Source: an uncultured Pelagibacteraceae bacterium (GTDB lineage Bacteria; Pseudomonadota; Alphaproteobacteria; Pelagibacterales; Pelagibacteraceae). Taken from it: a stretch of 64,000 bases of DNA. Below are positions 1 to 64,000 of this stretch, piece after piece. The position numbers and the translations under genes are program-made. Location of the stretch: contig CACDII010000004.1 of the NCBI GenBank assembly GCA_902552985.1, forward strand, positions 66,540 to 130,539, written 5' to 3'. The notes beneath the pieces are model-generated. The model saw nothing but the letters and a program-made list of their open reading frames with translations. It did not search any database and had not been told where the DNA came from. Every line of letters starts with the position of its first letter. Position 1 is the stretch's first letter.

Positions 1-2418
1 AACTTCTCCATTTTTTCTATATCTATAAATCCCACCAATAGGTAATACATTATTATCAGTCAAAAATGCTTCTTTATGTATATTTTTTACTTTTTTTTCT
101 ATTCCTGTTAGCCCAATTCCAGATATTTTTGAAGTTACTCCTTGGAAATAGTCTGAAACTATAGATCTGCTCAACCCAACAGCTTCAAAATTACATCCAC
201 CTCTATAAGAACTTAAAACTGAAATTCCCATTTTTGACATTATTTTTAGAAGTCCAGAATTTACTGATTTGATATATCTTTCAACACACTCATCAAAACT
301 TAATTTTCCAAAAAGCTTTTTTTCATATCTTTGATTTAGACTATCAATAGCTAAATAAGGGTTAATTGTAGTTGCTCCAACACCTAAAATTGTTGCAAAT
401 GAGTGTGTATCTAAACTTTCACCCGTTTGAACATTTATTGAAACATACCCTCTTAATTTATTTTTAACTAAATGATTATTAATTGCTCCAACACACAAAA
501 GCATTGGAATTGCAATTTTTTCTTCGGATAACTGTTTATCTGTTAATATTAATTGAGTTGCACCTTGTCTTACTGCAATTATTGATTCTTTTTGAATATT
601 ATCCAAAGCCTCTTTAAGAGTTTGATTACTATTAAAAGTACAATCTATAGTTTTTGAGTTTTTACCAAAAAATTTATAAATTTTTTCAAATTGTGAATTT
701 GATAATATAGGACTTTCTAAAACATAAATGTTTTCTTTAGTTAATTTATCAAAATTTAATATATTTCCTAAATTGCCAAATCTTGTCTTTAAACTCATAA
801 TCTTATTTTCTCTTAATGAATCAATTGGTGGATTTGTAACTTGACTAAAATTTTGTCTAAAAAAATGATACATTGGTCTATAACGATCTGACAAAACTGC
901 AAGTGGGGTATCGTCTCCCATGGAACCGACAGCTTCTTTTGCCTCTTCTGCCATTGGATGCAAAATTATCTCAAGATCTTCTATACTTATCCCAAAAGCA
1001 TGTTGTCTTTTTCTTAATTCAGATCCAGTAAAAAAAGGTTTTTCATTTTCAATTTTAATTTTTTTATCTAGATCAACTATTTGGTCATTAAAATGTTTAA
1101 ATTCTTTTGCTAAATAATTTTTTATATCGCTGTTATTAAATAACTTTCCTTTGTCAATTTTTACTCCAATAATTTCTCCAGGTCCTAACCTTCCTTTTGA
1201 AATAATTTGCTTTTCATCCAATTCAATCATTCCTGTTTCAGATCCTGCAAAGAGAAATTTATCTTTTGTTAAAGTATATCGCAGGGGTCGTAAGCCATTC
1301 CGATCATTAGCTACGATTGCCCATTCATTATCTGTAGCTGCAATTGCTGCTGGGCCATCCCAAGGTTCCATAGTGCTATTTAAAAAATTAAATAATCTTT
1401 GATGGTCTCTTGGTAAAATTTTACTTTTTTTTGACCACGCATCTGGGATTAACATTAATTTTGCTAAAGGGGCTGATTGTCCGGATATATTTAGTAACTC
1501 AAAAACGTTGTCTAAGCCTGAGGAATCTGAGGCTCCAGGCTGTATTACAGGTTTTAAATTTTCTATATTATCAAATAGTTCGCTTTGAATTTCATCCTCA
1601 TGAATTTTCATCCAATTACAATTTCCTTTAAAAGTATTTATCTCTCCGTTATGAGCAATGGCTCTGAAGGGTTGCGCTAAATACCAACTTGGAAATGTAT
1701 TAGTAGAAAATCTTTGGTGAAAAATTGCAAATCTTGATACAAATCTCTCATCATTTAAATCTGGATAAAAATCGGTTAATGCTTCTGCTAAAAACATTCC
1801 CTTATAAATTATTGATTTAGAACTAAAAGAACAAATATAAAATTCTTCAATATTATTTTTTATAATTTCTTTTTCAATCTTCCTTCTAGTCTCATAAAGC
1901 TTTCTTTCCAATGGTTTATCAATTAGAGTTTTATCATTATGCTTAAATAATATTTGAGTAATCTCAGGTCTATTACTATTAGCTTTGTGACCTAAAACTT
2001 TTGTATTTATTGGAACTTGTCTCCAACCATAAATTTTAAAATTAGATTTGGTAAGTTCTTTTTCAACTATTGTCTTACAATCTTCCTGAAAATTAAAATT
2101 ATTTCTTGGTAAAAAAACCATTCCTACACATATTTTAGAATTATCATGCTTGTGTCCCTTAGTTTCTATCTTTTCTACAAAAAAATCATGAGGTATTTCA
2201 ACATGAATACCAGCTCCATCGCCTGTTTTACCATCAGCGTCTACAGCTCCTCTGTGCCACACTGCCTTTAATGCATTAATAGCATATTCCACAACTTTTC
2301 TTGATTTTTTACCTTCTATAGAAGCAACTAATCCAACTCCACAAGCATCATGTTCCATACTTTTAGAATAAATATGATTTTTTTCTAAAATTTTTAAATT
2401 TTTTTTAAAATTTTTCAT
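1..2418 (-). CDS. gltB: Glutamate synthase large subunit, N-terminal 806 residues (cut by window edge)
   Basis: Transfers glutamine amide nitrogen to 2-oxoglutarate, giving glutamate; works with the GltD subunit in ammonium assimilation. The frame is open from the ATG at 2418 to the left edge, so roughly the first half of a ~1500-residue protein is here. A short propeptide precedes DACGVG (catalytic Cys about residue 26), the N-terminal nucleophile of the glutaminase domain. Other glutaminase landmarks are WHRGA, RFSTNTFPSW and AHNGEIN, followed by GASDSSGLDNV, and the central domain begins later. The start overlaps the gltD stop by one base (TAATG), so the two are cotranscribed and probably translationally coupled. 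Order is gltD then gltB. The FMN and iron-sulfur domains lie outside the window. Confidence 0.96.
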   Translation of the reverse strand, partial: MKNFKKNLKILEKNHIYSKSMEHDACGVGLVASIEGKKSRKVVEYAINALKAVWHRGAVDADGKTGDGAGIHVEIPHDFFVEKIETKGHKHDNSKICVGMVFLPRNNFNFQEDCKTIVEKELTKSNFKIYGWRQVPINTKVLGHKANSNRPEITQILFKHNDKTLIDKPLERKLYETRRKIEKEIIKNNIEEFYICSFSSKSIIYKGMFLAEALTDFYPDLNDERFVSRFAIFHQRFSTNTFPSWYLAQPFRAIAHNGEINTFKGNCNWMKIHEDEIQSELFDNIENLKPVIQPGASDSSGLDNVFELLNISGQSAPLAKLMLIPDAWSKKSKILPRDHQRLFNFLNSTMEPWDGPAAIAATDNEWAIVANDRNGLRPLRYTLTKDKFLFAGSETGMIELDEKQIISKGRLGPGEIIGVKIDKGKLFNNSDIKNYLAKEFKHFNDQIVDLDKKIKIENEKPFFTGSELRKRQHAFGISIEDLEIILHPMAEEAKEAVGSMGDDTPLAVLSDRYRPMYHFFRQNFSQVTNPPIDSLRENKIMSLKTRFGNLGNILNFDKLTKENIYVLESPILSNSQFEKIYKFFGKNSKTIDCTFNSNQTLKEALDNIQKESIIAVRQGATQLILTDKQLSEEKIAIPMLLCVGAINNHLVKNKLRGYVSINVQTGESLDTHSFATILGVGATTINPYLAIDSLNQRYEKKLFGKLSFDECVERYIKSVNSGLLKIMSKMGISVLSSYRGGCNFEAVGLSRSIVSDYFQGVTSKISGIGLTGIEKKVKNIHKEAFLTDNNVLPIGGIYRYRKNGEV

Positions 2419-3857
2419 TACGCAACTTTTCTTTCATTGATTTCTTTTTTCTCTAAAAATTTTTTTATAGATACAGCTGCATCTCTGCCGTCTTTAATTG
2501 CCCAAACAACCAAAGAAGCACCTCTAATTATATCGCCAGCTGCAAAAACACCGGATAAATTAGTTTCCATTGTATCAAAATTCGTTTTTAAGGTTCCCCA
2601 CTTTGAAATTTGTAATTGTTCTGAATTAAATAATTTTGGAAGATTTTCTGGATCAAATCCTAATGATTTTATAACCATATCTGCTTTAATAGTAAATTCC
2701 GAGTTTTCCTGAATATCTGGTTTTCTCCTCCCACTTTCATCAGGTTCTCCAAGTTTAATTTTGTCAACTATTATTTTTTCTATTTTATTTTTACCCAAAA
2801 ATTCTTTAGGACTTGACAACCAAACAAATTTGACACCTTCTTCTTCCGCATTGGCAACTTCTCTTGCAGAACCTGGCATATTCTCTTTGTCTCTCCTATA
2901 AAGACATTTGACTGATTTTGCATTTTGTCTAACGGCAGTTCTCACACAGTCCATTGCAGTATCACCACCTCCAATTACTACAATATCTTTTCCCTCAGCA
3001 TTTAACGTTCCATCATCAAATAAACTTACTTTATCTCCTAAACCTTTTTTATTTGAAGCAGTTAAAAATTCCATAGCTGGAAAAATATTTTTTAAATTAT
3101 TTCCGGGTATTTCTATTTGTCTAGCTTTATAAACGCCTGTAGCAATTAAAATTGCATCATGCTTTTCTCTCAATTGATCTAATGTTAAATCCCTTCCTAC
3201 TTCAAAATTTTGAGTAAATTTTATACCGCTCTCCCTTAATAATTTCGTTCTTCTTTCAACAACGTGTTTTTCTAATTTAAAGTTTGGAATCCCATAAATC
3301 AATAAACCTCCAGGTCTGTCATACCGATCGTATATATTTACTTTATATCCCAGTTTACGAAGTTCCTCGGCAGCAGCTAATCCTGCAGGGCCAGCTCCAA
3401 CAATGCCGATACTTTGTTTTTTTTCTTTTTTTACTTTTATAGGTTTAACCCATCCCTTTTCCCATGCATTTTCGGTGATGTATTTTTCTACAGATCCTAT
3501 TGTTACTGTTCCATGACCAGATTGTTCAATTACACAGTTTCCTTCACACAATCTATCTTGAGGACATATTCTTCCACATACTTCCGGCATATTATTTGTG
3601 CTCTGCGATAATTCGTAAGCTTCTAATAATCTTCCTTCAGCAGTAAGCTTTAACCAATCAGGAATATTGTTTCCCAAAGGACAGTGAACCTGGCAAAAAG
3701 GGACTCCACATTGGGAACATCTACTTGATTGCTCTTTTGCTTTTGAATTAATGAATTCTTTATAGATTTCGTTAAAATCCTCTTTTCTAGCTATGACCTC
3801 TCTTTTAGAAGGATTTTCCTTATCTATATCAACGAATTTAAGCATTTTTTTTGGCAT
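2418..3857 (-). CDS. gltD: Glutamate synthase small subunit (NADPH, FAD)
   Basis: Supplies electrons from NADPH through FAD and iron-sulfur clusters to GltB. The N-terminal iron-sulfur segment has Cys at 47, 50, 55 and 59 (CSQCGVPFCQVHC) and a second set in CGRICPQDRLCEGNC near residues 94-108. An FAD-binding GxGxxG (GIVGAGPAGLAAA) lies near 152 and the NADPH site VIGGGDTAMDC near 296. At 479 residues it is of normal family length. It is the first gene of the gltDB unit; a perfect palindrome lies about 45 bases upstream (3902-3920) and may be regulatory. Confidence 0.97.
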   Translation of the reverse strand: MPKKMLKFVDIDKENPSKREVIARKEDFNEIYKEFINSKAKEQSSRCSQCGVPFCQVHCPLGNNIPDWLKLTAEGRLLEAYELSQSTNNMPEVCGRICPQDRLCEGNCVIEQSGHGTVTIGSVEKYITENAWEKGWVKPIKVKKEKKQSIGIVGAGPAGLAAAEELRKLGYKVNIYDRYDRPGGLLIYGIPNFKLEKHVVERRTKLLRESGIKFTQNFEVGRDLTLDQLREKHDAILIATGVYKARQIEIPGNNLKNIFPAMEFLTASNKKGLGDKVSLFDDGTLNAEGKDIVVIGGGDTAMDCVRTAVRQNAKSVKCLYRRDKENMPGSAREVANAEEEGVKFVWLSSPKEFLGKNKIEKIIVDKIKLGEPDESGRRKPDIQENSEFTIKADMVIKSLGFDPENLPKLFNSEQLQISKWGTLKTNFDTMETNLSGVFAAGDIIRGASLVVWAIKDGRDAAVSIKKFLEKKEINERKVA

Positions 3858-3901
3858 AAAATGAAACTTATAGGATGATCCATGGCAAATAAAGTAAAAC
3901 T

Positions 3902-3928
3902 AGGTCATAACTTATGACCTTTTTTTTA
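3902..3928. promoter_or_regulatory. Perfect palindrome with T-run between gltD and uppP
   Basis: AGGTCATAACTTATGACCT (3902-3920) is a perfect 19-base inverted repeat followed on the + strand by a run of T. It lies in the divergent gap between gltD and uppP, where no + strand gene would need a terminator, so an operator is the likelier role. TCATAACTTATGA fits the loose T-N11-A pattern of LysR-type sites. A hairpin with a 5-base loop is also possible. The binding protein is not identifiable from sequence. Confidence 0.5.
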
Positions 3929-4034
3929 AATTAATCATATATTTTGCTACTTTTTTTACTTTTCTGCATACCTGTTATGCACTAAGCCTTAATAAGAATT
4001 AGACACAATTTAAAGTTATTTATAAACAAGTTAA

Positions 4035-4802
4035 ATGATCTCAAATTTTATTGAAATTTTTTTATTATCAATAATTCAAGGAATTTCTGAATTTTTACCT
4101 ATCAGTTCTGCGGCTCATTTAATTTTAGTTTCGAATATCTATGAGTTCAAAAATCAATCATTAATAATAGATATTAGCCTCCATTTAGGATCATTGTTAG
4201 CAATACTTTTTTATTTTAGAGATGATATTTTTAATTTTAGTAAAAATAAAAATTTATTTTATAAAATAATAGTAGGATCACTTCCTCTAATAATTATTGG
4301 ATATCTATTATATACCTCAAATATTATTAACTATTTCAGAGATATTAAAGTTATAGCTTGGGCAACTTTATTTTTTGGAATTTTGCTTTATATTGCTGAT
4401 AAAAATAAATTTTCAAAAAAAATAGATATAGATTTTAATATCAAATCAGTTTTAATAATTGGATTTTTCCAGGTTTTGGCATTAACACCTGGAGTAAGTA
4501 GAGCAGGAATTACAATAACTGCTGGACGTATCTTAGGATTTAATAGAACTGACTCAGCAAAAATTTCTTTTTATTTAGCGATACCAGCTTTAATAGGAGC
4601 TAGTGTTTTAGGAATAAAAGATCTTTTTAATGAAAGTATAGATTTCAATATCTTAGTTTTGCTTGGAATTTTTTTATCTTTCATATTTTCGTTGTTAACA
4701 ATAAAAATTTTCCTAAAATTTATAAAAAATTTTTCTTTAAATGTTTTTGTTGTATATAGATTATTTTTAGCTACAGTTTTATTTTATATTATATACTTTT
4801 AG
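4035..4802 (+). CDS. uppP: Undecaprenyl-diphosphatase (UppP/BacA)
   Basis: Integral inner-membrane phosphatase that recycles undecaprenyl diphosphate to the monophosphate carrier for peptidoglycan and other envelope polymers. The signature QGISEFLPISSAAHL is at residues 15-29 (family form EFLPISSTGHL, with catalytic Glu and His). The second signature PGVSRAGITI lies near residue 156. The 255 residues are strongly hydrophobic with about eight membrane segments, normal for the family. It diverges from gltD and its last 14 bases overlap the end of the convergent transporter gene. Confidence 0.95.
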   Translation: MISNFIEIFLLSIIQGISEFLPISSAAHLILVSNIYEFKNQSLIIDISLHLGSLLAILFYFRDDIFNFSKNKNLFYKIIVGSLPLIIIGYLLYTSNIINYFRDIKVIAWATLFFGILLYIADKNKFSKKIDIDFNIKSVLIIGFFQVLALTPGVSRAGITITAGRILGFNRTDSAKISFYLAIPALIGASVLGIKDLFNESIDFNILVLLGIFLSFIFSLLTIKIFLKFIKNFSLNVFVVYRLFLATVLFYIIYF

Positions 4803-5685
4803 GTTTTTTTTCATAAAAAGGAATAAGCTGAGAAAATAAAACCCCAAATAAAATTAAAGTACAGCCAATTATATTTCCTAGACCTAAAATTTGACTTAAA
4901 ATTATCCATGCGGAGACTGTTGCAAAGACACCTTCTAATGACATTATAATTGCCGCTGGAGCTGGATTTATATTTCGTTGTCCAAAAAGTTGTAATACGA
5001 AAGCAACACCACCAGATAATATTCCAGCGTATAATATTTCAAAAGTCTCTAACTTTATATTTTCTAAATTAATTTCCTCAAATAATAACGCTAAAAATAA
5101 TGATAAAGTTGCAACAACTAAATTTTGCAACATTGCTATTAAAAATGGCATATCAAATTTATTTACCAATCTTCCTATATAAATAATGTGTAATGCCCAA
5201 AATACTGCTCCAACTAATACCAAAGTATCACCAAGCCTGACTGTTGCATTACTAAAATCAGTTAAAAAATATCCACCTATCACACAAGCAAATGCTGAAG
5301 GCCATATCGACCAGTGAATTTTCTCTGAAAATAAAAAATAAACAATAATAGGAACTAATGGTACATAGAAAATTGTAAAAAATGCAGCATTAGCTACATC
5401 AGTATAAAGTAAAGATACTTGTTGAAGTTGAGTACCAAAAAATAAAGAAAGGCCAACTGGTATCATTAATTGAATAAATTTTTTTTCATTACCTTTAACA
5501 AATAGATTAATTTTCTTTCTTTCTAAAAAAACAAATGGCATTACAGCAAAAAATGCTACGTAAAATCTTATTGAATTAAAAGTATAGGGACCTATAGCAT
5601 CCATTCCCGTATCTTGTGCTATAAAAGTTGTGCCCCAAATTAAGGTGCAAACAATTAACGAAATAAAAGACAGTGTTTTTTTCAT
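4789..5685 (-). CDS. EamA-family (DMT superfamily) permease
   Basis: Membrane transporter of the drug/metabolite superfamily: 298 residues, about ten hydrophobic helices arranged as two EamA repeats. Landmarks are LIWGTTFIAQ near the N-terminus and, in the second repeat, LSGGVAFVLQLFGQRNINPAPAAIIMSLEGVFA, typical of the family. The substrate cannot be read from sequence; relatives export amino acids or metabolites. It lies 9 bases downstream of the pyruvate dehydrogenase E2 gene on the same strand and so is probably cotranscribed with aceE-aceF. Its 3' end overlaps uppP by 14 bases. Confidence 0.9.
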   Translation of the reverse strand: MKKTLSFISLIVCTLIWGTTFIAQDTGMDAIGPYTFNSIRFYVAFFAVMPFVFLERKKINLFVKGNEKKFIQLMIPVGLSLFFGTQLQQVSLLYTDVANAAFFTIFYVPLVPIIVYFLFSEKIHWSIWPSAFACVIGGYFLTDFSNATVRLGDTLVLVGAVFWALHIIYIGRLVNKFDMPFLIAMLQNLVVATLSLFLALLFEEINLENIKLETFEILYAGILSGGVAFVLQLFGQRNINPAPAAIIMSLEGVFATVSAWIILSQILGLGNIIGCTLILFGVLFSQLIPFYEKKPKSI

Positions 5686-5694
5686 GAAATGAAA

Positions 5695-6603
5695 TTACAT
5701 GGACAATTTATAAGCAAAGTTTTTACCAAGATTTTCTTTTAATTCATTGCAAAATCTTGCGGCCTCCGCACCATCAATAATTCGATGATCATATGACAAG
5801 GATAGGGGAAGAACCTTTCTATTTAGAAATTTGTTATCAACAAAAACTTGTTTATTATAACTTCTTCCTACACCTAAAATCGCAACTTCTGGATAATTAA
5901 TTATTGGAGTAAAAAAAGAACCACCTATACCTCCTAAGCTAGTAATTGTCATTGAACCACCAAAAAATTCTTTTTTATCTATTTTAAGTTTTCTACATTT
6001 GTCACTTATTTCTTTTAATTCTTCACTAATTTTATCAATTTTTTTTTTATTAACATTTCTTATTTTAGGAACCATGAGGCCATGTTCTGTATCTACAGCG
6101 ATACCTATATGAAAATATTTTTTATAAGTTATTTTTCCACTTTCAATATCATCGATGGAAGAATTGAAGCTTGGAAATTTTTTTAAAGCCTCGACAAGTG
6201 CTTTAATTATAAATACAAGTGGGGTAATCTTTTTTTTTTCACCAGTAAAATTATCGATAAGTGAAGTCCTAAAATCTTCCATTTCACTTATATCTGCTTC
6301 ATCATGATGAGTAACATGTGGAATGGTTGTCCATGAATTAGCAAGATGTGATGATGCGATTTTTTTAATTCTAGGCATTTCTTTAATTTCAATTTCTCCA
6401 AATTCTGAGTGTTCATATTCATTTTTTATTTTTCCTTTGAAACTACCAGCTTGATAATCTAATTTCTTGCTAATATACTTTTTTACATCTTCTTCAGTCA
6501 CTCTACCTTTTCTTTCTGATCCTTGTATTTCTGCAACATTTGCTCCTAATTCTCTTGCAAATTTTCTTACTTTTGGTGTTGCTAGAACTTTTTCTTCTGT
6601 CAT
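5695..6603 (-). CDS. aceF: Pyruvate dehydrogenase E2 (dihydrolipoamide acetyltransferase) lacking a lipoyl domain
   Basis: Core acetyltransferase of the pyruvate dehydrogenase complex. At 302 residues it is much shorter than usual E2 (400-630) because it starts directly with the peripheral subunit-binding domain (about residues 8-43: TPKVRKFARELGA, then KGRVTEEDV). After a linker comes the catalytic domain from about residue 75, ending with DHRIIDG (His about 273, the acetyltransferase catalytic His). No ESDKA-type lipoyl motif exists in this protein; the lipoyl domain is carried by the E1 gene upstream. Its ATG follows the E1 stop after one base, so the two are cotranscribed. No E3 gene is adjacent. 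Confidence 0.93.
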   Translation of the reverse strand: MTEEKVLATPKVRKFARELGANVAEIQGSERKGRVTEEDVKKYISKKLDYQAGSFKGKIKNEYEHSEFGEIEIKEMPRIKKIASSHLANSWTTIPHVTHHDEADISEMEDFRTSLIDNFTGEKKKITPLVFIIKALVEALKKFPSFNSSIDDIESGKITYKKYFHIGIAVDTEHGLMVPKIRNVNKKKIDKISEELKEISDKCRKLKIDKKEFFGGSMTITSLGGIGGSFFTPIINYPEVAILGVGRSYNKQVFVDNKFLNRKVLPLSLSYDHRIIDGAEAARFCNELKENLGKNFAYKLSM

Positions 6604-6604
6604 T

Positions 6605-9600
6605 TTATAATTTTGTTGGGATTGGTTTTTCTGGATTTATTTTATATTTTTTCATTGCATCCAAAGCTTGCTTTGAAGAAATTAATTGTTCCTTTGCTAA
6701 AACACTTAGAGAATATGTAACAATATGTTCTTTATCTACTTCAAAAAATTTTCTTAAATTCTTCCTTGTATCACTTCTTCCATATCCATCAGTTCCAAAG
6801 GAATAAAAACTTTTTGATGTAAAAGGTCTTATTTGATCTGAGTTCATTCTCATATAATCAGATGCAGCAACAACTGGTCCATCAGTTGATGATAGACATT
6901 TTTCTATATATGTTTTTTTTGGTTTTTTATCTGGATTGAGCAGATTGTATCTCTCAATCTCTAGTGCTTCTTTTCTTAGCTCATTAAAACTTGTAACACT
7001 CCAAATATTGCTATCTATTTCATACTCTTTTTCAAGAATTTCTGCGGCAGCAATCATTTCTCTTAAAATTGCTCCCGAACCAAGTAACTGAATTTTTGTT
7101 TTTTTAAATTTTTTATGTTCTTTAAATAAATACATTCCTTTTAATATTCCTTCTTCAACAGTTTTGTCGTTTGGCATTGCTGGGTGTGTGTAATTTTCAT
7201 TCATTGTAGTGATGTAATAAAAAATATTCTCCTGTTTTTCATACATTCTTCTTAAACCCTCACGAAATATTGTTGCTAGTTCATATGAAAATGTGGGATC
7301 ATACGATTTACAATTTGGAATAACTGATGACATTATATGACTATGCCCATCATTATGTTGTAATCCTTCTCCTGGTAAAGTTGTTCTTCCTGCTGTTGCA
7401 CCAATTAAAAAACCTCTAGTCTGATTATCACCAGCTGCCCAAGCTAAATCACCAACTCTTTGAAATCCAAACATTGAATAAAACAAATAAATTGGAATCA
7501 TTGAAATGTCATGATTTGTGTAAGAAGTACCCGCAGCAATCCAAGATGACATGGCACCAGCTTCTGTTAACCCTTCTTCTAAAACTTGTCCTTTAACATC
7601 TTCTCTATAAAAACTTAATTGCTCAGAATCTACTGGTTCATATTTTTGGCCTTCGTGAGCATAGATACCAATTTTTTGGAAAAAACCTTCCATACCAAAA
7701 GTTCTTGCCTCGTCAGGAATGATTGGGACTAAACGTGAAGCTACATTTTTATCTCGGAGTAAACTCGTTAACATTCTTACTAAAACCATTGTTGTAGACA
7801 TCTCTTTTTTTCCTGTAGACTCTTTCATAGCACTAAAAATATCTGACGGCGGAGTTTTAATAGCTTTTGCAAAAGAAGATCTTTCGGGTAAATTTCCACC
7901 TAGTTTTAACCTACATTCTTTTAAATATTTTATTTCTGGAGAGTTTTCCGAAGGTCTATAATATTCAACATTTTTTACCTGTTTGTCTGTTAAAGGTACA
8001 TCAAATCTATCTCTAAAATATAATAAATCTTCATCACCTAATTTTTTCTGTTGATGGGTAGTATTAATACTTTCACCTGATTTTCCCATTCCATATCCTT
8101 TAATAGTTTTCGCTAAAATAACTGTTGGTGTTCCCTTATTTTCCATAGCATTATGGTAAGCTGCGTAAACTTTGTGGGGATCATGTCCACCTCTGTTTAA
8201 TTTCCAAATATCTTTATCGGTCATTTGAGAGACTAAATTTAACAATTCTGGATACTTGCCAAAAAACTTTTCTCTCACATAGGCACCACTTTTGGCTTTA
8301 AAAGCTTGGTATTCTCCATCAACTGCTTCTCCCATTCTTTTTATCAAAAGACCTGTTTTATCTTTAGCTAATAATGGATCCCAGTATGATCCCCAAATAA
8401 CTTTCAATACATTCCAGCCTGCACCTCTAAATATCCCTTCCAATTCTTGAATTATCTTTCCGTTTCCTCTTACAGGACCATCCAGTCTTTGAAGATTGCA
8501 ATTTACTACGAAAATTAAATTATCTAACTTTTCTCTAGCGGCTAAACCAATTGCACCTAATGATTCTGGCTCATCAGCTTCTCCGTCTCCTAAGAAACAC
8601 CAAATTTTTCTTCCCTCATCCTTTAACAGACCTCTATTAATCAAATATTTGTTAAATCTTGCCTGATAAATTGACATTATTGGACCAAGTCCCATTGACA
8701 CAGTTGGAAACTGCCAAAACTTTGGCATCAACCAAGGATGAGGGTAAGAAGAAAGTCCTCCAGGATCAACTTCTTGTCTAAATTTATCTAGTTCTTTTGA
8801 AGTAATTCTTCCTTCAAGAAATGCTCTAGCATACATTCCAGGAGCACTATGTCCTTGAAAATAAATTAAATCTCCTCCAAATTTATTATTTTTAGCCCTC
8901 CAAAAATGATTCATCCCAACATCATAGAGAGTAGCTGCTGATGCAAATGTACCTATATGGCCACCAAGCTCTGGATTCTTTTTGTTTGCTCTGACCACCA
9001 TCGCTGCAGCATTCCATCTGATTAATGATCGTATTCGTCTCTCAATATTTTGATCTCCAGGTGATTTTTGTTCTTCTTCAGGAGATATTGAATTTATATA
9101 TGGTGTATTTCTTGATAAAATTAAATCTGAACCTTCTTTGTAAGAGTGCTCTATCAATTGTTTTATTAAAAATTGTGCTCTATTTTTTCCATCATTTTGC
9201 AGAACTGCTGAAAGCGACTCAAGCCACTCTTTTGTTTCGACAGGATCAATATCTCCATCTTTAGTAATCTCAATTTTACTAATTTCATCCTTAATTTTTT
9301 TATCTTTTTTCTCTACTACTTCCTTTTTTAATACTAAAGTTTTTTCTGCCTCATGAATGATTTTTTCTGTATCAGGTGGTAATTTTTCTTCAATAATTTT
9401 TTTTGATTTCTCTTTTGATTGAATTTGATTTGAATTCTCTTTTGATTGAATTTGACCTGTTAAAGTCAACAAGAGATCACCTTTGGAAACTTTATCTCCA
9501 ACTTTAACATTTACGTTTTCAACTATACCTTCATGGGTAGCCGGAACTTCAACACTAGATTTGTCACTTTCTAATGTAACAATAGAATCATTTTTTTTTA

Positions 9601-9685
9601 TTTTGTCTGCAACTTTTACTAGAACTTCTATAACTTCAACTTTTTCAAAATCTCCTATGTCGGGAACTAGTAATTCTTGTTTCAT
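6605..9685 (-). CDS. aceE: Lipoyl domain fused to homodimeric pyruvate dehydrogenase E1
   Basis: Thiamine-diphosphate enzyme that decarboxylates pyruvate and acetylates a lipoyl arm. Residues 1-77 form a complete lipoyl domain (LVPDIGDFEKVEV, lipoylated Lys42 in LESDKSSVEVPA). Residues ~78-140 are a charged linker with a repeated QIQSKE motif. From about 142 onwards is a full AceE-type E1 (DIDPVETKEWLESL, and GDGEADEPES with a downstream NCNLQRLDGPVRGNG as the ThDP-binding motif). Total length is 1026, equal to ordinary AceE (~885) plus the added domain. The E2 partner immediately downstream lacks a lipoyl domain, so this one must serve the complex. Confidence refers to the gene and its fusion structure. 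Confidence 0.95.
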   Translation of the reverse strand: MKQELLVPDIGDFEKVEVIEVLVKVADKIKKNDSIVTLESDKSSVEVPATHEGIVENVNVKVGDKVSKGDLLLTLTGQIQSKENSNQIQSKEKSKKIIEEKLPPDTEKIIHEAEKTLVLKKEVVEKKDKKIKDEISKIEITKDGDIDPVETKEWLESLSAVLQNDGKNRAQFLIKQLIEHSYKEGSDLILSRNTPYINSISPEEEQKSPGDQNIERRIRSLIRWNAAAMVVRANKKNPELGGHIGTFASAATLYDVGMNHFWRAKNNKFGGDLIYFQGHSAPGMYARAFLEGRITSKELDKFRQEVDPGGLSSYPHPWLMPKFWQFPTVSMGLGPIMSIYQARFNKYLINRGLLKDEGRKIWCFLGDGEADEPESLGAIGLAAREKLDNLIFVVNCNLQRLDGPVRGNGKIIQELEGIFRGAGWNVLKVIWGSYWDPLLAKDKTGLLIKRMGEAVDGEYQAFKAKSGAYVREKFFGKYPELLNLVSQMTDKDIWKLNRGGHDPHKVYAAYHNAMENKGTPTVILAKTIKGYGMGKSGESINTTHQQKKLGDEDLLYFRDRFDVPLTDKQVKNVEYYRPSENSPEIKYLKECRLKLGGNLPERSSFAKAIKTPPSDIFSAMKESTGKKEMSTTMVLVRMLTSLLRDKNVASRLVPIIPDEARTFGMEGFFQKIGIYAHEGQKYEPVDSEQLSFYREDVKGQVLEEGLTEAGAMSSWIAAGTSYTNHDISMIPIYLFYSMFGFQRVGDLAWAAGDNQTRGFLIGATAGRTTLPGEGLQHNDGHSHIMSSVIPNCKSYDPTFSYELATIFREGLRRMYEKQENIFYYITTMNENYTHPAMPNDKTVEEGILKGMYLFKEHKKFKKTKIQLLGSGAILREMIAAAEILEKEYEIDSNIWSVTSFNELRKEALEIERYNLLNPDKKPKKTYIEKCLSSTDGPVVAASDYMRMNSDQIRPFTSKSFYSFGTDGYGRSDTRKNLRKFFEVDKEHIVTYSLSVLAKEQLISSKQALDAMKKYKINPEKPIPTKL

Positions 9686-9752
9686 TAAATTTTAACTATA
9701 CACATAAATATAATACAATTGGATATATTTCTAACATATTTGAAGCCTTTTT

Positions 9753-9772
9753 TGGACAAGCTTTAATGTCCA
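9753..9772. promoter_or_regulatory. Short inverted repeat upstream of aceE
   Basis: TGGACA (9753-9758) and TGTCCA (9767-9772) form a 6-base inverted repeat with an 8-base spacer, about 70 bases upstream of the aceE start and just ahead of a 38-codon + strand frame. It could be an operator for aceE or a chance repeat. Confidence 0.25.
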
Positions 9773-9781
9773 TAATCAAAA

Positions 9782-9898
9782 ATGATTAAAAGTATAGTAA
9801 AAAAAATATTAAATATCAGAAGTAAAGATGAACTGGATGCTAGATTCTGGATTCAAAAGTTATTATTAAAAAGAAATTTAAACTCTTTAAAATACTAA
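9782..9898 (+). CDS. Possible 38-residue basic peptide
   Basis: ATG at 9782 opens a 38-codon frame with Lys, Arg and Leu rich sequence ending ARFWIQKLLLKRNLNSLKY and TAA at 9896-9898. It fills the otherwise empty gap between the aceE start and the end of the thiolase gene, with whose stop it overlaps by four bases. There is no Shine-Dalgarno sequence and no similarity I recognise. The Trp, the mixed amphipathic character and the exact fit to the gap favour a real gene; the shortness argues against it. Confidence 0.35.
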   Translation: MIKSIVKKILNIRSKDELDARFWIQKLLLKRNLNSLKY

Positions 9899-11001
9899 TC
9901 AACTTCTATACACATTGCTATTCCCATTCCTCCACCAATACATAGCGTTGCAAGTCCTTTTTTTGCATTTTGTTTAATCATTTCATGAATTAATGTAACT
10001 AAAATTCTAGTTCCAGAAGCTCCAATTGGATGACCTAATGCAATGGCTCCTCCATTTACATTAATTTTTTCAGTTGGAATTTTTAACTCTTTAATTACGG
10101 CTAAGCTTTGAGCAGCAAATGCTTCGTTCGACTCTACTAAATCTAAATCTTTTATTGTCCACCCAGCTTTTTGTAGAGCTTTTTTTGATGCCGGAATAGG
10201 TCCTGATCCCATTAAAGTAGGATCAACACCACAAGTGGCCCAAGAAACAATTTTTGCTAAAGGTTTTAAACCTTGCTTATCAGATTCCTTCCTAGTCATT
10301 AGAAGTACAGCTGCCGCTCCATCATTAATTCCTGATGAATTTCCAGCTGTAACAGTTCCATTTTTTTTAAAAGCAGGTTTAAGTTCAGATAAATTCTGAA
10401 TTGTTACATTAGACCTAGGATGTTCATCTGGAAAATTAGATATTATTTCTTCTTTAAATTTTTTATTTTTTATAGCTTGTTGTGTTTTGTTTTGAGATTC
10501 AAATGCAAAATGATCTTGTTCTTTCCTGCTAATATTCCATTTTTCTGCAACATTTTCTGCTGTAATTCCCATATGATAATTGTTGTAAGCATCGATTAAA
10601 CCATCTTTTAACATTGCTTCTTCTGTAGAATTTGACATGCTTTCTTGTCCACCAGCTACAATTATCTTTGCATCATTTAATAATATTGATTGATAAGCAG
10701 CAGCTACAGATCTTAATCCTGACCCACAAACTTGATTTACCACATAGGCTGTCTTATCAATTGGTATATTTGCATTTATAGCAGACTGTCTTGCAGGATT
10801 TTGGCCTGTTAAGCCAGTTAAAACTTGTCCCATTATAACTTCATCAATTTTTTTTGGATCCAATTTTGTTCTATTTAAAGTTTCTTTAATTACTGATGCA
10901 CCTAACTCATGACTTTTATACTTTGAATAAGCACCATTTAATTTTCCAATTGATGTTCTTAAGGCAGAAACAAAAACTATATCTTTTAAATTTTTAGGCA
11001 T
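9895..11001 (-). CDS. Acetyl-CoA C-acetyltransferase (thiolase), shortened loop
   Basis: Condenses two acetyl-CoA to acetoacetyl-CoA or does the reverse. All catalytic residues are visible: Cys92 in NQVCGSG, His324 in GHPIGASG, Cys354 in TLCIGGGMG, and NEAFA. At 368 residues it is about 25 shorter than typical (~392). Most of the loss is between GGQESMS and KDGL, where only 8 residues remain against ~24 in the Zoogloea enzyme; a second gap is near the EIISNF region. The missing part is the loop domain segment linked with tetramerisation in the family. With acetoacetyl-CoA synthetase at 16375 it suggests acetoacetate or C4 metabolism. AtoB/PhaA-type; exact symbol not assignable. Confidence 0.93.
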   Translation of the reverse strand: MPKNLKDIVFVSALRTSIGKLNGAYSKYKSHELGASVIKETLNRTKLDPKKIDEVIMGQVLTGLTGQNPARQSAINANIPIDKTAYVVNQVCGSGLRSVAAAYQSILLNDAKIIVAGGQESMSNSTEEAMLKDGLIDAYNNYHMGITAENVAEKWNISRKEQDHFAFESQNKTQQAIKNKKFKEEIISNFPDEHPRSNVTIQNLSELKPAFKKNGTVTAGNSSGINDGAAAVLLMTRKESDKQGLKPLAKIVSWATCGVDPTLMGSGPIPASKKALQKAGWTIKDLDLVESNEAFAAQSLAVIKELKIPTEKINVNGGAIALGHPIGASGTRILVTLIHEMIKQNAKKGLATLCIGGGMGIAMCIEVD

Positions 11002-11072
11002 ATAAGTACAATAATTGTTAAAATGTTAAATTACATTAAAAAATGAATATGTTAAATTACTATTTAAAAATT

Positions 11073-11149
11073 GCGCCTGTAGCTCAATTGGATAGAGCGC
11101 TTGGCTACGGACCAGGAGGTTCTGGGTTCGACTCCTAGCAGGCGCGCCA
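11073..11149 (+). tRNA. tRNA-Arg (anticodon ACG)
   Basis: Cloverleaf read directly: acceptor GCGCCTG pairs with CAGGCGC, D arm GCTC/GAGC, anticodon stem CTTGG/CCAGG enclosing loop CTACGGA with anticodon ACG (34 read as inosine, decoding CGN), and T arm CTGGG-TTCGACT-CCTAG. Discriminator G and CCA are encoded. Confidence 0.98.
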
Positions 11150-11170
11150 TAACATAAATATGAGAAAAAT

Positions 11171-11254
11171 ATGAAAATATCTTTACAAAAATCAGTCATA
11201 TATTTTTTTTTCATTGTTATAGTCATATTATTACTAATAACTTTAATAATTTAA
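11171..11254 (+). CDS. 27-residue single-span membrane peptide
   Basis: ATG at 11171 opens MKISLQKSVIYFFFIVIVIL and continues hydrophobic to TAA at 11252-11254; the next base starts the thioesterase ATG. It has a short basic N-terminus followed by about 18 consecutive hydrophobic residues, i.e. one membrane span. Tight abutment to the downstream gene (TAAATG) suggests it is translated and couples expression of the thioesterase. It could be a leader peptide, a small membrane protein or, in AT-rich DNA, a chance frame. No function assigned. Confidence 0.45.
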   Translation: MKISLQKSVIYFFFIVIVILLLITLII

Positions 11255-11662
11255 ATGAATAGAAAGTTTCAACAAATCAGCCTCAAATCAGGCTTTATGA
11301 AACATAATGGAGGTTTGCTTTTTCGTAAAATTTCAAAAACTAAATTTGAATTTAAAGCCAAAATTAAAAAAAATCATCTTAATAGAGCAGGAATTACGCA
11401 TGGCGGATTCATCGCTTCAATTATTGATGCTGGAGGAGGAACATCAGCGCATAGAGTTTCGGCTGGTAAAGTGTGTGTAACTATTTCGTTAGACATAAAA
11501 TTTATTGATGGAACAAACTTAGGAGATGAAATTGTCGGAAAAGTTATTATTCAAAAAGTAACAAATTCTTTAGTTTTTTTAGAATGTAAACTAAAATGTA
11601 ATAAAAAAATTATTGCTTCAGCTTCCGGTGTTTGGAAAAAAATTAATAGAAAACTTATTTAA
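11255..11662 (+). CDS. PaaI-type hotdog thioesterase
   Basis: Predicted acyl-CoA thioesterase of 135 residues with a single hotdog fold. The diagnostic segment is HLNRAGITHGGFIASIIDAGGG, matching the N-x-G-x-x-HGG-x-x-x-x-x-x-D pattern of the PaaI/ACOT13 family, in which the Asp and HGG form the active site. The C-terminal strand region (VFLECKLKCNKKIIASASGVWKK) is typical. The acyl substrate is unknown. Its end overlaps the convergent TRAP permease gene by four bases. Confidence 0.85.
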   Translation: MNRKFQQISLKSGFMKHNGGLLFRKISKTKFEFKAKIKKNHLNRAGITHGGFIASIIDAGGGTSAHRVSAGKVCVTISLDIKFIDGTNLGDEIVGKVIIQKVTNSLVFLECKLKCNKKIIASASGVWKKINRKLI

Positions 11663-13989
11663 TTCAATTTTCTTTTATAATTTAAATAACCAAAAATAAA
11701 TAATAAGATCAAGGCAATTGGATAAACAAAAGCTTTGTTAGGCCTGTCTAAATTTTCTACTTTAAATTCACTTACAATATCACCGATCTCAACACCTGCT
11801 TTTTTTGCCAAACCATTCCATTTTAAATTATCAATTACAATTTTATTTTTATCTTTAACTAACGTAATTCCATATTCCTCTAAATTAAACTTATTTTCAA
11901 AAGTATTTTTTTGAATGACAAATAATTTATATCTTTCTCCATATTCACTTAATCTTGTAACTTTAATGTGTACTTCTTTATTTGGTTCAAAATTTAATGA
12001 ATTTATTTGATTAAGTTCTTTAAAATTATATTTTGGATAAAATTTATTAAGAGTAAAATCAGGTGATAATAAAGATATTGATATAACTAAAAAAACAATA
12101 ATCTCGTACCATCTAAGTTTATTAAAAAACCATCTTTGTGTTGCTGCAGTAAATACTAATATGCCTATTAAAGATGTCGAAATTACCAATAATGCATGCC
12201 AAATATTTTTAACTCCAATCAAAAGTAATTCATGATTGAATAAAAAAACAATTGGAAGAACTCCAGTCCTCAAACTATACCAAAAAGCTTGAACACCAGT
12301 TTTAAGTGGATCTCCTCCTGAAATCCCTGCTGCAGCATAGGAAGCAAGACCTACTGGCGGAGTTACATCCGCCATCAAACCAAAATAAAATACAAATAAA
12401 TGGACAGCTATTAAAGGAAATATAAAACCTGAAGCATTACCAACATCTACTAAAACCATTGACATTAAGGATGCTACAACAACATAATTAGCTGTTGTTG
12501 GCAAACCCATTCCTAACAACAAGCATAATATAATAGTTAATAATATTAAAATTATTACATTATCCTTAGCTACAGATTCTATTACAATTATTAAATTTGT
12601 ACTCAATCCTGTAGAACCTACAGCTCCTACTATTATACCTGCTGTTGCAATAGCAATACCAACAGCAACCATATTTATTGCCCCTTTTTCAAATCCAACA
12701 ACAGTTTGATTAAACCATATTTTAAGGGAATTTTTAAAATTTTTATCTTCTTTTGAATTAAATATTTTTTCTAATAAATTTACAGAAATTAAAGAAATTG
12801 TTGCATAAAATATTGAATAAGAAGCTGTAAATCTTAAAACTACTAACATGTATATTAAGACAAAAATTGGAATTAAAAAATGTAAACCTCCTAAAAAAGT
12901 TTTTTTTAGATTTGGTACATCTTTTTCTTCCATTCCTTTAAGGTTTAATTTTAAGGCCTCAAGATGAGAAATATAAAATAATGCTATGTATGATATTATA
13001 GCAGGCAAAAATGCATGTTTAACAACTTCAAAATATGTAACTCCAATAAAACTCGCCATAACAAATGCTGCCGCTCCCATTACAGGAGGCATTATTTGTC
13101 CATTAACAGAAGATGAAACTTCTATGGCTCCAGCCTTCTCTTTTGAAAATCCAGTTTTTTTCATAATTGGTATAGTAAATGTTCCTGTAGTAACGGTATT
13201 TGCAACAGATGAACCAGAAATCATTCCGGTCATTCCTGATCCAAGAATAGCTGCCTTGGCAGGTCCTCCTCTCATTTTACCTACCATAGCAAAAGCTAAA
13301 TTTAAAAAGTATTGTCCACCTCCTGCAGTTTCTAAAAGAGCTCCAAATAAAACAAATAAAAAAATAAAATCTACAGAAACGCCAATAGGAATACCAAATA
13401 TCGCTTCTTGATCAAACCATTGGAATCCAACAAGTCTTTTTAATGAAAGTCCACCATGTGAAATCATATCTGGTGCATATTTCCCAAAATAGGAAAATAA
13501 TAAAAAACAAACTGCAATTATAACTAATGGTATGCCTATGACTCTTCTCGTTGCTTCGAGTAAAATTAATATACCAATTAATCCAATTATTAATTCAATT
13601 GGTATAATAATATTTTGACCTAAAGTAATTTTTAAAAGTATTCCTCCTCTATCTACAAGTTGATCGTAAAAAAAATAAATATAAAGACAACAAAAAGCTC
13701 CTATAATACTTATTAAAACATCTATGATGGAAATTTTTTTTGATCTTGAAATAGGAAATATTAAAAATGCCAATAATAATGCAAAACCTAAATGAATAGC
13801 TCTAGCTGGTAAACCTTTAAACATTCCAATATTAAATAGAAATGGAAATGGAGAGGCATACCAAAGTTGAAAAAGAGACCAAATAATTGCTATAGCGGCA
13901 ACAATTTTTAAATGTAAACCTTGAAGTTTTTTTGTAGGCGATAAATCTTCACTAATCTTACTTTTAATTTTATCAGTATTTTGATTCAT
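11659..13989 (-). CDS. TRAP transporter fused permease (TAXI type, DctQM fusion)
   Basis: Inner-membrane part of a sodium-coupled TRAP importer that takes solute from the periplasmic TAXI protein encoded upstream. The 776 residues carry the small four-helix (DctQ-like) part at the N-terminus fused to the large DctM part, recognisable by GSGMTGMISGSSVANTVTTGTFTIPIMKK near 260 and GLPTTANYVVV near 490. The C-terminal ~120 residues hold a soluble PDZ-like segment (WNGLAKKAGVEIGDIV) and a last helix, matching the DUF3394 tail of TAXI permeases. Separated from its binding-protein gene by a terminator-like hairpin (14017-14045). Confidence 0.93.
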   Translation of the reverse strand: MNQNTDKIKSKISEDLSPTKKLQGLHLKIVAAIAIIWSLFQLWYASPFPFLFNIGMFKGLPARAIHLGFALLLAFLIFPISRSKKISIIDVLISIIGAFCCLYIYFFYDQLVDRGGILLKITLGQNIIIPIELIIGLIGILILLEATRRVIGIPLVIIAVCFLLFSYFGKYAPDMISHGGLSLKRLVGFQWFDQEAIFGIPIGVSVDFIFLFVLFGALLETAGGGQYFLNLAFAMVGKMRGGPAKAAILGSGMTGMISGSSVANTVTTGTFTIPIMKKTGFSKEKAGAIEVSSSVNGQIMPPVMGAAAFVMASFIGVTYFEVVKHAFLPAIISYIALFYISHLEALKLNLKGMEEKDVPNLKKTFLGGLHFLIPIFVLIYMLVVLRFTASYSIFYATISLISVNLLEKIFNSKEDKNFKNSLKIWFNQTVVGFEKGAINMVAVGIAIATAGIIVGAVGSTGLSTNLIIVIESVAKDNVIILILLTIILCLLLGMGLPTTANYVVVASLMSMVLVDVGNASGFIFPLIAVHLFVFYFGLMADVTPPVGLASYAAAGISGGDPLKTGVQAFWYSLRTGVLPIVFLFNHELLLIGVKNIWHALLVISTSLIGILVFTAATQRWFFNKLRWYEIIVFLVISISLLSPDFTLNKFYPKYNFKELNQINSLNFEPNKEVHIKVTRLSEYGERYKLFVIQKNTFENKFNLEEYGITLVKDKNKIVIDNLKWNGLAKKAGVEIGDIVSEFKVENLDRPNKAFVYPIALILLFIFGYLNYKRKLN

Positions 13990-14010
13990 TTTATTAAAGA
14001 TACTGTACTA

Positions 14011-14045
14011 TAAAAAAAAGGCCCAATAAATATATTGGGCCTTTT
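14011..14045 (-). terminator. Intercistronic hairpin with T-run after the TAXI gene
   Basis: GGCCCAATA (14020-14028) and TATTGGGCC (14033-14041) form a 9-bp stem with a 4-base loop, extended by A/T pairs. On the minus strand it is followed by eight T. It sits between the binding protein stop and the permease start, so partial termination would give more binding protein than permease. Confidence 0.8.
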
Positions 14046-14068
14046 AAATTTAAATTAACTTAATTGGA

Positions 14069-15073
14069 TTACATTAATCCAGCTTCTTTATAGTATTTAA
14101 TTGCACCAGGATGTAATGGAGCTGATAAGCCGTCAGCTATCATATTTTTCTTTTCTAATGGTCCAAAAGCAGGATGTTGTTTTCTAAAATCATCAAAATT
14201 TTCGAAAACTGCTTTTGTTACTAAATAAACTAGTTCTTCAGAAACATCCGCACTAGTTACTACAGTAGCTTTAACACCAAAAGTTGTTACATCTTTTTTT
14301 TGTCCTGTATAAGTACCTGCAGGTATAGTAGCTGCTGCATAGTAAGGCGCACCATCTATTAAGCCTTGAACAGGTCCGCCAGTAAGATTAATTGGCAATG
14401 CTTTTGCTGCACAAGTAGCTGCTTGTTCCATAGCGCCGTTTGGAAATCCTACAGAATATCCATAAGCATCTATTTTTCCGTCGCAAAGTGCTTTAACTTG
14501 CTCAGATGAAGTTAACTCAGTAACACCTTTAAAATAACTATTGTCAACTCCCATTGCTTGCATAAGTACTTCCATAGTTCCTCTTTGACCCGAACCTGGA
14601 TTTCCTATGTTAACAGTCTTACCTTTCAATCCTTTAAAGTCTTTTACTTTTGCTTTTTTTCTAGCCCAAATTTGGAAAGGTTCGTTGTGAACTGAAAAAA
14701 CAGCTCTTAAGTTACTAAACTGTTTTCCTTCCCATTTGCTTGAACCGTTGTAAGCATGAAATTGCCAGTCAGACTGAGCTACACCAAATTGAAACTCTCC
14801 ATCTTTAATTTGGCCAATGTTATAGTTTGAACCTCCAGTTGATGGAGCAGTACATCTATAAGCTTTTGCTGTACCTTTTTTTCTACCATGATCTTTACTA
14901 ATTGCAGATTTATGCAACATTTTACAAATAGCGTTTCCAGTTTGAAAATAGACTCCAGTTGGTCCGCCAGTTCCTATCGTAAAAAACTCTGCAGACTTTG
15001 CAATCGTTATAAATGAAAACGATGCTGCAAAAATAAGAAGAGCACTCGATAAGGAAGTAAGTATTTTTTTCAT
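14069..15073 (-). CDS. TAXI-family TRAP solute-binding protein
   Basis: Periplasmic receptor of the TRAP importer. A signal peptide is clear (MKKILTSLSSALLIFAASFSF, cleavage near the AKSA of residues ~25-28). The mature protein starts with FFTIGTGGPTGVYFQTGNAICKML, the hallmark of the TAXI family (TAXI proteins bind glutamate or other organic anions; ligand here unknown). 334 residues is normal. A very strong ribosome site, AAAGGAGGGG at 15077-15086, precedes the ATG, unusual for this weak-SD genome and consistent with abundant expression. An Irr-box-like inverted repeat is at 15095-15111. Confidence 0.95.
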   Translation of the reverse strand: MKKILTSLSSALLIFAASFSFITIAKSAEFFTIGTGGPTGVYFQTGNAICKMLHKSAISKDHGRKKGTAKAYRCTAPSTGGSNYNIGQIKDGEFQFGVAQSDWQFHAYNGSSKWEGKQFSNLRAVFSVHNEPFQIWARKKAKVKDFKGLKGKTVNIGNPGSGQRGTMEVLMQAMGVDNSYFKGVTELTSSEQVKALCDGKIDAYGYSVGFPNGAMEQAATCAAKALPINLTGGPVQGLIDGAPYYAAATIPAGTYTGQKKDVTTFGVKATVVTSADVSEELVYLVTKAVFENFDDFRKQHPAFGPLEKKNMIADGLSAPLHPGAIKYYKEAGLM

Positions 15074-15076
15074 GTT

Positions 15077-15086
15077 CCCCTCCTTT
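15077..15086 (-). promoter_or_regulatory. Strong Shine-Dalgarno of the TAXI binding protein
   Basis: The minus strand reads AAAGGAGGGG immediately upstream of the ATG at 15073. It is far stronger than most start sites in this window and supports that start. Confidence 0.85.
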
Positions 15087-15094
15087 AATATTAA

Positions 15095-15111
15095 TTTAGA
15101 ACAATTCTAAC
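15095..15111. promoter_or_regulatory. Irr box (iron control element)-like palindrome upstream of the TAXI gene
   Basis: TTTAGAACAATTCTAAC contains the perfect inverted repeat TTAGAA-CAA-TTCTAA and agrees with the alphaproteobacterial Irr consensus TTTAGAA-N3-TTCTAAA at 13 of 14 specified positions. It lies 22-38 bases upstream of the start codon, between a weak TTGGTT (-35) and TAATAT (-10) on the minus strand, a position suiting repression. An irr gene is present at 42501. The match to the consensus is from memory. Confidence 0.55.
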
Positions 15112-15141
15112 CAAAACTTCGGTGATGAGTCTATAAAAAAA

Positions 15142-16374
15142 TTAATTTGATTCAACCCAGGCTTTTAAACGTTTTGTGCCTTCAACGATTTTAGGAGCAA
15201 ATTTACCCACTAAACTATTATCTAAATTCTTGATTTCAGATATATTATCCATAAATTCTTTTCCATCAAAATCTGTAAAGCTTAATCTTGTAATCATTCG
15301 ATTTTTTAAAAACCCAAAATCTGATCCTGGTAGTAAAGCTACGCCAGTTTCTTTTAAAATACTACTACACATTTCTTCAGAAGTTGAAAATTTTTCAATT
15401 AAAAATTCTGGCATAAGGTAAAAACCACCCTCTGGTTTATTAATTATAATTTTATTTGAAATTAAATTATCATAAACGTAATTACCTACTACACTAAGAA
15501 TATTACGAGAATTATTTATATAATCTTTATGATTATTTTTGTAAGCGGCAATAGCAGCATATTGTATTGGTGCGCTTACTGATGAAAAAGTCTCACTAGC
15601 TAAAATTTTTAGAGAATCTTTTAATTTTTTTAGGGTCTCTGGAATTATAAAATATCCTAATCTCCACCCACCTGCTCCACACCATTTGCTCAAACCATTA
15701 CTAATAATTGTTTTTTCTGGGTAAAATTCTGAAATAGATTTATAATTTCCATCAAATGTTAACTCTGAATAAATTTCATCTGATAATATTGTAATATTAT
15801 ATTTTTTTGAAATTTCACTAATTTCTCTTAAATTTTTGCAAATTTGACCTGAAGGATTGTTTGGGGAATTTAAAAATAATAAATAATTTTTATTTTTATT
15901 TTTATTTTTTAATACAGTTTTTTCTATTTCTTCTGCAGTTGGAAACCAATTATTTTCACTTTTTGTTAATATCCAATTAATTTTATTTCTACTTATTAAA
16001 GCTTGTGGTGCATAAGACACCCAACTAGGTGCGGGCAATAATACATCACCATCAAAAAGTATTTGTAGTAAAAACATTAATTCTTTTGTGCCTGGACCAA
16101 TAATAACATTATCAGCTTTACATTTTTGAATTTTTTTCTTATTTTCATATTCAGAAATTGCTTCTCTTAAATCATTCAACCCTTGCATCGATAAATATTT
16201 ATTTTGGTGAGCACTATTTTTTAGCTCATTAACAACATCTTCAGGAACTTGAAATGGAGATTGACCAAAACCAAATTTATAAATTTTTTTTCCTTCAAAC
16301 TCTAGATTTCTAGATATTTCGTTAATTCTAAGAGTGGATGATGGTTTCAAATTTTTTACTATATTTTTTATCAT
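15142..16374 (-). CDS. Class I/II pyridoxal-phosphate aminotransferase
   Basis: Transfers an amino group between an amino acid and a 2-oxo acid; aspartate aminotransferase fold type I. The 410 residues include NSPNNPSGQ near 168, DEIYSELTF near 199, and the Schiff-base lysine in SNGLSKWCGAGGWRLGY near 230, plus the C-terminal substrate Arg in MITRLSFTDF. The exact substrate is not determinable. Its ATG directly follows the stop of the acetoacetyl-CoA synthetase gene (TAAATG), so the two are cotranscribed; the TAXI gene follows 68 bases later. Confidence 0.9.
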   Translation of the reverse strand: MIKNIVKNLKPSSTLRINEISRNLEFEGKKIYKFGFGQSPFQVPEDVVNELKNSAHQNKYLSMQGLNDLREAISEYENKKKIQKCKADNVIIGPGTKELMFLLQILFDGDVLLPAPSWVSYAPQALISRNKINWILTKSENNWFPTAEEIEKTVLKNKNKNKNYLLFLNSPNNPSGQICKNLREISEISKKYNITILSDEIYSELTFDGNYKSISEFYPEKTIISNGLSKWCGAGGWRLGYFIIPETLKKLKDSLKILASETFSSVSAPIQYAAIAAYKNNHKDYINNSRNILSVVGNYVYDNLISNKIIINKPEGGFYLMPEFLIEKFSTSEEMCSSILKETGVALLPGSDFGFLKNRMITRLSFTDFDGKEFMDNISEIKNLDNSLVGKFAPKIVEGTKRLKAWVESN

Positions 16375-18330
16375 TTAGTATTTTAAATCCTCTAAATTTT
16401 TATATTGTTCTAAAACTTCCGGATTAGCTAGCGCTTCTTTATTTTTAATTTCGTTACCTTCAATTAAATTTTTAACTGCTAACTCAACAAGTTTACCATT
16501 TTTAGTTTTTGGAATATCATTAACACTAATAATCTTAGCTGGCACATGTCTTGGAGAGGCGTTTATTTTAATTTTATTTTTTATTTTTAGCATTAAATTT
16601 TCGTTCAGGTTATAATTTTCATTAAGCACAATAAATAAAATTATTCTGATATCATTATCCCAAGATTGTCCAACAGCGATGGATTCTCTTATTTCCTTAA
16701 ATTTTTCTACCTCAGAATAGATTTCTGAAGTTCCTAATCTTACTCCACCAGGATTTAAAGTTGCATCTGATCTTCCATATATAATAATTCCTCCATTAGT
16801 ATTTTTTTTTGCATAATCTCCGTGGTGCCAAATATTTTTATATTTATTAAAGTAAGCTTTTTTAAATTTTAAATCGTTTTTATCATTCCAAAACTTTAAA
16901 GGCATTGAAGGAAAAGAATTTATACATACTAATTCCCCTTTTTTATTTTCAATAGAGTTTCCATTGTCATCAAAAACTTTAACATTCATACCCAAACCAT
17001 TATTTTGAATTTGTCCAGACAGTACAGGTTCATATAAATTTCCAAGTACAAAGCATGAAACAATATCCGTTCCTCCAGAAATTGAGGATAAATGTACATC
17101 TTTTTTTATATTTTTATAAATATATTCAAAACCTTCTTTTGATAAAGGCGATCCAGTAGAGCAAACTGTTCTTAATTTTTTGAATTTATATTTACTTTGA
17201 ATATTAGCTTTATTTAATGAGTCAATATATTTTGCACTTACTCCAAACAAGGAAATTTTTTCTTTTTCTACAATTTCTAATAGAAGATCTTTTTTTTTAA
17301 ACATAGGAAATCCATCAAATAAAACTATAGATGCTTTTGATGCGAGTGCACTAACTAACCAATTCCACATCATCCAACCGCAAGTCGTAAAATAAAAAAT
17401 GTTATCATTTTCCTTAATATCGCAATGTAATTGATGTTCTTTTAAATGCTGCAGCAAAACACCACCTGATTTATGGCAAATACATTTTGGTTTTCCAGTA
17501 GTGCCACTCGAATAAAGAATTGCTAATTCTTTTTCAAAATCAAATTTTTTAAAATTAATTTTTTTAGGTTTTATTTTTTTTATATCATCCCAAAAAAATA
17601 CTTTTATTTTATTAAATTTATATTTTTTTTTTATAAATTTTTTGCCAGGGTAGCTGATTATAATTAAGTACTTTATAGAATTTATTTTTTTTACTATTTC
17701 AGGAATCCTTTCTATGACATTAATTTCTTTTCCATTATAAAAGTATCTATCACTAACAAATAAAACTTTTGGCTTAATTTGAGAAAATCTTTCAATAATA
17801 CCATTTATACCAAAATCTGGAGAGCAAGATGACCATATTGCTCCTATTGCAGATGTAGAAAGAAAACATTCAACAGTTTCAATAATATTTGGCATATAAG
17901 CTGCTACCCTATCTTTTTCTTTAATCTTTATTTTTTTTAAAAATATTATTAATTTACTAACGTTAATTATTAATTGTTTCCAACTTCTTTCCTCCCTAAA
18001 ACCATTTTCACTTAAAAAAGTTAATGCTTTACTATTGTTCTTTTTAGTTAGTAAGTTTTCTGTAAAATTTAATTTTGAATTAGGAAGAAAAAAATTCTTG
18101 TAAAAAATATTCGATTTTTTTATTTTTTGTTTGCCTCTAATACCAATTACTTTACAAAAATCCCAGATTGTGCTCCAAAATTCACCTGAATTTTTAATAC
18201 TCCAATTTAATATTTTTTTGTAGTTTTGATCAAATTTTTGATTGTATTTATTAGATATAAATTTTTCATATTTATATAAATTAGAGCTATGCTTTAAACT
18301 TGGTCTAGCCTCCCACAGTTTTTTGACCAT
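16375..18330 (-). CDS. Acetoacetyl-CoA synthetase (acetoacetate-CoA ligase)
   Basis: Activates acetoacetate to acetoacetyl-CoA with ATP, forming AMP. The N-terminal region (LWEARPSLKHSSNLYKYEKFI, then FWSTIWDF) is characteristic of this branch of the acyl-CoA synthetases. The P-loop ILYSSGTTGKPKCICHKSGG is near residue 270, STGSPLSKEGFEY in the middle, HHGDYA near 520, and the adenylation lysine in PKTKNGKLVELAVK near 610. Length 651 is normal. First gene of the leftward set leading to the aminotransferase and TAXI-TRAP genes; the thiolase at 9895 could use its product. Confidence 0.92.
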   Translation of the reverse strand: MVKKLWEARPSLKHSSNLYKYEKFISNKYNQKFDQNYKKILNWSIKNSGEFWSTIWDFCKVIGIRGKQKIKKSNIFYKNFFLPNSKLNFTENLLTKKNNSKALTFLSENGFREERSWKQLIINVSKLIIFLKKIKIKEKDRVAAYMPNIIETVECFLSTSAIGAIWSSCSPDFGINGIIERFSQIKPKVLFVSDRYFYNGKEINVIERIPEIVKKINSIKYLIIISYPGKKFIKKKYKFNKIKVFFWDDIKKIKPKKINFKKFDFEKELAILYSSGTTGKPKCICHKSGGVLLQHLKEHQLHCDIKENDNIFYFTTCGWMMWNWLVSALASKASIVLFDGFPMFKKKDLLLEIVEKEKISLFGVSAKYIDSLNKANIQSKYKFKKLRTVCSTGSPLSKEGFEYIYKNIKKDVHLSSISGGTDIVSCFVLGNLYEPVLSGQIQNNGLGMNVKVFDDNGNSIENKKGELVCINSFPSMPLKFWNDKNDLKFKKAYFNKYKNIWHHGDYAKKNTNGGIIIYGRSDATLNPGGVRLGTSEIYSEVEKFKEIRESIAVGQSWDNDIRIILFIVLNENYNLNENLMLKIKNKIKINASPRHVPAKIISVNDIPKTKNGKLVELAVKNLIEGNEIKNKEALANPEVLEQYKNLEDLKY

Positions 18331-18504
18331 ATTTTTATTTAAATAATTATTGTTGAATTAATTTTATTTATGTTACTCTAAAATTTATAAAAACACTAAA
18401 ATGAGAACTTTTTCCAATGTGATTCGGTCATGTTTTAGACTATTTTTGTTCTTTGTAAGCAACAACATGTAGTAGATAATTAATTATACATACAAAACTT
18501 TGAA

Positions 18505-20982
18505 ATGCCAAAAAAAAATATAACTGCTGTTCTAGGTCCTACTAACACAGGAAAAACATACTTAGCTATTGAAACAATGCTCTCATTTGACTCTGGCATG
18601 ATTGGTTTTCCACTCAGATTACTTGCCAGAGAGGTATATGACAAAATTATTAAAAAAATAGATCCCAGCAAAGTTGCATTAATAACTGGTGAAGAAAAAA
18701 TCATACCTTCAAATGCAAAATATTATCTTTGCACAGTAGAGTCCATGCCAATAGATAAAAATTTAGATTTTGTAGGCGTTGATGAAATTCAAATGTGTAA
18801 TGATCATGAAAGAGGTCATGTTTTTACAGATAGATTTTTAAATTTAAGGGGTCAAAAATTAACTATGTTTATGGGATCAAATTCAATGAAAAATATAATT
18901 GAAAAATTAGATGATGATATTGAATATATTGATAGAAAAAGACTTTCTAAACTAACATATTCTGGTCATAAGAAGATATCTAGAATTGATCAAAAAAGTG
19001 TCATTATTGCTTTCTCTGCTGAAGAAGTTTATGCAATTGCAGAATTAATTAGAAGACAAAAGGGTGGTGCTGCAATTGTCATGGGATCTTTAAGTCCAAA
19101 AACAAGAAATTCTCAAGTTAGCTTGTATCAGTCAGGCGATGTTGACTATTTAGTAGCTACAGATGCAATTGGTATGGGAATTAATATGGACTTAAACAAT
19201 GTTTACTTTTCTAATTTAAAGAAATTTGATGGAAAAAAATTACGAAGATTAAAGTTGTCTGAAATATCACAAATAGCTGGAAGAGCAGGACGATATTTAA
19301 ATGATGGTACATTTGGAATTACTGGAGACTGTGGTGAAATTAGTGCTGAGGAAATAGAGTCGCTAGAAAATCATAAAATAGAAGACATACAAACAATTTT
19401 TTGGAGAAATCCAAATTTGAATTTTAAAAATGGAGATACATTAATAAAATCATTGGAAGAAAGACCTAAAAAAGGTTGGCTTAAAAAAGTTTCAGAATGT
19501 GAAGATGAAAAAGTTCTGAAATATATACTAAAGGATACTGAAAAACTTCAAATTTTTAACAATGAAAACGAACTAAAATTACTTTGGGAATGCTGTCAAA
19601 TACCTGACTTTGTTAAAAAAACATATGGTAATCATTTAGAAGTAGTTGGTAAAGTTTTCAATTTTTTAAGAGAAAGTCCAGGAAAAATAACTAATAAATA
19701 CATGAAGCAACAATTGTCTGCTCTTGATAAACTAGATGGAAACGTAGATTCTATATCTAATCGTATAGCAAATGTAAGAACCTGGTCGTATGTTTCAAAT
19801 AAAGTTAACTGGGTTGAAAATCAAGACTATTGGGTAGAAAGAACAAAACTATTAGAAGATAAATTATCAGACAGATTACATGAAGAACTAACAAAAAGTT
19901 TTATCGACAAAAGAGCAAGTGTTTTAGCTAGAGGATTAAAACAAGATATGACTTTTGATACAAAAATAATCGAAAATGAAAAGGTTATTATAGATAATCA
20001 ATTCATTGGAAAATTAAAAGGATTGAAATTAGAATTAGATTTAAAAATTGGTACTCTTGATACCGATATAAAATCGTTAAAAAAAGCTGCAAGACAAAGC
20101 ATAGGACCAGAATTAAACAAAAGGATTGATCAAATTATTAATACAGGCCTGCTTGAAGTAAAAGATGATTTCAAGATATATTGGCAAAAATTTCCAGTTG
20201 CAAAATTAATGCCGGGTAAAGACTATCTTGAGCCTGAATTAAATTTAATAATCGACGATATTGTTGAAAATGATAAACAAAAAAATCTTCTAACCTTTTT
20301 AAATAAATGGCTAAAAGAAAAAATTGCTGATGTCTTAAAAAGCTTAATTGATTTAAAAAATTTAAAGGAAAGCAACTCTTCCATAAGAGCTTTAGCTTTT
20401 CAGTTATATGAGAATAATGGTGTTTTAAAAAGAGATAACGTCTCAAATTATTTAAAAAAGCTAGATCAAAGTGAAAGAAAAGTTTTAAGAAACTTAGGTG
20501 TAAAGTTTGGTAGATACCATATTTTTCTTTTCAAACTGTTAAAACCCGAAGCAGTTTCACTTAGAATTTTACTCTGGAAAAATTATAACCAAAAATTCTT
20601 TAATCTTAAACCTCCAACCTTTGGCTTAAATTTTTTAGAGAACAAAGAATTTAAAAACAAAAATTTTATGCTCTTATGTGGTTTTGAAAACTTCGAAAAT
20701 TTTTTTATTAGAATTGATATTTTAGAAAGATTATTTATTCAAATAATTAATTCAAATTTAGAAAATGAAACTAAACTGGTACCTGAAATGTTAAACTTAC
20801 TTGGTTGTAGTAAAGACAATTTTTTAAAGTTATTAAAAATAATGAATTATAAAACATATAAAAAAGATAATGATTTATATTTTAAATACTCTCCTAAGAA
20901 GCAAAAAATAAAAAAATTTATTGAAAAGAAAACAATTAAAGATAATCCTTTTAAAGTATTAAAAAATATTAATTTTAAATAA
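18505..20982 (+). CDS. SUV3-like DExH RNA helicase
   Basis: ATP-dependent superfamily 2 helicase related to mitochondrial SUV3 and the alphaproteobacterial relatives. Walker A GPTNTGKT is at residues 11-18, preceded by almost no leader; motif II is DEIQM near 93; the second RecA domain carries MGSLSPKTRN, ATDAIGMGINMDLNNVYFS and QIAGRAGRY. The remaining ~500 residues are a Lys- and Leu-rich helical region of unclear role. SUV3 works in RNA turnover with an exoribonuclease; pnp lies elsewhere in this window, and a link is inference only. The stop overlaps the next ATG (TAATG). Confidence 0.9.
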   Translation: MPKKNITAVLGPTNTGKTYLAIETMLSFDSGMIGFPLRLLAREVYDKIIKKIDPSKVALITGEEKIIPSNAKYYLCTVESMPIDKNLDFVGVDEIQMCNDHERGHVFTDRFLNLRGQKLTMFMGSNSMKNIIEKLDDDIEYIDRKRLSKLTYSGHKKISRIDQKSVIIAFSAEEVYAIAELIRRQKGGAAIVMGSLSPKTRNSQVSLYQSGDVDYLVATDAIGMGINMDLNNVYFSNLKKFDGKKLRRLKLSEISQIAGRAGRYLNDGTFGITGDCGEISAEEIESLENHKIEDIQTIFWRNPNLNFKNGDTLIKSLEERPKKGWLKKVSECEDEKVLKYILKDTEKLQIFNNENELKLLWECCQIPDFVKKTYGNHLEVVGKVFNFLRESPGKITNKYMKQQLSALDKLDGNVDSISNRIANVRTWSYVSNKVNWVENQDYWVERTKLLEDKLSDRLHEELTKSFIDKRASVLARGLKQDMTFDTKIIENEKVIIDNQFIGKLKGLKLELDLKIGTLDTDIKSLKKAARQSIGPELNKRIDQIINTGLLEVKDDFKIYWQKFPVAKLMPGKDYLEPELNLIIDDIVENDKQKNLLTFLNKWLKEKIADVLKSLIDLKNLKESNSSIRALAFQLYENNGVLKRDNVSNYLKKLDQSERKVLRNLGVKFGRYHIFLFKLLKPEAVSLRILLWKNYNQKFFNLKPPTFGLNFLENKEFKNKNFMLLCGFENFENFFIRIDILERLFIQIINSNLENETKLVPEMLNLLGCSKDNFLKLLKIMNYKTYKKDNDLYFKYSPKKQKIKKFIEKKTIKDNPFKVLKNINFK

Positions 20983-21419
20983 TGTTAAACTTTTTTAAAA
21001 ATTTGAAACCAAAAAAGATTAAAAATGAGCAAAATAAACAATTACTTACAAAAACTGCTTCATTGTTAATTCATGCGGCTAAAATTGACCTTGAATTTAC
21101 TGATAAAGAGAAAAAAATTATTAAAAAAGCAATAATTGATCTTGGTGGAAATATTTCAATAATTGATGAATTAATAAAAGAAGCTGAGATAAATGAAAAA
21201 AATTCTAACCAAATATTAAATTTTACCAAAGAAATTAAAAATACTAATCATGAATTTAAAATAAAAATTATTGAAGTTTTGTGGAAAATTATTTATTCCA
21301 ATAATGAAGCTGATATTTATGAAGCTAATTTAATGAGTAGACTATCAGGTCTATTATATATAGATAACAAAACTATGGCCGAGATAAAAGAAAAGGTTAA
21401 AAAAAACTTTTTTAAATGA
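20982..21419 (+). CDS. TerB-like domain protein
   Basis: 145-residue, all-helical soluble protein. [23 protein letters not shown] and [25 protein letters not shown] resemble the two acidic-helix halves of the TerB/DjlA family, which bind metal through conserved Asp and Glu. Cellular role is unknown; family members occur in stress and membrane-associated systems. It starts inside the helicase stop and its own stop overlaps the ferredoxin start (ATGA), so the four genes from 18505 to 22502 form one operon. Confidence 0.75.
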
Positions 21420-21742
21420 CATATATAGTAAATGACAAATGTATAAAATGTAAGCTAATGGATTGTGTTGAGGTTTGTCCAGTTGATTGTTTTTATGAAG
21501 GAAAAAATATGCTTGTAATTAAACCTGATGAGTGTATAGATTGTGGCGTTTGTGAACCTGAGTGTCCGATAGATGCTATTGAACCAGACACAAATAAAGG
21601 TATAGAAAAATGGTTAGACATAAACAAAAAATACTCAGAAATTTGGCCAAATATAACAGAAAAAAAAGATCCCCCAAAAGATAGTAAGGAACACGAGAAT
21701 GAAGAAAATAAATTTGAAAAGTATTTTAAAGAAAACATTTAA
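21416..21742 (+). CDS. fdxA: 7Fe ferredoxin (FdxA type)
   Basis: Small electron carrier with one 3Fe-4S and one 4Fe-4S cluster. Residues 1-60 hold [18 protein letters not shown] and [16 protein letters not shown], the standard FdxA cysteine arrangement. The C-terminus (residues 75-108) is an acidic tail. Length 108 is normal. The last 44 bases are shared, in another frame, with the start of the CarD gene. Confidence 0.95.
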
Positions 21743-22502
21743 AAAACCATCTAAAAAAAAAACTAAAAAAGTATCAAAAACTACTAATAAAAAAATCAAT
21801 AAAAAATTAAAAAAAAAGAAAATAACAAAATCAAAAACTGTTACTCCAGTTAAAAAAAATATCACTAAAACAGAAAACAAAGTTGAAAATTTAAGAATTT
21901 CAAAAACCAACGAAGTAAAACCAGAAATTAAAAAAATTAAAAAACAAGAAACTGAAAAAAAAATATATAAAGTTAAAGATTATGTTGTATATCCAAAACA
22001 TGGAGTTGGACAAGTTTTATCAATAAGCTCTAAATCAATTGGTGGTATTGAGGTTCAATGTTATGATATTAAATTTGAAAAAGATAAGGCTATAGGTTTA
22101 CTACCAATAAATAAACAATCGAATTTAAGACCTCTTGCAACAATTAATCAAGTTAACAAATCAATCTCAATATTGAAAAGTAAACCAAAAATTAAACGAT
22201 CAATGTGGAGTAGAAGAGCACAAGAATATGAACAAAAAATTACTTCAGGAAAAATATACGATTTAGCAGAAGTTGTAAGAGATCTTAATAAAGGTGATGA
22301 TTTGATGGTTGATCAATCTTATAGTGAAAGACAACTTTTTGAGAAAGCTTATGAAAGAATATTAACAGAATTCCAAATTGTTATGGGTATATCCTTAGAA
22401 GATACTCAAAAAAAATTAGATAAAGCTCTTAAAAGAAATTTGGAAAATCAAAAACCAAAAGTTGAATCAAAACCAGTTGAGGAAGTACAAATAGCTGAAT
22501 AA
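21699..22502 (+). CDS. CarD/CdnL-family transcription regulator with lysine-rich N-terminal tail
   Basis: RNA-polymerase-binding regulator that stabilises open complexes. The CarD core begins near residue 92 ([20 protein letters not shown]) and runs through PLRPLAT-like and [12 protein letters not shown] segments to about 245. The family usually begins at this core (~160-170 residues); here about 88 residues precede it and are over 40 percent Lys, resembling a histone H1 tail. No later ATG, GTG or TTG before the core suits as an alternative, so the start at 21699 inside fdxA seems real. The operon ends at a bidirectional terminator just after the stop. Confidence 0.9.
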
Positions 22503-22506
22503 AAAA

Positions 22507-22547
22507 AACGCCCCGCATAAAATATTTATGAGGAGCGTTCTTTTTTT
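22507..22547. terminator. Bidirectional terminator between carD and the small basic gene
   Basis: Arms 22507-22521 and 22525-22539 pair at 13 of 15 positions around a 3-base loop. The + strand then has CTTTTTTT and the minus strand eight T. It can end both the rightward carD operon and the leftward 23-codon gene. Confidence 0.85.
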
Positions 22548-22564
22548 AAAAAAAGAATATTTAA

Positions 22565-22636
22565 TTATCTTCTTCTTCTTCTTTTTTTAGCTTTCTTTTT
22601 AGCTTTCTTTTTAGCTTTTTTTCTTCTTTTAGCCAT
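22565..22636 (-). CDS. 23-residue polycationic peptide (unnamed)
   Basis: ATG at 22636 opens MAKRRKKAKK, followed by two further AKKK units and five terminal Arg, then TAA at 22565-22567. Of 23 residues, 18 are Lys or Arg and four are Ala. The gene has all its own signals: promoter TTGACA / 17 bp / TAAAAA (22688-22716), a 16-base palindrome in the leader (22661-22676), ribosome site GGAG six bases before the ATG, and a terminator (22507-22547). Together these make a real gene much likelier than a chance frame. It could bind DNA or rRNA; the size and charge recall the 25-residue ribosomal protein eL41, by analogy only. Confidence 0.75.
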   Translation of the reverse strand: MAKRRKKAKKKAKKKAKKRRRRR

Positions 22637-22660
22637 CTTTAGCTCCCTGTTTTAGTTTTA

Positions 22661-22676
22661 CGAATCAATTGATTCG
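22661..22676. promoter_or_regulatory. 16-base palindrome in the leader of the small basic gene
   Basis: CGAATCAATTGATTCG is a perfect palindrome just downstream of the predicted transcription start and 25 bases before the ATG. It could be an operator or an RNA hairpin with a 6-bp stem. Confidence 0.5.
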
Positions 22677-22687
22677 CTCTTAACCTA

Positions 22688-22716
22688 TTTTTATTTTTTT
22701 TAATAAGTTATGTCAA
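22688..22716 (-). promoter_or_regulatory. Predicted sigma-70 promoter of the small basic gene
   Basis: On the minus strand TTGACA (22711-22716) is separated by 17 bases from TAAAAA (22688-22693). Perfect -35, acceptable -10, giving a leader of about 45 nucleotides. Confidence 0.55.
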
Positions 22717-22834
22717 ACCTTTAATTAAAGATAAAAATTATAAAAATTTTATAAAAAACTTAATTTAAATTAAAATTTTAGAAACTTAAATAAATAAGAT
22801 TTTATGCGACTAATAACCAATTTTTAAAATAAAA

Positions 22835-24541
22835 TTAGTATAATTTTTCAAATTCTTTTTTATAATTATTAATTATTTTATATCTTTTTAGTTTTAGAGT
22901 TGGTGTTAACATACCATTTTCAATTGAAAATTTTTCACTAATTATAAAAAATTTTTTAATATTTTCTATTTTAGATAATTTTTTATTTATTTTTTCTACT
23001 TCGAATTCAATTTCTTCATCTGTTATTGTTTTTTTTTCATTATTTAGCACCAACAATGCAACAAGATATGGTTTATTATCTCCATAAACAATCGCTTGAT
23101 CTACTAATTCTGAATTAACTAACTCATTTTCAATTTTTAATGGAGAAATATTGTCTCCTCCCGGGGTAATTAAAATATCTTTTTTTCTATCTGTTATTTT
23201 CAAATAATTATTTTCAAAAACCCCAATGTCTCCTGTGTGTAGCCAGCCATCCCTTAAAACTTTATCTGTTTCTTCTTTGTTGTTCCAATAGCCAAGCATA
23301 ACATTCTCGCCTTTCACAAGGATTTCTCCATCCTCAGCAATTTTTACCTTGTTTCCTTTAAACGGAGGTCCGACTGTTTCTACTCTAATATCATTTATTG
23401 GATTACAGCTTACTACTGGAGATGTTTCTGTTAGACCATACCCCTGTAAAGTGGGCAAGCCTATAGCATTCAAAAAAAAACCTACTTGTTTATCTAAAGC
23501 GCCTCCTCCAGAAACGAAGGTTTTTAGAGAACCCCCAAATTGAGCCTTAATTTTTTTCCTTACAATTTTCTCTAAAATTACGTCCTGGATTTTTTCAATA
23601 AAATTTAAAGGTTCTTTTTTAATTTTTTTAAGACCAAGACTTAACATTTTTTGAACTAACATTTTTTTAACTCCTTTTGCTTTACTAAAACTTGCATTAA
23701 TTTTTTGATAAAGATTTTGGTAAAACCTTGGGACCGCAGTCATAATTTCCGGACTACAGTCATTCATATTTTTTATTAACTTTTCAATGCTTTCTGCATA
23801 AAATATTCTTGCTGAAACAGTAATTTGAACAAATTGAACTGTATGTTCATAGGAATGAGATAATGGCAGCCAAGTTAAAAATCTTGTTTGATCTTTTTTT
23901 ATTAATGGTTCTAAAATTTCAATTGCACCTTCACAATTATTTAAAATTCCACCATGACTTAAAACAACTCCTTTTGGATTGCCCTGTGTTCCAGAAGTAT
24001 AAATAATACATGCAGGATCTTTTCTATTTATTTCAGTTTTTGGAATATTATTATCAATTTTTAATTCAAAAAATAAGTTGTTTATGTTTTGATATTCATT
24101 TTCATTTACATTCTCTAGTTTTTCAAAAGAGAATATCTTTTTTATAAAGTTTTTACTCTTAATAATATTTTTCACTTTGTTAAATTGCTCTGTATTTGAA
24201 ATAAAAATTACCGACGGTTTACAATCATTTATAATATATTCATAATCTCTCTCAGCATAAGTAGTATACGCTGGAACAGTAATTGATCCTGATAACATTA
24301 TAGATAAATCAGAAATGAACCATTCAGGTCTATTTTCAGAAATTAATAGACATCTATCACCTTTATTAACATAAGATTTTAATTCTGCAGAAAGTTTTTT
24401 TATAAATCTAAATGTTTCTTCCCAATTATAATTTTTTTTTGGTTCCTTTAACGATGATAATAATATTTTTTTTCTATCTTTTTGTGATTCGAATCGAAAA
24501 AAGAAGAGTTCTACTAAATTGTTTAGATTTTTTAAATCCAT
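22835..24541 (-). CDS. Long-chain fatty acid-CoA ligase (AMP-forming)
   Basis: Activates fatty acids to acyl-CoA. AMP-binding motif CIIYTSGTQGNPKGVVLSHGG, GYGLTETSPVVSCNP and WLHTGDIGVFENNYLKITDRKKDI are all present and in order. I place the start at the ATG at 24541 (568 residues, beginning MDLKNLNNLVELFFFRFE), because the frame upstream enters tRNA-Leu through a TTG and cannot be coding. The C-terminal KLKRYKIINNYKKEFEKLY is typical of FadD15-type synthetases. The stop is followed by AT-rich sequence without a clear terminator. Confidence 0.92.
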   Translation of the reverse strand: MDLKNLNNLVELFFFRFESQKDRKKILLSSLKEPKKNYNWEETFRFIKKLSAELKSYVNKGDRCLLISENRPEWFISDLSIMLSGSITVPAYTTYAERDYEYIINDCKPSVIFISNTEQFNKVKNIIKSKNFIKKIFSFEKLENVNENEYQNINNLFFELKIDNNIPKTEINRKDPACIIYTSGTQGNPKGVVLSHGGILNNCEGAIEILEPLIKKDQTRFLTWLPLSHSYEHTVQFVQITVSARIFYAESIEKLIKNMNDCSPEIMTAVPRFYQNLYQKINASFSKAKGVKKMLVQKMLSLGLKKIKKEPLNFIEKIQDVILEKIVRKKIKAQFGGSLKTFVSGGGALDKQVGFFLNAIGLPTLQGYGLTETSPVVSCNPINDIRVETVGPPFKGNKVKIAEDGEILVKGENVMLGYWNNKEETDKVLRDGWLHTGDIGVFENNYLKITDRKKDILITPGGDNISPLKIENELVNSELVDQAIVYGDNKPYLVALLVLNNEKKTITDEEIEFEVEKINKKLSKIENIKKFFIISEKFSIENGMLTPTLKLKRYKIINNYKKEFEKLY

Positions 24542-24549
24542 ATTTTTTT

Positions 24550-24636
24550 TGGTGGGCAAAGAGAGAATCGAACTCTCACAGTATTGCTACTATTGGATTT
24601 TGAGTCCAACGCGTCTACCAGTTCCGCCATTCGCCC
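24550..24636 (-). tRNA. tRNA-Leu (anticodon CAA)
   Basis: The minus strand gives acceptor GGGCGAA pairing with TTTGCCC, D loop with AACTGGTAGACGCG typical of leucine tRNAs, anticodon loop CTCAAAA (CAA, decoding UUG), a long class II variable arm, T arm GAGAG-TTCGATT-CTCTC, discriminator A and encoded CCA. Confidence 0.97.
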
Positions 24637-24701
24637 TAAATTATTTAAATTCATACATTTATAATAATAGTATAAAAAGACATGTAGTAATAAAAGAAAA
24701 T

Positions 24702-25310
24702 ATGTTTAAAGAACTTTATAAAAAATCCTTAAATCTCGCAGGTCATAAAAGTTCTAAAAGTATTTTGGGATTTATTGCTTTTATAGAAAGCTTTATTTTC
24801 CCAATACCACCTGATGTATTAATTATTCCTATGACAATCGCTAGAAGACAAGAGTGGTTAAGAATTGCTTTAATCGCTACCATAGGATCAGTCCTAGGCG
24901 CTTGCTTAGGTTACTTTATAGGATATGTATTTTTTAATGAAATTGGTCTAAGAATTTTTGAATTGTATGGAGTAGATAATGTATCTTTTTTAAAAGACAA
25001 AGTTTCGACTGAGGGGGGTGTGCTAGCATGGATAACGTTATTGGCTATAGCAGGTTTTACCCCAGTTCCATTCAAACTTTTAACTATTACAAGTGGATTT
25101 GTTCATTTTAATATTGTTTATTTTATTATTATTGCCACACTAACAAGGGGTATAAGATTTTTTTTAATTGCCTTTTTAATTGGAAATTTTGGATCAGCAA
25201 TGAAAAAAATTATCGAAAAAAAACTTATTACTGTCTCCTTAACTGCAGCAGTAATTATAATTATCATAGCTTATTTTGTTTATAAATTTTTAATTAATTT
25301 TAGCTCCTAA
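24702..25310 (+). CDS. YqaA-family (DedA-like) membrane protein
   Basis: 202-residue inner-membrane protein of the VTT/SNARE-associated superfamily. GFIAFIESFIFPIPPDVLIIPM and GSVLGACLGYFIGY in the N-terminal half, then GFTPVPFKLLTITSGFVHF, are characteristic of YqaA. Relatives are implicated in lipid flipping or membrane homeostasis; the role here is not shown. The ATG at 24702 is chosen since longer readings run back through tRNA-Leu. Its stop directly abuts the dsbB start. Confidence 0.88.
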   Translation: MFKELYKKSLNLAGHKSSKSILGFIAFIESFIFPIPPDVLIIPMTIARRQEWLRIALIATIGSVLGACLGYFIGYVFFNEIGLRIFELYGVDNVSFLKDKVSTEGGVLAWITLLAIAGFTPVPFKLLTITSGFVHFNIVYFIIIATLTRGIRFFLIAFLIGNFGSAMKKIIEKKLITVSLTAAVIIIIIAYFVYKFLINFSS

Positions 25311-25787
25311 ATGAACAAAATTTTAAATGCCAAAAATTTTTACACTATAGTAGCAGTATTAAGTATTTTAAGCCTATCAAGTGCAATTTATATTGAATAT
25401 GTCCTAAATGTTAATCCGTGCAGACTTTGTTTATACCAAAGAATTCCTTATATTATTTCTATTTTTTTATGTTTCTGCGGTTATTTAAATTTAAAAAAAA
25501 CTCTATGGATGTATTTTTTAACTTTTAATTTTTTGTTAAGTCTTATTTTATCAGGCTACCATGTAGGAATTGAAAACAATATTTTTGCAGAGTTTTCAGG
25601 CTGTACTGCAAATAATTTAAATATTATTGATAAAGAAGAGTTAATAAATTCTTTAAGTGAAAATTTGCCAAATTGTAAAGATGTGAATTTTAAGCTAATT
25701 GGGCTTTCACTTGCGACTATTAATTTATTTATATCTTCAATAATATTTATTACAGGTATATTAGTTATTAAAAATGAAAAAAACTGA
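25311..25787 (+). CDS. dsbB: Disulfide bond formation protein B
   Basis: Inner-membrane quinone reductase that reoxidises a DsbA-type thiol oxidase. The first catalytic pair is Cys37-Cys40 (NPCRLCLYQR), and the second pair lies in the long periplasmic loop (FSGCTANN ... LPNCKDV, near 97 and 123). Four hydrophobic segments fit the family topology; 158 residues is normal. It lies between the YqaA gene and coq7, overlapping coq7 by 14 bases; a link with quinone synthesis is reasonable because DsbB passes electrons to ubiquinone. Confidence 0.93.
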   Translation: MNKILNAKNFYTIVAVLSILSLSSAIYIEYVLNVNPCRLCLYQRIPYIISIFLCFCGYLNLKKTLWMYFLTFNFLLSLILSGYHVGIENNIFAEFSGCTANNLNIIDKEELINSLSENLPNCKDVNFKLIGLSLATINLFISSIIFITGILVIKNEKN

Positions 25788-26307
25788 TAAAAAACTAATT
25801 GAAGAATTTTTGAGAGTAGATCATGCTGGTGAAAGAGGTGCAATCAAAATATACGAAGGTCAATTACTAGCCTTAAAAACCTTCATGAAAAATGAAGATC
25901 TTAAATCAAAACTAGAAGAAATGAAATTACACGAACAAGAACATGCTGATTTTTTTGATAAAGAAATAAAAAAACGAAATATTAAACCGACAAAATTTTT
26001 ACCATTGTGGGATTTGTTGGGTATAAGTTTAGGTTTTGGGTCAACAATACTAGGTAATAAAGCAGCTATGTTGTGCACTGCATCTGTAGAAGAAGTAATT
26101 GATGAACATTATCAAAATCAAATTAACAAATTAGGCGATGATGAAAAAGAATTAAAAAAAAAAATAATTAAATTTAGAGAAGACGAACTTCATCATAAAG
26201 ATATAGCTTATAAAAATGGAGCAAGTAAAGCGGGTGTTTATTCAATTTTAGATAAAGTGATTAAAACTGGCTCAAGAATAGCAATTACAATCTCTGAAAA
26301 AGTATAA
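25774..26307 (+). CDS. coq7: Ubiquinone biosynthesis hydroxylase Coq7 (DMQ hydroxylase)
   Basis: Carboxylate-bridged di-iron monooxygenase that hydroxylates demethoxyubiquinone. Iron ligands are visible in order: FLRVDHAGERGAIKIYEGQL near residue 15, LHEQEHADFF near 50, SVEEVIDEHYQNQ near 105 and REDELHHKDIA near 140. Length 177 is normal for the alphaproteobacterial enzyme. Last gene of the YqaA-dsbB-coq7 run; its stop is followed at once by the stop of the convergent HNH gene. Confidence 0.95.
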   Translation: MKKTDKKLIEEFLRVDHAGERGAIKIYEGQLLALKTFMKNEDLKSKLEEMKLHEQEHADFFDKEIKKRNIKPTKFLPLWDLLGISLGFGSTILGNKAAMLCTASVEEVIDEHYQNQINKLGDDEKELKKKIIKFREDELHHKDIAYKNGASKAGVYSILDKVIKTGSRIAITISEKV

Positions 26308-26886
26308 TTAAGGCTCTAATTCAACATCCCAATACAAATAATCCATCCAGCTTTTATGAAGAAAGTTTGGAGGAAAATTTTTTCCGTTCTTATGCAAATC
26401 TTCAGTTGATGGTTGATAAGGCTTTTGATTTAGCGCCATTCCAGACTCTGTAATTAAACGACCACCCTTTTTAACATTACAATATGAACATGCTGTTACA
26501 ACATTATCCCAGTCTGTCTTCCCACCTTTAGACCTTGGTAATAAATGATCGAAAGTTAATTCTTTTTTGCTACCACAATACTGGCAAGAAAACTTATCCC
26601 TTAAAAAAACATTAAACCTTGTAAAATTTGGATTAGAAAGAGGTCTTACATAATTTTTTAATGCAATAACACTAGGTAATTTCATATAAAAGGAAGGACT
26701 TCGAATAACACGATCGTAATTACTAACAATTGTGACTCTATCTAAAAATACTGATTTTATAGAATCTTGCCAGCACCAAAGTGATAAAGGATAATAACTT
26801 AAAGGTCTATAATCTGCATTTAAAACCAGTGCAGGACATTTTTCTAACGAAATATTTTGATCAATAAAAGTCATTTTTTTACTCAA
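26308..26886 (-). CDS. HNH endonuclease family protein
   Basis: 192 residues with an HNH nuclease fold near the middle: zinc pair CQYC, then LTFDHLLPRSKGGKTDWDNVVTACSYCNVKK carrying the His, Asn and second zinc pair. The N-terminal part (ALVLNADYRPLSYYPLSLWCWQDSIKSVFLDRVTIV) is that of the widespread housekeeping HNH family in alphaproteobacteria and cyanobacteria, not a homing or restriction enzyme. Precise role unknown. No mobile-element context is seen around it. Confidence 0.88.
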   Translation of the reverse strand: MSKKMTFIDQNISLEKCPALVLNADYRPLSYYPLSLWCWQDSIKSVFLDRVTIVSNYDRVIRSPSFYMKLPSVIALKNYVRPLSNPNFTRFNVFLRDKFSCQYCGSKKELTFDHLLPRSKGGKTDWDNVVTACSYCNVKKGGRLITESGMALNQKPYQPSTEDLHKNGKNFPPNFLHKSWMDYLYWDVELEP

Positions 26887-26940
26887 GACTAACTTAAATT
26901 ATTTTATTAATCAATAGTAGCAAGAAAATTTAAAATTTTA

Positions 26941-27597
26941 TTAAATTTTAAAGTTTTTTTTTATAAATTTCAAAGCTAAACTTGAAGCTTCAACTGAAAT
27001 ATGATGGCCGCAATTTTTAATCATATTTGCTTCTACAGGAATATTATTTCTAACTAAAAAATCCTTTGCCTCCAATAAATTTGTTGAATTAACTATTTCA
27101 TCTTGATCTCCATGTATTAGAAGAATTTTAGTTTTTGATTTTAATCTTTTTAAAAGATTATTTTTATTTATAATTTTTCCAGAAAAACCTACTACAGAAC
27201 TAAAACTTTCATCATGAGTTAAACCTAAATTTATGGAAAGCATACTTCCTTGACTAAATCCGCATAAACAAATTTGATGGTTTTCTAGTTTATATTCTAA
27301 TTTTATTTCTTCTATAAATTGATTAAGTTTTTTTTCTGCAGTAATAGATTGATCTAATATATACTCGTGATCGTCTTTGGTTAGATCAAACCATTGAAAA
27401 CCACTAGGATTTATTTCACACGGTTCGTGACCATCTGGACACAAAAAAATAGTATTCGGAAGAAATCTCTGCCAACTAAGAGTGAGGGCGCTTATATCGT
27501 TTCCATCACCACCATATCCATGCAGTAAAATTACTGCATTATTAATTGAGATATTTTTCTCTGGACTTATAATCTTTGTATTAAGACAAAATGTCAT
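26941..27597 (-). CDS. Phospholipase/carboxylesterase-type alpha/beta hydrolase
   Basis: Cytoplasmic esterase, 218 residues from the ATG at 27597 (MTFCLNTKIISPEKN). The strand-loop AVILLHGYGGDGNDI, nucleophile elbow GFSQGS, Asp in HGDQDEIV and His in NCGHHIS make up the catalytic triad in family order. A longer reading to 27741 would add a hydrophobic stretch overlapping argH on the other strand and is not supported. Substrate unknown. Divergent from argH with a 43-base gap. Confidence 0.85.
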   Translation of the reverse strand: MTFCLNTKIISPEKNISINNAVILLHGYGGDGNDISALTLSWQRFLPNTIFLCPDGHEPCEINPSGFQWFDLTKDDHEYILDQSITAEKKLNQFIEEIKLEYKLENHQICLCGFSQGSMLSINLGLTHDESFSSVVGFSGKIINKNNLLKRLKSKTKILLIHGDQDEIVNSTNLLEAKDFLVRNNIPVEANMIKNCGHHISVEASSLALKFIKKNFKI

Positions 27598-27640
27598 ATT
27601 TTTATAAAAATTTAATAACAAATGAGTATAGTTAAATAAC

Positions 27641-29035
27641 ATGAGTAAAAATAAAAACAAACAAACAATATGGAATGTAAGAATTAAGGGTAATACCTCT
27701 AAATTATTCGAGAAAGTTGGAAGTTCTATAGATATAGACAAAAAACTTTATAAAGAAGACATAACCTGCTCAATAGTTCATGTTGAAATGTTATTTAGAC
27801 AAAAGATTATTTCATTTAAAATAAAAAATAAAATTATTTATGGTTTAAATAAAATTGAAAAAGAAATAGTTAAAAATAAATTTCAATACCAAAAAAAATA
27901 CGAAGATATTCATATGAATATTGAAAAAAGATTATTTGAAATAATAGGCGATGATGCTGGATATGTTCATACCGCAAGATCAAGAAATGATCAAATTATA
28001 ACAGATTTTAAAAAATGGCTAATAAAATCAACAAATGAAATTAATAAAAATTTAGACAATATTATTAAAACAATCTTAAAAGTTGCTGAAAAAAATATAG
28101 AAACAATAATGCCAGGGTTCACGCATTTAAAAAATGCCCAAGCAGTTTCTTTTGCACATTACTTAATGGCATATATTGAAATGTTTAAAAGAGATAAAGC
28201 GAGATTTCTAAATAATTTAAAAAGTTTACAAGAAAACCCTCTTGGCGTAGCAGCGTTAACCGGAACATCATTTAATATAGATAGACATTTTACAACAAAA
28301 AAATTAGGATTTATAAAACCGACAAGTAATTCAATTGATACAGTTGCAGATAGAGATTTTGTTCTAGATTTTTTATATAGTGTATCAGTATGTTCTTTAC
28401 ATATATCTAGAATAGCAGAAGAGTTTATAATTTGGAATTCTGATGGATTTAATTTAATTAATCTTTCAAATAAAGTTGTAACTGGATCTTCAATAATGCC
28501 TCAGAAAAAAAATCCCGACTTATTAGAATACTTAAGAGGTAAATCTGGTACATCCTTCGGAAATTTATTTTCTATGTTAACAATATTGAAAGGACTTCCT
28601 TTATCATATTTTAAAGACCTACAAGATGACAAAGAAATAGTTTTTAAATCAAATGAAACTCTTAATAACTGTATTCTAATACTAAACGAAGTTTTAAAAA
28701 ATTTTACTCCAAATAAAAATAAAATGCTAGAGCTAGCTAATTCAGGTTACATAACTGCTACCGATCTTGCCGATTATCTTGTTAAAAATAATAATATGTC
28801 ATTTAGAAAAGCTTACCAGGTAACTGCTTCTATAGTTAACTATGCAGAAAAAAATAAAAAAAAATTAAATGAATTAAGTATTATTGAATTAAACAAAATA
28901 GAAAAAAAACTTTCAAACGATGTATTAAAGGTTTTTAACTTAAAATACTCAGTAAATTCAAAAAAATCATATGGTGGAACATCTTTTGATAATATTAAAA
29001 AAATGATAACTAAATATAAAAAGGAATTAAAATGA
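27641..29035 (+). CDS. argH: Argininosuccinate lyase
   Basis: Last step of arginine synthesis: cleaves argininosuccinate to arginine and fumarate. Landmarks are DDAGYVHTARSRNDQI near 107, PGFTHLKNAQAVSFAHYL near 155, and the fumarase/lyase signature GSSIMPQKKNPD near 280. Length 464 is normal. Its stop overlaps the start of the small lipoprotein gene (ATGA), which in turn overlaps lysA. Confidence 0.96.
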   Translation: MSKNKNKQTIWNVRIKGNTSKLFEKVGSSIDIDKKLYKEDITCSIVHVEMLFRQKIISFKIKNKIIYGLNKIEKEIVKNKFQYQKKYEDIHMNIEKRLFEIIGDDAGYVHTARSRNDQIITDFKKWLIKSTNEINKNLDNIIKTILKVAEKNIETIMPGFTHLKNAQAVSFAHYLMAYIEMFKRDKARFLNNLKSLQENPLGVAALTGTSFNIDRHFTTKKLGFIKPTSNSIDTVADRDFVLDFLYSVSVCSLHISRIAEEFIIWNSDGFNLINLSNKVVTGSSIMPQKKNPDLLEYLRGKSGTSFGNLFSMLTILKGLPLSYFKDLQDDKEIVFKSNETLNNCILILNEVLKNFTPNKNKMLELANSGYITATDLADYLVKNNNMSFRKAYQVTASIVNYAEKNKKKLNELSIIELNKIEKKLSNDVLKVFNLKYSVNSKKSYGGTSFDNIKKMITKYKKELK

Positions 29036-29142
29036 AAAAAACTACATTATTAATTTTATTGATATTTTTGGCAATTTCTTGTGGAAAAAAAGCAGACCCA
29101 GAATACAAAGCTAAAAATAATATCATGATAGTATACAATTAA
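29032..29142 (+). CDS. Small lipoprotein, LptM (YifL)-like
   Basis: 36 residues. A basic N-terminus and hydrophobic core end in lipobox LAISC with Cys17, followed by GKKADPEYK. Gene order argH - lipoprotein - lysA, together with CGKK right after the lipid-modified Cys, matches the position and start of the LptM family, which assists the LPS translocon LptDE. It overlaps both neighbours by a few bases (ATGA and TAATG), which strongly supports it as translated. Assignment to LptM rests on synteny and the lipobox region only. Confidence 0.75.
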   Translation: MKKTTLLILLIFLAISCGKKADPEYKAKNNIMIVYN

Positions 29143-30356
29143 TGAACTATATTGGTAAAAATTTTTCAATTGAAAAAGTAAGTGCTAAAACTTTAGCAAA
29201 GAAATATCCTACTCCTATTTATTGCTACTCATATAAGAAGCTAAAAAAAAATATTTTAAATTTAAAAAAAAACTTTAAATCTTTTAATCCGTTATTATGC
29301 TTTTCAGTAAAATCAAATGCTAATTTAAATCTATTAAAAGAAATAAAAAAATTAGGATGTGGAGCAGATGTTGTTTCAATTGGTGAATTAATGATAGCTC
29401 TCAAAGCGGGGATAAAACCTAGTAAAATTGTTTTTTCTGGAGTTGGCAAAACCTCAAATGAAATAAAATATGCAATTGAAAAAAATATTTTGTTAATTAA
29501 TGCAGAATCAAAAAGTGAAATAATTGAAATTGAAAAAATTGCTAAATCAAAAAAAAAAGTAGTAGATATTGGAATTAGATTAAATCCAGATATAGATGCT
29601 AAAACACTTAACCAAATATCAACAGGGAAAAAAGAAAATAAATTTGGTGTTGTAGAAAAAATTTTTTTAGAAATAACACATTTTATTAAAAACTCTAAAC
29701 ATCTTAAACTTAAATGTTTAAGTGTTCACATTGGAAGTCAAATTCTTAACCACAAACCTTATGAAAAAATGTTAAAAATTATTGATAAAATAATAAAAAA
29801 AACACATCACAATTTTGAGTATGTAGATTTAGGTGGAGGCATGGGAATACCTTATGAGAACAATATAAAAAAATTAAGTTATAAAAAATATAGTCATGCA
29901 ATCAATAAATTTTTAAAAAATTATAAGACAAAAATTATTTTAGAGCCTGGAAGATCAATTATTGGAAATGCATCAGTATTAATTTCAAAAATAATTTATA
30001 TAAAAAAGGCAAAAAATAAAAATTTTATAATATTAGATGCGGGCATGAATGATTTAATGAGACCTTCGCTATACGGTTCCAAACATCATATAATCCCAGC
30101 AATAAAAAAAGGGAAAGTTATAAAACAAATCCTCGAATTTGTTGGTCCAATTTGTGAAAGTACAGATAAGTTTTTAACTTTAAAAAAGTTTCAAAAATTA
30201 AAAGAAAAAGATTTAGTAGTAATTTGCGATGTTGGCGCCTACGGTATGTCTTTAAGTTCAAATTACAATTTAAGGCCAAAACCAATAGAAATTTTAGTTA
30301 AAGGATCAAGAATTAATATTATAAAAAAAAGACAAAACATAAAAGATCTAATTTAA
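29142..30356 (+). CDS. lysA: Diaminopimelate decarboxylase
   Basis: Converts meso-diaminopimelate to lysine with pyridoxal phosphate. The PLP lysine is in CFSVKSNANLNLLKEI near residue 60; HIGSQI near 200, DLGGGMGIPY near 230, EPGRSIIGNA near 268, CESTDKF near 338 and DVGAYGMSLSSNYN near 367 follow in family order. 404 residues, normal length. It starts inside the stop codon of the preceding lipoprotein. Confidence 0.96.
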   Translation: MNYIGKNFSIEKVSAKTLAKKYPTPIYCYSYKKLKKNILNLKKNFKSFNPLLCFSVKSNANLNLLKEIKKLGCGADVVSIGELMIALKAGIKPSKIVFSGVGKTSNEIKYAIEKNILLINAESKSEIIEIEKIAKSKKKVVDIGIRLNPDIDAKTLNQISTGKKENKFGVVEKIFLEITHFIKNSKHLKLKCLSVHIGSQILNHKPYEKMLKIIDKIIKKTHHNFEYVDLGGGMGIPYENNIKKLSYKKYSHAINKFLKNYKTKIILEPGRSIIGNASVLISKIIYIKKAKNKNFIILDAGMNDLMRPSLYGSKHHIIPAIKKGKVIKQILEFVGPICESTDKFLTLKKFQKLKEKDLVVICDVGAYGMSLSSNYNLRPKPIEILVKGSRINIIKKRQNIKDLI

Positions 30357-30368
30357 CTTTTTTTTTAA

Positions 30369-31070
30369 ATGATACGAAATTTTTTATTTTCATTCTTCTT
30401 CTTTACGGGAATTATTTTAATTTCTATTATTTTTATACCTTCATTTTTTCTGCCACAAAAAATTGTTTTATTTGGTGGAAAAGTTATGGGTCATTGGTCA
30501 GCATTCTGTTTACGTTTTTTTTTATCTACAAAAATAATTATAAAGGGAAGAGAAAATATTATAACAGACAAAAAATTTTTTATAGCATCTTCACACCAAT
30601 CAATGTTTGAGACATTTTATTTGCAAACAATTTTTAATTCACCAGTATTTATATTAAAAAATGAATTGCTTAAAATTCCTATATTTGGTTGGTATTTAAA
30701 AAAAATTGGATCAATATCTATAGTAAGAAATAAAACTACTAAAAATAATCTTGGATTTTTTGATCAAATTTTTGAGTTAATTAATAAATCGAACAGACCC
30801 TTAATAATCTTTCCCCAAGGCACAAGACTGCCTCCTGAGGACAGAAGTTCATTTAAAAAGGGAGCTAGTAAGATCTATGATAAATTAAAAATACAATGTC
30901 AACCTGTTGCAATAAACTCTGGATATACTTGGCCTAAACATGGTCTAAAAAAAGCAAATTTAAATTTAACGATTTCAATTTTAAAACCAATTGATGAAGG
31001 AATGAATAAAGAAGAATTTTTAAGTATACTTGAAGAAAATATTTATTCTGAATTAAATAAATTAAATTAG
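30369..31070 (+). CDS. plsC: 1-acyl-glycerol-3-phosphate acyltransferase
   Basis: Adds the second acyl chain to make phosphatidic acid. Residues near 75 read SSHQSMFET, the HX4D/E catalytic motif with Glu instead of Asp, as is common in alphaproteobacterial relatives; FPQGTRLPP near 155 is the FPEGTR-type phosphate-binding motif. An N-terminal membrane segment is present; 233 residues. Follows lysA by 12 bases and converges on dnaN with a four-base overlap. Confidence 0.9.
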   Translation: MIRNFLFSFFFFTGIILISIIFIPSFFLPQKIVLFGGKVMGHWSAFCLRFFLSTKIIIKGRENIITDKKFFIASSHQSMFETFYLQTIFNSPVFILKNELLKIPIFGWYLKKIGSISIVRNKTTKNNLGFFDQIFELINKSNRPLIIFPQGTRLPPEDRSSFKKGASKIYDKLKIQCQPVAINSGYTWPKHGLKKANLNLTISILKPIDEGMNKEEFLSILEENIYSELNKLN

Positions 31071-32179
31071 CCTTTCATTGGCATTATTACATAAATACTA
31101 TCAAAATCAGATGGATCTTTAATTAATGCTGGTGATCCAGTATCATTAAAAAATATTTCTATTTTATCTCCACTCAGCTGGGAGGCTACATCTATTAAAT
31201 ATTTTGAATTAAAACTTATATCTAAATCATGATCAAATTTTACATTTAAACTTTCATTTCCGTCACCACTATTAGCATTATTAACAGAGAGATTTAATAT
31301 ATCTTTTGTTAAATTAAATTTTACACCATCTTTCTTATCAAATGATACAGAGGCTACTCTATCAACTGAGTCCAAAAAAAGTTTCAAATCTGCTTCTAGT
31401 TTTTTTTTATTATTTTTAGGTATTACTTGGACATAATTTGGAAATTTACCATCTATTAATTTTGAAATTAAAATACTGTTATTCAATTCAAACTTAATTT
31501 TAGATTTGATATTAGAAATTTTAACATCTCCATCATAATCTTCTAGAAGTGAACATAACTGAAATATAGTTTTCTTTGGTAAGATAATGGGATCAAAATC
31601 TATTTTTTCATTAAGCCTTAGTTTTGATATTGACATTCTATGACTATCAGTTGCAACCGCAGTTAAAAATACTTTATCTTCAATTTGTGTTTGGTGAAAA
31701 AAAATTCCACTTAAATAATGTCTAGTTTCGTCATTTGATACTGAAAATTTACACTTATTTAGTAATTTTAGTAATTGTTTGGATTGTATAGAAAATTCAT
31801 TTTGATTAAAATTTTCATCCGTTAATGGGAATTCTGAAGCGTTTATACAATTTAAATGGAATACTGATTTTTCAGACTCTAATTGTAATTTGCTTTCACT
31901 GCTTAAAGATAAATTTATTTTTTTCCCAGAAGAAAATTTTCGTATAATATCATACATAATAGAAGATGTTGTGGTAGTTTTTCCATCTTGCAATATTTCA
32001 ACATTATTTATTTCTTGGATAAAAATTAAATCCAGATCCGTAGCAGTTATAGTAAGTTTTGAATTACTGGCGTCTAAAAGTATGTTCGACAAAATTGGCA
32101 ACGTACTTCTTTTTTCTATTACACCTTGGCAATAATTTAGAGACTTTTGAAGATCTTGCTGGTTAACATTAAACTTCAT
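31067..32179 (-). CDS. dnaN: DNA polymerase III beta sliding clamp
   Basis: Ring-shaped processivity clamp, 370 residues in three similar domains (MKFNVNQQDLQKSLNYCQGVIEKRSTLPILSNIL at the start, AVATDSHRMSIS in the middle, and the C-terminal YVIMPMKG that closes the family). Starts 11 bases inside the 3' end of dnaA, so the two form an operon. No recF or gyrB follows; the next gene is the convergent plsC. Confidence 0.97.
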   Translation of the reverse strand: MKFNVNQQDLQKSLNYCQGVIEKRSTLPILSNILLDASNSKLTITATDLDLIFIQEINNVEILQDGKTTTTSSIMYDIIRKFSSGKKINLSLSSESKLQLESEKSVFHLNCINASEFPLTDENFNQNEFSIQSKQLLKLLNKCKFSVSNDETRHYLSGIFFHQTQIEDKVFLTAVATDSHRMSISKLRLNEKIDFDPIILPKKTIFQLCSLLEDYDGDVKISNIKSKIKFELNNSILISKLIDGKFPNYVQVIPKNNKKKLEADLKLFLDSVDRVASVSFDKKDGVKFNLTKDILNLSVNNANSGDGNESLNVKFDHDLDISFNSKYLIDVASQLSGDKIEIFFNDTGSPALIKDPSDFDSIYVIMPMKG

Positions 32180-33611
32180 TTTCTTTGCTATACAGAATTT
32201 TGTTTTTCAAGTTGTCGATATTAGAATTAAATTCAGGATTTAATTTTTTTAATTTCTCTACAGTTCTTACCGAGTGTATTATCGTTGTGTGATCTCTATT
32301 TGAAAATTCGCGACCAATTTCTGGTAATGATTTTGATGTAAGAATTTTTGTTAAATAAATAGCAGTTTGTCTAGGTCTTACTAGATACCTTGACCTTCGA
32401 GAAGATAACATTTCATTTTTGCTAATTTTAAAATATTTACAAACTATTGACTGAATTAAATCAATTGAAACTTTATTTTCTGAAAAATTTAGAAGATCTT
32501 TTAAAATAATTTTAATATCTGATATACTTGTTTTTTTGTTGTAAATCCTGGAAAATGAAGCAATTCTATTTACAGCACCTATTAATTCCCTAATGCTGTT
32601 TTTAATTTCTTGACTAACAAATTTTATAATTTCTTCAGAAACTTTAATTTCATTAGAATAAAAAATGTTTAACTCTTCAATTTTGCTTTTTACTATTTTA
32701 TATCTAAGTTCATAGTCTGGTTTTTGAATATCAATAACTAAACCCCCAGAAAATCTTGATTTTATTCTCTCTTGAATTCTAGACAATTTATTTGGAGCTC
32801 TGTCAGCTGATACAATAACTTGAGAACCCTTATCTAATAAAGCATTAAATGTATGAAAAAACTCTTCTTGCATAGCTTCTTTACCATTCATAAATTGTAT
32901 ATCATCGATTAACAGAACATCAGTATTTCTAAAATATTCCTTAAACTTTACCATTTCATTTGATTTTATTGATTTTACAAATTGATACATAAATCTCTCT
33001 GCTGAAATAAACATTACTTTGTTTTTATCTTTTAAACTTAATCCAATAGCATTTAATAGGTGAGTTTTACCCATTCCCACACCGCCATAAACGTATAAGG
33101 GATTGTAATGTGAAATATTCTCAATAACTTTTTTTGAAGCTTCAAGAGCAAGCTTGTTACTTGGACCAATTAAAAAATTTTCAAATTTTTTGTTTGGATC
33201 TATTCTGTTGTACTGTAAGTAGCTATCTTTTATAAAAGAGACATTTTCATTTTTATACTTTGCAACTTGCTCCTCATCTTTTGAATTTTGTATTAAGTTC
33301 CCATCATTTTTTTCAAAAACTTTTAACTCTATTCTGTTAATTCTTTTTTTATGATTCTTGATTATTTGCAATATTTGGTCCAAATATCTCGATGTTATCC
33401 AATCTCTAATAAATCTGGTAGATACTGACAGTAATACGTAGTCATTAAATTCATCAACAAAATTTAATTTTCTTAACCAACTTTCATATATATCGTTTCC
33501 AAGTTTGTTTTTCATTTCCAACTGGATAACGCTCCAATCAATACTATCCTGTTGAATTTCTTTTTTTTGCTTTAAAATATTTTTATTATTCATGTTGTGA
33601 AAGAATTCCAA
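32169..33611 (-). CDS. dnaA: Chromosomal replication initiator DnaA
   Basis: Binds and opens the origin. Domain I (WSVIQLEMKNKLGNDIYESWL) is near 25, the AAA+ Walker A GGVGMGKTHLLNAIG near 176, Walker B VLLIDDIQFM near 238, and the DNA-binding domain IV signature RDHTTIIHSVRTV near 443. The start at 33611 gives 480 residues; an internal ATG at 33593 (MNNKNILKQKK) is equally plausible. The upstream gap 33612-33880 is very AT-rich with repeats. The rpsT-dnaA adjacency is usual in alphaproteobacteria. Confidence 0.96.
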   Translation of the reverse strand: MEFFHNMNNKNILKQKKEIQQDSIDWSVIQLEMKNKLGNDIYESWLRKLNFVDEFNDYVLLSVSTRFIRDWITSRYLDQILQIIKNHKKRINRIELKVFEKNDGNLIQNSKDEEQVAKYKNENVSFIKDSYLQYNRIDPNKKFENFLIGPSNKLALEASKKVIENISHYNPLYVYGGVGMGKTHLLNAIGLSLKDKNKVMFISAERFMYQFVKSIKSNEMVKFKEYFRNTDVLLIDDIQFMNGKEAMQEEFFHTFNALLDKGSQVIVSADRAPNKLSRIQERIKSRFSGGLVIDIQKPDYELRYKIVKSKIEELNIFYSNEIKVSEEIIKFVSQEIKNSIRELIGAVNRIASFSRIYNKKTSISDIKIILKDLLNFSENKVSIDLIQSIVCKYFKISKNEMLSSRRSRYLVRPRQTAIYLTKILTSKSLPEIGREFSNRDHTTIIHSVRTVEKLKKLNPEFNSNIDNLKNKILYSKENEV

Positions 33612-33880
33612 TTAAGACTATAATGAAATTAAAGCAATAAAAATTTTTTGAAATTAAAAAAAAAATAAAATCTATAAGTGAATAATTAAATTACTCAACC
33701 TAACAATGTATTTAATTTAAATTAAAAAATAAAATCTAAGAGTGAAAAATTATAATTAAAAAAAAATTAAAAAAATTTAGTCTATATGTAGTATTTTTTT
33801 AAAAATAAAAATTATATTTGGTATAAATACTTTTGGTTGTAAGTTTTACGGTGAATTATAACAACTCTTAGTAGTTTAAA
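33612..33880. other. AT-rich repeat region between dnaA and rpsT (possible origin)
   Basis: 269 bases, roughly 85-90 percent A+T, with no frame of note. A 25-base segment of pattern AATAAAATCTANNAGTGAA occurs at 33664-33688 and again at 33728-33752, and CTAAGAGT of the second copy recurs inverted at 33864-33871. I see no perfect TTATCCACA DnaA box. The content fits an unwinding region or simply the dnaA promoter; the dnaA side of alphaproteobacterial chromosomes is not always the origin. Confidence 0.35.
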
Positions 33881-34141
33881 TTATAACGCGTTAATTTTTT
33901 TTGTAATTCTTGAAATATTTCTTGACGCGTTTTGCCTTTTTATAATGCCAGTTTTTGCAACTTTCATTAATTCTGAATTTAATTTAGGTAAAAAATCCAA
34001 AGCTTCTTTTTTTTTCTTTGATTCTATTATTGAATTCATTTTTTTAATTGCATTTTTAAATCTACTTTTTCTAGATTTATTAACTAAAGTTTGCCTCGAA
34101 ATTCTTCTAATTCTTTTAATAGCTGATTTTGTATTTGCCAT
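33881..34141 (-). CDS. rpsT: 30S ribosomal protein S20
   Basis: 86 residues beginning MANTKSAIKRIRRISRQ and ending RNISRITKKINAL, a Lys/Arg-rich helical protein that binds 16S rRNA; standard S20. It has its own consensus-like promoter, so close that the transcript would begin about four bases before the ATG. Confidence 0.96.
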   Translation of the reverse strand: MANTKSAIKRIRRISRQTLVNKSRKSRFKNAIKKMNSIIESKKKKEALDFLPKLNSELMKVAKTGIIKRQNASRNISRITKKINAL

Positions 34142-34151
34142 ACGCGCCGAC

Positions 34152-34180
34152 TATATAGCTTGCAAATTATTAAGGGTCAA
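34152..34180 (-). promoter_or_regulatory. Predicted sigma-70 promoter of rpsT
   Basis: The minus strand reads TTGACC (34175-34180), 17 bases, TATATA (34152-34157), then only 10 bases to the ATG. The expected transcription start would leave a leader of about four nucleotides, so rpsT may be read from a nearly leaderless mRNA. Confidence 0.6.
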
Positions 34181-34192
34181 CACAATAATTAA

Positions 34193-35053
34193 CTATTTTT
34201 GACAATAATTACATAGAAACGCAGATCTATTAGAAATGATAATTCTTCTAATCACTCCTCTACAATTTTTTTTTAGACAATTTTTATTTTCTCTTTCGTA
34301 CACTTTGAATTCTTTTTGAAATGTTCCTAAATTACCCTTGATATTTTTGAAATTTTTAATGCTTGAGCCTCCTCTCTTTATTGCTTTATTTAAAACCTTT
34401 TTTGAAAATTTAATAATATTCCTTATTTCATTTATTTTAAGTTTTTTTCCAATTTTTTTTGGATTTATTTTTGAACAAAATAAAATTTCATTTGCATATA
34501 TGTTTCCAATGCCTGAAACAAAAGTTTGGTCTAGAAGTAAATTTTTTATATTTTTTTTTTTATTTTTTAATTTTCTTTTTAAGTAATTTAAATCGAATTT
34601 AGAACTCAATACTTCAGGACCGTAATTTTTGAAAAAAAAATTTAGTTCCTTTTTTGAAAAAAAAAATTTAAAGAATCCAAATCTTCTTGGATCGTTATAA
34701 ACTAGTTTAAATTTAGGAAAAAATATTATTACATGATTATGTTTTTTTGGAAGACTTCTTGAACTATAAAAACTTAAATTTGTATAATCATTTTTATTTT
34801 TTTTTAGTAAATGCAACGTACCTGACATTCCAAAATGAATTATTAAAAATTCTTCTTTTTCAAAATGAATTATTAGATATTTAAATTTTCTACTAACTTT
34901 AATTATTTTTTTATTTTTTATTAAGTTTTTTAAATTATTCTGTATTTTAAACCTTAATTTTCTATTTTTTATTAATACATCATTAATTTTTTGGAAAAGT
35001 ATACTTCTTTCAACCGATTGTTTTACTATTTCTACTTCTGGCAATTCTGGCAT
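34193..35053 (-). CDS. mutM: Formamidopyrimidine-DNA glycosylase (Fpg/MutM)
   Basis: Removes 8-oxoguanine and other oxidised bases. The protein begins MPELPEVE, with Pro1 and Glu2 after Met removal as catalytic residues; a conserved Lys near 56 follows. The C-terminal zinc finger has Cys in CLKKNC and CNYCQK, the first pair spaced by four residues rather than two. 286 residues, normal. Divergent from ubiE. Confidence 0.95.
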   Translation of the reverse strand: MPELPEVEIVKQSVERSILFQKINDVLIKNRKLRFKIQNNLKNLIKNKKIIKVSRKFKYLIIHFEKEEFLIIHFGMSGTLHLLKKNKNDYTNLSFYSSRSLPKKHNHVIIFFPKFKLVYNDPRRFGFFKFFFSKKELNFFFKNYGPEVLSSKFDLNYLKRKLKNKKKNIKNLLLDQTFVSGIGNIYANEILFCSKINPKKIGKKLKINEIRNIIKFSKKVLNKAIKRGGSSIKNFKNIKGNLGTFQKEFKVYERENKNCLKKNCRGVIRRIIISNRSAFLCNYCQK

Positions 35054-35091
35054 TTGAGACTATATTATTAAAATAAATAAGAAATTATATT

Positions 35092-35796
35092 ATGCAACAA
35101 AATCTGCAACAAAACAAAGGGTTGGTACAAAATGTATTTAATAGCGTTTTTGATAAATACGATTTGATGAATGACCTAATGTCTTTTGGAATCCATAGAC
35201 TTTGGAAAAAAGAATTAATTTACATGATGAACCCAATTTATAAACAAAAATTAATTGATGTTGGAAGCGGAACAGGGGATGTTGCTAAATTATATTCTGA
35301 AGCAACAAAAAATAACTCAGAAATATTATGCATTGATCCAAACATTAAAATGATCGGAAATGGGAAAAAAAAACTTCAAAAATATAAAAATATTAGATGG
35401 AAAAAAAGTTCTGCTGAAAAATTGAGTGTAAATAATAATTTATTCGACTTTTATACAATTAGTTTTGGCTTAAGAAATACTAAAAATTTAAATAAAAGTA
35501 TTTCCGAAGCTTATAGAGTTTTGAAAAAAGGTGGTAGATTTTTGTGCTTAGAATTTTCAAAAATAGAAAATTCAAATTTAAATTTTTTATATAAAAAATA
35601 CTCTAAAATTATTCCACTGCTCGGTAATTTAGTCGTTGGTGATAAAAAACCTTATGAATATTTATTAAAAAGTATCGATGAATTTCCAAATCAACACCAA
35701 TTATTAGAAATTATGAAAAAAAATGGATTTAAAAACTGTCATTACAGAAATTTAAGTGGCGGCATAGTTGCCATTCATTCTGGTTGGAAAATTTAA
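35092..35796 (+). CDS. ubiE: Ubiquinone/menaquinone C-methyltransferase UbiE
   Basis: SAM-dependent methyltransferase of ubiquinone synthesis. VFDKYDLMNDLMSFGIHRLWK near residue 20 and the SAM motif LIDVGSGTGDVAKL near 60 are family marks, with LKKGGRFLCLEFSK near 145. 234 residues. The stop overlaps the start of ubiB by one base (TAATG). Confidence 0.95.
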   Translation: MQQNLQQNKGLVQNVFNSVFDKYDLMNDLMSFGIHRLWKKELIYMMNPIYKQKLIDVGSGTGDVAKLYSEATKNNSEILCIDPNIKMIGNGKKKLQKYKNIRWKKSSAEKLSVNNNLFDFYTISFGLRNTKNLNKSISEAYRVLKKGGRFLCLEFSKIENSNLNFLYKKYSKIIPLLGNLVVGDKKPYEYLLKSIDEFPNQHQLLEIMKKNGFKNCHYRNLSGGIVAIHSGWKI

Positions 35797-37364
35797 TGTT
35801 AAAAAAAATACTAATCTTATTTAAAATAGCCAGAAAGTTAGCTCTTTCAGATGCTTTAAAAGTTGTTTCTAAAATTCACGAACCACCAATAATGGTCAAA
35901 ATTTTTTTCAACTTACTTTCAATTTCATTTTCTTCAAGAAAAGTAAATAATGAATTTTCCACAGATGAAGAAAAGTTATGTAAATCTATCGAGAGTATGG
36001 GAACTACTTTTATTAAATTAGGTCAATTTCTAGCTACAAGACCTGATATTATCGGTGAAGAATTATCAAAACAATTAGAAAAACTGCAAGATAAACTCCC
36101 TCCTTTTTCAACATCTAATACCAAAGAAATAATTAAAAAAAACTTAGGAAGTAATTTGTATAGTTCCATAATAAATTTAAGTGAACCTGTGGCTGCGGCT
36201 TCAGTAGCGCAAGTACATAAAGCACAAATTGATGATAATGGAATTATAAAAGATGTAGCAATTAAAATTTTAAGACCAAATATAAAAAAAACTTTTAATG
36301 AAGAAATTGATGCTTTGATGCTTCTTGCTTATTTTATTGAAGGTACTATAAAAAAAACGAAAAGACTTAAACTAGTAGAAGTCGCCTTTCTATTAAAAGA
36401 AATTACTAACCACGAAATGGACCTAAGATTTGAGGCTGCTGCTGCAAATGAATATTATGAAAATACAAAAAACGATCTTGGATTTCATGTTCCAAAAATA
36501 TATTGGAATTATACAAGTGAAGAAGTATTAACTTTAGATTGGGTTGAAGGAACATCTATAAGAGATAAAGAAATACTTGAAAATAAGAAAATAAATACAA
36601 AAACTATCGCTTCTGATATCATTCAACATTTTTTAAGACATGCTGTTCGTGATGGCTTTTTTCATGCAGACATGCATCAAGGAAATTTATTTATTGATAA
36701 TAGTGGTCGAATTGTTCCAATTGATTTTGGAATAATGGGAAGAATAAATAAATTAGACAGAAAATATTTAGCGGAAATATTATATGGTTTTATTCAAAGA
36801 GATTATAAAAAGGTTGCTGAAGTTCATATAGTTGCAGGTTTGGTACCACAAAATGTTCAAATTGGTGAATTAGCACAAGCTTTAAGGTCAATTGGAGAAC
36901 CAATATTTGGTCAATCTGTAAAGGATATTTCAGGTGGAAAGCTTCTAAAACAATTATTTGATGTGACTGCAAAATTTAATATGCAAACTCAACCTCAGCT
37001 ACTTCTTCTGCAAAAAACTATGGTTGTTGTTGAGGGCGTTGCCAGATCATTAAATCCTGAAACAAATATTTGGGACACTTCTAAACCAGTTCTTGAAAAA
37101 TGGTTAAAAGAAACAAAAGATCCCATTACTAGCATCGCTGATACAATAAAAGACTCTGCTGAAGTATTAAAAAGACTTCCAGAATTACCCAAAATTATGG
37201 ATAAAGCTAATCAAGCACTAACATTTATGGCCAGTGGTCAAATACCTCAAAATTCTAATTCGTATTCAGCTCTTAAAGAAAAGGAATTAGAAATGAAATC
37301 TTTTAAAAATCAAAGTATAATTGGATTATTATTGCTTGTATTTTTAGGATTCATAGTATTTTAA
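35796..37364 (+). CDS. ubiB: UbiB-family atypical kinase/ATPase (ubiquinone synthesis)
   Basis: Membrane-associated ADCK-like protein needed for coenzyme Q production. KxGQ motif GTTFIKLGQFLATRPDI near 70, the Ala-rich AAASVAQVHKAQ loop near 130, DGFFHADMHQGNLFID and IDFGIMG as catalytic and metal loops, and a C-terminal hydrophobic anchor. I prefer the ATG at 35796, one base into the ubiE stop, over one at 35784 inside ubiE; this gives 522 residues. Confidence 0.94.
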   Translation: MLKKILILFKIARKLALSDALKVVSKIHEPPIMVKIFFNLLSISFSSRKVNNEFSTDEEKLCKSIESMGTTFIKLGQFLATRPDIIGEELSKQLEKLQDKLPPFSTSNTKEIIKKNLGSNLYSSIINLSEPVAAASVAQVHKAQIDDNGIIKDVAIKILRPNIKKTFNEEIDALMLLAYFIEGTIKKTKRLKLVEVAFLLKEITNHEMDLRFEAAAANEYYENTKNDLGFHVPKIYWNYTSEEVLTLDWVEGTSIRDKEILENKKINTKTIASDIIQHFLRHAVRDGFFHADMHQGNLFIDNSGRIVPIDFGIMGRINKLDRKYLAEILYGFIQRDYKKVAEVHIVAGLVPQNVQIGELAQALRSIGEPIFGQSVKDISGGKLLKQLFDVTAKFNMQTQPQLLLLQKTMVVVEGVARSLNPETNIWDTSKPVLEKWLKETKDPITSIADTIKDSAEVLKRLPELPKIMDKANQALTFMASGQIPQNSNSYSALKEKELEMKSFKNQSIIGLLLLVFLGFIVF

Positions 37365-37372
37365 TTTAGACA

Positions 37373-38572
37373 ATGAATAATTTTGAAAATAAAAAAGTTT
37401 TGCTAATAATTTGTGGTGGAATAGCAGCATATAAAAGTTTGGAGTTAATAAGGCTTTTTAAAAAAAAGAATGCTTTTGTTAAAACAATTCTTACAAAAAA
37501 TGCAAATAAATTTGTAACACCACTTTCAGTTACATCTTTATCACAAGAAAAAGTTTATACTGATTTGTTTGATCATAAAAATGAATCTGAAATGGACCAT
37601 ATTTCACTTTCAAGATGGGCTGATTTTATTTTAATTGCACCAGCAACTGCAAATACTATTTCAAAATTAAGTTATGGGACCTCAGATGACCTAGCATCTA
37701 CTGTTATCTTAGCTTCAAATAAAAATATTTTTTTAGCTCCAGCCATGAATGTCAGAATGTGGGAACATCCTGCAAATAAAAAAAATTTACAAAAATTAAA
37801 AGATTTTGGTTATCAAATAATAGGACCTGAAATAGGTGATATGGCATGCGGAGAATATGGTGAGGGTAAAATGACAGACCCTGAAGATATAATTAACCAT
37901 CTTAGTAATTATTTAAACAATATAAATAAAAATAAAAAACTTAAGGCTTTAGTTACTGCTGGACCAACTCACGAATATATAGATCCTGTAAGATACATTT
38001 CGAACAAATCTAGTGGAAAACAAGGATATGAATTGGCAAAATCTCTAAAAAATAATGGTTTTGAAACAACATTAATTACTGGTCCTACGAATTTAGAACC
38101 AATTTTAGATATTAATTTAATTAAAGTAAATTCTGCAAAAGAAATGTTTGATGCAACTTTAAAAAATCTACCTACAGATGTAGCAATTTTTTCTGCTGCA
38201 GTTTCTGACTGGAAAATTCAAAATGTTGAAAAAAATAAAATAAAAAAAGATAAAAATATTAATTTAAAGTTGGAAAAAAATATAGACATCTTAGATTATG
38301 TTTCAAAACATAATTCCTTAAGACCCAAAATTGTAATTGGCTTTGCTGCTGAAACAAATAATTTAACTGAAAATTCAAAAAAAAAATTATCACAAAAAAA
38401 TTGTGATTGGATAGTTGCGAATGATGTTTCTGACTCCTCAATAGGTTTTGGTTCAGATTTCAATGAGGTTACAATTTTTTATAAAAATAAAGAACACGAA
38501 AAAATATCAAAAATGAAAAAATCTCTTTTAGCTGAAAAAATAGTTGAAAGAGTAATTTCTCAAATAAATTAA
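37373..38572 (+). CDS. coaBC: Bifunctional CoaBC (PPC synthetase/decarboxylase)
   Basis: Two steps of coenzyme A synthesis: joins cysteine to phosphopantothenate, then decarboxylates. The N-terminal flavin decarboxylase half shows ICGGIAAYKSLELIR near 12 and APAMNVRMWEHPA near 122; the C-terminal synthetase half has TAGPTHEYIDPVRYISNKSSGKQG near 200 and FAAET near 325. 399 residues, normal. Confidence 0.96.
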   Translation: MNNFENKKVLLIICGGIAAYKSLELIRLFKKKNAFVKTILTKNANKFVTPLSVTSLSQEKVYTDLFDHKNESEMDHISLSRWADFILIAPATANTISKLSYGTSDDLASTVILASNKNIFLAPAMNVRMWEHPANKKNLQKLKDFGYQIIGPEIGDMACGEYGEGKMTDPEDIINHLSNYLNNINKNKKLKALVTAGPTHEYIDPVRYISNKSSGKQGYELAKSLKNNGFETTLITGPTNLEPILDINLIKVNSAKEMFDATLKNLPTDVAIFSAAVSDWKIQNVEKNKIKKDKNINLKLEKNIDILDYVSKHNSLRPKIVIGFAAETNNLTENSKKKLSQKNCDWIVANDVSDSSIGFGSDFNEVTIFYKNKEHEKISKMKKSLLAEKIVERVISQIN

Positions 38573-38576
38573 TTTA

Positions 38577-39014
38577 ATGGTTAAAGTTTTAATAAAAAAA
38601 CTTGATCCAAAAGTTAAGTTACCATCATACAAAACAAAAGGTTCATCTGGAATGGATCTAATGGCTTTTATTAGTAATCCAATTAAAGTTCCGCCAAATA
38701 ATTCAGTATTAGTTCCTACAGGTTTGTCAATTGCGATTCCTGATGATGTTGAAATACAAATTAGACCCCGTTCAGGACTTGCAGCCAAATCTAACATTGG
38801 TATTTTAAACACGCCCGGCACTATTGATAGTGATTATAGAGGTGAATTAAAAATAATATTATTCAATCACGGTGGTAATGAATTTATTATAAACAATAAT
38901 GACAGAATAGCTCAAATGGTTCTTATGCCAATTTTAAAAATTGATTTTGAGGAAGTTGATGAGCTCCCAAATACTTTAAGAGGATCTGGAGGCTTTGGAT
39001 CAACAGGGAAATGA
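38577..39014 (+). CDS. dut: dUTP diphosphatase
   Basis: Hydrolyses dUTP to keep uracil out of DNA and supply dUMP. All five trimeric dUTPase motifs are present in 145 residues: SSGMDLMAF, RSGLAAKSNI, GTIDSDYRGEL, DRIAQMVL and RGSGGFGSTGK at the C-terminus. The stop overlaps the next start (ATGA). Confidence 0.97.
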   Translation: MVKVLIKKLDPKVKLPSYKTKGSSGMDLMAFISNPIKVPPNNSVLVPTGLSIAIPDDVEIQIRPRSGLAAKSNIGILNTPGTIDSDYRGELKIILFNHGGNEFIINNNDRIAQMVLMPILKIDFEEVDELPNTLRGSGGFGSTGK

Positions 39015-39766
39015 AAAATAGTTTAAATAAAAAAATCATCGAAAGATATTCTCGTCAAATTGTTCTTAAAAATATTGGAACTATTGGGCAAAAATTAATA
39101 TTAAATTCAAAAGTATTAATTATTGGGGCAGGTGGATTAGGGTGCCCTGTAGCAGATTATTTAAGTAGAGCAGGGGTAGGAACTTTAGGTATTGTCGACT
39201 ACGATAAAATAAGTTTATCAAATATTCACAGACAGTCATTGTATGATTCAAAAGATGTGGGTAAATTTAAAGTTGATATAATAAAAAAAAAAATAAAATT
39301 AATTAATCCATTAATAAAAATAAAAATATTTAAAAAAAAAATTTCTGATGAAAATATCGATAATTTAATTAAAAACTATGATATTATTGTAGATGGATCG
39401 GATAACTTTAAAACGAAATTTTTACTCAATAAATTTTCTATTAAACATAAAAAAATATTAATTGTTGGAGCGATAAGCAAATTTGATGGTCATGTTTTTA
39501 CTTTTGATTTTAAAAGTAAAAATGAGCCATGTTTAAAATGCTTCTATCAATCTGAACCTTCTGATGAAATATTAAATTGTGAAGCAGAAGGGATACTAGG
39601 TCCAGTTGCTGGAGTTGTTGGAAGTATTCAATCAATTGAGGTTTTAAATAAAATATTGAAAATTGGAAAAAATAATAATGGAACAATTTTGATTATTAAT
39701 TTAAGCGATCTTAATTTTAGAAAAGTAAAATTTAGTAAAAAACATAATTGCATATGTACAAAATAA
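39011..39766 (+). CDS. ThiF/MoeB/HesA-family adenylyltransferase
   Basis: E1-like enzyme that adenylates the C-terminus of a ubiquitin-like sulfur carrier (ThiS or MoaD). Nucleotide site IIGAGGLGCPVADYLSRAGVG near 38, SNIHRQSLYDSKDVGK near 75, zinc cysteines in EPCLKCF and the C-terminal CICTK. 251 residues is the size of the core MoeB/ThiF domain without a rhodanese domain. Whether it serves thiamine or molybdopterin cannot be told here. Confidence 0.9.
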   Translation: MKNSLNKKIIERYSRQIVLKNIGTIGQKLILNSKVLIIGAGGLGCPVADYLSRAGVGTLGIVDYDKISLSNIHRQSLYDSKDVGKFKVDIIKKKIKLINPLIKIKIFKKKISDENIDNLIKNYDIIVDGSDNFKTKFLLNKFSIKHKKILIVGAISKFDGHVFTFDFKSKNEPCLKCFYQSEPSDEILNCEAEGILGPVAGVVGSIQSIEVLNKILKIGKNNNGTILIINLSDLNFRKVKFSKKHNCICTK

Positions 39767-40203
39767 TTTTATTATTTTGCCTAACTCTTGTTCTTCAGTC
39801 TGTTACTTTTTCAGCTGAAAAAAATTATTTTCTTATATTAAAAAACAATAAAGTTAATGTAAGGTATGGACCAAGTTTGGATTACCCTATTAAATTTATT
39901 TATAAAAAAAAATTTCTACCAGTTCAAATAATAGATAAAAAAGAAAATTTTAGAAGAATAATAGACCATAAAAAAAATAGTGGTTGGATTCACAATTCTC
40001 AATTAAAAAAAGGTAAATCTTTTATTGCGTTGCAAGAAGAAATATTATTCACAAAACCTACCAAATATTCAAAACCGTTGGCAAAAATTTTGAAAGGAAA
40101 ACTATTAATAGCAAAAAAATGTAAAAATAATTGGTGCAAAATTAAAACAGATAAATATTCAGGGTGGATCCAAATAAAAAATATCTGGGGAAGTGTTAAT
40201 TAG
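39754..40203 (+). CDS. Secreted bacterial SH3-domain protein
   Basis: 149 residues from the ATG at 39754: signal peptide MYKIILLFCLTLVLQSVTFSA, then two SH3-like units (NKVNVRYGPSLDYPIKFIY ... GWIHNSQL, and LFTKPTKYSKPLAKILKG ... WCKIKTDKYSGWIQIKNIWG). SH3_4 family; proteins of this type are thought to bind peptidoglycan in the periplasm. It begins inside the 3' end of the ThiF-like gene and ends two bases before the convergent katG stop. Confidence 0.85.
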   Translation: MYKIILLFCLTLVLQSVTFSAEKNYFLILKNNKVNVRYGPSLDYPIKFIYKKKFLPVQIIDKKENFRRIIDHKKNSGWIHNSQLKKGKSFIALQEEILFTKPTKYSKPLAKILKGKLLIAKKCKNNWCKIKTDKYSGWIQIKNIWGSVN

Positions 40204-40204
40204 T

Positions 40205-42448
<2,244 letters not shown>

Positions 42449-42500
42449 TATAGCAGAATTGACCCAGTTCATTTAAATTTAGATTTTTTAATAGTTGAGA

Positions 42501-42947
42501 TTAATTACTATTTTCAACTTTAACTATAACTTCTATTGATTTAATCTTTTTTCCTGGCAAATTTTTTTTTATTTTAATTTTTTCAACGTCCTCATTTTTC
42601 AAATCTATAAGCTCATTAGTTTTTACATTAAGAAAATGATGATGGTCTGAAGTATTTGTATCGAAGTAACTCTTTTCTCGGTTTATTAATATTTCTTTTA
42701 AGTAACCTTTTTTTTTGAATGCGTGAACTGTATTATATATTGTTGCTAAAGAAACTTTTATTTTTGTTTTTTTCTTTAACAAATTATTTAAATGGTCTAT
42801 TGAAAAGTGAAAAGTATTCTTTCTATCAAATAATAATTCGCTAATTTGTATCCTTTGCTTAGTTGGCCTTAAGCCAGAAGATCTTAATTTTTCAACAAAT
42901 ACGTCTTTATTTTTCATTTTTTTGCCTAATTTATAAGTATTCTCCAT
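42501..42947 (-). CDS. irr: Irr-type Fur-family iron-response regulator
   Basis: Alphaproteobacterial repressor/activator that senses haem status and controls iron genes. Winged-helix part GLRPTKQRIQISELLF and KVSLATIYNTVHAFKKKGYLKEI, then the Irr-specific YFDTNTSDHHHF, whose three His distinguish Irr from Fur, Mur, PerR and Zur. No GCPWHD-type haem motif is seen. 148 residues from 42947; an ATG at 42917 would give 138. Divergent from fabA, an arrangement known in other alphaproteobacteria. Confidence 0.9.
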   Translation of the reverse strand: MENTYKLGKKMKNKDVFVEKLRSSGLRPTKQRIQISELLFDRKNTFHFSIDHLNNLLKKKTKIKVSLATIYNTVHAFKKKGYLKEILINREKSYFDTNTSDHHHFLNVKTNELIDLKNEDVEKIKIKKNLPGKKIKSIEVIVKVENSN

Positions 42948-42997
42948 AAATTGTATATTATAATCAAGCTAAATAAAGTAATAAATGCCTAATTTAT
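42923..42997 (+). repeat. 12-base direct repeat around the irr-fabA start region
   Basis: TGCCTAATTTAT occurs at 42923-42934 (within irr's first codons if 42947 is the start) and at 42986-42997 (ending in the fabA start codon). The 63-base spacing frames the divergent promoter. It may be a regulator site or chance. Confidence 0.3.
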
Positions 42998-43499
42998 GAT
43001 TAAAAAATCCTCATACAATTATGATGAATTAATTGATTGTGGAAACGGTAAGCTTTTTGGCCCAGGAAATGCAAAACTACCACTTCCTCCTATGCTGATG
43101 TTTGACAGAATAACAGAAATTAGCGAAAATAAGGGAGCTTATAAAAAAGGAGTAATTAAAGCAGTGTTAGACATAAAAGATAATCTTTGGTTTTTTAATT
43201 GCCACTTTAAAGATGATCCTGTCATGCCTGGTTGTTTGGGTTTAGATGCAATGTGGCAGTTAGTTGGATTTTATCTTGGATGGCTAGGTAATCCAGGAAA
43301 AGGAAGAGCGCTAGGAGTTGGAACTGTAAAATTTACTGGAGAAGTTTTAAAAAATATAAAAAAGGCAACTTACGAGATTAATATGAAAAGAATTCTTATA
43401 AAAGAAGGTACTACAGTTGGATTAGCAAATGGATCTCTTAAAGCTGATGAAAAAATAATATATTCAGCAGAAAATTTAAAAGTAGGATTGTTTAAATAA
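42996..43499 (+). CDS. fabA: 3-hydroxydecanoyl-ACP dehydratase/isomerase
   Basis: Introduces the double bond for unsaturated fatty acids at the C10 stage. Catalytic His in [25 protein letters not shown] near 70, with the Asp of that stretch as partner; 167 residues is normal. First gene of fabA-fabB-fabI; its stop overlaps the fabB start by one base. Confidence 0.96.
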
Positions 43500-44710
43500 T
43501 GAAAAGAGTAGTTGTAACAGGTATTGGCGTTGTATCTTGTTTGGGGAATAATCAAGAAGAAGTTTATAAATCATTATTAAATTCTAAATCTGGGATTACG
43601 TTCTCTGAAGAATATAAGGAATATAATCTTAAAAGTAATATTCATGGTAAACCAAATATTAAACTAGAAGATCATGTTGATAGAAAATTTATAAGATTCA
43701 TGGGTCCTGGTTCAGCATATAATTATATATCTATGGCTGAGGCTGTAAAAGACTCAGGCTTAGATGAAAAGAATGTAAGTAACATCCATACAGGAATGAT
43801 TATGGGATCTGGAGGGCCATCAATTCAAAATGTTATTTTAGCTGCTGATAAAACAAGAGAAAAAAATCCAAAAAAAATGGGTCCTTTTGTTGTTCCAAGA
43901 ACAATGTCCAGCACGGCTTCAGCTACATTAGCTGTACCATTTAAAATTAAAGGAGTTAATTATACAATTAGTTCTGCATGTGCAACTAGTGGCCATTGTA
44001 TTGGAAATGCAATGGAATTAATTCAGCTTGGAAAACAAAAAATTATGTTTGCAGGTGGTAGCGATGAAGTTCATTATGCAATGACAGCAATGTTTGATGC
44101 TATGACGGCTTTATCATCTAAATATAATGATACTCCTGAAAAAGCGTCTAGACCCTATGATAAAACTAGAGATGGGTTCGTAATATCAGGTGGTGGAGGT
44201 GTTCTGGTTTTAGAAGAATATGAACATGCAAAAGCAAGAGGCGCAAAAATCTATGCAGAATTAACTGGATACGGTGCTACCTCTGATGGGTATGACATGG
44301 TAGCTCCTTCAGGCGAAGGTGCTATAAGATGTATGAAATTAGCATTAAGTACTAGTAAAAATAAGATTGATTATTTAAACACTCATGGAACATCAACTCC
44401 AGTTGGTGACATTACAGAACTTAAAGCAGTTGGAGAAGTATTTAAAGATAATATCCCTAAAATAAGCTCAACAAAATCATTATCTGGTCATTCGCTAGGC
44501 GCAACATCAGTACATGAAGCAGTTTATAGTTTAATAATGATGAAAAATAATTTTATTTCTGCCTCAGTAAATATTACGGATATGGATGATGAGGCAAAAA
44601 AGTATCCAATAGTAACAAAAGTAGAAAAAGACGTTACTTTAAATTCAGTAATGTCTAATAGTTTTGGGTTTGGTGGAACTAATGCAACTTTAGTTTTTGA
44701 AAAGGTCTAA
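43499..44710 (+). CDS. fabB: 3-oxoacyl-ACP synthase I
   Basis: Elongates the unsaturated intermediate made by FabA. Catalytic triad: Cys in [13 protein letters not shown] near 163, His in [11 protein letters not shown] near 298 and His in GHSLGATS near 334. 403 residues. The pairing with fabA in one operon identifies it as FabB and not FabF. Confidence 0.96.
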
Positions 44711-44713
44711 TTT

Positions 44714-45499
44714 ATGAGTCTAATGAAGGGTAAAAAAGGTTTGATAATGGGTGTTGCTAATGAAAGATCAATAGCATGGGGTATTTCACAGAAGCTTGCA
44801 GAAGCTGGGGCTGAACTGGCATTTACTTATCTTGGAGATGCACTAAAAAAAAGAGTAGTTCCATTAGCAGAAAAATTAAACTCTAAAGTCACTTTCAGTT
44901 GTGATGTAGAAAAAAAAGAAGAAGTTATTAAACTATTTGAGGATATTAAATCAACTTGGGGTCAAATAGACTTCGTTGTTCATGCCGTTGCTTTTTCAGA
45001 TAAATCTGAATTATCAGGTGAATATTTAAATACTACTAGAGAAAATTTTTTACGAAGTATGTTAATTTCATGCTTTTCATTTACTGAAGTTGCAAAAGAA
45101 GCTTCTAAGATAATGAATAAAAATGGAAGTATGCTTACATTGACATATGAATCCAATAAAGCTATTCCAAATTATAATGTAATGGGAGTATGCAAATCTG
45201 CACTTGAAGCTAGTGTTAAATATCTTGCAAGAGACTTGGGTGCAAAAGGAATTAGAGTAAATGCAATAAGCGCTGGACCTATTAAGACTTTAGCGGCCTC
45301 TGCAATAGGTGATGCAAAATTCCTGTATAAATGGAATGAGGATCATTCCTTTTTAAAAAGAAATGTTGATATTCATGATGTTGGAAATTCAGCTTTATAC
45401 TTACTAAGTGATCTTGGAGGTGGAGTTACTGGTGAAATTCACTATGTAGACGCTGGGTACAATAAAGTTGGAATGCCTGATCCAAAAAATATAAAATAA
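44714..45499 (+). CDS. fabI: Enoyl-ACP reductase
   Basis: NADH-dependent last step of each fatty acid elongation cycle. Nucleotide site GLIMGVANERSIAWGIS near residue 10; catalytic Tyr-x6-Lys in YNVMGVCKSALEASVKYLARDLG near 155. 261 residues, normal for FabI. Third gene of the fab operon, ending directly against the convergent bcp stop. Confidence 0.96.
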   Translation: MSLMKGKKGLIMGVANERSIAWGISQKLAEAGAELAFTYLGDALKKRVVPLAEKLNSKVTFSCDVEKKEEVIKLFEDIKSTWGQIDFVVHAVAFSDKSELSGEYLNTTRENFLRSMLISCFSFTEVAKEASKIMNKNGSMLTLTYESNKAIPNYNVMGVCKSALEASVKYLARDLGAKGIRVNAISAGPIKTLAASAIGDAKFLYKWNEDHSFLKRNVDIHDVGNSALYLLSDLGGGVTGEIHYVDAGYNKVGMPDPKNIK

Positions 45500-45967
45500 T
45501 TATATTTTTTTTACTTCATCAAAAACTTCTTTTGCATGGTCTTTCACTCTAACATTAGACCATATTTTATGAATTTTTCCTTTTGAATTAATTAAAAATG
45601 TAGTTCTAATAATTCCCATATATTTTTTTCCTAAAAAAGTTTTTTTTCCCCAAACACCATACTTTTTTATAACCGATAACTTTTCATCAGATAGTAGGTT
45701 AAATTTTAACTTATATTTTTTTTTAAATTTTAAGTGACTTTCTATGCTATCTTTAGAAATGCCAAGTACTATAGCATTATTTTTATTTATTAAATTATTT
45801 AGTTTACTAAAATCTTTCGACTCAATAGTACAGCCTGGTGTATCATCTTTAGGATAAAAATATAAAATTATATTTTTATTCTTAATTTTATTTAGCTCGA
45901 AAATAGTATTATCTGTACTAGGTAGTTTAAAATTTGGAGATTTATTTTTCTCTTTTAATTGCATCAT
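45500..45967 (-). CDS. bcp: Peroxiredoxin, Bcp/PrxQ family (single cysteine)
   Basis: Thiol peroxidase. YPKDDTPGCTIESKDF carries the peroxidatic Cys46, the only cysteine in the 155 residues; the resolving Cys found five residues later in E. coli Bcp is replaced (Lys-Asp region). It therefore must be recycled by another thiol. A second peroxide defence beside katG. A second Met directly follows the first, so the start is certain to one codon. Confidence 0.92.
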   Translation of the reverse strand: MMQLKEKNKSPNFKLPSTDNTIFELNKIKNKNIILYFYPKDDTPGCTIESKDFSKLNNLINKNNAIVLGISKDSIESHLKFKKKYKLKFNLLSDEKLSVIKKYGVWGKKTFLGKKYMGIIRTTFLINSKGKIHKIWSNVRVKDHAKEVFDEVKKI

Positions 45968-45972
45968 TTTTA

Positions 45973-45999
45973 AAGGGATAACTTATTAGGTTACCCCTT
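45973..45999 (-). terminator. Hairpin between the small periplasmic gene and bcp
   Basis: Arms 45973-45982 and 45990-45999 pair at nine of ten positions around a 7-base loop. On the minus strand only a short TTT and A-rich sequence follow before the bcp ATG, so it is a weak terminator or a leader structure of bcp. Confidence 0.45.
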
Positions 46000-46010
46000 A
46001 TAAATTTTTA

Positions 46011-46217
46011 TTAGTTCTTAAATAATTGCATAGCTTTTGCAAATAACTCGTCTGATTTAGCATGATCGCCAGCTTCATGTGCTTTCATAGCTTGATCACG
46101 AAGTTTTTGTACTTCTTCAATCTTTGTATCTATTTTTGACGCCATTGTCATACAAGAACTTGCATACAAAGAAGTAGTAAAAAAAACTAAAAATATACTT
46201 AAAATAATTTTCTTCAT
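46011..46217 (-). CDS. Small secreted helical protein (68 residues)
   Basis: Signal peptide MKKIILSIFLVFFTTSLYAS, then a mature part of about 48 residues: SCMTMASKIDTKIEEVQKLRDQAMKAHEAGDHAKSDE in outline, an Ala-, Lys- and Glu-rich helical hairpin like half a TPR motif. No function recognised. The ribosome site AAGGAGGAA (46221-46229) is among the strongest in the window, so the protein is probably abundant in the periplasm. It lies alone between pnp and bcp. Confidence 0.8.
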   Translation of the reverse strand: MKKIILSIFLVFFTTSLYASSCMTMASKIDTKIEEVQKLRDQAMKAHEAGDHAKSDELFAKAMQLFKN

Positions 46218-46311
46218 ATTTTCCTCCTTAACTAATTAAATATGCTAACTTTTTAGGATTTGTTTATCTGTTTTTGTCACAGAGACATTAATGTAACTTA
46301 AATAAAATAAA

Positions 46312-48384
46312 CTAAATAGATGCCTGTTTTATTGATAATTTAACTTTACCTCTGTCAAAACCAATAACTTTTACTTTAACTTCATCGCCTTCTTTTACAA
46401 CATCGGTGACTTTAGCAACCCTTTTTTCTGCTAATTCAGAAATATGAACAAGTCCATCTTGTTTTCCTAAAAAATTAACAAATGCTCCAAATTCCATAAT
46501 TTTCATAACTTTACCATTATAGATCTTATTTAATTCAGCTTTTGCAGTTAGGTCTTTGATAAATTGTAAAGCAATATTTCTAGATTCTTCATCAGGTGCT
46601 GCAACTGTAACTACTCCTTCGTCATTTACATCAACCTTCGCTCCTGATTTTTCTACTATTTCTCTTATTGTTGCGCCACCTTTTCCAATCACAGTAGCAA
46701 TATCTTTTTTATCTACAGTAATTTTTTCCATTTTTGGAGTGTGTTTACCAACTTCTGCTCTAGATTTATCCAAAGCTTTATTCATCTCTCCAAGTATATG
46801 AACTCTACCATCTTTGGCTTGTTTTAAAGCTTGTTCCATTATTTCAAATGTAATTCCTGTAATTTTAATATCCATTTGAAGAGATGTTATTCCATTTTTT
46901 GTCCCTGCAACTTTAAAATCCATATCACCAAGATGGTCTTCATCTCCCAAAATATCAGATAAAACACTAAAATCTTTTCCTTCTTTTATTAATCCCATTG
47001 CAATACCAGCGACTGGTTCTTTTATGGGAACACCTGCATCCATTAATGCTAATGAAGTTCCACAAACTGTTGCCATTGAAGATGATCCATTAGATTCTGT
47101 AATTTCTGATACAATTCTAAACGTGTAAGGAAAACTTTCTTTTGAAGGCAAGGATGACTTAATGGCCCTCCAAGCTAATTTTCCATGTCCTATCTCTCTT
47201 CTACCTGTTCCTATTCTACCAGTTTCTCCAACTGAAAACGGTGGAAAATTATAATGTAGCATAAATCTTTCTCTAACCAATCCATCCAATGACTCAATTC
47301 TTTGTTCGTCATCTGATGTTCCAAGAGTTGTTGTAACAATTGCTTGAGTTTCGCCTCTTGTAAATAATGCTGAACCATGAACTCTAGGTAAAATACCAAC
47401 TTCGCACATTATTGGTCTCACATCAGACAATCCTCTGCCATCAATACGACTTTTATTTTTTAATATATTTGTCCTAACAATTTTCTTTTCTAAATTTTTA
47501 AGCTCATAGTTAACATCAAGTTCTGATATATTTTCGTCTTCTTCATATAGTTTCTTAGCTTTTTCGGTAATTATAGAAATAAGGTTAGATCTTTCTTTTT
47601 TATCTTTAATTGAAAAAGCTTTTTCTAAATCTTTAGTGAACTCTTTTTCTAATTTTTTCTTAACTTGTGAAAGATCTTTTTTTTCTATTTCCCAGTCAGG
47701 TTTTTTACATTCTTTAGCAAGTTCTTCAATAGCCTTAACTATCGGAACAAAATTTTCATGTCCAAACTTTACTGCATCAAGCATTTGTTCTTCTGTTAGA
47801 CCGTTTGCTTCTGACTCAACCATTAAAACTGCATCTTTTGTTCCTGCTACTACAAGGTCTAATTTAGATTTTTCTAATTCTACTTTAGATGGATTTAAAA
47901 TATATTTTCCATCAATAAATCCAACTCTAGATGCACCGACCGGACCAAGAAATGGCATTCCAGAGATCGCTAAAGCAGCTGAAGATGCTATTATTGATAA
48001 AATATCAGCCTCATTTTCTTTGTCATAAGAAATTACTGTTGGTAATAATTGAACTTCATTTCTAAATTCATCAGGAAATAAAGGTCTGATAGGTCTATCA
48101 ATCAATCTTGAAATTAAAGTTTCGCTTTCAGTAGGTCTTGCTTCTCTCTTAAAATATCCACCTGGAATTCTACCAGCGGCATAATATTTTTCTTGGTAAT
48201 TTACTGATAGAGGAAAATAGTCTACCTCAGGATTTACTTTTTTTGCACCAACGACTGTAGCCATAACTACAGTTTCTCCACATTGTGCAATTATTGCTCC
48301 ATCAGCCTGTCTAGCAATTTTACCAGTCTCTAATGTAATTTTTTTCCCACCTATTTTTATTTCTTTTTTAAAAACTTTAAACAT
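46312..48384 (-). CDS. pnp: Polynucleotide phosphorylase
   Basis: 3'-5' phosphorolytic exoribonuclease of mRNA decay. Two RNase PH-like domains (first at 10-140, second from about 310 with the [13 protein letters not shown] segment and [20 protein letters not shown] with [19 protein letters not shown]), then a KH domain ([15 protein letters not shown]) and an S1 domain ([30 protein letters not shown]). 690 residues, normal. Follows rpsO on the same strand. Confidence 0.97.
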
Positions 48385-48633
48385 TTATTTCCTTAAATTT
48401 AATTTTGTTAATACATTTTTATAAGAATCAACTTTATTCTTTTTTAAATAATCTAAAAGCTTCTTTCGTCTATTTACAGCTTTTAAAAGTCCAACTGCTG
48501 AATGTTTGTCTTTTTTGGATTGTTTAATATGCTTAGAAAGATTCTCAATTTTTTCAGTTAAAAGTCCTATCTGTACTTCAGATGAACCCGTATCTTTATC
48601 ATGATTTGATAATTCTTTTATTTTTTTCTTCAT
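48385..48633 (-). CDS. rpsO: 30S ribosomal protein S15
   Basis: 82 residues with the S15 core: DTGSSEVQIGLLTEKIENLSKHIKQ and LLKAVNRRKKLLDYLKK. Slightly shorter than the usual 88-89 at the N-terminus. Directly precedes pnp, with no intervening terminator visible, as in most bacteria. Confidence 0.97.
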   Translation of the reverse strand: MKKKIKELSNHDKDTGSSEVQIGLLTEKIENLSKHIKQSKKDKHSAVGLLKAVNRRKKLLDYLKKNKVDSYKNVLTKLNLRK

Positions 48634-48642
48634 TTTATTTTC

Positions 48643-49011
48643 CTATTTATTTGCTTGTTTTATTAAATTTTCAATTTTTTCTGCGTATTCAAATGACTCA
48701 TCTTTTCGAAAAAGAATCTTTGGTAAAAATTTTATTGTAATTTTCTTAGATAAAACTTTTCTAATTAAAAATGAAAATTCTTTAAGTTTTTCAACAGTTT
48801 CTTCAGAATTTTTTCCACCTAAAGGTAAAATAAAAGCTTTTGCAATTTTAAGATCTTGACTCATTTGTACCTCGGTTACTGTAATATTATTAGTTTCTAA
48901 ATTTGGAAGCTTTGCCTCATTTCTTACAAAAATCATTCCCAACGATTGTTTTATCATCTCTCCAACACGAAGTTGACGTTGAGAAATTGGCTTTCCTAAT
49001 TTATTGCTCAT
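48643..49011 (-). CDS. rbfA: Ribosome-binding factor A
   Basis: Small KH-like protein for late 16S rRNA maturation. SQRQLRVGEMIKQSLGMIF at the start and FLPKILFRKDESFEYAEKIENLI at the end are typical. 122 residues. One base after the infB stop and nine bases before rpsO; truB, usually between rbfA and rpsO, is absent. Confidence 0.94.
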   Translation of the reverse strand: MSNKLGKPISQRQLRVGEMIKQSLGMIFVRNEAKLPNLETNNITVTEVQMSQDLKIAKAFILPLGGKNSEETVEKLKEFSFLIRKVLSKKITIKFLPKILFRKDESFEYAEKIENLIKQANK

Positions 49012-49012
49012 T

Positions 49013-51235
49013 TTATATCATTCTTTCAGTTATAGTTGATTTGAACGCCTCAATGATGTCTTTTTTTTTATAATCATTGAAATCTCTTAGTGTTATTCCG
49101 CATTCTTGTCCAGTACTTACTTGTTTAGCCTGGTTTTTTTCCCTAAAAATTGAACCTATTTTTCCTGTATAAATTACAGCACTATCCCTTATTACTCTTG
49201 CGCTTGAACCACTTAGAATTTCACCTTCAACAACTTTTGAACCAGCTACTTTCCCAACACTAGATACTTTGAATATTTCTAAAATTTCTGCTGATCCTGT
49301 TATATCTTCTTTAATATCTGGTTCTAACAAGCCAGACATTCTTTTTTTAACATAATCTAAAACCTCATAAATAATATTGTAAAATGCAATTTTTATTTTT
49401 TCTTTCTCAGCCAATTTTTTAGCTTCTTTACTTGGTTTAACATTAAATGCTATTAAAACTGCATTAGATGCTTTTGCCAAATTAACATCTGTCTCGGTTA
49501 CCATACCTATATCAGATAAAATAATTTTAGCTTTTACTTCCTCATTTTTTATTTGATTGATTGCACCTTTAATCGCTTCGGAAGATCCATGAACATCTGC
49601 TTTTACAATAATGTTTAGTTCTTTTGAGGTTTTATCTTTAAAAGCAGATTCTTGTGTCACAAAAGTCAAAGGATTTTTTCCATCCTTTGTTTCTTGTATT
49701 CTTGTATCACAAAGGTCTTTTGCTTCTTTTTCATTTTCTAAAACTACTAATTCATCTCCTGCTTTTGCTGCCCCATTTATTCCTAAAATTTCAATAGGTA
49801 CAGAAGGAGTGGCTTCATCAATATTTTTACCTAAATCATTTATCAAAGCTCTAGCTTTACCCCATTTTAATCCACTAACAAAGTAATCACCCTTTTTAAG
49901 AGTTCCGGAAGTAATTATAACATTTACAACGGGCCCTCTTCCAACATCTATTTTTGACTCTAAAACTACTCCTGTAGCTTTTGACTCAAAGTTAGTTTTT
50001 AAATCTAAAATTTCAGCTTGTAATATTATAGATTCAATTAATTTGTCTAAATTTTTTTTAGTTTTTGTAGAAATTTCAACCATTAAAGTTTCTCCTGATA
50101 GCTCTTCAGCTATTAATTCGTGTTCAAGTAATTGATTTTTTACTTTTTGTGGGTCAGCATCGGGCAAGTCACATTTATTTATTGCAACAACAATTGGAAC
50201 TTTTGCAGCTTTAGCATGTTTAATGGACTCAACAGTTTGAGGTTTTACTCCGTCATTAGCTGCAACTACTAAAACCACAATATCAGTTAATTTAGATCCT
50301 CTAGCTCGCATTTCAGTAAAAGCTGCATGACCGGGTGTATCTATAAATGTTATTTTTTTTGAATTATGTTCTATTTGATATGCACCTACATGCTGTGTAA
50401 TCCCGCCAAACTCGCCCGATACTACGTTAGTTTTTCTTAGGGCATCAAGAACAGAAGTTTTTCCATGATCTACATGACCCATAACAGTTACGATTGGGGG
50501 TCTATTAATTAGATTTTCGGATCTAGAATCTTTTATTTTTTGTATAATTTCTTCTGCTTTAGTTTCTCTTATAGGATTATGTCCAAATTCTTTTACCAGA
50601 TATTCAGCAGTATCGGCTGCAAGATTTTGGTTAATTGTTACTGTTACTCCCATTTCGAGTAAATGCTTTATAACTTTACTCGATTGCTCTGCCATTCTGT
50701 TCGCTAATTCTCTTACAGTAATTACCTCTGGAATATTAACATCTCTTTTTACAGGTTTTAAATTTTCTTGAAACTCTTCCTTGGTAAGACCTTTATTTTC
50801 TTTTAATCTCTGTCTTTTAAGTGATGCCAAACTTCTTTGTCTAGTTTCAATTTTATCACTTAAAGCCCTTGATACAGTTAGTTTAAGTTCTCTTTTTTTG
50901 CCAGGCGCTTTTCCTTTTCCATCTTTTAATGAAGTTTCAACTTTAAGTCTTTTTGTTGCTCTTTGTTCAGCAAGCTTACGCTTTTCATAATCATTTGTAA
51001 TTGGATGTGCACTCTTTGCTTTAAAAGGCTGCCTTAACTTATTATTATCACTTTTAAAATTTTTATTTCCTTCATTTTTTTTAAAGTTATGTGATTTATC
51101 TTTAAATTTATTAAAAGGTTTATCTGATTTTTTTCCTATTATTACTGAATTTTTACTCTTAGACTTGGCTAATTCAATATTTTCTATTGATTTTTTAGCA
51201 TTTCCGGAAATTGTTAATTTTGTTTTTTTTACCAT
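49013..51235 (-). CDS. infB: Translation initiation factor IF-2
   Basis: GTPase that places initiator tRNA. The N-terminal ~165 residues are Lys-rich and low-complexity; the IF2_N domain (EVITVRELANRMAEQSSKVIKHL) is near 170; G1 GHVDHGKTSVLD near 257, DTPGHAAF and NKCD follow, then the beta-barrel and C-terminal domains. 740 residues, on the short side. Follows nusA by ten bases without the usual ylxR. Confidence 0.97.
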   Translation of the reverse strand: MVKKTKLTISGNAKKSIENIELAKSKSKNSVIIGKKSDKPFNKFKDKSHNFKKNEGNKNFKSDNNKLRQPFKAKSAHPITNDYEKRKLAEQRATKRLKVETSLKDGKGKAPGKKRELKLTVSRALSDKIETRQRSLASLKRQRLKENKGLTKEEFQENLKPVKRDVNIPEVITVRELANRMAEQSSKVIKHLLEMGVTVTINQNLAADTAEYLVKEFGHNPIRETKAEEIIQKIKDSRSENLINRPPIVTVMGHVDHGKTSVLDALRKTNVVSGEFGGITQHVGAYQIEHNSKKITFIDTPGHAAFTEMRARGSKLTDIVVLVVAANDGVKPQTVESIKHAKAAKVPIVVAINKCDLPDADPQKVKNQLLEHELIAEELSGETLMVEISTKTKKNLDKLIESIILQAEILDLKTNFESKATGVVLESKIDVGRGPVVNVIITSGTLKKGDYFVSGLKWGKARALINDLGKNIDEATPSVPIEILGINGAAKAGDELVVLENEKEAKDLCDTRIQETKDGKNPLTFVTQESAFKDKTSKELNIIVKADVHGSSEAIKGAINQIKNEEVKAKIILSDIGMVTETDVNLAKASNAVLIAFNVKPSKEAKKLAEKEKIKIAFYNIIYEVLDYVKKRMSGLLEPDIKEDITGSAEILEIFKVSSVGKVAGSKVVEGEILSGSSARVIRDSAVIYTGKIGSIFREKNQAKQVSTGQECGITLRDFNDYKKKDIIEAFKSTITERMI

Positions 51236-51245
51236 ATCTCATCAC

Positions 51246-52799
51246 TTAATCTTTATAAATTTTATTTCTCGCAGACATAATTAATTCATCAGCTTCATTT
51301 TTTGATAAAGCAAAGTCCTCTAAATAACCTTTTATTTTAACTCTTTCACCTTTGATTATATCATAACCTCCAGTTAATTCATCAGATGCAAGATCAGCAA
51401 AATCAGCTAGTTTTAAAATTTTTTGTTCACCTAGTGTAACTAACATGCCTGGGGTTAGTCCTTCATGATTAATAAGTTCATTTTCTAAACCTAAACTCTT
51501 TATTCTATTTGAAATTTCTTCCTGATCTTTTTGATAAAATTCTTTTGCTCTTTCAATTAAAGCTTCAGCAGTTTCATTTTCTATTCCTTCAATTTTTACT
51601 AGGGCTTCAACCGTACTATCTTTAATATCATCTATTGATGAAAAACCTTCTGCTACCAGTAACTGTCCTAGCGTTTCATCTAATTCTAGATTTTTAACAA
51701 AATTTTCTGTTTTTTCTTTAAACTCAACCTGTCTTCTCTCAGAGTCTTCTTGGTCTGTCATTATATTAATTTCATAATTCATTAATTTTGTTGCCAACCT
51801 AACATTTTGACCTCTTCTACCAATTGCCTTACTTAAATTTTCTTCAGTCAAAATAACATCTAATTTTTTTGATGCACTATCAACATTTACTCTTTGAACT
51901 TCTGCTGGTGACAACGCATTAGAAACTACAATTGCTGGATCCTCTGACCAGTTAACAATATCAATTTTTTCTCCTTGAAGTTCATTAACAACTGCTTGCA
52001 CTCTAGAACCTCTCATTCCTACGCATGCTCCAACAGGATCTAAGGAATTATCGATTGCTTTAACACAAATTTTTGCCCTACTTCCTGGATCTCTTGCTGA
52101 TGATTTTATTTCAATTAGTCCATCATAAATTTCTGGAACCTCTTGAATAAATAATTTTTCCATAAATTTTGGATGAGCTCTAGATAAAAATATTTGTTGA
52201 CCCCTTGTTTCTCTTCTAACATCATAGCAATATGCTTTTACGCGATCCCCTGCTTTAATATTCTCCCTAGGAATCAGTTCATTTTTTTGAATTATTGCTT
52301 CCGTCTTTCCCAAATCAACAATTATATTTCCAAATTCTAAACGCTTAACTATTCCACTTAAAATAGTATCTTTCTTATCCTTAAAATCATTAAATTGTCT
52401 TTCTCTTTCTGCTTCTCTAACATTAAAAGTAATTACTTGTTTTGCTGTTTGTGCTGCTATTCTTCCAAAATCAAAGGATGGTAAAACTTGCAAAACTTCA
52501 TCTCCAATTTTTTTTGATTTATTTTGATCATTTAAAGTTATAGCCTCTTTAAGACTTATTTCTGTGTTAGTATTTTCTGGTTTTTCAACAATTATTAATT
52601 TTCTAAAAATTTCAATATCACCATTATCTCTGTTTATTAAAACCTTCACCTCATTATCTTGACCAAATTTTGCCTTTGCTGCCTTGGCAATTCCATTTTC
52701 CATAGAGGAAATTATTAATTCTTTATCTATAGATTTTTCTAAGGCCACAGCTTCTGCAATTCTTAACAATTCTAGTTTATCGGCTCTTTTATTTAACAT
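51246..52799 (-). CDS. nusA: Transcription termination/antitermination factor NusA
   Basis: RNA polymerase-associated elongation factor. N-terminal domain 1-125, S1 domain near 135-200 (GDRVKAYCYDVRRETRGQQIFLSRAHP), KH domains with CVGMRGSRVQAVVNEL and AIGRRGQNVRLA, and C-terminal helix-hairpin-helix repeats (LLVAEGFSSIDDI and TLGEQKILKLADFADL). 517 residues. A perfect palindromic terminator lies only 20 bases before the ATG. rimP, usually upstream, is absent. Confidence 0.97.
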   Translation of the reverse strand: MLNKRADKLELLRIAEAVALEKSIDKELIISSMENGIAKAAKAKFGQDNEVKVLINRDNGDIEIFRKLIIVEKPENTNTEISLKEAITLNDQNKSKKIGDEVLQVLPSFDFGRIAAQTAKQVITFNVREAERERQFNDFKDKKDTILSGIVKRLEFGNIIVDLGKTEAIIQKNELIPRENIKAGDRVKAYCYDVRRETRGQQIFLSRAHPKFMEKLFIQEVPEIYDGLIEIKSSARDPGSRAKICVKAIDNSLDPVGACVGMRGSRVQAVVNELQGEKIDIVNWSEDPAIVVSNALSPAEVQRVNVDSASKKLDVILTEENLSKAIGRRGQNVRLATKLMNYEINIMTDQEDSERRQVEFKEKTENFVKNLELDETLGQLLVAEGFSSIDDIKDSTVEALVKIEGIENETAEALIERAKEFYQKDQEEISNRIKSLGLENELINHEGLTPGMLVTLGEQKILKLADFADLASDELTGGYDIIKGERVKIKGYLEDFALSKNEADELIMSARNKIYKD

Positions 52800-52809
52800 A
52801 TTTTAGTTA

Positions 52810-52842
52810 CTTCCAAAAAAAAATGGGCCTAGGCCCATTTTT
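52810..52842 (-). terminator. Intrinsic terminator between metK and nusA
   Basis: A perfect 24-base palindrome at 52819-52842 centres on GGGCCTAGGCCC; as RNA it makes a 10-bp stem with a 4-base loop, followed on the minus strand by nine T. It ends metK transcripts and lies 20 bases before the nusA start. Confidence 0.88.
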
Positions 52843-52898
52843 GAAATTTCAACAATGTAAGAGGAATATAATAATTTTTTTTAAATATTCAACTTTAA

Positions 52899-54062
52899 TT
52901 ACTTCGAAAAAACACGGGATTTATCAGTTTTTTCCCATGAAAAAGAACCATTAGACTCTGGATCTCTTCCAAAGTGTCCATAGGCAGCTGTTTTCTGATA
53001 AATGGGTTTATTTAAACCCAACATTTCTCTTATACCTCTTGGACTTAAATCAAAATTTTCATTAATTAACTTTTCAACATGTCTATTCTTTTCTTCGTCG
53101 TTATCAAATAGATCTACATAAATAGACAGAGGTTTAGACACACCAATTGCATATGCTAGTTGAATTAAACATTTATTAGATATTTTTGAAGCAACTACAT
53201 TTTTAGCTAAATATCTAGAAGCATAAGCTGCAGACCTATCTACTTTCGTTGGATCTTTTCCTGAAAAAGCTCCTCCACCATGAGGTGCTGCACCACCATA
53301 GGTATCTACGATTATCTTCCTGCCAGTCAATCCACTATCCCCATCGGGACCACCTATAACAAAATTTCCTGTAGGATTAATATAAATCTCGTTTTCATCA
53401 AGATTTCCTAATAAATTTTTTGGAATAGATCTCTCAATGTATGGCATACAAAGCTCTTTAACTTTTGCTAAGTTAACATCTTTGGAATGTTGTGTAGAAA
53501 TCACCACTGATTTAACAGCATTCGGCACACCATCTTTATACTCAATTGTAATTTGACTTTTTGAATCTGGCTCTATTCCTTTAAGTTTTCCAGATTTTCT
53601 ATCTTCAGCCATCAATCTTAAAATCCTGTGTGAGTAATGAATTGGAGCTGGCATTAAAACATCTGTTTCATTACATGCATATCCAAACATAATTCCTTGA
53701 TCTCCAGCGCCCTCATCTTTGTTTCCCGATGAGTCAACTCCCATAGCTATATCTGCTGACTGAGAATGTAAGTGAGTTTCAATCTTAGTAGTTTCTTTCC
53801 AACTAAAACCATCTTGGTCATAACCAATGTCTTTAATACAGTCTCTAACTTTTGATATTAATTCTTCATTATTAATTTTTGGACCTCTTGTCTCTCCTGC
53901 CAAAACTACTTTATTTGTAGTAGTTAAAGTTTCGCATGCTACTCTTGCTTGAGGTTCCATTCCTAAATATGTATCAACTACCATATCTGAAATTCTGTCA
54001 CACACCTTGTCAGGATGTCCTTCTGATACCGATTCACTAGTAAATAAAAAATTTTTTTTCAT
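52899..54062 (-). CDS. metK: S-adenosylmethionine synthetase
   Basis: Makes SAM from methionine and [23 protein letters not shown] at the start, [14 protein letters not shown] near 120, [26 protein letters not shown] near 255 are the family signatures. 387 residues. Four bases after lnt, followed by the terminator at 52819-52842. I find no SAM riboswitch upstream. Confidence 0.97.
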
Positions 54063-54066
54063 TTGA

Positions 54067-55593
54067 TTATTCTCCTGATTTTTTTAAAAAAAAAATCAAA
54101 ATAATATAAAATGATAAAAAGTAAAAGAATATTATGTTGCCATTTTTAGAAAAAAAAGTGTTTTCAACTTTTTTGAAACTTTTTATTTCAATAACTCCCT
54201 TCTGAGTTGATTCTATTGACTCAACTACTTGACCTACAGAGTTAATATAAGCTGTCGTGCCATTGTTTGCAGAGCGAATTAGATTTTTTCCTTCTTCAAT
54301 TGCTCTAAATATTGAATGTGAAAAATGTTGTTGCAATCCGATTGAATTACCAAACCAACCATCTTCAGATATATTGATAATAAAATCAAAATCATCGCTA
54401 TTCTTATTTAAATATCCTGTGTAAATAATTTCGTAACAAATAAGTGGTAAATATTTTATATTATTAAGATTAAATGTTTTCCTATTATTATCAGCTGTAA
54501 ATGATTGATACCCAGTTATTATTTTCTTCATCCCTAATTTAGAAAATAAATTTTCAAAAGGTAAAAACTCTCCAAATGGTACTAATTTATTTTTATTATA
54601 TTGAAAAAGTACATTTAAATTATTATCTAAAACTACAAGCGAATTAAAAATTTTTGAATCTTTATTACTACTAATTCCTAAAATAATTTTATGATTGGAT
54701 GAAAAATTATTTTTAAATAATTTTTTATAACGTATTAAATCTTCTAAATATACACTTGTAAGGATTCCTTCTGGGAATACAAAAATTGTATTTTCAAGAG
54801 GGTTTGGATTACTTAATTCAATTAAGTCATTTAAAATTGTTGGAGATTCTTCATTTTCAAAAAATCTATCTATTTCAATTTTAGGAGAAATAAGCTTAAT
54901 GGTACTATTAATTTCTATATTATCTTTATAATTATATTCATCAACTTTAGTTACTCCAAAAATATAATTTGAAATTATAAATAATATTACAGTAAAAGTT
55001 ATTATTAATTTTGATTTAAGAGTATTTTTTAAAAGAAAAATTGAAGGAATAGTAAATATAGTAATTGCTATTAAGTTAAGTGTGTATGTTCCAATTAAAG
55101 ATAAAGATTGAAGAAAATAAATATGATTTACTAAGCTATAAACATGTAAATTCCAAGGAAAACCACCTAAAATAAATCCTCTAATAAATTCAATCGATGA
55201 AATTGCTAAAGCAAAAATTAATATAGAAGATAAATTATTTTTTAAATTAAAAAACGAACAGATAAACGTAGCAATCGCATAAAATAAACCGAGAAATAAT
55301 GGTATAATTAAAAACGCAATAGGAATTAGTGTTTTGAACTGATCATCAAAAGTTAAAGAATTAGTAATCCAATATATATTCGAAAAAAAATAACCAAAAC
55401 CAAACAACCAACCTATCTTAAAAGAATCCCATTTATTATTTGTAATATTCGAAACGAAAAAAATAAAAAAAATTGGAAAAAAAATAAAGTTTACTAATAA
55501 ATAATTATAAGGCGGTAAGCTAAATGATATTATTATCCCTATAAAAATAGGAATTATATGAAAAATAAGTTTATTTTTTATATTAAAAATCAA
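54067..55593 (-). CDS. lnt: Apolipoprotein N-acyltransferase
   Basis: Membrane enzyme that adds the third acyl chain to lipoproteins. About six to eight N-terminal hydrophobic segments (to ~residue 205), then a nitrilase-type domain with Glu in [11 protein letters not shown] near 274, Lys in the middle and Cys in [10 protein letters not shown] near 389. 508 residues. Two bases after ybeY. The lipoprotein at 29032 would be a substrate. Confidence 0.93.
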
Positions 55594-55595
55594 TT

Positions 55596-56036
55596 TTACT
55601 TATTTAAATAATTAAATATTAAACTTTCTTTTTTAGTCATTTTTTTAAAATCCTTAAATTTTTTATGATCAAAACCAGTTAAATGCAAATATCCATGTAT
55701 CCACATTTTATCAAATTCAATATTAAAAGTTGAAAATTTTGAACGTTTATTTATAATTTCAAAGCTTAATGCTATATCCCCAATGTAATTTTTTTTTTTA
55801 TAAACATTTTCAATTGGAAAAGATAGAACATCTGTTGTTTTATTTTTATTTCTAAATTTTTTATTTAGTATTTTCATTTTTTTATTATTAGTAAGAAATA
55901 TAGTAAACTCTTGTTTTTTATTTTTGAAGTTTGGAGCTTTTGATAATTTTTTTAGTTTAGATTGAATATAAGAATATGGTTTCTTTATCCTTTGCTTCCA
56001 AATTGGATAGTCCAATATTACATTGGCTTTAATCAT
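55596..56036 (-). CDS. ybeY: Endoribonuclease YbeY
   Basis: Zinc-dependent RNase for 16S rRNA 3' processing and ribosome quality control. The metal motif HGYLHLTGFDH near residue 114 is complete, with RNKNKTTDVLSFP upstream. 146 residues. Overlaps the end of phoH by eight bases, in the usual phoH-ybeY-lnt order (the hlyC/corC gene often between ybeY and lnt is missing). Confidence 0.95.
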   Translation of the reverse strand: MIKANVILDYPIWKQRIKKPYSYIQSKLKKLSKAPNFKNKKQEFTIFLTNNKKMKILNKKFRNKNKTTDVLSFPIENVYKKKNYIGDIALSFEIINKRSKFSTFNIEFDKMWIHGYLHLTGFDHKKFKDFKKMTKKESLIFNYLNK

Positions 56037-57036
56037 TATTTTGATCTGAATAAGCCTTAACTATCTTAGAAACTAGAGGGTGCCTGACTACATCATTATG
56101 ATCAAAATCAACAATCGAAATTTCCTTAAGGTGACCTAATAATTTTTTTGATCTATTAAGTCCCGATAAAGATTTGTTGGGTAAATCAATTTGAGATGGA
56201 TCACCATTTATTACAATTTTAGTGTTTTCTCCTATCCTGGTTAAAAACATTTTGATTTGTGTATCTGTAGCATTTTGAGCTTCATCTAAAATTGCAAAAG
56301 AATTTTTTAACGTTCTTCCTCTCATAAAAGCAAGAGGTGCAATCTCGATATCTCCTATTTCAATTCTTTTTTGAATTTTTTCAAAATCTAAAAGGTCATA
56401 TAAAGAATCGTAAAGTGGTCTAAGATATGGATCTACTTTCTCTCTCATATCACCAGGTAAAAAACCAAGTCTTTCACCGGCTTCTACTGCTGGTCTTGAT
56501 AAAATTATTCTTTCGATTTTTTTTTCTAATAACATTGTTAATGCAACAGCAACTGCTAAAAAAGTTTTTCCTGTACCCGCTGGACCTGTTGAAATTATAA
56601 TATCATTTTCTTTTAACGATCTTACATATATTTTTTGTTTTTCTGATCTTGGAATTACAGATTTTTTTGGCGTCTTAATGATATATTCAATATTTTTTTT
56701 AGAATTGTTAATTTTTTCATCAATCATAAATTTATTTACAGATGAAACTATATCCTTTTTTTCAATTGTACCATTAATAATAAATTGTTCTGCTAAGAAT
56801 TTTATTGCATTTTTAACCAACTCATTTTTTTTTACATTACTTTTGATTAAAATTGAATTTCCTCTAGAATAAATGCTTGTATTAGTAATTTTTTCCAGCT
56901 CTTTTAAGTTATCATTGAATTCTCCAACTACTCCCAATAACAAGTCATTATTTTGAAAAATGACGCTTAAAGTGCCATTTTCAGAATAAACAAATTTTAA
57001 TTCTGAATCTAGTTGTTTGTTTGCTGTAGTTCTCAA
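56029..57036 (-). CDS. phoH: PhoH-family ATPase
   Basis: Predicted RNA-associated ATPase/helicase. Walker A GPAGTGKTFLAVAVA near residue 150 and Walker B FAILDEAQNAT near 250, with GERLGFLPGDMREKVDPYLRPLYD between. The N-terminal part is the YbeZ-type KH-like extension. 335 residues. Begins one base after the miaB stop. Confidence 0.94.
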   Translation of the reverse strand: MRTTANKQLDSELKFVYSENGTLSVIFQNNDLLLGVVGEFNDNLKELEKITNTSIYSRGNSILIKSNVKKNELVKNAIKFLAEQFIINGTIEKKDIVSSVNKFMIDEKINNSKKNIEYIIKTPKKSVIPRSEKQKIYVRSLKENDIIISTGPAGTGKTFLAVAVALTMLLEKKIERIILSRPAVEAGERLGFLPGDMREKVDPYLRPLYDSLYDLLDFEKIQKRIEIGDIEIAPLAFMRGRTLKNSFAILDEAQNATDTQIKMFLTRIGENTKIVINGDPSQIDLPNKSLSGLNRSKKLLGHLKEISIVDFDHNDVVRHPLVSKIVKAYSDQNND

Positions 57037-57037
57037 A

Positions 57038-58375
57038 TTAAGCTGCCCTCATATTTTTTTTTGCTTCAATTTTTCCAAACAGATTATTTTGATTACTTGT
57101 ATCTATTTTAATTTTTAAAAGTTTTCCAATATTATCAATATTACCTTCAAAAATTACTGAATTAAAATATTTATTTCTTCCAAATAATTTAGACTGATCT
57201 TTAAGTTTATTTTCTACTAAAACTTCTATTATTTTGTTTTCAAAAGATTTATTCATCTTTGCTTGATAATCAAATAAATGTTTTTGAATTGTTATCAATC
57301 TCTCCTTAGAAATATCTTTATCTATCAATTTAAGATTTGCAGCTTTTGTACCTGGTCGTGGGCTAAAAATAAATGAATAAGAATTTATAAATTTAATTTT
57401 TTTAACTAAATTTAAAGTCTCCTTAAAATCTTCATTTGTCTCTCCAGGATAAGAGATGATAAAATCACTTGAAAATTCAATCTTTGGATTAATTTTTTTA
57501 ATTTTTTCATAAGTAATTAAATAATCTTCAACTGTATGCTTTCTGTTCATTAGCTTTAAAATTTTGTTTGACCCACTTTGAATTGGTAAATGAATAAAAG
57601 GCATTAATTTTTTGTTACTTTTATAACAGTCAATTAAATCGTCTGTCATATCTCTAGGGTGAGAAGTTGTATATCTTATTCTGTTTAATTCTGAAAATTT
57701 TTCAAGTTCGTTAATTAAATTAGAAATTCTATATTTTTTATTATTTTCAACATACAAATATGCATTAACATTCTGTCCAAGAAGAGTGATTTCTTTTGCT
57801 CCATTTTTAATTAAATTTTCTGCCTCTAATATTATCTTGTTGAATGGTCTTGAATACTCAGGACCTCTAGTAAATGGAACTACACAAAAATTACAGAATT
57901 TGTCACATCCTTCCTGTATACTTAAAAAAGCAGAAACTTTATTGTTTCTATTTTCTATTTTATCAAAATATTCAAATTTAGAAACTGTATCAAATTCAGT
58001 TTCTTCTTTTTTATTTTTAGGAACAAATTTTTCTAATAGGTCATTTATTTTGTGATATGATTGTGGACCAACTATAGCATCTATATATGGCTCTCTTTTT
58101 AACATTTCATTATTTTCAGCCTGTGCAACACATCCTGCTACAACAATAATAGGTTTAGATTTTTTTCTATAAATTTTTTTTACTCTTCCAATCTCATGAT
58201 AAACTTTTTCCTTTGCTTTATCTCTTATGTGGCAAGTATTTAAAATAAAACAATCTGCATTTTCTTGGTCATTTGTTTTTTTAAAACCAATTTTTTTTAC
58301 GGAATCATAAATACGATTAGAATCGTATTCATTCATTTGACAACCAAATGTCTTAATAAATATTTTTTTTTCCAT
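57038..58375 (-). CDS. miaB: tRNA-2-methylthio-N6-dimethylallyladenosine synthase
   Basis: Radical SAM methylthiotransferase acting on A37 of tRNAs reading U-starting codons. N-terminal UPF0004 domain with FGCQMNEYDS, CHIRDKAKEK and GCVAQAE cysteines; radical SAM triad in CDKFCNFCVVPFTRG near 155; C-terminal TRAM domain. 445 residues. Downstream of fur by three bases. Confidence 0.96.
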   Translation of the reverse strand: MEKKIFIKTFGCQMNEYDSNRIYDSVKKIGFKKTNDQENADCFILNTCHIRDKAKEKVYHEIGRVKKIYRKKSKPIIVVAGCVAQAENNEMLKREPYIDAIVGPQSYHKINDLLEKFVPKNKKEETEFDTVSKFEYFDKIENRNNKVSAFLSIQEGCDKFCNFCVVPFTRGPEYSRPFNKIILEAENLIKNGAKEITLLGQNVNAYLYVENNKKYRISNLINELEKFSELNRIRYTTSHPRDMTDDLIDCYKSNKKLMPFIHLPIQSGSNKILKLMNRKHTVEDYLITYEKIKKINPKIEFSSDFIISYPGETNEDFKETLNLVKKIKFINSYSFIFSPRPGTKAANLKLIDKDISKERLITIQKHLFDYQAKMNKSFENKIIEVLVENKLKDQSKLFGRNKYFNSVIFEGNIDNIGKLLKIKIDTSNQNNLFGKIEAKKNMRAA

Positions 58376-58378
58376 TAG

Positions 58379-58789
58379 TTAAGATTTTTTTTTAACTCCA
58401 TAGAGTTCTAGTTTATGATCAACTAAGTCGTATCCAAGTTTTTTTGCTACTTTTTTTTGTAACATTTCAATTTCATCATCAACAAATTCAATTATTTTTC
58501 CTGATTGAACATCTATTAAATGATCATGGTGCCCTTCATTTAATTCTTCATATCGAGCCTTATCACCTTTGAATTCATGTTTTGTTAAAATTCCAGCCTC
58601 CTCAAAAAGTTTTACAGTTCTGTAAACTGTTGCGATACTAATCTTTGAATCTAATACTGAAACTCTTCTATAAAGTTCATCAACATTGGGATGATCATTT
58701 GACTCAGACATAACTTTTGCAATTATTTTTCTCTGGTCTGTTAACTTTACTCCTTTTGCCAAACATTTTTGTTCTATTGAATCTTTCAT
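58379..58789 (-). CDS. Fur-family metal regulator (Fur/Mur)
   Basis: Metal-responsive repressor of 136 residues: winged helix GVKLTDQRKIIAKVM and KISIATVYRTVKLFEEAGIL, then metal-binding EGHHDHLIDVQSGKIIEF. At this place in the alphaproteobacterial cluster (before miaB) the gene is Fur, often acting as the manganese regulator Mur. It lacks the Irr DHHHF sequence of the paralogue at 42501, so the organism has at least two Fur-family regulators. Confidence 0.9.
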   Translation of the reverse strand: MKDSIEQKCLAKGVKLTDQRKIIAKVMSESNDHPNVDELYRRVSVLDSKISIATVYRTVKLFEEAGILTKHEFKGDKARYEELNEGHHDHLIDVQSGKIIEFVDDEIEMLQKKVAKKLGYDLVDHKLELYGVKKKS

Positions 58790-58797
58790 ACTATATT

Positions 58798-59175
58798 TTA
58801 ACTCGAATAATTGGGTTTTATCAAATTTTTTATTAACGCTCCTTTTTTATATAAATCAACAATATCCATATAATTTGCGCCTTTTATATCGTTAGAATTA
58901 AATCCATACAAATTTAATTTATTCGTAAGAGCTAAAGCCTTTGCAACTGCGATAGAATTTCTGATACCTGAAAACTTTCCCGGCCCCTGATTTATAAAAA
59001 CATTATTTAATTTTCTCAAGTTTATATTATTTTCTTTAAAAAACTCAGATAATAACAAAGAAAACTTATCATTATTATTTTTACTAGCCTCAAAAGATTT
59101 ATTATAAGAATTGTTATTAAAATAGGAGAAAAAAACAACTTTACTTTGAGTGCCATCAATGACTAAAAAATTCAT
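58798..59175 (-). CDS. tsaB: TsaB-like protein, shortened
   Basis: Scaffold partner of TsaD in making the t6A tRNA modification. The N-terminal half is clear (FLVIDGTQSKVVFFSYF, then FINQGPGKFSGIRNSIAVAKALAL for the usual GPGSFTGIRIGLA). The protein is only 125 residues against ~220-230, lacking most of the second domain but ending in a tail (LIKNLIKPNYSS) like the family C-terminus. No leftover coding sequence follows, as fur starts 9 bases later, so this is an internal shortening and not a frameshift. rimI, its usual neighbour, is missing. Confidence 0.82.
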   Translation of the reverse strand: MNFLVIDGTQSKVVFFSYFNNNSYNKSFEASKNNNDKFSLLLSEFFKENNINLRKLNNVFINQGPGKFSGIRNSIAVAKALALTNKLNLYGFNSNDIKGANYMDIVDLYKKGALIKNLIKPNYSS

Positions 59176-60190
59176 TGCTTATACCTTATTTTTTATTTTA
59201 TATTTTGTAATTAGCTTCGCCGAAAATAGCAGATATTTCAGTTTTGATAAAGGGATAGTACCCTTAATTTACCATAGATTTGAAGAACCAAAATATCCAT
59301 CCACAAACATCCAAATGGATATATTTAAGAAACAAGTAGAAATCATAAATGAACGAAATTATAATTTTTATAATTTAAATAATTTTGAAAATTTTTTTGA
59401 AAATCCCAATGAAGAAAAAAAAATATTACTTACGATAGATGATGCATTTACATCATTCTACAAAAATGCATGGCCTTATTTAAAAGAAAACAAAATACCT
59501 TTTATTCTTTTTGTTTCTACTGAACCAATGGGAAAATATGGATATATGAATTGGGATCAAATTAGAGAAATAGAAAAAGAAGATTTTGTTTTAATAGGTA
59601 ACCATTCACATTCTCATGAATATTTAGTCAATTTTACTTTTGAAGATTTTAAAAAAGATATAGATGCTTCAATAAAAATATTTAAAAAGGAACTTGGTTA
59701 TAATCCTATCTTCTTTTCATACCCTTTTGGTGAATATAGTCTTGAACATAAAAACTACATAAAACAAAAATTTAAATATGCTTTTGGACAACATTCAGGT
59801 GTAATTGATTTAACTAAAGATAAATTTGAACTTCCAAGATTTCCTATTAATGAAAAGTATGGAGAACTTAAAAGGTTTTCGTCAATAATTAATTATTTTC
59901 CCCTACCTTATAAAAAATTAACTCCTGAAAATAAACTAGTTAAAGGAAGTGATAATCCTCCAATTGTTGAAGTAGAATTTTTTAAAGATCAAGAAAATAT
60001 AAAAAGAATAAATTGTTTTTCTAACGAAGGTGATGAATGGGGCAATCCAAAAATTGAATTTAATGAAAATAAGATGACAGTAAAATTTAGAGATAAATTT
60101 AAGTTTAGACGTGGAAGATTAAATTGCTCATTAAATGATGATGGAAAGTGGAGATGGTTTGGTGCTCAATTTATAATAAAAGAAGACTAA
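59159..60190 (+). CDS. Exported polysaccharide deacetylase family protein
   Basis: 343 residues from the ATG at 59159. N-terminal signal or anchor TKKFIAYTLFFILYFVISFA; NodB-type domain with LIYHRF, catalytic TIDDAF, metal site GNHSHSHEYL and FFSYPFGEYS; then ~110 residues of beta-rich sequence with no recognised family. Deacetylases of this type act on N-acetylated glycans in the envelope. The start region overlaps the tsaB start head to head by 17 bases, and it converges on the glucosaminidase gene, another glycan-active protein. Confidence 0.87.
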   Translation: MTKKFIAYTLFFILYFVISFAENSRYFSFDKGIVPLIYHRFEEPKYPSTNIQMDIFKKQVEIINERNYNFYNLNNFENFFENPNEEKKILLTIDDAFTSFYKNAWPYLKENKIPFILFVSTEPMGKYGYMNWDQIREIEKEDFVLIGNHSHSHEYLVNFTFEDFKKDIDASIKIFKKELGYNPIFFSYPFGEYSLEHKNYIKQKFKYAFGQHSGVIDLTKDKFELPRFPINEKYGELKRFSSIINYFPLPYKKLTPENKLVKGSDNPPIVEVEFFKDQENIKRINCFSNEGDEWGNPKIEFNENKMTVKFRDKFKFRRGRLNCSLNDDGKWRWFGAQFIIKED

Positions 60191-61479
60191 ATTAAGCTTT
60201 TTAACTGAATACTCGTAGGAAGTAATTTTACATCATCAAAATCAGTTAAATTATTTTGTTTGATTATTTGTTTTAAAATTTTAACATATTCTTTTCCAGT
60301 TGCTGCATATTTATCTAAATAATTTACAAGTATTAAACTACTAAGTTCTCTTTTATTATCTCTTAATTCTGCCCTAGCTAGTCTAAATTGTTTATAACTC
60401 GAATGAGTATTTAAATTTCTCTGATAAGCTCTAACTGAAGATTTTAAAATTTTAAATTTCATAACTTTATGAGTTGTATCACTTTCAGCTCCCGCAGGTT
60501 TTATACCATCGCCAGTCCAAGTCCATTGACCAAATAAAGCATTACCTTCCAATGCAAATCTTGATGTTCCCCAACCAGTTTCTTTGGCTGCTTGCGCTAT
60601 TGCTATTGATACAGGAATTAAATCCATTCTTATTTTTAAAGTTGATAAATCTTTATTTAAAACTCCATATTGTTTAAATTTCTTATTCAACCATCTTTTT
60701 TCTTGATCAGAATTATTATTTTTATTTAAAATAACAAATAATTTTTTTCGATCTAATTTAATTCTATTATTTTCTTCAAGAATTAAAGGTAAAATAATTT
60801 TAATAAATAAATTTTTCCTTTTTTGACTACTTTCAATCATTTTCATCTCTTCTGGAAGTAAAGTTAATGCAATAGGTTTAACTAACTTTGTTTTTCTAAT
60901 ATCTTTTAAATTATAATTTGTATCTTTAAACAATTGTTCAATTGTTGATGCGTTTAGCCTAACCGTATCTGTCGGTAAATCATCAAATTTAAAAACGTCT
61001 TCATATAAATTTTTTAAATCTAGACCCTCATCAATTTTAGATGATTTTGATAATGGTTCTCCATCTAATACTTTTTCTAAATTACTTTTTGATTTATTTT
61101 CAATTTCGTTTGAAGCAAAAATATTATTATTTTTAAATTGCACAACTGAAGGCATTAAAAAAGATAAAAGGATTATTACAAAACTAGATAATACTGTGTA
61201 ATATAAACTTTTATGATTGTTATTTCCCAAAAGACTTTTATTTTTTTTAATAATAAGATTATTTATTGACAAAAATTCTTTTAGTTTTTTTTGAGCTAAA
61301 AATTCTTTTAGCTGTTTTTTAGGTAGAAATTCTTTTAGCTGTTTTTTTGGTAGAAATTCTTTTAGCTGTTTTTTTGGTAGAAATTCTTTTAGCTGTTTTT
61401 TAGGTAGAAATTCTTTTAGCTGTTTCTTAGGTAGAAGTTCTTTTAAATGTTTAGATATCGTTTTTTTTATTTTTACCAT
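60187..61479 (-). CDS. Bax-like glucosaminidase with N-terminal 9-residue repeats
   Basis: Predicted peptidoglycan glucosaminidase, 430 residues from the ATG at 61479. Residues ~8-70 are a tandem array of a nine-residue unit KQLKEFLPK, about seven copies. A membrane segment (YYTVLSSFVIILLSFLMPSVVQF) follows near 90-112, then the periplasmic domain with IAQAAKETGWGTSRFALEGNALFGQWTW near 295, the catalytic Glu region of the Bax/FlgJ family. The repeats would lie in the cytoplasm. The last four bases overlap the convergent deacetylase gene. Confidence 0.87.
   Translation of the reverse strand: MVKIKKTISKHLKELLPKKQLKEFLPKKQLKEFLPKKQLKEFLPKKQLKEFLPKKQLKEFLAQKKLKEFLSINNLIIKKNKSLLGNNNHKSLYYTVLSSFVIILLSFLMPSVVQFKNNNIFASNEIENKSKSNLEKVLDGEPLSKSSKIDEGLDLKNLYEDVFKFDDLPTDTVRLNASTIEQLFKDTNYNLKDIRKTKLVKPIALTLLPEEMKMIESSQKRKNLFIKIILPLILEENNRIKLDRKKLFVILNKNNNSDQEKRWLNKKFKQYGVLNKDLSTLKIRMDLIPVSIAIAQAAKETGWGTSRFALEGNALFGQWTWTGDGIKPAGAESDTTHKVMKFKILKSSVRAYQRNLNTHSSYKQFRLARAELRDNKRELSSLILVNYLDKYAATGKEYVKILKQIIKQNNLTDFDDVKLLPTSIQLKSLI
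61273..61461 (-). repeat. 27-base tandem repeat in the glucosaminidase gene
   Basis: Seven 27-base units in frame: 61273-61299, 61300-61326, 61327-61353, 61354-61380, 61381-61407, 61408-61434, and a diverged 61435-61461. The four central units differ by only one or two bases, a sign of recent expansion. Confidence 0.93.
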
Positions 61480-61500
61480 CAATAATTCGTATGTTAACTT

Positions 61501-62040
61501 TTAAACTGCTATAACTTCTTTTACATCAGGAATATAATGACGCAAGATATTTTGTACCCCTTGTTTTAGAGTCATAGTTGAACTTGGACATCCTGAACAG
61601 CTACCTTGTAATTGAACTGTAACAATACCATCTTTAAATTCCTTAAATTTTATATCGCCACCGTCTCTAGCAACTGCTGGTTTTATTTTTGTATCTAAAA
61701 TTTTTATAATTTTTTTCTCAATATCGTTTAATTCAATTTTTTGTTTCTCGACTTTTTTATCAATTATAAATTCATTTCCTTCGGAATAAAAATCATTAAT
61801 CAATGAAATTACAATATGTTTAACATCATCCCAATTTACATTTCCTTTTTTATTTACTGACAAGAAATCTTCATCTAAAAAAACACCTGTTACTCCATTA
61901 ACTGAAAGAATATTTCTAATTAGATCATTTTGAATTTGATCTTTATTAGTAATTTCAAAAGATCCACTATTGGATACTTTCTTGCCCGGAACAAACTTAA
62001 GTGAATTGGGGTTTGGTGTATTTTGAGTTTGTATGAACAT
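61501..62040 (-). CDS. NFU1/NfuA-type iron-sulfur scaffold protein
   Basis: Carries and delivers iron-sulfur clusters. N-terminal Nfu_N domain (FIQTQNTPNPNSLKFVPGK, the mitochondrial NFU1 start) and C-terminal NifU domain with the cluster pair GSCSGCPSSTMTLKQGV near 150. 179 residues, normal for the alphaproteobacterial form. Located between trpS and tsaB as in relatives, but with the two glycan genes inserted. Confidence 0.93.
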   Translation of the reverse strand: MFIQTQNTPNPNSLKFVPGKKVSNSGSFEITNKDQIQNDLIRNILSVNGVTGVFLDEDFLSVNKKGNVNWDDVKHIVISLINDFYSEGNEFIIDKKVEKQKIELNDIEKKIIKILDTKIKPAVARDGGDIKFKEFKDGIVTVQLQGSCSGCPSSTMTLKQGVQNILRHYIPDVKEVIAV

Positions 62041-62071
62041 AAATAATATATAGTTATTAATTTAATAATTT

Positions 62072-63073
62072 CTAGAATCCAATTAATTTTTTCATTTCCT
62101 TAATTTTTTTATATGCAATTTCATTAGCTTTTTTTGATCCCTCTAACAAAATATCATCTAAATATTTTTTATCATTTAATAATTTTTTAATTTCATCAGA
62201 AATTGGACTAATTTTATCAACTAACAAGTCAGACAGTTTTCTCTTAAATTCAGAAAAATTTTTTCCCTCAAATTCTTTTTTTGACCTTTCTAAATTTTGA
62301 TTAGATAAACTTGAATAAATTCCTAATAAATTTTCAGCTTCTGGTCTTTTTTCTAAATTTTCATCAATACTCGGCATTGGTTTTGAGTCGGTTTTAGCTT
62401 TTTTTATTTTGCTTATAATCAAATCACGATCATCTGTAAGATTAATTCTACTTAAATCGGATGGATCAGATTTACTCATTTTTTTAGTAGCATCTTTAAG
62501 ACTCATAATTCTAGAAAAATTTTTTTGAATTAAAGGTTCAGGAACTTTTAAAAAATCTGCAGCATTAAAATCACTATTAAATCTTTGAGCAATATCTCTG
62601 CATAATTCTAAATGCTGTTTTTGATCATGTCCAACAGGTACATGTGTTGCGTCATAAAGCAATATATCTGATGCCATTAATACTGGATAAGCATAAAGAC
62701 CAACACTGGCTTTTTCTTTATCTTTTCCAGCTTTTTCCTTAAATTGAGTCATTCTATTTAACCATCCCATTCTAGCAACACAACTCAATATCCAAGAACC
62801 TTCAGCATGAGCTGGAACTGAAGACTGGTTAAAAATTATGCTTTTTTTTGAATCTATTCCACTTGCAACAAAAGTTGCTAAAGTTTCTATAATATTTTTT
62901 TTTAAATCTTTCGGTTCTTGCTTGATTGTAATTGCATGAAGATCAACAATGCAATACACGCATTCTGTATTTTTTTGGTTTTGAAGATCAACAAAATTTT
63001 TAATTGCACCCAAATAATTACCCAAATGGAGATTACCAGAAGGTTGAACGCCTGAAAAAATTTTTTTAACCAT
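62072..63073 (-). CDS. trpS: Tryptophanyl-tRNA synthetase
   Basis: Class I aminoacyl-tRNA synthetase. [19 protein letters not shown] near 6 holds the HIGH-like site, and [10 protein letters not shown] near 195 the KMSKS loop. 333 residues, normal. Four bases after the murJ stop. Confidence 0.97.
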
Positions 63074-63077
63074 TTGA

Positions 63078-64000
63078 TTAATACTTTAGATTAATATCAC
63101 TAATTTTAAAAGCTTTGAACAAAATTGCAATTAGAAGATAGGAAATTAAACCAATTATTACTATTCCAATTAAATAAACTGCCTTATAACTTTGTTCGTA
63201 TGCTAAATTTGCTTCAAAAAAATTTATTAAATAATTAAATAAAAAACCCATAATTATTGAAGATAGAATTATTTTTAATAAAGTTGAGAAAAAAATTAAA
63301 TTAAAATTAAATAAGTTCCTTTTTTTTAAAAAAATAAATAATAAAATTGAGTTAAACCAAGAGGATATTGTTGTTGAAATAGGAATAATTATAAAACCGA
63401 TCTTACTAAAGAAAATAATACTAATAAATACATTTAATAAAACAGAGACTAAAGAAATATAAAATGGCAGTTTGGTATTATGCCTAGCAAAGAAAAAGCT
63501 TGAAAAAACTTTAATTAAGGAAAAAGCTGGAAGTCCTAACGCAAAATAAAAAAGAGCTTTTCCAGAATTTTTAATTCCAACTTCATTAAATGAACCATAG
63601 CCAAATAAAGCAGAAATAATTTCATCAGAAGCAACTACTAATGCAATTGCAGCTGGAATACTTAGAAACAAACTTAATTCTAGAGCTTTGTTCTGAATAG
63701 AAATTATTTTTTCATCATCTTTATTTCCAACATATTTAGAAAGTTGTGGTAAAATTACTGTTCCAATTGCAATACCGGCAATAGCCAGATTTATTTGATA
63801 AACTCTATCAGCATAATAAAGATAAGAAACTGCGCTAGCTTGAAATGAAGCGATAATAGTTCCAATCAAAATATTAATTTGAGTTACACCCGATGAAAAT
63901 ATACTTGGTAATAATTTTTTGAAAAATTTTTTTACTTTTTCATCAATTGAAATTTTAAATAAAAATTTTGGTGAGTAAAATTTTCTCACATAAAAGTATA
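63078..64000 (-). CDS. murJ: Lipid II flippase MurJ, C-terminal part (cut by window edge)
   Basis: Inner-membrane flippase for the peptidoglycan precursor. The frame is open to the right edge; a GTG at 63989 is internal and not the start. About 307 residues are present of ~510. [23 protein letters not shown] and [30 protein letters not shown] are MviN/MurJ signatures and belong to the second half of the protein. The N-terminal ~200 residues lie outside. Confidence 0.93.

Follow-up and report, generated by a model that had tools for sequence, protein, structure and literature searches.

How does a pyruvate dehydrogenase (PDH) complex couple its active sites when its E2 carries no lipoyl domain? 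The question is raised by a two-gene operon in a stretch of 64,000 nucleotides (the window) from a fragmented Pelagibacteraceae (SAR11) assembly of 23 contigs, which is 85.9% complete; SAR11 is a very abundant marine group. In 2-oxoacid dehydrogenases, active-site coupling usually rests on lipoyl domains borne by E2 (PMC6270654). A first-pass annotation of the window had proposed that the lipoyl domain moved here from E2 to an AceE-type E1, and that the arm must reach its partners from there.

The E1 gene (6605..9685, reverse strand, with an ATG start) encodes 1026 amino acids, a fusion of a lipoyl domain to a PDH E1 of the homodimeric type. A complete lipoyl domain occupies residues 4–75 (9461..9676, reverse strand; PF00364, E 2.4e-18, 66.2 bits against a cut-off of 22.1), its Lys42 codon lying at 9560-9562, and is followed by a charged linker at residues 76–143 (9257..9460, reverse strand), between the PF00364 and TIGR00759 matches, just as the first-pass annotation had read it. 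Thereafter Pfam finds Transketolase_N, PDH_E1_M and TK_C. The assignment to the AceE type was equally sound: TIGR00759 (aceE, NCBIfam) matches residues 144–1024 at full length, model positions 4–883 of 885, with 1411.2 bits against a curated cut-off of 859.9, which places the protein in the homodimeric AceE family, and the score under the competing model TIGR03186 falls below that model's own cut-off. The AceE core (residues 144–1026; 6608..9256, reverse strand) aligns colinearly with E. coli AceE (1l8a) over residues 144–1023 without large gaps, and E1 is predicted to catalyse pyruvate decarboxylation and reductive acetylation. Residues 144–185 (9131..9256, reverse strand) match 9h1n_C, a 49-residue AceE chain, and thereby the docking stretch of E. 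coli AceE, whose N-terminal region, according to PMC6270654, docks on the E2 subunit-binding domain.

By fold and conserved lysine, the N-terminal domain of E1 is a lipoyl domain. Its best PDB sequence matches are lipoyl domains of PDH subunits, and an AlphaFold2 model of residues 1–80 (mean pLDDT 87.5) matches lipoyl structures, with Neisseria P64K (1gjx, 45% identity) at the top and, also among them, the innermost of the E. coli E2p domains (1qjo, 49% identity); the full-length E1 model is of low confidence (mean pLDDT 51.1). Lys42 and its neighbours at 39–46 are invariant across 24 aligned E1 lipoyl domains, and the DK lysine motif is present in all 156 E1 lipoyl domains from 151 loci, versus 91 of 95 E2 lipoyl domains. 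Lys42 is probably lipoylated in the cell, and the genome encodes lipA.

A single base separates the E1 stop codon from the ATG of E2 (5695..6603, reverse strand), a dihydrolipoamide acetyltransferase of 302 amino acids that begins, as first described, at its subunit-binding domain; a Pfam search of the protein found no PF00364. The peripheral subunit-binding domain spans residues 6–41 (6481..6588, reverse strand; PF02817; PDB 9h1n_A, 8oqj_A, 4qoy_E) and the catalytic domain residues 72–292 (5728..6390, reverse strand; PF00198), which has a DHRxxDG motif from residue 272 and aligns with the core of E. coli E2p (7b9k/4n72). This E2 thus retains the order of subunit-binding and catalytic domains that defines E2p (AceF, TIGR01348) and lacks the N-terminal lipoyl domain, of which an E2p has at least one; TIGR01348 matches only in part, over model positions 281–581 of 587, and its 335.6 bits lie below the cut-off of 552.1. 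Chains of the same structure, 9h1n, match both the E1 docking segment and the E2 subunit-binding domain. As its lipoyl domain sits on E1 and E2 has none, the complex has the make-up of a displaced-lipoyl PDH.

The first-pass annotation had asked whether a second, complete E2 might lie elsewhere; neither the window's own genome, at 85.9% completeness, nor 18 relatives with lipoyl-free E2 show one. In that genome the only PF00198 domain is that of the window's E2, and a profile search found PF00364 outside E1 just once, in a 121-aa ORF that we read as BCCP. The ORF after E2 in the window is transporter-like, with no lpd there, unlike the E. coli complex (AceE-AceF-Lpd). The same assembly gave no match to the sucA model and nothing above cut-off for lpd, so that SucB, Lpd and hence E3 were not seen in it; the sucAB-lpd cluster is probably missing from the incomplete assembly, which would account for the absence of SucB. 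Among the 18 relatives, apart from three exceptions, the other PF00364 domains lie in ORFs whose size is that of SucB or BCCP, and this census pointed neither to a lipoyl-bearing E3 nor to a spare E2; a move to E3 in the window's lineage was therefore discarded. One such relative carries a sucCDAB-lpd cluster whose 466-aa lpd product has no lipoyl match. An orphan AceE paralogue (L199–L201) scores highly in 18 of 197 genomes, and E2 is lipoyl-bearing in all seven of these whose E2 state is known (G134, G126, G022, G166, G001, G097 and G158); it occurs in none of the 19 lipoyl-free-E2 genomes (the window's own and the 18), a pattern confounded by kinship, and the paralogue was rejected as a partner and not used as evidence.

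The fusion is general in the family, and the part of the first-pass claim that fails is the simple transfer of a domain from E2 to E1. The lipoyl-AceE protein is encoded in one frame at all 151 loci compared, single-contig genomes included, while the E2 has one or two lipoyl domains at 91 and none at 60 (27 of 63 after reduction of the locus set). The architecture and its conservation are in this sense established for the encoded proteins. Eight changes in the lipoyl status of E2 are found on the E1-core tree, at least four of them forced by starred branches, and eight on the E2 tree, at least five of them forced, and a single lipoyl-free clade is rejected (AU p 7e-7); both trees and the AU test thus reject a single move. 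Since the E1 domain is present at every locus, mostly beside a lipoyl-bearing E2, a history in which the domain was added to E1 and then lost repeatedly from E2 is supported by the trees and statistics. How many losses there were is uncertain, since the two trees do not agree throughout: the clade that holds the window's E1 in the E1 tree splits up in the E2 tree. In a lipoyl-domain tree (87 rows, 73 columns) the E1 and E2 domains of Pelagibacteraceae group together (83/99, not starred), which suggests, from these few columns, that the E1 domain was copied within the operon. The search for the fusion covered Pseudomonadota: among the matches listed, those to E1 that start near residue 1 came from Pelagibacteraceae only, in both a class sample (385 genomes) and a phylum sample (398 genomes), and eight AceE frames that are extended far upstream (L191–L198) all lack a lipoyl match within the frame of E1. 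No fusion outside Pelagibacteraceae was found among these listed matches or frames.

The linker that would serve as the arm has a conserved element of its own. A helix-like motif at residues 106–114 (9344..9370, reverse strand), falling within a helix at residues 104–115 of the low-confidence full-length model, was counted in 134 of 151 E1 linkers, in none of 151 E1 cores and in none of 91 E2 linkers. The mean E1 arm is 100.8 residues beside a lipoyl-free E2 versus 93.4 beside a lipoyl-bearing one, an effect that PGLS puts at +8.2 +/- 1.6 residues (p 3e-6), for a trend spotted by eye and then tested on the same data. The extra length is placed at different sites in different lineages, and the arm in the window's lineage is among the longest. 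There are exceptions in both directions, with no lengthened arm at three lipoyl-free loci (L090, L095, L075) and a long arm beside a lipoyl-bearing E2 at five (L025, L099, L142, L168, L182). Beyond the 151 loci, one further genome with a lipoyl-free E2 (G185, locus L214) has a frame break within the E1 linker. We infer that the longer arm compensates for the missing E2 domain.

Other explanations of these features make different demands on the E1 domain. SucB, the 2-oxoglutarate E2, might lend its lipoyl domain in trans, the E1-borne domain then not being the working arm. Beyond E1 and BCCP-size ORFs, the lipoyl-free-E2 genomes show a full lipoyl match only in an ORF of SucB size, which occurs in 16 of 18; domain search confirmed SucB in four (L209–L212), and in L209 a single lpd next to sucAB suggests a shared E3. 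Against such lending, the E1 domain and its lysine are kept at all 151 loci while the E2 domain is repeatedly lost, and in G176, whose assembly is incomplete, E2 is lipoyl-free and no ORF of SucB size has a lipoyl match. E. coli work has shown E1p to be specific for its own lipoyl domains, which also counts against SucB as donor, and we consider this explanation very improbable.

A structural or docking role for the E1 domain, or one in which it carries biotin or nothing and the PDH is weak or dead, appears about as improbable. Unmodified lipoyl-like domains can persist, as do the second E2 ones of L146–L149, which have lost the lysine; in E1, however, the lysine and its neighbours do not vary, the nearest PDB sequences are lipoyl domains of PDH subunits, and the catalytic regions of AceE and E2 can be aligned with those of E. 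coli over their whole length. The doubt raised at the outset that the fusion is an assembly artefact, or a chimera of aceF and aceE fragments, is understandable for a window from an assembly of 23 contigs, but recurrence at every one of the 151 loci, with the linker motif and other landmarks conserved across the junction, rules out an assembly error and leaves this explanation a negligible chance.

The best reading is that this PDH has a lipoyl swinging arm built into E1 which performs the lipoyl shuttling, and we hold it with high confidence. The lipoyl domain, with Lys42 to be lipoylated, would hang on a charged linker of about 70 residues, fused directly before the segment whose E. coli counterpart docks on the E2 subunit-binding domain. 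The small E2 would be bound by E1 through this domain; the arm would be reductively acetylated at the active site of the same or a neighbouring E1 and would hand its acetyl group on to the catalytic core of E2, and a shared E3 would reoxidise it (Lpd, whose gene lies next to sucAB in a relative). E1 would have gained the domain in the Pelagibacteraceae ancestor, making that of E2 dispensable, and E2 would then have lost its own several times, including in the window's lineage. In some SAR11, this one included, the E1-borne arm seems to be the only one left to PDH. A broader proposal, to which we give slightly less than even credence, is that PDH throughout Pelagibacteraceae uses the E1-borne arm as a principal working arm, and that E2 was reduced to a core without arms repeatedly, in independent events, with a tendency each time towards a longer E1 arm, extended in different places. 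The result would be an inverted complex with arms on the E1 dimers rather than on the core, in which a conserved arm helix might provide a further docking site.

Lipoyl domains in displaced positions are already known from other PDH subunits. Neisseria P64K, the top fold match, likewise bears an additional lipoyl domain outside E2, on E3. Sinorhizobium E1p also has a lipoyl domain, and both the E2 of Zymomonas mobilis and the AceF of Corynebacterium glutamicum keep their own. According to PMC7873978, Z. mobilis E1p carries a lipoyl domain (on E1 alpha in the text, E1-beta in a cited title), a similar fusion to an E1 subunit, although on an unrelated alpha2beta2 architecture (by that title) and not on AceE. 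According to the same source, which cites Matic 2003, the lipoyl domain of Mycoplasma hyopneumoniae PDH is on PdhD (E3) and is lipoylated, and an E2 without one is implied rather than spelled out; the arm is there on E3, whereas the window's is on E1. The PDH-ODH hybrid of C. glutamicum, in which one E2 serves two E1s (PMC7568260), is a comparably unusual redistribution of functions, with an E2 catalytic domain on E1o as opposed to a lipoyl domain on E1p. The E. coli complex shares the AceE family, E2p core, subunit-binding domain and docking segment, but its lipoyl domains are on E2 (PMC6270654) and solved AceE has none, unlike the window, with one on E1 and none on E2. Seven AceE-type operons from other Pseudomonadota (L185–L189, L191, L196) show a lipoyl match in the ORF downstream of E2, presumed to be lpd; in contrast to the window, their E2 ORFs all have one or two lipoyl domains and E1 has none. 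The first-pass annotation named no precedent for a lipoyl domain on a homodimeric AceE with a lipoyl-free E2, and none of the papers listed in literature searches seemed to describe one.

SAR11 members hence carry a lipoyl domain on a homodimeric E1, and several lineages have dropped that of E2. A short AceF in SAR11 need not be annotated as truncated, and lipoylation maps of these organisms should take in AceE. Furthermore, as both E2 types occur in one family, close homologues offer a means of testing what the position, number and length of the arms do; if the broader proposal is true, the family would amount to a naturally replicated experiment on the way in which the position and length of the arm determine active-site coupling.

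The window encodes the E1 of pyruvate dehydrogenase (PDH) in an ORF of 1026 residues (positions 6605-9685, minus strand) and, separated from it by one base, the E2 in an ORF of 302 residues (5695-6603, minus strand). Residues 4-75 of E1 match the lipoyl domain PF00364 and residues 144-1024 form a complete AceE of the homodimeric type (TIGR00759, 1411.2 bits; cut-off 859.9), residues 144-1023 being colinear on alignment with the entire E. coli AceE. Modelled alone, the lipoyl part has a mean pLDDT of 87.5; among its top matches in the PDB are the lipoyl domains of Neisseria P64K (45% identity) and, at the innermost position, of E. coli E2p (49% identity). E2 comprises a subunit-binding domain and an E2p catalytic domain; of the 587 positions in the E2p model it spans just 281-581, scoring below the model cut-off, and a Pfam search of the 302-residue protein returned no lipoyl match. 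These results uphold the first-pass annotation, which had E1 starting with a lipoyl domain and E2 without any. Further along, a tRNA-Arg(acg) gene (11073-11149, plus strand) lies between ORFs read as a thiolase (9895-11001) and a thioesterase-like protein (11255-11662).

We compared 151 loci in which an E2 lies next to E1: 80 named loci, 30 from the order sample, 40 chosen for spread and the window itself. These loci are not independent, the window locus being counted twice (as L004) and 12 E1 cores duplicating another. E1 carries at least one lipoyl domain in 151/151. The numbers of lipoyl domains on E1 and E2 are 1/1 in 83 loci, 1/0 in 60, 2/1 in four, 1/2 in three and 2/2 in one; after reduction at 96% identity to 63 loci, the corresponding counts are 30, 27, two, three and one. 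The two lipoyl domains on E1 are in tandem (L144, L145, L149, L150 and L151, of genera g2 and g4). The DK motif is present in 156/156 lipoyl domains of E1 against 91/95 of E2, and no E2 frame is cut at its 5' end, while eight are cut at the 3' end. A lipoyl-free E2 is probably the minority state in Pelagibacteraceae, because it occurs in 5/40 of the loci chosen for spread, compared with 42/80 of the named and 12/30 of the order-sample loci, two sets biased towards the kin of the window. In two further genomes the E1 match starts late. That of G156 is cut by the contig end (L216); in G185 the frame breaks within the E1 linker, with lipoyl domain and AceE part read in separate frames beside a lipoyl-free E2 (L214), reflecting either a sequencing error or a split gene.

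E2 is lipoyl-bearing in all six basal-genus rows and in all five outgroup loci, which argues that the direction of change is loss of the lipoyl domain from E2. On a tree of E1 cores (63 rows plus five outgroup rows) the lipoyl-free state needs eight changes, at least four of them forced by starred branches, and a single clade of all lipoyl-free rows was rejected (AU p 7e-7). A tree of E2, with 61 rows after omission of two cut by contig ends, likewise needs eight changes, at least five of them forced; the clade of the window in the E1 tree breaks up here, and the number of losses could change through exchange of operon parts. In four basal loci (L146, L147, L148 and L149) a second lipoyl-like domain of E2, on long branches, lacks the lipoyl lysine, an apparent intermediate that would represent domain decay in progress.

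The first-pass annotation had called for a check of the genome for a lipoyl domain on another E2 or E3. The window assembly (1.03 Mb, 23 contigs, 85.9% complete), whose closest named relatives are uncultured Pelagibacteraceae, contains lipA, two PF00364 domains (that of E1 and one in an ORF read as the biotinyl carrier BCCP) and one PF00198 domain, that of the window E2. At this completeness sucA had no match and lpd none above the cut-off; since in L209, a relative with a lipoyl-free E2, these genes lie in a single cluster sucC-sucD-sucA-sucB-lpd (names read from translations, SucB also by domain search), we take the cluster to be absent from the assembly and not from the organism. The lpd of this cluster encodes 466 aa, and the SucB ORF is its sole lipoyl match by domain search. 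A census of every PF00364 match in 18 genomes with a lipoyl-free E2, its classes assigned by ORF length, found a SucB-size ORF (436-454 aa) in 16/18 and a BCCP-size ORF (119-151 aa) in 18/18; a domain search of four loci (L209-L212) confirmed SucB identity, and in G185 the E1 match is in the split lipoyl ORF. G176 has no SucB-size match, and G193 has in its place a 79-aa ORF with a partial match. Apart from that partial match and an additional weak match of 28 positions in a 447-aa ORF of G146 (E 1.2e-4), no further lipoyl arm was seen in the 18 genomes beyond E1 and the SucB- and BCCP-size ORFs. By contrast, among 20 genomes with a lipoyl-bearing E2, from a genus sample of 59, there are four PF00364 matches in 16, five in two, three in one and two in one.

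The E1 arm, counted between the lipoyl lysine and a conserved landmark of the core, averages 100.8 residues with a lipoyl-free E2 (27 rows) against 93.4 with a lipoyl-bearing E2 (36 rows). With kinship taken into account, a lipoyl-free E2 goes with +8.2 ± 1.6 residues (p 3e-6), or +8.4 ± 2.1 by an alternative landmark (p 1.6e-4), p values which flatter the effect because the pattern was noticed prior to testing. The effect is +8.7 residues without the 13 rows of genera g2-g6 (50 remaining) and +9.0 when the clade of the window is also removed (38 remaining). The trend has exceptions: L090, L095 and L075 have a lipoyl-free E2 but no lengthened arm, and L025, L099, L142, L168 and L182 a long arm with a lipoyl-bearing E2. 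A conserved helix-like motif midway along the arm (E1 residues 106-114; positions 9344-9370) is present in 134/151 related linkers, being missing in loci of g2, g5, g6 and part of g4, and may be an extra docking point. Among lipoyl-free rows with the motif, the extra residues are mostly N-terminal to it and follow it in L106, L172 and L181, which suggests that the arm was lengthened separately in different lineages.

Nine Pelagibacteraceae of the order sample (G040, G076, G105, G142, G154, G165, G173, G177 and G183), estimated as 90-97% complete, show E1 matches that are all weak (E 1e-10 at best) and one PF00198 match apiece, so that aceE and aceF seem jointly absent. E1 matches in the order's second family are weak at most (best E 3e-6 among the matches listed). 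A second, lipoyl-free AceE, 51-55% identical, occurs at L199, L200 and L201, where no adjoining E2 match was found; it is strongly matched in 18/197 genomes of the order, and at L199 it adjoins ORFs read as TRAP transporter genes.

In wider samples of 385 alphaproteobacterial and 398 pseudomonadotal genomes, no alignment outside Pelagibacteraceae among the matches listed covers the lipoyl region, AceE-core alignments starting at query residue 106 or later. In full-text literature searched for a lipoyl-AceE architecture or for SAR11/Pelagibacter PDH, with few subscription papers covered, no paper among those listed seems to describe the architecture, and absence from print is not proven. In AceE-type operons of other Pseudomonadota (L185-L189, L191 and L196) the ORF after E2, presumably lpd, opens with one or two lipoyl domains. 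Lipoyl domains outside E2 are known, as the first-pass annotation noted: they occur on E3 and on alpha2beta2-type E1 (PMC7873978), and the PDH of M. hyopneumoniae is reported to carry its lipoyl domain on E3 (PMC7873978); in the window, by contrast, the domain is on E1, and on a homodimeric one. We class the window complex with the PDHs whose lipoyl domain is displaced, here onto a homodimeric E1, the displacement itself being already known.

The subunit-binding domain of E2 is, in E. coli, where AceE attaches by its N-terminal region (PMC6270654), and segment 144-185 of the window E1 and domain 5-48 of its E2 both match chains of PDB 9h1n. By this analogy, the E1 segment would dock on the E2 subunit-binding domain, and the lipoyl arm, because it is fused directly to that segment, would be placed between E1 and the core. 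We infer that the arm is lipoylated and shuttles from this position, where its linker of about 70 residues could extend to the active site of E1, to the core of E2 and to an E3 on an adjacent subunit-binding domain.
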